Origin: Cytophagales bacterium
Lineage (GTDB): Bacteria > Bacteroidota > Bacteroidia > Cytophagales > JAHDFW01
Length of the DNA stretch: 32,135 nucleotides
NCBI GenBank assembly: GCA_020627945.1
Contig: JAHDFW010000016.1
Span: forward strand, 1 to 32,135
Direction of reading: 5' to 3'
Part shown: positions 1 to 32,135 of the stretch, piece by piece
How positions within the stretch are numbered: the stretch's first letter is position 1
Layout of the letters: every line of letters starts with the position of its first letter
Notes under the pieces: model-generated
Seen by the model: the letters and a program-made list of their open reading frames with translations, nothing else
Database searches by the model: none
Told to the model about the DNA's origin: nothing
Translations under genes and position numbers: made by a program

Positions 1-1
1 C

Positions 2-1831
2 ACTTTCTGCACAAATTTCTATTTCGCGCATTTGGTCATATGGAGGATCAAACTTATTAACAGGTTCATTGGATTTGGGTAACATTTTTAATAGATCGAA
101 AAGTACTGGCGCGGCGGCACCTATTCCAGTTATATTAGGACGACCTTCTCCATCCGCGTTACCAATCCACACTCCAACAACATAATTAGGACTCATTGCT
201 ATAGCCCAGGCATCTCTATTTCCAAAACTAGTTCCAGTTTTATAGGCTACCCTATGTGAAGAACTGAAGTTTTCCCATCCTATTTCCGACTCAGGTCTAT
301 TAACATATAGCATGGAAATATAGGTCTCCCAAATGGATGCGGCTGTTATTGGACTAGCTTTACTTGTATTCAGCGTAGAGTCTTGGTCAATCTCATAGGT
401 TGGAGAACGAAATTCAGTACTAATGTTTGACGGTGAATAATTCTTAAGAGTACGTGCCATACTTGCATATGTACCGCAGAGCTCCCATAGGTTTGCTTCC
501 GCTCCACCTAGTATTAATGTTAAACCATAATGGTCAGCGTTTTTGTTGACTGTGCTTAATCCTAGCTTCTTTAACAGCGCAATAAATTTCGGGATTCCAT
601 AAGAACGCAACAAATGAACTGACGGAATATTTAGTGAGCGGGCCAGCGCCATGCGTGCAGGTACAGCTCCATTATATTTTAAAGAATAATTTTTCGGGGT
701 ATAACCAGAAATGTAGGTTGGAACATCTTTAACTAAGGTTTCCGGTAGAATTTCGCCATCATCCAACATTGCTGCATATAAAAACGGTTTCAAAATACTT
801 CCAGTGCTACGGTTGGATGTAATGATGTCAACACTATTTCCATGATTTGAGGCTCCTTTGTCAGGAAGAGTATTTCCAACATAAGCAACGGTATTGCCCG
901 TGTTAACATCAAGGATTAAGATAGCACCATTATGAACTTGATTCGCTGACAAATGTTTGTGATGATCTTTTAAGATTCGGCTTGCGGATTTTTGAACACT
1001 AGTGTTAATCGTAGTGTAAATACTTTGCCCCTTCTTGCCTTCTTTTATAACTCTTGTTAACAGGTGTGGAGCTAATTGGGGTAATGGAGATGGTTTATCT
1101 GGGATTTGTTCAAGAGCTGCTAAAATGTAAGTGGTTGAATCTATTACTTCATTTTTCCACAACTTCTTAAGCAAGCGATTTCGTTTTGCAATTAATAAAT
1201 CTCTGTTTTTACCTGGGTGAATTAAGGAAGGAGCATTAGGTAAAACAGCTAATGTTGCGGATTCTCCCCATGATAGTTGACTTGGTTTTCTTTTGTAATA
1301 GCGCCAACTGGCAGCTTCAATACCAACAACATTGCCTCCAAAAGGGGCGTATGAAGCATATTTTCGGAGAATTTCATCTTTAGAGTAGCGCAATTCAAGT
1401 CTAGTGGCCATTACGGCTTCAATTAGTTTTTCTTTTAATGTTCTTGACTTTCCTTTACGTGCAATTCGGATAGTTTGCATGGTGATCGTACTGCCACCAC
1501 GTGTTCCAGAATTGTTTAGATTATACCAAGCTGCTTTACAAATTGAAATAGGATTAACACCAGGGTGATAACGGAAGTATTCGTCCTCGAAATGTGTAAT
1601 ACAAGTTTTAAATTTTATCGGAAGGTTCTTATTTTCTGGAAAGCGCCACTGTCCATCGTCTGCAATAGAAGCACCCAATAGTGTACTATCTGCACTGTAA
1701 AGTATTGTACTTGTAGGGTCTTGAAATAAAGGAGCAGGAAGACAATTGTAGTAGGCTACAATTATTATTAACCCCATTACCGATAAGAGAATTCTTTTAG
1801 ACCTTTTAGATATGTTATTTATAACTCGCAA
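2..1831 (-). CDS. pbpC: Penicillin-binding protein 1C (partial, C-terminus beyond window)
   Basis: Bifunctional peptidoglycan synthase: a glycosyltransferase that polymerises lipid II and a transpeptidase that cross-links stems, anchored in the inner membrane and facing the periplasm. Read from position 1831, 610 codons are visible before the window ends. A basic N-terminus and one membrane segment (about residues 13-29) precede the GT51 domain, with EDEYFRYHPGV at about 82-92 and RGGSTITMQ at 111-119. The transpeptidase domain has the active serine in S345-I-L-K348, S399-L-N and K531-T-G. The order and spacing match PBP1C; the C-terminal biPBP_C domain would lie outside the window. I chose the TTG at 1831 because it keeps the positively charged cytoplasmic tail. 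The ATG at 1777 would start inside the hydrophobic segment. The frame is the same as that of the cytochrome gene upstream, whose stop is 18 nt before this TTG, so the two are probably cotranscribed. Confidence 0.9.
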   Translation of the reverse strand, partial: MRVINNISKRSKRILLSVMGLIIIVAYYNCLPAPLFQDPTSTILYSADSTLLGASIADDGQWRFPENKNLPIKFKTCITHFEDEYFRYHPGVNPISICKAAWYNLNNSGTRGGSTITMQTIRIARKGKSRTLKEKLIEAVMATRLELRYSKDEILRKYASYAPFGGNVVGIEAASWRYYKRKPSQLSWGESATLAVLPNAPSLIHPGKNRDLLIAKRNRLLKKLWKNEVIDSTTYILAALEQIPDKPSPLPQLAPHLLTRVIKEGKKGQSIYTTINTSVQKSASRILKDHHKHLSANQVHNGAILILDVNTGNTVAYVGNTLPDKGASNHGNSVDIITSNRSTGSILKPFLYAAMLDDGEILPETLVKDVPTYISGYTPKNYSLKYNGAVPARMALARSLNIPSVHLLRSYGIPKFIALLKKLGLSTVNKNADHYGLTLILGGAEANLWELCGTYASMARTLKNYSPSNISTEFRSPTYEIDQDSTLNTSKASPITAASIWETYISMLYVNRPESEIGWENFSSSHRVAYKTGTSFGNRDAWAIAMSPNYVVGVWIGNADGEGRPNITGIGAAAPVLFDLLKMLPKSNEPVNKFDPPYDQMREIEICAES

Positions 1832-1849
1832 GTCGTAGCAAGCTAAAAC

Positions 1850-2260
1850 CTATTTTGATTGATCACAATTCTTTCTTAATTCAATGATCTCCTTAATGGT
1901 AAATGTTTCCAAATCATTTCCCCAATTCTGACCAATGTAGTTGAGAAGGTTAACCATATCTGCATCGCTTAGGCGTTCAATGCTAGGCATCTTCTCGTCG
2001 TAATCAATTCCATTAATGGTTAGAGGGCCTTCCATGCCATGTTCCAGAATGCAAGGCAACATGTTTCTATGATTTCTAAGGTAATCTGTGTCGGTTAGTG
2101 CTGGGGTAAGTTTGCCAACACCTTGCCCAGATTCTTGATGGCAATTCAAACATTGCTGCTCATACAATCTTACTCCGTCTCTATTTCTATTTCGATCACA
2201 TTGGATGAAAAGAGTAAAGCAAAGAATAAATACACTTATGGATTTTAAGCGAGTCAACAT
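1850..2260 (-). CDS. Monohaem c-type cytochrome lipoprotein
   Basis: Small electron-transfer protein, 136 aa. A lipoprotein signal peptide ends at Cys21 (FIQC), so it is probably tethered to a membrane on the periplasmic side. The haem-binding motif is C37-L-N-C-H41. Met91 in the KMP context is the likely sixth ligand, as in class I cytochromes c. The gene starts 5 nt after the SCO1 stop and is followed directly by pbpC. Its position next to a SCO1-type copper chaperone suggests a link to cytochrome oxidase assembly or electron delivery, but the partner cannot be told from the sequence. Confidence 0.88.
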   Translation of the reverse strand: MLTRLKSISVFILCFTLFIQCDRNRNRDGVRLYEQQCLNCHQESGQGVGKLTPALTDTDYLRNHRNMLPCILEHGMEGPLTINGIDYDEKMPSIERLSDADMVNLLNYIGQNWGNDLETFTIKEIIELRKNCDQSK

Positions 2261-2265
2261 TATCC

Positions 2266-2922
2266 TTATTCCTTTAACAGTGTTTTTAAGTTATCGATCA
2301 AAATGGTTACTTCCATTTCGTCAGTGCCATCATAGTAACCACGGATTAATCCATTTTTATCAATAAGGATGAAATGTCCTGAATGCGCATAACCACCTGG
2401 AGCTTTTGGGTCTTCCAGGGCCGTAACCATCAGAAATTTAGCCATTCCATAGATTTCAGATCTTTCGCCGGTTACCATGTGCCATTTTTCTGATGTTGCT
2501 CCAAGTTTTTCCGAATAAGCTTTTAACACATCGACATTGTCATATTCTGGGTTAATTGAATGAGAAAGAAGCATTACATCATTACTATCTTTAAAAGCTT
2601 CATGAAGTCGTGCCATTTGAGCACTCATTCTGATACAAATGTCCGGGCAAGTAGTAAAGAAGAAGTCGGTAACGTATACTTTGTTTTTAAAAGTAGCATT
2701 ATTGACTGTTTGACCGTCTTGGTTGGTAAATTCAAATTCAGGAATCGGGATATGTTGTTCTTTACCATCTATTACTTCCTTTTTAGAGTAAATCTGAAGT
2801 TTAGATGAATTATCACCTTCATTAGATTTACAGGAGAAAAGGTTTAGTCCAATTATTGTTATTAGCACAAATTGAAAAAAGAAATTAAACCGCCACATCT
2901 GCATTTTCGTCTTCTGTTTCAT
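2266..2922 (-). CDS. SCO1/SenC family copper chaperone lipoprotein
   Basis: Thioredoxin-fold protein of the SCO family, which delivers copper to, or reduces the cysteines of, the CuA centre of haem-copper oxidases. The 218-aa product has a signal peptide with lipobox cysteine C31 (LFSC). The copper/redox site is C92-P-D-I-C96, and the third ligand is probably H183 in SGHF. The ATG at 2922 lies inside the 3' end of the preceding lipoprotein gene (38-nt overlap). Met7 and Met9 are alternative starts that would shorten the overlap and still leave a signal peptide. Five nt separate its stop from the cytochrome gene. A cytochrome oxidase role follows from the family; the target oxidase is not in this window. 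Confidence 0.9.
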   Translation of the reverse strand: MKQKTKMQMWRFNFFFQFVLITIIGLNLFSCKSNEGDNSSKLQIYSKKEVIDGKEQHIPIPEFEFTNQDGQTVNNATFKNKVYVTDFFFTTCPDICIRMSAQMARLHEAFKDSNDVMLLSHSINPEYDNVDVLKAYSEKLGATSEKWHMVTGERSEIYGMAKFLMVTALEDPKAPGGYAHSGHFILIDKNGLIRGYYDGTDEMEVTILIDNLKTLLKE

Positions 2923-3475
2923 CTAAATAAATTGCTGGAGTTTCTTTTTCTTCGAGTTCTTCTTCACTCACAGACGGTTCAGAATTCTCATTATTTTCGG
3001 GTTCTTCTAGAGCTTCTTGAACCGCAAAGCTATCAATCATCATTTTACCATCTTCCAAACTGGATTTCATTTGAGTATCCACCTCTTGCATTTCTTTATA
3101 TTGCTCCTCAAAAAACGTAATTTTTTCTTCTGGGGTTGTAAGCTTTTCAAGAGCAGGAGTGTAGGCGTGCATCCAAGTCATCATATTTTCATCGGCAGAC
3201 TTTAGTGCTGCAAGAGTCTCTTGAATTTTAATGTTTTTTCCAGAACCAATATTTGACGAATCTTTCAACCATTCTTTATGAGCCTCTTCCAATTCAAACA
3301 AGGTTTCTACAACTTCACCATGAACCAACATAGATTCATTATGCAAGTCCATTACCTCTTGTCGCTTTTTCTCAACCTTGTCTTCCATTGAAGGTTCACA
3401 TCCAATCATGATGAAAAGGGTAATAAACAGCAAGATGTTGTTAACATGTCTATTTATTTCAAATGTTACTTTCAC
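2885..3475 (-). CDS. Coiled-coil lipoprotein of unknown function (GTG start)
   Basis: A 196-aa protein with a lipoprotein signal peptide; the lipobox MIGC places the acylated cysteine at residue 26. The middle (about 30-150) is helical and charged, rich in Glu, Lys and Met, with regularly spaced hydrophobic residues that suggest a coiled coil. The tail (about 150-196) is very acidic and probably disordered. The start is GTG: the only downstream ATG in range lies within the lipobox itself. The end overlaps the SCO1 gene by 38 nt, so the two are translationally linked. It resembles small Bacteroidota lipoproteins that databases label 'viral A-type inclusion protein', a name that says nothing about function. 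It is probably the first gene of the lipoprotein-SCO1-cytochrome-pbpC run. Confidence 0.78.
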   Translation of the reverse strand: MKVTFEINRHVNNILLFITLFIMIGCEPSMEDKVEKKRQEVMDLHNESMLVHGEVVETLFELEEAHKEWLKDSSNIGSGKNIKIQETLAALKSADENMMTWMHAYTPALEKLTTPEEKITFFEEQYKEMQEVDTQMKSSLEDGKMMIDSFAVQEALEEPENNENSEPSVSEEELEEKETPAIYLDETEDENADVAV

Positions 3476-3505
3476 GTGGTGTTTGATTTAAATTAAGTTC
3501 ACGAA

Positions 3506-3528
3506 TTTAGCCTATGGAGATGCTAAAT
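3506..3528. other. Short inverted repeat between two minus-strand genes
   Basis: Seven-base perfect arms, ATTTAGC (3505-3511) and GCTAAAT (3522-3528), enclose a 10-nt loop in the 67-nt gap upstream of the GTG-started lipoprotein gene. No U tract follows on either strand, so it is not a standard terminator. It could be an mRNA processing hairpin, an operator, or chance in AT-rich DNA. Confidence 0.3.
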
Positions 3529-3542
3529 GCAATAACTAAAAA

Positions 3543-3908
3543 TTATTTAGTATTGGATTCCTTCAAATAGTTTTTGAATTTTTCCTTTTGCTTGTCTGAA
3601 TCCATTAGTGCTTCAAGTTTTTTGTCACGTGTGGCCTGCAATTTTGGTAATTCTTCTTCCAATTTATTAGGGCTTGTCTTACGAAGATTAACAGCATTAT
3701 CCGAATACTCCTTGTAGATTTTTGAAGCTTCACTTTCTTGAGTCTTATTTAAACCTACACTTTTAGACAGGTTGCGTGCATATACATTAGCGTAAAATTC
3801 TGCATCTTTTTTGATCGCAGATAAGTTTTCTGGTTTCTCATTTTGAGCGTAAGTTACTCCAAGGCTTGCAACCCCAAGGAACATTACTAAAGCAATAATC
3901 TTTTTCAT
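3543..3908 (-). CDS. Secreted/periplasmic protein of unknown function
   Basis: A 121-aa protein with a clear signal peptide (basic start, hydrophobic core, cleavage after TYA, about residue 21). The mature part is small, helical and Lys/Glu-rich, with no cysteines and no motif I can assign. The size and charged helical make-up recall Spy/CpxP-like or DUF4168-like periplasmic proteins, but that is only a resemblance. A strong promoter (TTTG-N19-TATCTTTG) sits about 40 nt upstream, so it is transcribed on its own start. The 67-nt gap to the lipoprotein gene downstream has no evident terminator, so read-through into the SCO1 group is possible. Confidence 0.7.
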   Translation of the reverse strand: MKKIIALVMFLGVASLGVTYAQNEKPENLSAIKKDAEFYANVYARNLSKSVGLNKTQESEASKIYKEYSDNAVNLRKTSPNKLEEELPKLQATRDKKLEALMDSDKQKEKFKNYLKESNTK

Positions 3909-3949
3909 TTATTTAATATTGAGTGATTTATTATCGTTTTCGGTTAAAA

Positions 3950-3980
3950 CAAAGATATTCTTTTTTGCTCAGAACTCAAA
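3950..3980 (-). promoter_or_regulatory. Bacteroidota-type promoter of the 121-aa secreted protein
   Basis: On the minus strand, TTTG at 3980-3977, a 19-nt spacer, then TATCTTTG at 3957-3950. This is an exact match to the Bacteroidota -33/-7 pattern TTTG...TAnnTTTG. The predicted start of transcription, near 3944, gives a leader of about 35 nt. Confidence 0.7.
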
Positions 3981-3994
3981 AATGGTGTATTTTG
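3964..3994 (+). promoter_or_regulatory. Possible divergent promoter for the choice-of-anchor B gene
   Basis: TTTG at 3964-3967, a 20-nt spacer and a degenerate -7 box TATTTTG at 3988-3994 (one T fewer than TAnnTTTG). It interleaves with the opposite-strand promoter. Transcription from here would begin after the first in-frame ATGs (3919 and 3982), which supports translation from the ATG at 4009. Confidence 0.35.
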
Positions 3995-4008
3995 TTGTTG
4001 ATACTGAA

Positions 4009-5325
4009 ATGAACTTAAAATCCTTTTTAATACAGCTCGCCTTGTTATGTGCCATTGTCCTGAATGGTTTGTCGCAGAATAGGTTAAATTTATTGTCCCA
4101 TTTGCCTATGCCTGATGTTTCTTGGGATGTTTGGGCATATCATGATAGTGTGACCAATAAGGATTACGCATTGATAGGCTCAAATGGGTTAACTATTGTG
4201 GATATCACAGACCCATCCAATCCATTTCAAGTATCCAATGTGACAGGAGTTTCTGAATTTGATCATAAAGTTTGGAAGAACTACGTGTACACAGCAAGTG
4301 GAAGCGGTACAAATGGTACTTTAGGTTACATTATAGATATAAGTGATCCAACCAACCCAAATCTGGTCGATTCTTTTCCATCGGCGCACAATTTGTTTAT
4401 AGATGACAAAGGGTTCATGTATGCCTCGAACCCAGGTGTGATTATTTACGATTTGAACAATGATCCAACTAATCCAGATAGTTTGTGGAAAGGAGGGGTA
4501 GAAGGACATGATGTTACCGTGGTTGGAGATCTGTTATATGACTTTCATGGTAGATATGGAACTAATATTTATGATGTGAGTGATCGATCTAACCCAAAAC
4601 TTCTTTCATACATTAATGATCCAGACCTTGAATATCATCATCAAGGATGGACAAGTAAGGATGGTAAATATTTATATATCTGCGACGAACTAGCTGTTTC
4701 TGGAGCTTGGGATATTTCAGTTTGGGATATTACTAATTTAGACGACCCTGAAAAATTGGGTGGGTTTGCGGATAATTCAGCAACGGTTCATAACTTGTTT
4801 GTTATCGATGATTGGGGCTATACCTCATATTATGCGGCGGGAGTTCGCGTTTTTGATCTTTCCGACCCTACTGATCTTTTGTTGGAGGATGAGTATGATA
4901 CAACTCCAGACTTTGATGAAGAAGGTTATAAAGGAGTATTTGGAATTTACCCTGTTTTGAGCAAAGAAATACTTATAGCTACGGATCGAGATTCAGGTTT
5001 GTATATTTTTTCCTTTGATACAGCAAGGCAGAATCAAATTGTACAAGAGCAACCAATGGATATGGAATTGATTCCTTCGGTTACGACAGATAAATTTAAC
5101 GTTTTAATTACAAGAGGAACTGAAGATTTAAGTTTTCCATATTTCAGATTGGAAGTTCACAATGTATTGGGACAAATTTTATATCGGAGAGAAATCCTGC
5201 TTAATGACATTTATCAAAGAGAGATTTCCCTGCAAGCATATCAAAAAGGTACATATTATGTAACCTTAAGAGGGCTAGGGGAAAATGATAAGCAGATCTT
5301 TTCGAGGAAGGTTATCAAAAATTAG
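4009..5325 (+). CDS. Choice-of-anchor B / LVIVD-repeat protein with T9SS sorting tail
   Basis: Secreted beta-propeller-like protein, 438 aa. The signal peptide ends near GLSQ (residues 1-22). The body (about 30-340) has recurring blade motifs of the LVIVD/choice-of-anchor B type (IVDITDPSNP, IIDISDPTNP, VWDITNLDDP, VFDLSDPTD). The last about 80 residues form a type IX secretion C-terminal domain, with the NVLGQ and KGTYYV signatures and a basic end, so the protein should cross the outer membrane and be attached or released. I start at the ATG at 4009, not the upstream in-frame ATG at 3919, because only 4009 gives an exposed signal peptide and the upstream stretch overlaps both promoters. No substrate or enzymatic activity is evident; a surface or adhesion role is a guess. 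Confidence 0.88.
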   Translation: MNLKSFLIQLALLCAIVLNGLSQNRLNLLSHLPMPDVSWDVWAYHDSVTNKDYALIGSNGLTIVDITDPSNPFQVSNVTGVSEFDHKVWKNYVYTASGSGTNGTLGYIIDISDPTNPNLVDSFPSAHNLFIDDKGFMYASNPGVIIYDLNNDPTNPDSLWKGGVEGHDVTVVGDLLYDFHGRYGTNIYDVSDRSNPKLLSYINDPDLEYHHQGWTSKDGKYLYICDELAVSGAWDISVWDITNLDDPEKLGGFADNSATVHNLFVIDDWGYTSYYAAGVRVFDLSDPTDLLLEDEYDTTPDFDEEGYKGVFGIYPVLSKEILIATDRDSGLYIFSFDTARQNQIVQEQPMDMELIPSVTTDKFNVLITRGTEDLSFPYFRLEVHNVLGQILYRREILLNDIYQREISLQAYQKGTYYVTLRGLGENDKQIFSRKVIKN

Positions 5326-5408
5326 CGTTGTACGAATGCGATATAATTGCTAGTTTAGCTCATATCAAAAGACATATATTTATTTTAATATTAAACTAAA
5401 CATTAAGA

Positions 5409-6479
5409 ATGGATAAGAAGAGTAAAGCGTTTTTGTATAAATACTTGAATGCATTTTCTCCGACAGGTTTTGAATCTGAAGGACAGAAGATTTGGTTGGA
5501 TTATGTAAAGCCATATACAGATGATTATTTTGTAGATACTTATGGGACAGCTGTTGCTGTAGTAAATCCAAAAGCAGAATACAAAGTTGTAATTGAAGCA
5601 CACGCGGATGAGATTGCATGGTATGTAAATTATATTGATGATAATGGCTATATTTTTGTAATTCGTAATGGAGGTTCTGATCATCAGATAGCTCCTTCGA
5701 TGAGAGTTGTATTGCATGGAGATAAAGGAAAAGTGCAAGGTGTATTTGGTTGGCCAGCAATTCACGTAAGATCTGGTGAAAAGGAAATTGCACCGTCTCT
5801 TAAAAACATTTTTGTAGATGTTGGGGCAAGTTCAAAAGCTGAAGTAGAGAAGATGGGGATTCACGTTGGTACAGTTATTACGTTCCAAGACGAATTAATG
5901 GAACTTGGTAAAGATTATATTACTGGTCGAGCTTTGGATAATAGAATGGGAGGTTTTATGATTGCTGAAGTGGCAAGAAGACTTTCTGAAAACAAGAAGA
6001 AATTGCCTTTCGGATTGTACGTTGTTAATGCAGTTCAAGAAGAGATTGGATTGCGAGGAGCTCAAATGATTGCGGAACGTATTAGTCCAGATTTGGCTAT
6101 TATTACAGATGTAACGCACGATACTCAATCTCCAATGTATAACAAGAAGAAAAGTGGAGACTTGAAGTGCGGCAATGGTCCAGTTTTATCTTATGCACCA
6201 GCTGTACAAAACAACGTTCGAGATATGTTGATTGATGTTGCAAATAAGAAAAAGATAGATTTCCAACGTCAAGCATCTTCTAGAAGTACTGGAACCGATA
6301 CAGACGCATTTGCATACTCAAATAGTGGAGTTGCTTCTGCTCTTATTTCTTTACCGTTGAAGTATATGCATACTACCGTAGAAACGGTTTCTAAAAAAGA
6401 TGTTGAAGGAGTAATTAAATTAATGTACGAGTTCGTACTTAAAGTTAAGAAGGGGCAGGATTTTAGATATCTTAAATAA
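5409..6479 (+). CDS. M42 family metallo-aminopeptidase
   Basis: Cytosolic di-metal aminopeptidase of the M42 (glutamyl aminopeptidase/tetrahedral TET) family, 356 aa, the usual length. Motifs in order: H65-A-D-E metal ligand; GRALDNRMGG around D177 (bridging ligand); E211-E212 (catalytic base and ligand); D234 in TDVTHD; and H321 in the KYMHT context. No signal peptide is present. The family usually forms dodecameric shells and trims peptides released by the proteasome or by Clp-type proteases. The gene follows the T9SS cargo by 83 nt of AT-rich DNA without a terminator, and a strong hairpin terminator lies 21 nt after its stop. The start is fixed by the first ATG of a conserved N-terminus. 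Confidence 0.93.
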   Translation: MDKKSKAFLYKYLNAFSPTGFESEGQKIWLDYVKPYTDDYFVDTYGTAVAVVNPKAEYKVVIEAHADEIAWYVNYIDDNGYIFVIRNGGSDHQIAPSMRVVLHGDKGKVQGVFGWPAIHVRSGEKEIAPSLKNIFVDVGASSKAEVEKMGIHVGTVITFQDELMELGKDYITGRALDNRMGGFMIAEVARRLSENKKKLPFGLYVVNAVQEEIGLRGAQMIAERISPDLAIITDVTHDTQSPMYNKKKSGDLKCGNGPVLSYAPAVQNNVRDMLIDVANKKKIDFQRQASSRSTGTDTDAFAYSNSGVASALISLPLKYMHTTVETVSKKDVEGVIKLMYEFVLKVKKGQDFRYLK

Positions 6480-6500
6480 AGATTAACGCGCTATAAAACG

Positions 6501-6531
6501 AAAAAGGCTTTCCATTTGGAAAGCCTTTTTT
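6501..6531. terminator. Bidirectional intrinsic terminator
   Basis: Thirteen-base perfect arms (AAAAAGGCTTTCC and GGAAAGCCTTTTT) around an ATTT loop, with T runs on both strands. It sits between the convergent M42 peptidase gene and the 93-aa gene and can stop transcription from either side. Confidence 0.9.
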
Positions 6532-6551
6532 ATTTAAACATCATAGGACGT

Positions 6552-6833
6552 TTAATTAATTCTGTTGATATCATCAACATCTTTTTTATCCTCTTCAGAA
6601 ATAGATTCGTCAATAGTCTTTATTCCAGTAAGAGCCTTAATCTCTTTTTGAGCTGCTTCGATCAACTCAGTGATCATAAGACGTTTCAATTTAGGCAGTT
6701 CCAAACCTTGATTAGTAAGGATTTTTTGGTTCTTGTCTATTAGATCGTAGCAATATTCAATGCGCTCTTCGTTCGATAATTCGCTTATCGTTGAGCGATA
6801 TAATTCATCTTGTTCTATTAACGTTTTTTTCAT
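6552..6833 (-). CDS. Small conserved-looking cytosolic protein, unknown function
   Basis: A 93-aa hydrophilic, helical protein with no signal peptide, no membrane segment and no recognised motif. The acidic C-terminus (EEDKKDVDD) is probably flexible. Codon use and composition match neighbouring genes. The shared terminator lies immediately downstream, and an A-rich leader precedes the ATG, so I take it as a real gene. It is the last gene on the minus strand after the DPP-IV gene and the membrane protein, 115 nt below the latter. No clear promoter was seen in that gap. Confidence 0.65.
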   Translation of the reverse strand: MKKTLIEQDELYRSTISELSNEERIEYCYDLIDKNQKILTNQGLELPKLKRLMITELIEAAQKEIKALTGIKTIDESISEEDKKDVDDINRIN

Positions 6834-6948
6834 CGTGTCTTTTCCAATTCTAATGCTAATTTAACTTACTTTTCTAGATTCTCGTATCTTTTTCACTAAA
6901 AAAATATTACTCTTTTTTTAGACGGACTCATAACTGTTTCGAAACCAG
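6834..6948. other. Intergenic gap with short inverted repeats
   Basis: AT-rich spacer. Around 6929-6963 there are short self-complementary stretches (AACTG...CAGTT around TTTCGAAA, and CCAGT...ACTGG) that could fold just after the membrane-protein stop on the minus strand. No U tract follows at once, so termination is doubtful. Confidence 0.25.
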
Positions 6949-7308
6949 TTAGTCAGTTACTGGTTTAGTAAGTATTTGTCCAGGTGTAAGATCATACCAT
7001 AAGAACGCGTATAGAAAAAACAGTAAAATTAATGCCAAAAGTAGACCCCAAATTACTCCTCCATTTTTCTTTTCTGCAATTTTCTTTGATGACTCTAAAT
7101 ATTTCATTGTGGCCTTTTCAATAGGTTTGTTGAAATAAGATAAAGGAATGAAAGAAACCACAATAATTAGCATTCCAATGAGAACCTTCACCATTTCGGG
7201 AAGCTTCTCATTGTAGTTAATCATATACTTAAATACATATCTCGAAACCAGTGCGGATGAAAGCACTGTGATAACGAAGAATGCAAACTTGCTTAATTTT
7301 TTGTGCAT
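6949..7308 (-). CDS. Small inner-membrane protein, unknown function
   Basis: A 119-aa protein with three predicted membrane segments: about residues 8-28, 41-58 and 84-105. A basic, Lys-rich loop lies between the second and third. No catalytic or transport motif is visible. It begins 18 nt after the DPP-IV stop, so it is almost certainly on the same transcript. Its role is unknown; nothing ties it functionally to the peptidase. Confidence 0.65.
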   Translation of the reverse strand: MHKKLSKFAFFVITVLSSALVSRYVFKYMINYNEKLPEMVKVLIGMLIIVVSFIPLSYFNKPIEKATMKYLESSKKIAEKKNGGVIWGLLLALILLFFLYAFLWYDLTPGQILTKPVTD

Positions 7309-7326
7309 TTAGATTTGGCCTGAATA

Positions 7327-9507
7327 TTATAGGTTGCTAACAATGTAGTTTGTCATCATGTTATAAAGGTGAGTTCTTGTTACCCCTCCATAGATTCCAT
7401 GATTCTTATTTGGATAATAAAACGAAGTAAACTGTTTATTAGCCTTTATCAAAGCATCTTCTAATTCAATAGCGTTTTGGAAATGTACATTATCATCGGC
7501 TGTACCATGGATCAACATATAGTTTCCTTTTAATTTGTCTGCATGAGACAGAGGAGAGTTTTCATCGTATCCAGCAGCGTTGTTTTTAGGCAGCCCTAAG
7601 AAACGTTCTGTATATATTGTATCATAAAATCTCCATGAAGTAACAGGAGCTACTGCTACACCAGCTTTAAAATATTCAGCTCCTACAGTTAAACAAAGGG
7701 AAGTCATATATCCTCCGAAACTCCATCCCCATATTCCGATTCTGTCTTTATCAACAAATGAAAGTGTTTGTAAGTATTTTGCGCCCTCAATTTGATCTTT
7801 GCACTCAAGGTTTCCAAGTTGTCCATAAGTAGATTTTTTGAAATCTGCACCTCTATATCCGGTTCCTCTATTGTCAACCGAAACTACGATATATCCCTTT
7901 TGAGCCAACAGTTGATACCAAGCTAGATTGAAACCTCCCCAACTGTCTGTAACGGTTTGAGAACCTGGTCCACCATAGACATACATCAATACTGGGTATT
8001 TTTTATTAGGATCAAAGTCCTTTGGTTTCAACATCCATCCGTTGAGCTCCACATTTTCGGTGGTTTTGAACTTGAATAATTCACGATCAGCGAAACCATA
8101 CTCCTCTATCTTATCTTTTAAGTCTTTGTTACTAACCAAGGTGCTTTGTTTTTTGTTTCCAGCGGTTTTAAACAAACTAACCACAGTAGGTACATTCAAA
8201 GAAGAATAGTGGTCGAAATAGTATTTGGTGTCTGGACTCATATTAATCCCATGAGTACCATTTCCCTTAGTCATTCTAGTTTTTGACGTTCCATTTAGGT
8301 TAATACTATATAACTGTCTGTCCATCGGAGAAATTTCAGCAGAGGTATAATAGATCATGCCTTTCTTTTCATCTACGCCTTGAAGTCCAGCAACATCCCA
8401 ATCTCCTTTTGTTACCTGATTTATCAATTTACCGTTGAAATCATATAGGTAGAAGTGCTTGTAACCACTTTTTTCACTAGCAATTAAGAACTGATCTTTC
8501 TTTTTAAAGAAGTGAATGTCGTCATAAACCTCAACGTAAGTATTGTTTTTCTCTTCTAAAATCAGAGTTTGTGATGAAGATGTGGTGTTCGTTTTAAGAA
8601 TGCTTAAGTGGTTTTGTAATCTGTTGAGCTTAAAAATAAGCAGTTCTGCACTAGTATTGGTCCAGAAGATTCTTGGTACATACTGATCTTTTCCTTTACC
8701 ATCTTCTAGTAAAGTGGATTTATTACGTAGGATGTCATAACAGAAAACACTGACTTCCGAATTGTCTTCTCCAGCTTTTGGATATTTAAACCTGTAGTCA
8801 TTTGGGTAAAGTTGCCCCCAAGTTTGCATGTTATATTCTTTTACTCGAGACTCGTCAAATTTGTAATATGCAATTTTACTACCATCAGGAGCCCAAGAAA
8901 AAGCTACAGCCTTACCAAACTCTTCTTCATAAACCCAATCGGCCCAACCATTAATGATTTTACCCCAAGAACCATCTTCAGTAATCCTAACTTCTTTTTG
9001 AGAAATTAGATTGGTGTAATACAAGTCATTGTTTTTAACGTATGCGATTTTCTTTCCGTCTGGTGAAAATTTTGCAAACATAATTTTTTCGTTATTCGAA
9101 ACATTATACAAATTCTTCGATTTAGTATTATATATGTAATATATAGCCTTGTAGGAGTGTCGATAGATTGATTCCACACCAGTTTCGATTAGAATCTGAC
9201 TTTGATCTTTAGAAAATGAATACGAGGATATATTTATTTTTTCACCGCCATTTGCTTTTTGTAAATCCTCACCACTAAGGATAGTGGCTACTTTCTTATC
9301 TGTTACAATGTTGTATTTAATGATGTCATTGGAAGCGAGGACACTATAGAAGTTGCCATTGTTCATCCAGTTAACACCTCCAATTCGATCTTCGGAGAAT
9401 TGGTAGCTGCTCCAAATATCTTCAACAGTTATTTCTTTTGTTGCGCTTGCATAGAGTGAGGAGAATATTACTACGAGTAAAAGACTCTTTTTAAATAATG
9501 ATTTCAT
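7327..9507 (-). CDS. Dipeptidyl peptidase IV-type serine peptidase (S9B)
   Basis: Secreted prolyl dipeptidyl peptidase, 726 aa. The signal peptide (MKSLFKKSLLLVV...) is cleaved near ASA at about residue 22. Next comes the N-terminal beta-propeller (about 35-470) with the substrate-N-terminus-binding double-glutamate motif DWVYEEEF at 190-197. The alpha/beta-hydrolase domain carries GWSFGGY with nucleophile S596, TADDN with the acid at D671/D672, and H703 in NKNHG. All catalytic residues are present. I start at the ATG at 9507, because the longer frame reaching 9627 runs through the promoter at 9589-9557 and would bury the signal peptide. It probably works in peptide scavenging in the periplasm or at the outer membrane. 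The M42 aminopeptidase gene nearby is on the opposite strand. Confidence 0.93.
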   Translation of the reverse strand: MKSLFKKSLLLVVIFSSLYASATKEITVEDIWSSYQFSEDRIGGVNWMNNGNFYSVLASNDIIKYNIVTDKKVATILSGEDLQKANGGEKINISSYSFSKDQSQILIETGVESIYRHSYKAIYYIYNTKSKNLYNVSNNEKIMFAKFSPDGKKIAYVKNNDLYYTNLISQKEVRITEDGSWGKIINGWADWVYEEEFGKAVAFSWAPDGSKIAYYKFDESRVKEYNMQTWGQLYPNDYRFKYPKAGEDNSEVSVFCYDILRNKSTLLEDGKGKDQYVPRIFWTNTSAELLIFKLNRLQNHLSILKTNTTSSSQTLILEEKNNTYVEVYDDIHFFKKKDQFLIASEKSGYKHFYLYDFNGKLINQVTKGDWDVAGLQGVDEKKGMIYYTSAEISPMDRQLYSINLNGTSKTRMTKGNGTHGINMSPDTKYYFDHYSSLNVPTVVSLFKTAGNKKQSTLVSNKDLKDKIEEYGFADRELFKFKTTENVELNGWMLKPKDFDPNKKYPVLMYVYGGPGSQTVTDSWGGFNLAWYQLLAQKGYIVVSVDNRGTGYRGADFKKSTYGQLGNLECKDQIEGAKYLQTLSFVDKDRIGIWGWSFGGYMTSLCLTVGAEYFKAGVAVAPVTSWRFYDTIYTERFLGLPKNNAAGYDENSPLSHADKLKGNYMLIHGTADDNVHFQNAIELEDALIKANKQFTSFYYPNKNHGIYGGVTRTHLYNMMTNYIVSNL

Positions 9508-9556
9508 CAAGTTCGTTTTTAATGTTACGTTTAGTTTCCACGAGGGAGGTTTTAAG

Positions 9557-9589
9557 CAAATATACACATGCAGGTAAGTTATTCTCAAA
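9557..9589 (-). promoter_or_regulatory. Promoter of the DPP-IV gene
   Basis: Minus strand: TTTG at 9589-9586, a 21-nt spacer, TATATTTG at 9564-9557. It is an exact -7 box. The expected transcription start near 9551 gives a leader of about 43 nt before the ATG at 9507. Confidence 0.65.
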
Positions 9590-9771
9590 AAAAATATATT
9601 GATTACAACTATTATCGTACCAAGCACGTCATATTATCGACCATTCGGAAAATCCTAGGTTATAAGAATTTAGGAAAATTGGTTGAAAAGATTACTTAAA
9701 TGTGATGTCCTTATTTTATCGAATAAAGGCATGTTTTAATCGAGGAATCTTTTAATCGTACAAGAAATTAT

Positions 9772-9779
9772 TATCTTTG
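9772..9779 (+). promoter_or_regulatory. -7 promoter box of the lipoprotein gene
   Basis: TATCTTTG is a perfect TAnnTTTG match. The -33 region (around 9749-9753) is T-rich but lacks TTTG. The expected transcript has a leader of about 50 nt that is almost all A and T, a pattern typical of strongly translated Bacteroidota genes. Confidence 0.55.
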
Positions 9780-9835
9780 TACTGATTTGAAAAATAAAAA
9801 AATTAAGAACAATTTTATAAACAAAACAAAAAGCA

Positions 9836-10843
9836 ATGAAAAAAGTATCTTATTATTTATCGTTGGCAGCTGTAGCTTCAATGGTAGCGCTTTCTGGATG
9901 TAACAACACTGATCCAGATCCAGATCCAGACCCAACAACAACTTGTGCAGATTTAGTATACCCAACTGCTACAGGTGATGCTGATATCCAAGTATTGAAC
10001 TTTGCTAGTTCTACTATTGAAGTGGAGGCTGGTAACGTTTTAGCTCTTGCAGTTCAAGCAACTAAAGGTTCTAACAGAACTCAAAAATTAAGATTATGGG
10101 CTTCTGATTGTGAGAACTCTTTAGGTACTGAGGTAGATCTTACTGGTCAGCCAAAAGGTGGTAAAAACGGTATCGACTTGAGAAACACTGATGATCCTCA
10201 AGTAAGAAACGTAAACTATACTGTTCCAACTGGAATGAACCCAATTTACTTGACTATCGAAACTGACGAGTCTGGTGGAAATGTAAACTACAAGCAATTA
10301 ACTTTGAACGTAACTGGTTCTGGTATCGTTGATACTTGGTCAAGTATTGATTTAGGAGGTAACACTAACTCTCTTCCTTCAAGAATGGCTTCTGGAACAG
10401 GTCAAACTTATGTAGCGTGTGATGCTGCTGAGAACATTCAGTATATTGACATTACTTATGCTGTAGGTACTGCTTCTCCATATGATTCTTACTTATGCTC
10501 TAACCCAGCTCGTTTCTTAAGCCCAATCGGTCTTACTGTAAGTAACGCTACTGGATGTGATGCTGACGATCCAACTGGAACTACTCCAACTGATGGTGGA
10601 AACAAGTCTCACTTCAAGACTTCTACTATGGATTTCGCTACTGCGACAAACGATTCTTTAACTGGACTTTCAGTTTCTGCTAGTGATCCTGAGTACGTTG
10701 TAATCAGCGCTGTAGGTGATGTTTTCGAATTCATGAGCGAAGATGGAAGAAAAGGTTTGATCAAAGTTGATGCTGAAGATGCTACTTACGGACTTATGGA
10801 CGGACGTGGAAGTATTACAGTATCTGTTAAGATCCAACGTTAA
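9836..10843 (+). CDS. Putative abundant cell-surface lipoprotein, unknown function
   Basis: A 335-aa lipoprotein with lipobox LSGC (acylated Cys22), followed by an Asp-Pro spacer of four repeats and a Thr-rich linker. The mature part is rich in Thr, Ser, Gly, Asn and Val and looks all-beta, perhaps two immunoglobulin-like domains, ending in SITVSVKIQR. A few cysteines (in TTCAD, SDCEN, VACDA, YLCSN, TGCDA) could form disulfides. I recognise no family. Codon choice differs from neighbouring genes: GGT, ACT, TCT, GCT, AAC and GAC dominate. A perfect -7 box, an A-rich leader and a strong terminator also point to high expression. It is monocistronic. Acidic residues straight after the lipidated Cys may act as a surface-export signal, as described for Bacteroidota lipoproteins; that is inference here. 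Confidence 0.85.
   Translation: MKKVSYYLSLAAVASMVALSGCNNTDPDPDPDPTTTCADLVYPTATGDADIQVLNFASSTIEVEAGNVLALAVQATKGSNRTQKLRLWASDCENSLGTEVDLTGQPKGGKNGIDLRNTDDPQVRNVNYTVPTGMNPIYLTIETDESGGNVNYKQLTLNVTGSGIVDTWSSIDLGGNTNSLPSRMASGTGQTYVACDAAENIQYIDITYAVGTASPYDSYLCSNPARFLSPIGLTVSNATGCDADDPTGTTPTDGGNKSHFKTSTMDFATATNDSLTGLSVSASDPEYVVISAVGDVFEFMSEDGRKGLIKVDAEDATYGLMDGRGSITVSVKIQR
9911..9934 (+). repeat. GATCCA hexamer tandem repeat (Asp-Pro spacer)
   Basis: Three perfect GATCCA units and a fourth GACCCA, encoding four Asp-Pro pairs just after the lipidated cysteine. Slippage would change spacer length by whole codons without a frameshift. Confidence 0.8.
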
Positions 10844-10853
10844 TATGAATTGA

Positions 10854-10874
10854 ATTCGAGATTTAGTCTCGAAT
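10854..10874 (+). other. 3'-UTR hairpin without U tract
   Basis: ATTCGAGA (10854-10861) and TCTCGAAT (10867-10874) form a perfect 8-bp stem with loop TTTAG, 10 nt after the lipoprotein stop and 11 nt before the terminator stem. It has no T run, so it is more likely an mRNA-stabilising or processing element than a terminator. Confidence 0.5.
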
Positions 10875-10885
10875 ACAAAATAAGG

Positions 10886-10919
10886 AAAGCCTTTCCTCGT
10901 TAGAGGGAAGGCTTTTTTT
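10886..10919 (+). terminator. Intrinsic terminator of the lipoprotein gene
   Basis: AAAGCCTTTCC pairs with GGGAAGGCTTT (one U-G wobble) around a short loop and runs into seven T residues. It lies 42 nt after the stop codon. Confidence 0.85.
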
Positions 10920-10955
10920 GTGCGCTTAACTTAGAGCTGTTAATTTTAAAAATTG

Positions 10956-10963
10956 TATTTTTA
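10956..10963 (+). promoter_or_regulatory. Weak -7 promoter box before the DUF5686 gene
   Basis: TATTTTTA is one base off TAnnTTTG, and no TTTG is seen about 20 nt upstream. If real, transcription starts near 10970, after the first in-frame TTG (10953), which argues for translation from the TTG at 10980. Confidence 0.3.
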
Positions 10964-10979
10964 CAATAAAATTCGTCCC

Positions 10980-13463
10980 TTGGTACAAAGGTGTAGATAC
11001 TTACTAGTTTTTGTGATGCTGTTGCTTACGGGCAACATGTATGGATATTACCATGATCTTACTGGTTATGTGTATGATGCAAATAACCAACCTTTGCCTT
11101 TCGTTAATGTTTTTGTAAAAGAAGCCGAAATTGGTGTTAGCACCGATATTAACGGTAAATATCATTTCGAACTTCAAGAAGGAACCTATGAAGTGATTTT
11201 TTCCATGGTGGGGTATAAAGAACAACATGTTCAAATCACTCTAACCAAAGATGTGGTGAGAAATGTCTACATGCAAGAGGATATTCAAGGAATTGAAGCA
11301 GTAGAAGTACGAGTTAAACGGCGAGATCCAGGTTTTGAAATCATTAAAAAAGCTGTTAAGAATAAGAAGAAGTATCAAAACCAATTTGAATCTTCAACGT
11401 GTGAGGCTTATATAAAGGCGGGAGAATTAGGAGACGAAATTAAAAAGGAGAAGAAGAAGCCAAGCCGTTGGGATAAATGGCAAAAACCAGATACTACAAC
11501 CTCCGATACGGTTAAAAAAATAACACTTGCTGATCTCCCTCAAAAAAGTTTTGTCGAAGTTCAACTTACTAGGCACTGGCAAGCACCAAATAAGATCAAA
11601 GAAATAGTAGGTGCCTATGAAGAGCGTGGCGAAGAAGATTACCTCTACTACTTAAGTACAACGGAGGCAAATTTCGATTTTTATGATAACCTATTGGTAG
11701 TTCAAGGATTGACCGAAACTCCTATTATCTCTCCATTGAGCATCACAGGAGCAATGGCGTACAAATTTAAGTACTTAGGATCTTATAAAGAGGATGGACT
11801 CACTATAAATAAAATTAAAGTATCACCAAGGGCGACAGGGAATGTCCTTTTTGAAGGTACGATAGAAATAATAGAGGATCTATGGAATATTAGAAGACTT
11901 GATTTAAGACTAGGGAAGGGCTCCACTAATATGTTTGATAAGTTTGGAGTCCAACAAGAGTATATGATGTTGGATGATTCTATCTGGGTTCTGAAGACTC
12001 AACAGTTTGATTACCAAACTAAATCAGGGCGAACGGTATTTAATGGGCAAACGAAGGTCAAATTCTTTAATTGGGTGATAAATCCGGAATTTAAGAAACG
12101 CTTTTTTAGCAATGAATTGGGTGTAGTTACAGAGGAGGCTTACGAAAGAGATTCATCATATTGGGAGTCTATTCGTCCAGAACCATTAACGCCTGAAGAG
12201 CAACGTTTTATTGCGTATACGGATAGTGTAAGAGAATTGAAAGAGAGTGAAGCTTATCTAGATTCAATGCAAGCTGTAGCGAATAAAGTTACCTTAAGAA
12301 AACTGTTCATAGATGGGATAACGATTGTTGACCATAAAAAGGAAAAAAGAATATACCTTTCTTCCATAGGTGGAATGGTAGAACCATTTCAGGTTGGAGG
12401 TTTTCGAGTAGGATATTGGGCTAGTTATTACAAGAAATTTGATAAGAAGCGAACCATATATCTATATGGGTATCCCAATTATGGTTTTCGAAATAAGGAC
12501 TTGAAAGGGTCGGGGAATATTGTATGGAAGTACGATCCATTTAGAGAAGGCTATTTCAGGATTCGGGCCTCTCGTGAATTTGATATGATTAATCCATACG
12601 ATGCTTACATAAATATTCTACGTAGAAACAATTACTTTCAGAATGAAAAGGTATACATAGCCAATTCGATTGAACTGTTCAACGGGTTTTATTCTCATAT
12701 CTCGACCACATTAGCACATAGAACTTCGGTTTCCGATTATAAGATTGGAAGTTTAAGTGATGGTTTCTTTAATGATAATGATTTTAAGGACTTCGAAGCC
12801 CATAATGCATTTTACACGTCTTTTGGTTTTTCGTATTCTTATAAGCAAAAGTATGTACGACAGCCTTATGAGAAAGTTGTTTTAGGTTCAAAATTTCCGA
12901 CTGTAGGTATGGACTACAGGAAAGGCTGGAAAGGAGTATTTGGTAGCCCTTTAGATTTCGACTATTTAGAGTTTTATGTTCGGCATAAAGTGAAAATGGG
13001 AGTAGGAGGGACGTCGCAATTTAGAGTGCTCTCTGGTAAGTTCTTAAATAGAGATAGTGTTCCACTAATAGATTATAAATATCAGCGTATGGGGGACCCC
13101 GTTATTTATACAGATCCATTAACAACTTATCAATTATTAGAAAGAACTTTTCCAACGTTCGATTGGTTTTTAGAAGGACATTATGTGCATCATTTTAATG
13201 GGGCTTTGGTAAACAAATTTCCGTTGATTAAAAAGACTCGTATTCGTTTAGTAGCGGGTGGTGGAGCTCTACTTGCACGAGATAATAATTATCGTCATAT
13301 AGAGGCTTTTGCAGGCGCCGAAAGGGTTTTTAAGATTGCTAGAGAACGATTCCGTGTTGGATTATACGTAGCAACTTCCGAATCTAATTATACCGCTGTA
13401 AATGGATCCTTTAAAGTTTCAGTAGAGTATTTCAACCGAAAAAACCAAAGCTGGGGATTTTAA
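10980..13463 (+). CDS. DUF5686 outer-membrane protein with carboxypeptidase-regulatory-like domain
   Basis: Large exported protein, 827 aa from the TTG at 10980. The signal peptide (VQRCRYLLVFVMLLL, cleavage near MYG) leads to a CarboxypepD_reg-like beta-sandwich (about 25-105; GYVYDANNQPLPFVNVFV, STDINGKY, MVGYKE). A long DUF5686 region follows, whose second half alternates aromatic and polar residues as in an outer-membrane beta-barrel and ends in a Phe (SWGF). The family is widespread in Bacteroidota and is not characterised. No ATG gives a complete signal peptide: the ATG at about 11016 cuts it short. The start is therefore TTG, either 10980 or 10953, and the latter overlaps a possible promoter box. 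It converges on the DUF4249 gene with only 16 nt between stops and no visible terminator. Confidence 0.85.
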   Translation: MVQRCRYLLVFVMLLLTGNMYGYYHDLTGYVYDANNQPLPFVNVFVKEAEIGVSTDINGKYHFELQEGTYEVIFSMVGYKEQHVQITLTKDVVRNVYMQEDIQGIEAVEVRVKRRDPGFEIIKKAVKNKKKYQNQFESSTCEAYIKAGELGDEIKKEKKKPSRWDKWQKPDTTTSDTVKKITLADLPQKSFVEVQLTRHWQAPNKIKEIVGAYEERGEEDYLYYLSTTEANFDFYDNLLVVQGLTETPIISPLSITGAMAYKFKYLGSYKEDGLTINKIKVSPRATGNVLFEGTIEIIEDLWNIRRLDLRLGKGSTNMFDKFGVQQEYMMLDDSIWVLKTQQFDYQTKSGRTVFNGQTKVKFFNWVINPEFKKRFFSNELGVVTEEAYERDSSYWESIRPEPLTPEEQRFIAYTDSVRELKESEAYLDSMQAVANKVTLRKLFIDGITIVDHKKEKRIYLSSIGGMVEPFQVGGFRVGYWASYYKKFDKKRTIYLYGYPNYGFRNKDLKGSGNIVWKYDPFREGYFRIRASREFDMINPYDAYINILRRNNYFQNEKVYIANSIELFNGFYSHISTTLAHRTSVSDYKIGSLSDGFFNDNDFKDFEAHNAFYTSFGFSYSYKQKYVRQPYEKVVLGSKFPTVGMDYRKGWKGVFGSPLDFDYLEFYVRHKVKMGVGGTSQFRVLSGKFLNRDSVPLIDYKYQRMGDPVIYTDPLTTYQLLERTFPTFDWFLEGHYVHHFNGALVNKFPLIKKTRIRLVAGGGALLARDNNYRHIEAFAGAERVFKIARERFRVGLYVATSESNYTAVNGSFKVSVEYFNRKNQSWGF

Positions 13464-13479
13464 ACTAGCCTTCCTGTCT

Positions 13480-14319
13480 TTATTCCTGAATTACCATTTC
13501 AATGGAGGTAACTCCTTGGGCATCAAATAACCCTAAAGCTCCATTAGAAATCGTAGAAGGTACGTTAGATGGAGGAGCATCAAATATTCCTCCTCGCCAC
13601 ACAGTTTCAAGATTAGCAGCAAGATAATAATCATATGCCTCCTCGGAGATTGTACGTTGCTCAAGATAAAGCGAATCTCCTACTTCAGCTTCTAAGCCTC
13701 CTTCAATAACAAGTGAATCTAATTGTTGTCCATCAACAAATTCATCATCACTAAACTGAAATCCTCCTAAAGTATCACCTGGAGTCGAACCGTTAATGTA
13801 TAATTTCCACATGTAGTAATCACCTTTCCCTGCCTTTTCATAGGTATTTACAAAAACTGTGTATAACGAATCTTCTGTTGCAAGAAAATAGTTTTGCTCC
13901 ACCCATATTTCAGTCATTTCAGGAACATCTCTTAGTGTTGCAGATGAAGTATAGGTTTGGCCTCTAAAATCAATATTTAGAGTGTAAGTCTTACCAAACT
14001 CACCTGCCACAGTAGGGGCAGTTTGATAAACACCTGGTTCATTTTCTGTTAAATTAAATGTGGTTGTTCCATCCGAAATAGTTACCGTAGCACCTTCTGC
14101 TTTTGGTAATTCTCCTGATCCATAGAATTTACCAGAAAGAGATAAATTGATGGTATGTGCTTTTGCTTCGTTGGTAATATATCCTTCAACTACAAGAATC
14201 TCTTCTTCACTTTCATTAAGATCGAAGTCAATGTCTTCCGTACAGGAAAATAATCCAAACGTTAATGCTAACATTAATGATGCATTAAATATTAGCTTGG
14301 TGTTAAAATATCTTTTCAT
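13480..14319 (-). CDS. DUF4249 family outer-membrane lipoprotein
   Basis: A 279-aa lipoprotein; lipobox LFSC puts the lipidated cysteine at residue 26, followed by acidic TEDIDFDLNESEEE. The mature N-terminal half (VVEGYITNEAKAHTINLSLS... ATVTISDG) is the typical beta-rich DUF4249 start. It lies 43 nt downstream of the TonB receptor and surely shares its transcript. DUF4249 proteins regularly pair with TonB receptors that lack a SusD partner, so a surface ligand-binding or plug-lid role is likely by analogy. The ligand is unknown. The acidic run after the cysteine suits export to the cell surface. Confidence 0.85.
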   Translation of the reverse strand: MKRYFNTKLIFNASLMLALTFGLFSCTEDIDFDLNESEEEILVVEGYITNEAKAHTINLSLSGKFYGSGELPKAEGATVTISDGTTTFNLTENEPGVYQTAPTVAGEFGKTYTLNIDFRGQTYTSSATLRDVPEMTEIWVEQNYFLATEDSLYTVFVNTYEKAGKGDYYMWKLYINGSTPGDTLGGFQFSDDEFVDGQQLDSLVIEGGLEAEVGDSLYLEQRTISEEAYDYYLAANLETVWRGGIFDAPPSNVPSTISNGALGLFDAQGVTSIEMVIQE

Positions 14320-14362
14320 AATCTACAAGTCGTATTTATGTTGTTTAATATCTAGTCTTCAA

Positions 14363-16672
14363 TTAGAGCTTAAAGTTGTAAGTGATTGAAGGAATAATTG
14401 AGAATAAGTAAACCATTTCGGCTTTCGTAGTTCCTGGGTTGTCAGAGTCCTCAGTAAAGTTAATTACATATGGATTCTTTCTTAAATATGTATTGTATAC
14501 AGAGAAAACCCATTCACCGATAGCTTCTTTACCATCTTTACGCTTTGGTGTTAAAGTAGCTGATAAATCCAATCTATGATAAGGAGGCATTCTAGCTCCA
14601 TTTCTGCTTGAATAAATTGGCACAATTGTGTTACCAAACTCATAACGTCCAATTGGAGTAGTAACAGCTGCTCCAGTAGAATAAATTAGAGTCGTTCCAA
14701 AATCCCAACGCTCATTTAAATCGTACATCGCAACAAGTGATAAGTCGTGACGTTTATCATATTTTGTAGGGTAAGTTAAGCCATTATTAATGGATTCAAT
14801 TTGACGTTCAGATCTAGCCAACGTATAACTAAGCCATCCTGTAAGCCTACCTTTTTGCTTTCTAATCAACCATTCTGCTCCATATGCTCTAGCAACTCCA
14901 AATCTTAATTCACCTTCAAGATAAGGGTTTAGCAATAATTGCGCATGGTCCCTAAAATCTATTGAATTATTCATGAACTTATAGTACAATTCAACGGAAC
15001 CTTCATAAGCATTGTCTTTGAAGTTTCTGAAATAACCAACTGCTACTTGATCTGCAATCTGTGGTTTGACATTTGGACTCGAAGGAATCCATATATCTAA
15101 TGGAGAAGCAGATGTTGAGTTTGATGCCAAATGTAAGTATTGTCTCATTCGGTTATAACTCAATTTTACAGAACTAGAAGTTGTTAAAGTGTATTTCAAC
15201 CCTAGTCTAGGCTCAAAACCACTAAAACTATTGAAAACTCCTTGATTGTAAAAAACTGAATCTACACGCTCATAAGATTGATCATCGTATATAAAGTGAT
15301 CGTATTTACCAGTGTTTTGGAATAATGACCATCTTAAACCATAAAGAGCTGAAAATCTTTTAGATATTTTGTGCTCATTACTAACATAAGCCGCATGTTC
15401 ATTAGCAAATGTTGTTTGAATCTCACTGGTAATAATAGAAGGTCCAATTTCGAATTCGACATCTCCTGGGTTAAAGGTGTGTCGGATGCTTTGACCTCCA
15501 AACTTAATTTTGTTATTAGGGTTAGGGTAGTATTCGAAGTCAGCTTTACCTGAGAAATCACGAATGTTTGATTTCCACTCAAAAAAATCGGATCCTAAGA
15601 AGTAGTCGAAGTTACTATAAAGTCCAGTTACATTCAGGAATAACTTATCATTGAATATGTGAGTCCAGCGAGAAGTTACGGTAGCATTTCCCCATTGCAG
15701 TCCAAAAAGGTCAGCTAAACTAAATACATCTCTTCCGAAATAACCAGAAACAAATACTTTATTGTTTTCATTAACATTCCAGTTAAGTTTAGTGTTTAAG
15801 TCGTAAAAATATAATTGGCTTTTACGTAAGTTGGTGTCGTTCGCAGCTGCAAGAGCTAAATCTCCATAGGTTCTTCTTCCTGAAACGATGAATGAGGCTT
15901 TATCTTCTTTAATAGGGCCTTCTAAAGTTAATCTACTAGAAATGGTTCCGATACCTCCCGTAGCGCCATATTTCTTCTTATTACCCTCTTTCATTCGGAT
16001 GTCAAGAACTGAAGATAACCTGCCTCCATATTCGGCCGGAATTCCACCTTTATAAAGCTTTACGTCCTTAACAATATCCGAGTTAAATACGGAGAAGAAT
16101 CCCATAAGGTGAGATGCATTATATACTGTAGCTTCATCAAGAATAATAAGGTTCTGATCAACTCCACCACCTCTAACGTAGAATCCTGATCCTCCTTCTC
16201 CAACGGTCTGCACACCAGGAAGTAATTGTATGGCTTTAATAACGTCGACTTCTCCCATTAATGCTGGAATTTTACGAATCGTATTAATGCTGATTTTTGT
16301 TGTACTCATTTCTAATGACTCAACATTTTTGTCCTCAGCTTCAGTAGTTGCAATTACTTCTTGAATATCGGTTCCTTCTGGTTCTAATTCAAAGTTTATT
16401 TTTTGACTTTGCGTGAGATTGATCGTTCTGGTAATCGTATTATACCCTAAAAAAGCGATCATAATCTCATGCTCACCTTCAGGAATCGTCAATGAATAGA
16501 ACCCATAAACATTGGTACTTGTACCAGTTTCAAGGTCTTTTACATACACGGTAGCTCCGATTTGCTCTTCGCCCGAATCTTTATCTTTTACATATCCACT
16601 GATAGTAAATTTGGATTGAGCAAAAATTGACATAGGAAGGAAAAGTACTAGACTAAGAAGAATACTTTTCAT
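14363..16672 (-). CDS. TonB-dependent receptor with CarboxypepD_reg-like domain
   Basis: Outer-membrane transporter of about 769 aa powered by TonB-ExbBD. Signal peptide MKSILLSLVLFLPMSIFAQ; then a CarboxypepD_reg-like domain (about 22-105; GYVKDKDSGEEQIGATVYV, STNVYGFYSL, AFLGYN); a plug domain (about 120-240; LLPGVQTVGEGGSGFYVRGG, YKGGIPAEYGGRLSSVLDI); and a 22-strand-type barrel ending in a C-terminal hydrophobic strand, YNFKL. I prefer the ATG at 16672; the ATG at 16693 adds seven residues and is also possible. A -7 box (TATTTTTG) lies about 130 nt upstream. Its partner is the DUF4249 lipoprotein, not SusD. That combination does not reveal the substrate; no siderophore, B12 or glycan genes are adjacent. 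Confidence 0.92.
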   Translation of the reverse strand: MKSILLSLVLFLPMSIFAQSKFTISGYVKDKDSGEEQIGATVYVKDLETGTSTNVYGFYSLTIPEGEHEIMIAFLGYNTITRTINLTQSQKINFELEPEGTDIQEVIATTEAEDKNVESLEMSTTKISINTIRKIPALMGEVDVIKAIQLLPGVQTVGEGGSGFYVRGGGVDQNLIILDEATVYNASHLMGFFSVFNSDIVKDVKLYKGGIPAEYGGRLSSVLDIRMKEGNKKKYGATGGIGTISSRLTLEGPIKEDKASFIVSGRRTYGDLALAAANDTNLRKSQLYFYDLNTKLNWNVNENNKVFVSGYFGRDVFSLADLFGLQWGNATVTSRWTHIFNDKLFLNVTGLYSNFDYFLGSDFFEWKSNIRDFSGKADFEYYPNPNNKIKFGGQSIRHTFNPGDVEFEIGPSIITSEIQTTFANEHAAYVSNEHKISKRFSALYGLRWSLFQNTGKYDHFIYDDQSYERVDSVFYNQGVFNSFSGFEPRLGLKYTLTTSSSVKLSYNRMRQYLHLASNSTSASPLDIWIPSSPNVKPQIADQVAVGYFRNFKDNAYEGSVELYYKFMNNSIDFRDHAQLLLNPYLEGELRFGVARAYGAEWLIRKQKGRLTGWLSYTLARSERQIESINNGLTYPTKYDKRHDLSLVAMYDLNERWDFGTTLIYSTGAAVTTPIGRYEFGNTIVPIYSSRNGARMPPYHRLDLSATLTPKRKDGKEAIGEWVFSVYNTYLRKNPYVINFTEDSDNPGTTKAEMVYLFSIIPSITYNFKL

Positions 16673-16789
16673 GATGATTTTGTTTCTAAACATTCTTTTA
16701 TTGGTAAAAATGTTATTTATCTATTATGTTTCACGGTTGGTTTCTTTAAAACTTGAACAATTATGACCAAGTTTTTGGTTAAAAACCAA

Positions 16790-16797
16790 TAGTTTTG
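16790..16797 (+). promoter_or_regulatory. -7 promoter box before surE
   Basis: TAGTTTTG fits TAnnTTTG exactly, but no TTTG lies 18-21 nt upstream. Leader would be about 75 nt. Confidence 0.35.
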
Positions 16798-16804
16798 TGT
16801 GTTG

Positions 16805-16812
16805 CAAAAATA
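16805..16812 (-). promoter_or_regulatory. -7 promoter box before the TonB receptor gene
   Basis: Minus strand TATTTTTG at 16812-16805, an exact TAnnTTTG match, without a clear -33 TTTG. It is back to back with the surE box, 7 nt apart, so the two promoters compete for the same DNA. Confidence 0.4.
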
Positions 16813-16877
16813 TGGAAACTTTCGATAACTTTAAAGTTTCCTGAGTTTTTTTAATAATAAAATAACATTCTAATACC

Positions 16878-17654
16878 ATGTCAAACAATAAACCGTTGAT
16901 ATTAGTTTCCAACGACGATGGAATCACTGCACCAGGCATCAGACATTTAACTATGATTATGAAAGAATTTGGAGAAGTAGTGGTTGTAGCACCAGATTCT
17001 CCTCAATCCGGTCAAGGGCATGCGATTACGTTGAATGATCCACTTAGAATAAAAAAGAGGGAGATTTTCGAAGGTGTTGAAGCGTATGAAACTTCTGGAA
17101 CACCTGCAGATTGTGTTAAATTGGCAAAACATTTGGTACTTAAGGAAAGGAAGCCAGACTTAGTGGTAAGTGGAATAAACCATGGAGCAAACTCATCTGT
17201 TAATGTTATTTATTCTGGAACCATGTCTGCTGCTATTGAGGCTGCTATGGAAGGAATACCTGCAATAGGATTCTCTTTATGTGAATTCTCACATGATGCG
17301 GATTTTAGTCATGCGTTGGATCAATTAAGAACAATTACCAAACAAGCTTTGGAAAATGGAATTCCAAAAGGGACAGCTTTAAATGTTAATTTTCCAGCTA
17401 AATCGGATGAACCAATTAAAGGGATAAAAATTTGCCGTCAAGCGAACGCGTATTGGAAGGAGGATTTTGAAGGTAGGGTAGATCCGTCAAAGAAAAATTA
17501 TTATTGGATGATTGGAGAATTCCAAAATATGGATGCAGGAGAGGATACGGACATTTGGGCATTAGAGCATAATTATACTTCTATTGTCCCATGCCAATAT
17601 GATCTTACCGCATATGAAGGAGTAAGACAATTAAATACAGATTGGAAATTGTAA
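16878..17654 (+). CDS. surE: 5'/3'-nucleotidase SurE
   Basis: Cytosolic metal-dependent nucleotidase of the SurE family, which dephosphorylates nucleoside 5'- and 3'-monophosphates and is tied to stationary-phase survival in other bacteria; 258 aa, normal length. Motifs: SNDDGITAPG at 11-20 with metal ligands D13/D14, SPQSGQGHAI at 41-50, and SGINHGANSS at 98-107 with metal ligand N101, followed by YSGTMSAAIEA. No signal peptide. It stands alone on the plus strand. Its stop codon (17652-17654) directly abuts the stop of the convergent TM2 gene. Confidence 0.96.
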   Translation: MSNNKPLILVSNDDGITAPGIRHLTMIMKEFGEVVVVAPDSPQSGQGHAITLNDPLRIKKREIFEGVEAYETSGTPADCVKLAKHLVLKERKPDLVVSGINHGANSSVNVIYSGTMSAAIEAAMEGIPAIGFSLCEFSHDADFSHALDQLRTITKQALENGIPKGTALNVNFPAKSDEPIKGIKICRQANAYWKEDFEGRVDPSKKNYYWMIGEFQNMDAGEDTDIWALEHNYTSIVPCQYDLTAYEGVRQLNTDWKL

Positions 17655-17900
17655 CTATTGATTTGCTGATTGCTGTCCAGCAACAGTAGCTTTAGTTATT
17701 TTTAACTCTTCTTCAAGGTTGTATTTGTCTACGGCTCCCGATAGAGTAAATAAATCTATAAGAGCTCCAATTCCAAAAACACCTCCAGTGAAAAACCATA
17801 TAATACCTCGCAGTACTTTGCCTAGGTAGAAATGTTGTAGTCCAAGTATTCCAAATCCGCCAAGGAACCAAAGTAAGTATGCTAAAAATTTAGATTTCAT
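17655..17900 (-). CDS. TM2 domain membrane protein
   Basis: An 81-aa protein with two membrane helices joined by a short turn, the TM2 fold (GGFGILGLQHFYLGK at about 14-28, then GGVFGIGALIDLFTL at about 39-53), followed by a soluble charged tail. TM2 proteins are common and poorly understood. I start at the ATG at 17900: the in-frame ATG at 17948 lies at the upstream edge of a textbook promoter (17948-17918), and the transcript would begin near 17912. That leaves a leader of only about 12 nt. Confidence 0.85.
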   Translation of the reverse strand: MKSKFLAYLLWFLGGFGILGLQHFYLGKVLRGIIWFFTGGVFGIGALIDLFTLSGAVDKYNLEEELKITKATVAGQQSANQ

Positions 17901-17917
17901 CTTAATTAATTTTCTTG

Positions 17918-17948
17918 CAAAAGTAATCGTTAATAAACGAATAGACAA
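17918..17948 (-). promoter_or_regulatory. Promoter of the TM2 gene
   Basis: Minus strand TTG at 17948-17946, 20-nt spacer, TACTTTTG at 17925-17918. It lies in the gap after the QEGLA gene, so the TM2 gene can be transcribed independently of that cluster. Confidence 0.65.
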
Positions 17949-17991
17949 TATTCATTTCTAGTTTGAGAGATTAGCTTATCCCTAACTTACG

Positions 17992-19998
17992 TTATTTAAT
18001 TCCTGAAAGAATGTAATTAAAAACCTGAGTATCATTTTGAGTTTTTGGATTCAAATAGCACGATGTAATATGTTGTGGTGGAAGTATTAACCCTCTTTCT
18101 AACATTTCGACAATGGTATTATAGAATTTCAGAGAAGTTTTACCAATAAGTAGAGGCGATAAATCTTTGCCCGAATTCCAATACTCCAAAATTTTTCTTA
18201 ATCCTCGTAGGTACAAATAGTCTTTAGTGAAGCCTCCTCCTCGAAAAACTCGAGTAGTTATTGTGAAAGCAGAATCTTGATTTAATTTGTATTCGGTGGT
18301 AAGCTTTGTGAAAACAGACTTAAAATCTTCTCCATTACACATTTCATTGATGGCAATGGTTCTATAAGCTAATGTTTTTAACCGTTGTAAAGTTAAATTG
18401 CCTGACCAGTATTCAGCCATTACAGCCAAACCTTCTTGAGTCATGGTGTTGACTGGTAATCCTACATTAAATATTTTTAAAGGTTGTAAGTTTGAATTAA
18501 TAGTAGTTACCATGTGTACACCAACTTCGTGATGCATTAAGCCTTTGAACTGTCTGATTGGTAAGTTCAATTTGTCATTCACCAAAACCTTTTGTTGTCT
18601 ATTGAGGACCATCATGGAAGCAACCATTTTTTTTGAGACCCCTATACTTGATTTAAAACCATATTCTTGCAAATTTTCCTTTAGTAAATCTATGGCCTGA
18701 TTTTTTAAAATAGTATTTTGTGCTTTCTCCTCGTGGGGTAAAGAAGGCAAGTGTAAGAGGTAAGTCGCATTTTTCAGATCGCTTGGCGTTGGTTTACCGA
18801 AATATCTAAGCGAGTTATAAAGGAATTTACTAGTGCCTAGAGCTGCCATCATTTCTATTTTGTCTATGTACCCATTTACGGTTGCTTCATACATGTTTTG
18901 AATAGAAATGTCATTTATGGTTTCTAGATCTAAATTGTGAAGTTGTCTTTTAAGCAAGAACGGATCTACCTGAATTGGTTTATAATTGAATTCTGGATTT
19001 TCTGTAAAGTTTGACTTAAAAAAGCGTTTCTTTTCCTTTTCAAGGTTGATAGGGTTGACGAAGTTTAACAATTCAAAGTCTTTAACCAATTTGAAGAGTT
19101 TGCGATCTACTTTTTTTACGGTGTTATCAAGACTTTTTGGAAGCAGTTTGTTGTTTTTTGTTAGGCTCCAATTGGTAAAGTTTTGTGCAAATAAATTAGC
19201 ATTATCAAGGATCGCTTTTTTGAATTCAATTTTAAGTTCTTTAATGATTTGTGGGTAATCTTCTCCAGTCTCTTCATCACAATAGATTTTTTTTACTTCT
19301 GTAGCTAATACTAATGTTTTGCTAAAGTGCTTGGTTATGTATTCAAGGTTGTAACCTCTACCATGAAAAGTATCATTAATTTTAGAATCAATGGTTACAT
19401 TGCTATGCTCTAGTTTGATACATGAAAGTCGTTTATTCCACTCCTCCGTATGAGATTTAAATTTTGCGTTGATGCGTTCCGTACCAATGTTAAATACGGG
19501 TACAGGTCGTTCCCACCTTTTGTAATTATATGAATGGATATCATATACAACACATCCGTTATAGGTATATTCTAGTTGCTCAATAAGTGCATGTGTGATT
19601 TTGTAGTAATTATCGTGCTTAACGAGGGATTTTTGTTTCTGAACTTTTCCCAACGGGCGATTCCATACTTTCTTACCCCATGCCTGCTCATAAATAGCTT
19701 GGTCTGGAGAACGGTTTAAGTCATATTCAAATCTTGAATCACGGCCTACTAATACAATGGGTAGAGCAGATATAAATTCTCCGGTATAAGGATCCTCTTC
19801 GTACCATCTTTCGAAAGGACTAAGAGCACATTTTTCTTCTAGATCTTGACGTATATTACAACCATCGTGAATAGCGGTACAAACATAAGGGACATATCGA
19901 TCAATTCGAATGTACATAGAACCATCTGGAGTTTCCGCCTCGAAAACCTTGTTAGATTTTATTAGTTCTACGATTTTTGCAACGGAGAGTTTATGCAT
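17992..19998 (-). CDS. N-formylglutamate-amidohydrolase-like domain fused to QEGLA/DUF1704 metallopeptidase
   Basis: A 668-aa cytosolic protein without signal peptide. Residues about 30-260 look like an N-formylglutamate amidohydrolase (FGase) domain: AIHDGCNI with H44, SRFEYDLNR at 88-96, VYDIHSYN with D153/H155, and PVFNIGT at 167-173. Residues about 300-668 are DUF1704, the 'flavohemoglobin expression-modulating QEGLA motif' family, related to the eukaryotic MATCAP tubulin tyrosine carboxypeptidases. It has H490-E-V-G-V-H495 (HExxxH zinc site) and Q521-E-G-L-A with E522 as third ligand. All key metallopeptidase residues are present. The ATG overlaps the stop of the ATP-grasp gene by 8 nt, so translation is coupled. 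A C-terminal trimming role on a peptide made by the neighbouring ligase is a reasonable inference; the FGase-like half could be active or only scaffold. Confidence 0.85.
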   Translation of the reverse strand: MHKLSVAKIVELIKSNKVFEAETPDGSMYIRIDRYVPYVCTAIHDGCNIRQDLEEKCALSPFERWYEEDPYTGEFISALPIVLVGRDSRFEYDLNRSPDQAIYEQAWGKKVWNRPLGKVQKQKSLVKHDNYYKITHALIEQLEYTYNGCVVYDIHSYNYKRWERPVPVFNIGTERINAKFKSHTEEWNKRLSCIKLEHSNVTIDSKINDTFHGRGYNLEYITKHFSKTLVLATEVKKIYCDEETGEDYPQIIKELKIEFKKAILDNANLFAQNFTNWSLTKNNKLLPKSLDNTVKKVDRKLFKLVKDFELLNFVNPINLEKEKKRFFKSNFTENPEFNYKPIQVDPFLLKRQLHNLDLETINDISIQNMYEATVNGYIDKIEMMAALGTSKFLYNSLRYFGKPTPSDLKNATYLLHLPSLPHEEKAQNTILKNQAIDLLKENLQEYGFKSSIGVSKKMVASMMVLNRQQKVLVNDKLNLPIRQFKGLMHHEVGVHMVTTINSNLQPLKIFNVGLPVNTMTQEGLAVMAEYWSGNLTLQRLKTLAYRTIAINEMCNGEDFKSVFTKLTTEYKLNQDSAFTITTRVFRGGGFTKDYLYLRGLRKILEYWNSGKDLSPLLIGKTSLKFYNTIVEMLERGLILPPQHITSCYLNPKTQNDTQVFNYILSGIK

Positions 19999-21022
19999 TT
20001 TCTACAGTACTTCTGAATCTAGCTTTTCTATTTGCGCGCTCTTCTTTATCTGCGATTATTTCTTCGAAGAAATCCACTACATTTCGCTGAAGTTTGGTTT
20101 TCGAAAGTTTGTTGATGTTTGTAATTCCTCCTGGAGACATAACGTTAACTTCAATCAGTTTCCCTCCAATTATGTCCAACCCAACAAAGTATAAGCCATC
20201 ATTAACTAGTTTTTTACCGATCGCCTTACATATTTTTTTGTCAGATTTGGTTAGTGTGTATTTGACTGCGGAACCACCTACTGCAACGTTGGAGCGAGCT
20301 TCTCCATCAGCTGGGACTCTTCTATATGCACCAATTGGTTCTCCATTAAGCATTAGGACTCTAACGTCACCTTGATCTGCACCTTCAACGTACTCTTGAA
20401 GAATCACGTAATTATTTTCTCCTTTACCATTGGTAATGTAAAAATCTAGTAAAGAATTGATGTTTTGCATTGCATTTTTCTCAATTACGATTACTCCACT
20501 TCCTCCAAAACCGTTAAGAGGTTTAAGAATCATTTTATCGCTATCAGATTCTTCAATAATTCGTTTGAGGTATTTTTTATTTTTAGATACGAAAGTCTTT
20601 GGAATTATTTCGTTATCAGGATCATGATAAGTCGCTGTATATAATTTATTATTAGCTTCTCGTAAGCCCTCCAAACTATTTACAATAATGACATCATCTT
20701 TAACGGAGTCCAAGAAATTAAGCACCAATGGATCAAGAGGAGGATTGTCGCGCATAAATACGAGATCAAAACCAGCAAGAGGAAGCATTTGTTCTTTGAA
20801 CTTTACTTTCTTATAAAATGAGGATATACTAGTTGTTTTATTTGACGCCTTTTCTATTACATTACAAAATGACATGGTTATACTATCACGTATGGTAAGA
20901 TTAGCGGAGGTTGTTACTGCAACTGTGTGACCGCGTTGTGCACATTCATGAATTACGCGAAGGGTCGAATCTTTATCTGGTTCAACCTTGTCCCATGGGT
21001 ACATTAAGAAAAGTATGTTCAT
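19991..21022 (-). CDS. GshB-type ATP-grasp ligase (glutathione synthetase-like)
   Basis: A 343-aa ATP-grasp enzyme that joins a carboxylate, activated as acyl phosphate, to an amine. The N-terminal fold (DKDSTLRVIHECAQRGH at 16-32) and FMRDNPPLD at 89-97 match the proteobacterial glutathione synthetase GshB. ATP-binding parts are KPLNGFGGSGV at 167-177, QEYVEGADQGDVRV at 209-222, and GLDIIGGKLIEVNVMSPGGI at 281-300 with metal-binding E291/N293. The length is slightly above GshB's 315. There is no gamma-glutamylcysteine ligase gene in this window, so the true substrates are open: glutathione, or another amino-acid conjugate. It is coupled to the FGase-QEGLA gene and lies 76 nt below the 96-aa gene. 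Confidence 0.87.
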   Translation of the reverse strand: MNILFLMYPWDKVEPDKDSTLRVIHECAQRGHTVAVTTSANLTIRDSITMSFCNVIEKASNKTTSISSFYKKVKFKEQMLPLAGFDLVFMRDNPPLDPLVLNFLDSVKDDVIIVNSLEGLREANNKLYTATYHDPDNEIIPKTFVSKNKKYLKRIIEESDSDKMILKPLNGFGGSGVIVIEKNAMQNINSLLDFYITNGKGENNYVILQEYVEGADQGDVRVLMLNGEPIGAYRRVPADGEARSNVAVGGSAVKYTLTKSDKKICKAIGKKLVNDGLYFVGLDIIGGKLIEVNVMSPGGITNINKLSKTKLQRNVVDFFEEIIADKEERANRKARFRSTVENA

Positions 21023-21098
21023 TTATTTTGTTATAAGTTGTTTGAATTAATAGGGTTAAGTTAAAATAGAGATGTATGAATAATTGAATGAGGATTCA

Positions 21099-21389
21099 TT
21101 AATAGTCTAAATCTTCTTCAGATTGATTTTCTTCATCTTTCAGGTCTAGTTCATTAAAATCTTTGTCTTCAGATTCCTCTTCATTCGAAACTTTTTTCTG
21201 TTTAAACTTTACTAAATAGATAAACTCCTCGGTTTCGAAAGGAATGGCACGGATCAGTTCGTTTTTAGCATTTTCGAACGAGATCCAATATCCTTCGTAT
21301 CCATCTACATATTTTTCGTCAAAAGCTTTTTTGATTTCTGGACTCAATTTCTCATAGCTCTTGATGACTTTTAATTTTTTCTCGGGCAT
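21099..21389 (-). CDS. Small protein with acidic tail, unknown function
   Basis: A 96-aa cytosolic protein. Residues 1-65 look folded (KLKVIKSYEKLSPEIKKAF..., then EGYWISF and a second beta-rich part ending YLVKFKQKK). The last 30 residues are nearly all Glu, Asp, Asn, Ser and Leu, and probably disordered. The folded part resembles a small conserved Bacteroidota family of unknown function as far as I can recall. It sits between the GH3 gene (49 nt) and the ATP-grasp gene (76 nt) on the same strand, so it is probably expressed with them. An acidic partner or chaperone-like role is speculation. Confidence 0.72.
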   Translation of the reverse strand: MPEKKLKVIKSYEKLSPEIKKAFDEKYVDGYEGYWISFENAKNELIRAIPFETEEFIYLVKFKQKKVSNEEESEDKDFNELDLKDEENQSEEDLDY

Positions 21390-21438
21390 CTTGGTTGTTC
21401 TTTAAATCAGTAAGTTGAATGTGGGGTAAAGAAATGTG

Positions 21439-22995
21439 TTAAATATTTGGTACTTCTGTTTTTATAGTATTTAGAAAACTTCTCCAATCTTGGTATTTGT
21501 CGTCGTTTAATACTCGGGGAAACTTATTTTGTCCACCGAGTTTACCTTGTTTGTGCATCCAATCATAAAAACAGTTCAAATCCATTATATGGATTCTGAC
21601 TTCATCAATCTTAATGGCCCTAACGGTAGCATAATCGTCGTTAAGCTGTTTAAGTGTGGTGTCTATAGTATTAATGATTACCTGTTTTGAAACACTTATT
21701 GTTTCCTTGTCAGCAGCTAGAAACCAATGATGAATGTGTTTTTTGTTAATTAACTCAGCGTAAAATGTAAACTCTCTGATTTCTTGGTTAATCGTTCGCT
21801 GTACCGCAGTCACAGCGGTACACAATTCTTCTTCAGTCAAATGCTCACCACAAAGGTTTACAAAATGACTAAGACGTCCTTTAACTTCAAATTGTAAGGA
21901 ATCAACGTCCGAAAAGCTAATGATATCACCCACCATATATCTCCAAAGTCCCGAAGCGTTTGATATCAAAACCACATAATCTTTATCATTAACCAGGTTT
22001 TCAATAGAGCAACATGTATGGTTTTTAGATAGAATATTGTCGTTGAAATTGACCTGATTTAATTCAATAAACTCGTAGTATATATTGTCATTTATGGCAA
22101 GAGTTAATGGAGAGTTTGGTTTTTTCTGATACCCGAAAAAACCTTCTGAAGCCAAATATGTTTCGGAATAAAAAATTGGTTGACCCATCAGTTGATCTAG
22201 AGCACCTTTATATGGTGTTAAACTGGTTCCGCCGTGGGCATATATTCGAAAATTGGGCCATAACTCATGTATGTTGTTTAGGTTGTAGGTGTCTATAAGT
22301 TTGTTGAAAAGTAATAAAAGCCATGATGGCACACCAGCTACCATTCCTACGTCCCAAGTTGGAGCGAGCTCAACTATTTTATCTATTTTTTGAACCCAAG
22401 ATTTTTCTTTGGCAATATCCTTACCAGGTCGAGTTATTGAATTTAGCCATAGTGGGACATCTTGTGTCATAATGCCACTTAAGTCACCTTCTTCCAACTT
22501 GCCAACCTTTGATAATAGAGTTGAACCTCCAAGTAAGAGAATTTCCTTCTCGTAAAAGTTGGGGGGCAAATCATAATTTTTTAATGTGTAAAAATGCTTA
22601 AGACTCGTGTTTAACAAACTTTTCCGCATTAAGTCCGAAATTGGAATTCGCTTACTTGAGTCAGAAGTTGTACCTGAAGTGAGAGCAAAATATTTAATTA
22701 CACCTGGCCATATTACATGAGGTACGCCTTTTTTTACTTCATTTAACCACGGATCAAGATAGGATTCATAGTTGAATACAGGAATCATCTCAGAAAATTT
22801 ACTTCTTATATTAGATTCCTTTTTGATATTTCGGAAATCAAAATGTTTCCCAAATTTGGTAGCCTCTGCAGTTTCAAGAAGTCTCTTTAATAATTGTTTT
22901 TGTTGACTAACTGCATATGCTTTAGACGTTGCCTGAGATGTGTATAGGCTCAAAATGCTTACACACTTTTTTATTATTTTCCCTTTTAATGCCAT
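21439..22995 (-). CDS. GH3 family acyl-amide synthetase-like protein
   Basis: ANL-superfamily adenylating enzyme, 518 aa. In plants GH3 enzymes couple hormones such as auxin or jasmonate to amino acids via an acyl-AMP; bacterial members have mostly unknown acids and amines. ATP motif TSGTTSDSSKRIP at 106-118; second motif YSETYLASEG at 276-285; YMVGD at 353-357; hinge GR at 373-374 and NLCGEHLTEEEL at 380-391. All three adenylation motifs are present, so it should be active. It starts 22 nt after the DUF1571-like gene. The substrate acid is probably made elsewhere. Its neighbours (ATP-grasp, amidohydrolase, metallopeptidase, Lrp) fit amino-acid conjugation. Confidence 0.9.
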   Translation of the reverse strand: MALKGKIIKKCVSILSLYTSQATSKAYAVSQQKQLLKRLLETAEATKFGKHFDFRNIKKESNIRSKFSEMIPVFNYESYLDPWLNEVKKGVPHVIWPGVIKYFALTSGTTSDSSKRIPISDLMRKSLLNTSLKHFYTLKNYDLPPNFYEKEILLLGGSTLLSKVGKLEEGDLSGIMTQDVPLWLNSITRPGKDIAKEKSWVQKIDKIVELAPTWDVGMVAGVPSWLLLLFNKLIDTYNLNNIHELWPNFRIYAHGGTSLTPYKGALDQLMGQPIFYSETYLASEGFFGYQKKPNSPLTLAINDNIYYEFIELNQVNFNDNILSKNHTCCSIENLVNDKDYVVLISNASGLWRYMVGDIISFSDVDSLQFEVKGRLSHFVNLCGEHLTEEELCTAVTAVQRTINQEIREFTFYAELINKKHIHHWFLAADKETISVSKQVIINTIDTTLKQLNDDYATVRAIKIDEVRIHIMDLNCFYDWMHKQGKLGGQNKFPRVLNDDKYQDWRSFLNTIKTEVPNI

Positions 22996-23017
22996 TATTT
23001 AAAAGCGTATAGAAATC

Positions 23018-23824
23018 CTAATGTTTGACATTGCGTTTATAATTAACCTCTGAATAGCGGTAAGATTCAAATAGGCCTATATCATCAAATACTTCAATAC
23101 TTGTTATTGTGAGTTCCTTATCAAGCATAATTCTAACCGTTTTAGCATATGAGCTGGGGATTTTAATACGTTCTCCTGGTCCAATTTTACTGTAAAAAGA
23201 ATATTCGGAATTGTTAATCAGAATTAAGTATTCACTCAGGTGGTTCGACTTTGCTATTTCGACTAAGTTTGTTGCTTTTGTGGTGAGAAGTTCGCGATAA
23301 CCAAAACTTTTATTTTCGGCTAACAGTTCGAATCCAGATGTTGTAGAATTAAGACTAAAATGAATGTCATTATTAGTAATGGCGCTCTTAAGAATAGTTT
23401 GTATATAAGAAACTCCCACATCATAGATAGTATGATGATTGTTTTTACGCATTAATCTTCCGAAGGGGTCTAATTCAATGTCAAAATAGGGGAATCCGTT
23501 TGGCGAGTATACTGCATTTTTGTTCTGGGTAGGAGAAAAAAAAATACTTGCGCCTTCGTAAGGATTTAAGAAGGTTATTTTGCATTCGAAAGGTTTTTTT
23601 TGATATACAACCTTTTGCTTACCAGTAAGATATTTGGATCCTATTCTTTCCGTGTTTTCCACGATAAATTCACCAGATTCAATTTCTTCAAGCTTGTTAA
23701 TTAAGTTGTTAACGAAACTTAGCGGTTCCTGTTTAATTAAGTCCCCGTTCGAACTTGGCCTTAAGTCAGAAAACGTGCATAAAATACACGTAGAAATAGC
23801 GGTTAAATAAAAGGCCTTTACCAT
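23018..23824 (-). CDS. Exported DUF1571/LolA-like protein
   Basis: A 268-aa exported protein with an N-terminal signal sequence (about 1-20; cysteines at 13 and 16 within it make lipidation possible but the lipobox is poor). The mature part begins with a helix (FVNNLINKLEEIESGEF), then beta strands of the LolA/DUF1571 type: FIVENTERIG..., YQKKPFECKITFLNPYEGA, AVYSPNG. It ends in strands that describe a lipid-binding-like half barrel (ITSIEVFDDIGLFESYRYSEV). It probably carries or senses a hydrophobic ligand in the periplasm. It is the first gene of the minus cluster with GH3 22 nt downstream. It is divergent from the Lrp gene, with a -7 box 40 nt upstream. The family assignment is moderate. 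Confidence 0.7.
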   Translation of the reverse strand: MVKAFYLTAISTCILCTFSDLRPSSNGDLIKQEPLSFVNNLINKLEEIESGEFIVENTERIGSKYLTGKQKVVYQKKPFECKITFLNPYEGASIFFSPTQNKNAVYSPNGFPYFDIELDPFGRLMRKNNHHTIYDVGVSYIQTILKSAITNNDIHFSLNSTTSGFELLAENKSFGYRELLTTKATNLVEIAKSNHLSEYLILINNSEYSFYSKIGPGERIKIPSSYAKTVRIMLDKELTITSIEVFDDIGLFESYRYSEVNYKRNVKH

Positions 23825-23864
23825 TCGTTGATCTTAAGGAACTTGCTGCTGTTGATTTTAACTA

Positions 23865-23872
23865 CAAAAATA
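23865..23872 (-). promoter_or_regulatory. -7 promoter box of the DUF1571-GH3-ATP-grasp cluster
   Basis: Minus strand TATTTTTG at 23872-23865, exact TAnnTTTG; the -33 region has no TTTG, which may mean activator dependence. The leader would be about 35 nt. Confidence 0.45.
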
Positions 23873-23894
23873 TCTAGTTGTAATTAAATTGCTT

Positions 23895-23929
23895 AATATT
23901 GTGTTTTATTTGGTAATAAACACTGTATT
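23895..23929. promoter_or_regulatory. Candidate Lrp operator (imperfect palindrome)
   Basis: Arms GTGTTTTATT (23901-23910) and AATAAACAC (23915-23923) are complementary apart from one extra T. The flanks AATATT and TGTATT extend the symmetry with two mismatches. It overlaps the -33 box of the lrp-like gene and lies just upstream of the divergent cluster promoter. That is where an Lrp/AsnC protein would sit to repress itself and control the cluster. Confidence 0.45.
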
Positions 23930-23939
23930 ATAGGCTTTG
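23909..23939 (+). promoter_or_regulatory. Possible promoter of the Lrp-family gene
   Basis: TTTG at 23909-23912, 18-nt spacer, TAGGCTTTG at 23931-23939 (one base longer than TAnnTTTG). Transcription near 23945 gives a short leader to the ATG at 23960. Confidence 0.35.
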
Positions 23940-23959
23940 TTTAGTTAAAAGTGTGGTTT

Positions 23960-24418
23960 ATGGATTCAATTGATATTAAAATTCTTAATTTTCTCCAAAG
24001 GAATGCCAAAATGACGGCTAAGGAGATGGCGGATAAGTTGTATTTAACGGCTACTCCGATCTACGAAAGGATAAAAAAAATGGAGAAGAGCGGAGTGATA
24101 AAACAGTATGTGGCCCTGCTCGATCCAGAACTTTTGAATCGCTCATTGGTAGTATTCATCAATATTGCAATTAAAGAACATAGAGCTAGCGAACGTGAGT
24201 CGTTTTTGAACGAAATAAAAAAACTTCACGAAATAGTAGAATTGTACCACACTTCGGGCAACTATGATTTTATAGCTAAAGTGCGTTTTTCAAATGTAAA
24301 AGAGTATAAAGAGTTTTTAGTAAATAGAATAAGCTTGATTCCAAATATTGCGGACATTGATAGTCAAATTGTATTGGACGAGGTAAAGTATTCAACTAGA
24401 ATAGATGTATTGCCTTAG
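23960..24418 (+). CDS. Lrp/AsnC family transcriptional regulator
   Basis: A 152-aa DNA-binding regulator. The winged helix-turn-helix (residues 1-60; DSIDIKILNFLQRNAKMTAKEMADKL, then the recognition helix in TATPIYERIKKMEKSGVI) is followed by a RAM ligand-binding domain (about 65-150; VVFINIAI, ELYHTSGNYDFIAKV, IDSQIVLDEVK). Such proteins usually form octamers that sense amino acids. I use the ATG at 23960; the GTG at 23951 adds three residues not typical of the family. It is divergent from the DUF1571-GH3-ATP-grasp-QEGLA cluster with a palindrome between them, so control of that cluster is likely. The stop overlaps the convergent priA stop by 4 nt. Confidence 0.93.
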   Translation: MDSIDIKILNFLQRNAKMTAKEMADKLYLTATPIYERIKKMEKSGVIKQYVALLDPELLNRSLVVFINIAIKEHRASERESFLNEIKKLHEIVELYHTSGNYDFIAKVRFSNVKEYKEFLVNRISLIPNIADIDSQIVLDEVKYSTRIDVLP

Positions 24419-26865
24419 GCAGGATCTACATCTGCGATCACCAGCACGTTCCGAAATTCCGACTTAGAAAACTTGGTATCATCGATTTGTTTTCGAAGAA
24501 ACTCCTTAACCGCAGCAGTATTAACCTGTCGTTCAACTTTGACTAGAATTTCGAAAAGATAGAAATTTCTTATTTTACCTATAAATGGTGTTGCAGGTCC
24601 TAATACACTTTTTTGAGGAAGCTTTTTTCGTAAATTAAATGCAAGCTTATCTGCGAAGGCTGCAGCAACTTTTACATCCCGGTGCTTAATGGTCAGATTG
24701 GTTAGTCTGAAATAGGGAGGATACTTTAATAGTTCGCGATCCTTAAGCTCATATTCATAGAATCCTTGATAGTCTTGTTTAAGAAGGTAATCGAAGATGC
24801 GTTGAGTAGGATCGTAAGTTTGAATAAGAACTTGTCCTTTTTTTTCTTTTCTTCCAGCTCTTCCAGATACTTGCATTAGCATTTGAAAAGCGCGTTCAGT
24901 TGCACGAAAATCTGGAAATTGTAACATGTTATCCGCATTAAGAACACAAACCAATGTTACATTATCGAAATCCAAACCTTTACTAACCATTTGTGTACCC
25001 ACTAAAATGTTGGTTTGGTTATGCTCAAAGTTATTGATAATGCGTTCGAAACTACCCTTGTTACGAGTAGTTTCAAGATCCATTCGCTCTATCTTGGCTT
25101 CAGGTATTAGTAACTTCAGATCTTCTTCAATTTTTTCAGTTCCATAACCTAAACTGGACATTTTAGCTGAACCACAAGCCGTACAATGATTAGGAGGTGT
25201 TTTTCTATAGCCACAATAGTGGCACCTCAATTCGTTTGCATATTGGTGGAGTGTAAGACTGACTTCACAGTTTATACACGATGGAGTCCAATTACACATT
25301 TCACAACTAATCATAGGAGCATATCCTCTACGATTTTGAAGGACGATTACCTGTTCCTCGCGTGAAATACAACCTCTTATTTCATTAAGCAACTCATTTG
25401 AAAATAAACCAGACATACTTTTAGTTCTGGTTGCTTTTTGAATATCGATGAGACGAATCTCGGGTAGTGTTGCATTTCCATATCTTCGATTCAACTCTAC
25501 TAATCCATAGCTTCCATTAGAACCCAAGAAGTACGTTTCAACGGCCGGTGTTGCTGTACCTAAAAGTAACTTAGCATGATGAGATTTAGCTAACATCATG
25601 GCAGTATCACGAGCATTGTATCTAGGATTTGGTTCATATTGTTTGTACGAACTTTCATGCTCTTCATCTACTACAATTAGACCCAAATCATGAAATGGAA
25701 GGAAGACAGAACTTCTAACACCAATCAAGACTTTAAAGCGTCCTTCCATGGTGCCTTCCCAAATTTCAACGCGTTCATTATCGGAATATTTAGAGTGATA
25801 TACTCCAACAGCATCGCCAAAATACTCTCGAACTCTACGAACTAATTGTGTTGTTAATGCGATTTCAGGTACAAGAAATAATACTTGTTGACCTTGATTA
25901 ATAATTTCCGAAATGCATTTCAGGTAAATTTCAGTCTTGCCACTTCCAGTTATGCCTTTGAGTAGTGTGATGTCTTGTTTCTCCAAATTCCCAAGAATTT
26001 CGCCAAAAGCTTTTTCTTGATGTTCGGAGAGCACAACTTCTTTTTCGGTACTAGCAATCATTGGAAATCTGGAGACGATCTCTTTATACTCTTCCATGAT
26101 CCCCTTTTTTATTAAAGTTTTTAATGAAGATGTGGAGAGGGTATGATTTTTAGTTAATACAGACTTTTCCGTGCTTTGAGTATAGTCACTATTAGTTGCT
26201 TGTAAAAAACTCATGACCCAGTCACTTTGCTTGGGGAATTTTTCCAACGTATTAAACAAGTCATTTAGAGATTCTTCCGAATGAAACTTATCATTAAGCT
26301 TGATTCTAGTAACTTTTTTAGGAACGTATTTATCTGAAATTTGCTCAAAAAGAACGATATATTCTCGAGAAAGGAGAGACTTAATGTATTTGTGAATATT
26401 TTTTTTACCGAGTAATTTCTCTACATCGACGAATGTGAGTGTATCCGTTTGGTAAAGGCGTTCTACAATGATTCTTTCTCGTTCATCTATGTTTTCAACC
26501 TCTATAATTGCATTTGGATTAAGCGAAATATTGGATTCACTACTTAGTCTTAACCCTGCTGGTATAGCTGATTTTAGAATTTCACCTTCCGTGCACATAT
26601 AATAAGAAGCCATCCAATTGATCAGCTTGAGCTGATTTTGATCTAATAGCGGATATTGATCAATTACTTCCAGCAATGGTTTTGCTTCGTATTGTTTTGG
26701 TGCGTTATTATGAACTGCTGCGATTATGGAACTGTAAATCTTTTTCTTACCAAATTGCACTAATACTCGAATACCTGGTTGAACCAAATCTTCGAATTCG
26801 TTTGGAACCGCATAGGTATATCTTTGCGGTAGTGCTAATGGGATAATCAGATCAACGAAGGTCAT
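24415..26865 (-). CDS. priA: Primosomal protein N' (replication-restart helicase PriA)
   Basis: Superfamily 2 DNA helicase that recognises stalled forks and reloads the replicative helicase; 816 aa. The N-terminal 3'-DNA-binding domain (1-105) is followed by a winged-helix region. The helicase has Walker [10 protein letters not shown] at 304-312, Walker B DEEH at 400-403, GTATPA at 436-441, and a zinc-binding insert with eight cysteines (521, 524, 530, 533, 548, 551, 561, 564). A second helicase lobe includes [11 protein letters not shown] and QVSGRAGR. All key residues are present. It starts 14 nt inside the end of the YyaL-like gene, so translation is coupled. Its stop overlaps the Lrp gene's stop. 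Confidence 0.97.
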
Positions 26866-28981
26866 TAATCAAATTTAGTGCTTCTTCAACTGAATGAACG
26901 GGTATTTTACAAGTTTTATTTTGACATACGTAAACTGTAGCTTTACCATCCAAACTACTTTTGCCTTGAGTAAGAGGAAGTTGAGTGTTTGGAGTCATGT
27001 AAATCGAATTTCTTGTATTAGAGCGCTGCAACTCTTTTCTTAAATCATGTTGTTGATCTTCAGAACCTGTAATTACAATTTCGAAGGGTGACTCGTGCAA
27101 CTCAATTAGCAATTGACACCAGTTCGCCATAAAAGAACTTTGACGCAAAGTGACGTCCTTCATCTTAAGGCCCATGGTTTTTGCTTGATCAATGTAATTT
27201 TGATTTTCAAGAAGAGTTCCAAGGCGAAATAGGTTTCTGGCCATCACAGAATTAGGAGAGGGAATTACGTTGTCTTGTACTTCTTTACGTCTGTTAATGA
27301 GCTTTTTAGAATTAAGATCGGTAAAATAATAGAATTGATCCTGAGTATCTAGAAAATTCTTAGTGCAATAATTATTAATAAGGTTGGCTTTTTCAATCCA
27401 TTGGTAATCAAAAGTTATTTCATACAGGTCTAAGAACGCATCAATGACTAGCGCGTAGTCCTCCAAAAAACCGTCTATGGTTACCCTGTTATTTTTAAAA
27501 TTTCTGAATAATTTTCCTTCGGAGGTCATGATCTTCGAAGCAATGAAATTTCCATTTGTAATAGCTAGTTCTTTGAACTGTTCATTTCCTAAAGCCTGAT
27601 ATGAATCACATAATCCAGAAAGCATTAATGCATTCCATGAAGTTAAAGTCTTGTCATCCAGTCCTGGACGAATTCTATTCGAACGCTCTTTTAGAATTAA
27701 GTCTTTCCAAGTTTTAATCTTTTTCGCATCGAATTTCTGATCTAGGTATTTTGGATTTCTTTCGAAGATGATCTTGCCTTCCCAATTACCATGTTCTGAA
27801 ACATTGTAGTAATGTTTGAACTCATCAAAATCAGCTCCTAGTAAGTTATTTAGTTCTTCGTATGACCAAACGTAGAATTTACCTTCTTCACCTTCACTAT
27901 CTGCATCTAATGATGAAAAGAAATTTCCATGTTTACCCATTAGTTCACGTTCACAAAAAGCAATGGTTTCCTCAATGGTTGTTTTGTAAAGGTCATTTGG
28001 ATTGTTTTTGTACGCATGAGAATACAAGGATAAAAGTTGACCATTATCATAGAGCATTTTTTCAAAGTGGGGGATAAGCCACTTTTCATCCGTAGCATAT
28101 CTACAAAACCCTCCTCCAATTTGATCATATATACCTCCTGTTGCCATTTTGGAAAGAGTAGTCTGTAAGATTTCTTGCGATTTAGCAGATTCAGCTTCAT
28201 AATGTTGATAGGATAGGAGGTATTCATAAATAGAAGGCATGGGGAATTTTGGAGCATTTCCCATTCCACCATTTTGTTTATCAAATCGCCGTTCTATAGC
28301 TTTGAAAGCTTGATCAAGTTCTGATTTTGTAATCGTTTGATTAGAATCTACCGAAATGTTGAATGATTGATTATCATTTAAGCCATTGGTTAATTTATTC
28401 GCGTATTCTTCAATTCGTTCTCGTTTTTCAGTGTATGTTTTATCAATTTGAATCAGAACAGATTCCCATTGATTGGGATGGAAGTAAGTTCCGCCATAAA
28501 ATGGTTTTTGATCAGGAGTGATAAAAACATTTAAAGGCCAGCCGCCATGTTGCCCCATTAACTGAAGGGCGTTCATGTAGATATTATCAATGTCAGGCCG
28601 TTCTTCACGATCAACTTTAATGCAAATAAAGTTTTCGTTCATCAATTGAGCTAATTGTTCATTTTCGAAACTTTCCCGTTCCATTACATGACACCAGTGA
28701 CATGCAGCGTAGCCAATACTTACCAGAATTGGTTTATCCTCTTTTTTTGCCAATTCCAAAGCTTCTTCACCCCATGGATACCAATTAACTGGGTTATGAG
28801 CATGCTGCAACAAATATGGACTTGATTCATGGATTAGAGCATTAGTATACTTTTGTTCCGAAGAAGAATAGTGACTCATATTAGATTCAGATATGTTGGT
28901 AGTTTGGCAACTAGTAACTAAGATTAAAGTTAAAATAAATGGTTGAAAAAACCTTGATATGGAATCATCAGATTTAGACAT
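26852..28981 (-). CDS. YyaL/DUF255 thioredoxin-domain protein with lipoprotein signal
   Basis: A 709-aa protein of the YyaL/spermatogenesis-associated protein 20 family. An N-terminal thioredoxin-like domain (about 45-200) has the odd redox motif C94-H-W-C97-H in the family's [13 protein letters not shown] context, and [11 protein letters not shown] further on. A six-hairpin glycosidase-like (alpha/alpha)6 barrel follows (about 210-690; [43 protein letters not shown]). Unlike the usual cytosolic members it starts with a hydrophobic segment ending in VTSC (Cys25), so it appears to be lipidated and periplasmic. Met35 would give a cytosolic form, but the upstream ATG is coupled by an 8-nt overlap to the GSCFA gene. 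The function of the family is not known. Confidence 0.88.
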
Positions 28982-29969
28982 TTCTAGAGAGACGTTTTTC
29001 TATTTCATTTGTAAAAGCAGAAATGTCAAATTGCTCAGAACGTTTGATGAATTTGTCTTTTAGGTTTAGTAAAAATAAACGATAATCCTCACTTTTTGGA
29101 TTCAAAGGTCGATGGTTCAATTCATTCAACAACTTGGTCCACTGATCCAACTTGTCGTTGGTTCCTTTAGAGAAGTAAGTTTCTTTAAACTTACCCCATA
29201 TATAATTTTGAGCAAACTCTGTTGGGTGGATCAAGTCATCTTTATAGAATCTATAGTCTCGAAGGTCATCCATCATGAGTTCATATGCGGGGAAGTACTG
29301 CACATTATCAAACTTGGTTGCTAGAAATTCGCATCCTACTCGTAGAAGTGATTTGCTAAGATTGTTTTCGGTAATTCCATCCTTAATATGTCTTATGGGA
29401 CTAACCGTGAGGAGAACCATTAATTTCGGATTAAGTCTTGATACGATCTGAATTGCACTTTCTATTTGATCTGTGATTTGGTTTTGATTCAATAATGTCT
29501 TTTGAAACTCATTCTGAGGGATTTTGTGACAATTTGCCACAGTTAATCCAGATTTCAAGTGTTGGTATGTATAAGCTGTGCCCATGGTTATGATGAGCAG
29601 GTCACTTGTTTTAAGATGTAGATGTACTTGTTTTAGTAGGGAATCATAAGTTTGAATTAACTCATTTTTGGTTTCAGCATTTATACTTGAGTGAAGAAGC
29701 AATGACTTAAACCCTTCTGAAACTTGAATTACAGATTGTTCAAATAGATCTGCTTTATAGTTAGGATAGTTAACCGCATCTGATATTAGATGTCCAATAG
29801 TTGCTGGGTTAAATATTATTCCAAATGGGTTCTTCAGGATGTCGAATTGTAACTCATCAAATCTGAGACCCATATTATCAGCAAAGCAAGAACCAATAGA
29901 AATGATCTTACTAGGATGCTCAATTTTAATATCTGAAGGAGTAGGGTTAAGTTCTGTTCTAAACTTCAT
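28974..29969 (-). CDS. GSCFA family protein
   Basis: A 331-aa cytosolic protein of the GSCFA family, related to SGNH/GDSL hydrolases and PC-esterases. The signature GSCFADNMG is near residues 26-34, with S27 the presumptive nucleophile; FNPATIG follows. The C-terminal DLIHPTEFA near 241-249 supplies a D..H pair as in SGNH enzymes. The substrate is unknown; GSCFA genes in Bacteroidota are often near surface-polysaccharide or housekeeping genes. It heads a tightly overlapping run (GSCFA, YyaL-like, PriA). No clear promoter was seen in the 60-70 nt upstream, which follows the rplI terminator. Confidence 0.9.
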
Positions 29970-30035
29970 TATTCACAAGTGATGTACCTCCGCGCTTTTC
30001 TGCTTCTTTGCGGTTAGGCATATAAAGTTAAACAT

Positions 30036-30072
30036 AAAAAAACATCCGCCAACACTGAGGTTGACGGATGTT
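30036..30072 (-). terminator. Terminator of the rpsF-rpsR-rplI operon
   Basis: On the minus strand AACATCCGTCAAC pairs with GTTGGCGGATGTT (one U-G pair) around a 6-nt loop and runs into seven U residues (30042-30036). It starts about 30 nt after the rplI stop. Confidence 0.9.
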
Positions 30073-30101
30073 ACAAACAAAATAATATAGTATCTTCTTA
30101 A

Positions 30102-30551
30102 TTATTCAGCTACTACTTCGAAAGAAAGTTCAGCAGATACTTCTTTATGCAAATCTACAGATGCACTGTAAGTACCAACTTCTTTTATTTTATCTTTCAC
30201 TTTAATGTTGATGTCCTTACGGTCAACAGCAATTCCTTTATCCTTAAGGATGTCAGAAATCTGAAGTGAAGTAACTGTTCCAAACAATTTACCATTTTCA
30301 CCAACCTTAGTAGGAATAGCGATAGTTAAACCGTTGATTTTTCCTGCCAAACCTTCAGCGTCAGATTTAAGTTTTTCAGCTTTGTGAGCTGCCTGACGAA
30401 TGTTTTCAGCAATCATTTTTCTGTTTTGAGCATTAGCAACTATTGCTTTGCCCTGAGGAATAAGGAAGTTTCTACCGTATCCAGCTTTCACTTCTACAGT
30501 ATCATTCTTGTACCCTAGTCCTTTTATATTTTCTTTTAGTATTACTTCCAT
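30102..30551 (-). CDS. rplI: 50S ribosomal protein bL9
   Basis: A 149-aa protein of the large subunit. The N-terminal rRNA-binding domain (MEVILKENIKGLG..., VEVKAGYGRNFLIPQGKA) is joined by a long helix (about 41-78) to the C-terminal domain (GKLFGTVTSLQI). Length and motifs are standard. It is third in the rpsF-rpsR-rplI operon, 39 nt after rpsR, and followed by the terminator. The upstream region has no Shine-Dalgarno sequence. Confidence 0.98.
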   Translation of the reverse strand: MEVILKENIKGLGYKNDTVEVKAGYGRNFLIPQGKAIVANAQNRKMIAENIRQAAHKAEKLKSDAEGLAGKINGLTIAIPTKVGENGKLFGTVTSLQISDILKDKGIAVDRKDINIKVKDKIKEVGTYSASVDLHKEVSAELSFEVVAE

Positions 30552-30590
30552 GATTAAATTTCAAAAATGAAATAGTATAAATAAGTTTGA

Positions 30591-30839
30591 TTATCTCATT
30601 GAATCTCCAGTGTAAGGCAAGATCGCAATGTGTCTTGCACGTTTGATAGCCTGAGCTACTTTACGCTGGTATTTCAAACTTGTTCCTGTAATTCTTCTTG
30701 GCATGATTTTGCCATTATCGTTGATTAACTTCAACAAGAAATCAGGATTTTTATAATCTATGTGCTTGATTCCGCTACGCTCGAATCTACAATACTTCTC
30801 GTTATTTACGTCGTGTACTTTTTCGTTGTGTAATGCCAT
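30591..30839 (-). CDS. rpsR: 30S ribosomal protein bS18
   Basis: An 82-aa small-subunit protein that forms a dimer with bS6 on the platform. The conserved core is [51 protein letters not shown]-like (about 15-76). Only 5 nt separate it from rpsF. In Flavobacterium ribosomes, bS18 with bS6 and bS21 is known to sequester the anti-Shine-Dalgarno tail, which fits the lack of Shine-Dalgarno sites in this window. Confidence 0.98.
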
Positions 30840-30844
30840 CTTTC

Positions 30845-31216
30845 TTATGCTTTAACAGGTTCTTCATTTTTTACATTTTGAGAAGCAAGCTCTCCTTTTC
30901 TTCTTTTAGCATTATATGCTACACCGTGCTTGTCAAGTTTAACTACTAAGAAACGGATTACAGTCTCGTCTCTTCTAAATTCAGTTTCAATCTTGTCCAC
31001 AATAGTTCCTTCAGCTTCAAACTCTACAAGTTGATAGAACCCAGAATTCTTCTTTTCGATTGGATAAGCTAGTTGCTTAAGTCCCCAATCTTCTTCGTTG
31101 ATGATTTTGGCACCACTCTTTTTCAAGAAATCTGTGTACTTTTTCACCGTACTTTTTTTCTGTTCCTCAGAAAGCACAGGGGTCATGATGAAAACAGTTT
31201 CGTAATTTCTTACCAT
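30845..31216 (-). CDS. rpsF: 30S ribosomal protein bS6
   Basis: A 123-aa small-subunit protein, partner of bS18. The ferredoxin-like fold starts [18 protein letters not shown] and includes [26 protein letters not shown] and [12 protein letters not shown]-terminal charged extension (about 105-123) follows. First gene of the operon with a textbook promoter and a leader hairpin. The ATG is preceded by AACAACAAATT and no Shine-Dalgarno motif. Confidence 0.98.
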
Positions 31217-31247
31217 AATTTGTTGTTTATTAATGATTTATACTAGT

Positions 31248-31272
31248 CATCAGCCTATACAACGGGCTAATG
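31248..31272 (-). promoter_or_regulatory. rpsF leader hairpin, candidate S6:S18 autoregulatory site
   Basis: On the minus strand CATTAGCC (31272-31265) pairs with GGCTGATG (31255-31248; one G-U) around a CGTTGTATA loop, near the 5' end of the predicted transcript. A CCG trinucleotide sits where the stem meets the loop. Known rpsF leaders carry an S6:S18-binding structure with a conserved CCG; whether the rest of the motif is here is unverified. Confidence 0.45.
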
Positions 31273-31278
31273 AGCCTG

Positions 31279-31310
31279 CAAAAGTAGAGATTCTTATATT
31301 TAAAACCAAA
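31279..31310 (-). promoter_or_regulatory. Promoter of the rpsF-rpsR-rplI operon
   Basis: Minus strand TTTG at 31310-31307, a 20-nt spacer, TACTTTTG at 31286-31279. A full match to the Bacteroidota housekeeping promoter. The transcript should begin near 31273, leaving a leader of about 56 nt. Confidence 0.8.
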
Positions 31311-31458
31311 CTAATTGAATTTTAATAAGTTGTGGTCTTGGGTAGGAATGCTAATTTATAATTGTTCTAAATTATAAAAATAAAACACAGATAATCAGTT
31401 AGTTAAGATTGTATAATCTTGAAAAATTAATATTTTTAAGAAAGTTCGGTTGAAACCT

Positions 31459-31489
31459 TTTGTGAAATGGTAATCGGGTATTACATTTG
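31459..31489 (+). promoter_or_regulatory. Promoter of the cytochrome c (ActA-like) gene
   Basis: TTTG at 31459-31462, a 19-nt spacer, TACATTTG at 31482-31489. Full consensus match. Expected leader about 38 nt to the ATG at 31534, so this is probably the promoter of an alternative complex III operon. Confidence 0.75.
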
Positions 31490-31533
31490 CCACGGAATAA
31501 CGAGTTAGACCGTACTTTTATTATATATATACG

Positions 31534-32135
31534 ATGAAAATAAAAAAGTCAGCTATTTTTAGAGTTTCATTACTAGCCTTAGTGATGTTCTTTTCTGCGT
31601 TTGTTGCAACCGCAGGAGACACAATTCCTTCGGACCCAGCTGTAATTAGTCAGGGGGAGGCTTTGTTTAATGAGAACTGTACTTCTTGTCACGCAATTCA
31701 TAGACAGGTTACTGGACCTGCTTTGAAAGATGTGCATAAAAGAAGAGATGTAAAGTGGATTAAAGCTTTTATCACAAATTCTTCTGCTGTAATTGCAAGT
31801 GGTGATTCTTATGCAGTTAAGCTGTATGAGAAGTTTAATAAGACTCAAATGAACTCGCACGAATTCTTGTCTGATGATGAGAAGATGGCGTTGATTGCGT
31901 ATATTAAAGACGCTTCGGTGAAAGGACCAGTTCCTCCACCGCCTCCGACCAAGCTTACTGAAGGGGAAGTTCAAGTGCAAAGTGGAGGAGGAGATTTATC
32001 GACTTTTCTTTTGATTGTGTCTTTAGCTCTTGTAGTTATTATTGGTCTGCTGTTGTCAATGAATCAGGTGATTCGTTCATTAGCTGCAAAGCGTGATGAT
32101 TTAGATGAGGCTGATCAAGAAATTATCGATCGTAA
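31534..32135 (+). CDS. Membrane-anchored cytochrome c, probable N-terminus of ActA (partial)
   Basis: 200 codons are visible and the gene runs off the right edge. Signal peptide (cleavage near VATA, about residue 27); a monohaem domain with C49-T-S-C-H53 and likely Met ligand M106; a proline-rich linker (131-139); and a transmembrane helix (about 156-180), then a charged cytosolic-side or linker segment. The KWIKAFITNSSAVIASGD stretch resembles the N-terminal haem domain of the Bacteroidota quinol:cytochrome c oxidoreductase pentahaem subunit (ActA of alternative complex III). I expect either a fused or a directly following multihaem domain, then ActB-F. A stand-alone membrane cytochrome c is the alternative. 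A strong promoter lies upstream. Confidence 0.7.
   Translation, partial: MKIKKSAIFRVSLLALVMFFSAFVATAGDTIPSDPAVISQGEALFNENCTSCHAIHRQVTGPALKDVHKRRDVKWIKAFITNSSAVIASGDSYAVKLYEKFNKTQMNSHEFLSDDEKMALIAYIKDASVKGPVPPPPPTKLTEGEVQVQSGGGDLSTFLLIVSLALVVIIGLLLSMNQVIRSLAAKRDDLDEADQEIIDR

Follow-up and report, generated by a model that had tools for sequence, protein, structure and literature searches.

The window, a stretch of 32,135 nucleotides from a Cytophagales genome (3.87 Mb in 227 contigs), carries on its forward strand a real gene for a lipoprotein, the subject of this report, whose product begins MKKVSYYLSLAAVASMVALSGC-NNTDPDPDPDP and whose features are collected in Table 1. A DPP-IV/S9 peptidase gene (7327-9507, reverse strand) runs divergently from it, and its other near neighbors encode DUF5686, DUF4249, and a TonB receptor, the last standing with DUF4249 at 13480-16693 and separated from the lipoprotein gene by two others. 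Elsewhere on the reverse strand, two ORFs (17992-19998 and 19991-21022) overlap and are possibly one operon spanning 17992-21022; the second we take to be ATP-grasp-like. The reverse-strand ORF at 21439-22995, presumably a GH3-type acyl-adenylating enzyme, has a relative at 29% identity in L028. An Rfam scan of the window gave nothing at gathering score, and its sub-threshold matches on the 3′ hairpins, which resemble generic terminators, were discarded. A tRNA search found none, and a search of a plasmid collection gave no match.

Table 1 Features of the lipoprotein gene, in window coordinates
Feature	Position	Strand	Description
Candidate -33 box TTTT	9750..9753	+	Three of four positions match Bacteroidota TTTG; 18 nt upstream of the -7 box
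-7 box TATCTTTG	9772..9779	+	Fits TAHHTTTG
Presumed 5′ leader	9784..9835	+	84.6% A/T; presumed transcription start
CDS	9836..10843	+	335 aa lipoprotein; TAA stop; CAI rank 1/319
Signal peptide and lipobox LSGC, lipid-anchor Cys22	9836..9901	+	Cys invariant in 15/15 homologs
Acidic spacer NNTDPDPDPDP	9902..9934	+	Two Asp within six residues after Cys22
Ig-like beta-sandwich	9971..10321	+	Residues 46-162; predicted model, many Ig-like chains at Z 7.7-9.4
C-terminal DUF4466/HmuY-fold domain	10328..10840	+	Residues 165-335; predicted model
Hairpin without U tract	10854..10874	+	Perfect 8-bp stem
Intrinsic terminator	10887..10919	+	12-bp stem with one G-U, loop GTTA, T run

The available part of PMC6847099 gives the Bacteroidota promoter consensus as TTTG (-33) and TANNTTTG (-7). 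A perfect -7 box had been noted in a preliminary description of this DNA, and it is present. The TANNTTTG motif alone is no evidence, since its count in the window is at chance level (49 against 42.6 ± 6.7 in shuffles). What support the box has comes, with some qualification, from the homologs: a box of this type lies within 140 nt upstream of 8 of 13 family genes and at -53 to -64 in 6 of the 13, the target being included in both counts, which the AT-richness of intergenic DNA lifts somewhat by chance. The leader, earlier called almost pure A/T, falls short of that at 84.6%; it is the most A/T-rich among 24 starts examined in the window, by a small margin over the next ones at 82.7%. Folded together with the first 20 nt of the coding sequence, it has little structure (-1.6 kcal/mol).

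The tandem hairpins behind the stop codon are likewise real, if not both a family trait. The first (ATTCGAGA-TTTAG-TCTCGAAT) is one of 11 matches, some overlapping, to a search of the whole window for perfect 8-bp stems and has a z of -3.25 when folded alone. Inspection by eye showed no counterpart in the other 12 family genes, so that we rejected it as a family feature; at a guess, it may be an RNA-stabilizing or processing element restricted to its own genome. The second is a strong terminator with its stem at 10887-10914 followed by a T run, and the whole stretch between the stop codon and the end of the terminator has a folding energy of -37.7 kcal/mol (z -9.6; 0 of 200 shuffles). By eye, a terminator-like hairpin with a U tract lies downstream of 11 of the 13 family genes, the exceptions being G378, with none, and G141, with a weak one. 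With a promoter and a terminator of its own, the target gene would be monocistronic.

The very high expression proposed earlier, in part from strongly biased codons, is well supported by the codon adaptation index (CAI), computed against ribosomal ORFs of the same genome. In a first, smaller sample (17 reference ORFs), the lipoprotein gene had a CAI of 0.850 and ranked first of 154, with a leave-one-out ribosomal median of 0.734. In a sample of 433,352 bases (15 reference ORFs), about 11% of the genome in 31 non-randomly chosen pieces, it ranked first of 319 ORFs of at least 100 aa at 0.848, above EF-G (0.815) and the ribosomal proteins, the median being 0.622. Eight of the pieces were taken at OMP-type matches, one at ribosomal operons, one at a weak match, and one is the window; the remaining 20 came from even steps through the contig numbers. 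Rank one was kept in both samples after the expectation from amino-acid composition was subtracted; ranked by z-score, which grows with length, the gene came fourth of 154 in the first sample. High expression in this organism is thus very probable, and the gene appears to rank with the most strongly expressed ones of this bacterium. Three other exported-looking ORFs (L053, 161-6236; L054, 7391-8908; L131, 6957-7334) also stand near the top of the sample in codon adaptation and are candidates for further abundant envelope proteins.

We also compared homologs in ten relatives with their own ribosomal references, leaving out G095, G081, and G039. The homolog's CAI exceeded the ribosomal median in five (G006, G004, G023, G170, and G141), came close to it in one (G047), and fell short of it in four (G061, G319, G378, and G357). 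Given this variation, high expression of the family is likely to be common, but not universal, across relatives.

The lipobox cysteine is invariant in the alignment of 15 full-length homologs, the target included, and the acidic Asp-Pro spacer described earlier follows it. Its first residues, NNTDPD, supply the at least two acidic residues within six after the cysteine that serve as a mark of surface export in the accessible text of PMC12578637. At positions +2 to +7, a script counted at least two such residues in 23 of the 30 members that it scored; L018 and L077, missed by the script pattern, pass by eye, giving 25 of 32, and the other seven scored members (L012, L020-L022, and L073-L075) have one acidic residue only. 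On account of the acidic residues after Cys22, a surface location is fairly probable. The Asp-Pro part is encoded at 9911-9934 by near-identical 6-bp repeats (GATCCA three times and GACCCA), at which slippage could lengthen or shorten it; homologs have spacers of different lengths.

Searches of Pfam, NCBIfam, and PHROGs with the protein returned no family at a useful level, and sequence searches of the PDB no useful match; profile A1 reached 4fxt at E 0.0032 and BamM (9n2d) at 0.69. Homologs were found in 14 of 98 whole genomes at E 0.01 and in 15 of 390 members of the order at 1e-6 (own genome included in both), and a profile search of the phylum gave matches in 14 of 395 genomes. A scan of a collection of genome contigs with the single protein gave 19 candidates, none of them confirmed. 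Relatives named by the protein search are Cytophagales MAGs and Xanthocytophaga flavus (homolog L039); L040, with a broken frame, was excluded from alignments. The C-terminal domain reaches much further: at E 0.001, profile A5, made from 29 rows of this domain, had matches in 132 of the 390 Cytophagales genomes, which represent 53 of 129 genera.

The domain ends the protein, within a few residues, in all 32 proteins read. Elsewhere in the phylum it may follow an Ig-like domain, three PKD domains (L073; L074, L075, and L083 appear similar), several repeats that by eye are Ig-like (L068), or the lipid anchor with nothing between (L077-L079). Since such varied domains, or the anchor alone, precede it, the computation establishes the C-terminal domain as a widespread module. 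No Pfam family that would give the domain a name matches any of the 29 rows, for which reason the domain deserves its own HMM; DUF4466 was matched weakly by two of the 29 (best 4.7e-4). Asp205 is invariant in all 29. Cys195 and Cys241 go as a pair: the 12 of 29 rows that have one are exactly those that have the other, so that a disulfide between them is likely in the target's subgroup. Tandem paralogs of the domain were seen at G009:C1:1515699-1519530, with four in a row, and also in G071:C3, G106:C104, G036:C1, G186:C9, and G202:C40.

Structure prediction gave a fold where sequence libraries had given no family. A model of the full protein, built from a 7-sequence alignment (pLDDT 78, pTM 0.54; domain arrangement uncertain), matched in Foldseek the structure 4ei0 of Parabacteroides merdae PARMER_03218, a DUF4466 protein (Pfam PF14725), at E 2.8e-11, the next entry standing at 3.3e-4. 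Structural alignment of this model to 4ei0 gave Z 15.5 over 248 residues (46-335) with an rmsd of 10, as expected if the two domains have moved relative to each other; the next entry (9.4) aligned with the Ig part only. Modeled by itself, the C-terminal domain reached pLDDT 89.2 and pTM 0.85 in the best of five models (the other four, pLDDT 69-82) and aligned with the C-terminal half of 4ei0 at Z 15.5, rmsd 2.8 over 147 residues. Among the entries listed, eight of HmuY type came next (6ewm, 10.1; 3h8t, 9.5; 6r2h, 9.3; 8b6a, 9.0; 3u22, 9.0; 6eu8, 8.8; 4gbs, titled just "putative lipoprotein," 8.6; and 8b61, BfrC, 7.5), before a drop to 3.9; Foldseek kept this order with weaker E-values. The part of PMC2671838 available presents the fold of HmuY itself as new and all-beta, resembling a right hand, with heme gripped by His134 and His166. 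The predicted models thus show the Ig-like plus C-terminal domain order of 4ei0 and, in the latter domain, the right-hand fold, and an architecture of lipid anchor, Ig-like domain, and DUF4466/HmuY-fold end domain is probable with good confidence.

These results bear out most of the preliminary description. The gene, -7 box, codons, hairpins, and terminator that it observed are there; its high expression agrees with the codon bias, and its acidic spacer and all-beta body agree with the sequence and the predicted models. Its statement that no family is recognized holds for the sequence libraries but not beyond them: the fold search returns clear DUF4466/HmuY-type relatives, and a clear match to a known family exists at the level of the fold only. 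The unknown family becomes an unnamed, widespread, and structurally recognizable one.

By sequence, the links to DUF4466 and HmuY are weak. The PF14725 HMM (cut-off 25 bits) did not match the target; the best relative, L018, matched it at E 8e-4 and 19.6 bits, below the cut-off, and bridges the family to DUF4466. Our profile aligned with the DUF4466 protein P0002 at E 2.9e-4 and 40% probability over 133 columns in register. The PF14064 (HmuY) HMM, with a cut-off of 27 bits, matched neither the target nor anything in its genome, and HMM cross-matches were poor. A relation to HmuY at 81% probability was rejected, as signal peptides in both profiles had inflated the score; with these trimmed, hhalign gave 13-35%, aligned on the last strands, and the scores exceeded all 100 column shuffles (26.1 against 19.2; 30.3 against 14.4). 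The families have in common a hydrophobic/W-Asp-[ILV]-x-[FY] motif, which contains Asp205 here, reads WD in HmuY members, and is KIDLVY in DUF4466. Most HmuY relatives ligate heme via Met, according to the consulted section of PMC8911585. In our alignments, no column of the 29 C-terminal domain rows conserves His or Met (at most 4 of 29), nor does any column of the 15 full-length rows (maximum 4 of 15), and no conserved candidate for the iron-ligating pair H134/H166 of HmuY emerged. HmuY-type iron ligation in the family is consequently unlikely; porphyrin binding without such ligation may still occur.

Nine neighborhoods, compared by reading ORFs and by BLAST, have no operon in common, and an explanation through a conserved operon was rejected. 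The divergent DPP-IV gene adjoins in three of them (target, G061, and G006). BLAST found no TonB receptor gene common to the homolog neighborhoods and no SusC/SusD-like pair common to the other eight, and no SusD appeared among the target's neighbors scanned (up to two genes per side, in part).

Taken together, these observations lead us to favor, as somewhat probable, an abundant surface lipoprotein that displays a binding module of divergent HmuY fold. The gene would stand alone as a unit of very strong expression and yield an outer-membrane lipoprotein, which its acidic residues after the cysteine would direct to the cell surface; there the Ig-like domain may act as a stalk, and the hand-shaped C-terminal domain as a non-enzymatic binding module present in stoichiometric amounts. 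So much protein would be made because the module is used stoichiometrically. The ligand is probably something other than heme held by His/Met as in HmuY; candidates are a glycan, some other small molecule, or a partner protein of the surface layer, and any single one of these roles is doubtful at best. Counting against this reading are the uneven codon bias of homologs, the weak sequence link to HmuY, the 7-sequence alignment behind the predicted structure, the lower pLDDT of four of the five C-terminal domain models, and the 7 of 30 scored members with a single acidic residue after the cysteine.

The strongest rival, which we hold possible yet clearly less likely, is that the protein serves mainly to build a coat or matrix, as an abundant, surface-anchored structural lipoprotein whose beta domains pack or cross-link and bind no small ligand. 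The extreme codon bias, the lack of a conserved operon partner, the paired cysteines with their suggestion of a stabilizing disulfide, and the occurrence of the C-terminal domain behind three PKD domains would all suit such a coat, but the solved fold relatives outside DUF4466 mostly bind heme, and codon adaptation is uneven among homologs. Unlikely is a glycan-binding surface lipoprotein working in the manner of SusE/SusF: it draws on the DUF4466 relative P0002 (L057), which lies between what we take to be SusD-like and heparinase II/III-like ORFs, whereas the target's own neighbors are of other kinds, the eight other neighborhoods share no such cluster, and the target has no Pfam carbohydrate-binding match. 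A true hemophore passing heme to a TonB receptor is improbable, the HmuY-type fold predicted for the domain, and the binding of heme or protoporphyrin by some HmuY proteins without iron ligands (in the available part of PMC12106395), being outweighed by the absence of a PF14064 match, of a conserved His/Met column, and of a common TonB receptor beside the homologs.

Returning to the displayed binding module, we tentatively suggest, at odds distinctly short of even, that the HmuY fold has a non-heme, modular branch forming a major family of Bacteroidota surface lipoproteins, here among the most heavily produced proteins of the cell. The branch would be present in about one-third of the sampled Cytophagales genomes, with an Ig-like stalk, a PKD stalk, or none, and a common ligand, if there is one, would explain both its spread and its expense. 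Codon bias marks the target as a good family member for purification, and its presumed abundance would make the ligand question tractable. In the literature library searched, we found no paper on DUF4466, 4ei0, PARMER_03218, or PF14725, and searches on HmuY with Cytophaga and on abundant Cytophagales lipoproteins, together with the portion of PMC6247017 available, yielded nothing on this family.

Among known systems, the protein resembles the surface lipoproteins of Bacteroidota with a lipoprotein export signal (LES) in having acidic residues behind its lipobox cysteine, but with an Asp-Pro repeat in place of the consensus SDDDD, SDDFE, or X-K-(D/E)2 (as given in the accessible part of PMC5080379). 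With DUF4466, it has in common the two-domain order and fold of 4ei0 in the predicted models, the motif I-D-[ILV]-x-Y in register, and a lipoprotein-type N-terminus, seen in P0002; it differs in its identity to 4ei0 of only about 13-14%, and DUF4466 is rare (1 of 296 genomes of the phylum), the sole example found sitting in a likely polysaccharide cluster. The HmuY family (PF14064; HmuY, PinO, Tfo, BfrB, BfrC, and BVU_2192) likewise consists of Bacteroidota lipoproteins, and its predicted likeness lies in the fold of the C-terminal domain and in C-terminal strands and a W/I-D-I-x-F/Y motif that align weakly; the target family differs by its extra Ig-like domain, its lack of an HMM match and of conserved His/Met, and loci at which no hmu-type neighbors were recognized. 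The family thereby joins DUF4466, with its solved structure, to HmuY, known for heme capture in host-associated species, and the existence of a large environmental family that has an HmuY-type fold but does not conserve heme ligands points to the hand as a general scaffold for binding at the cell surface.
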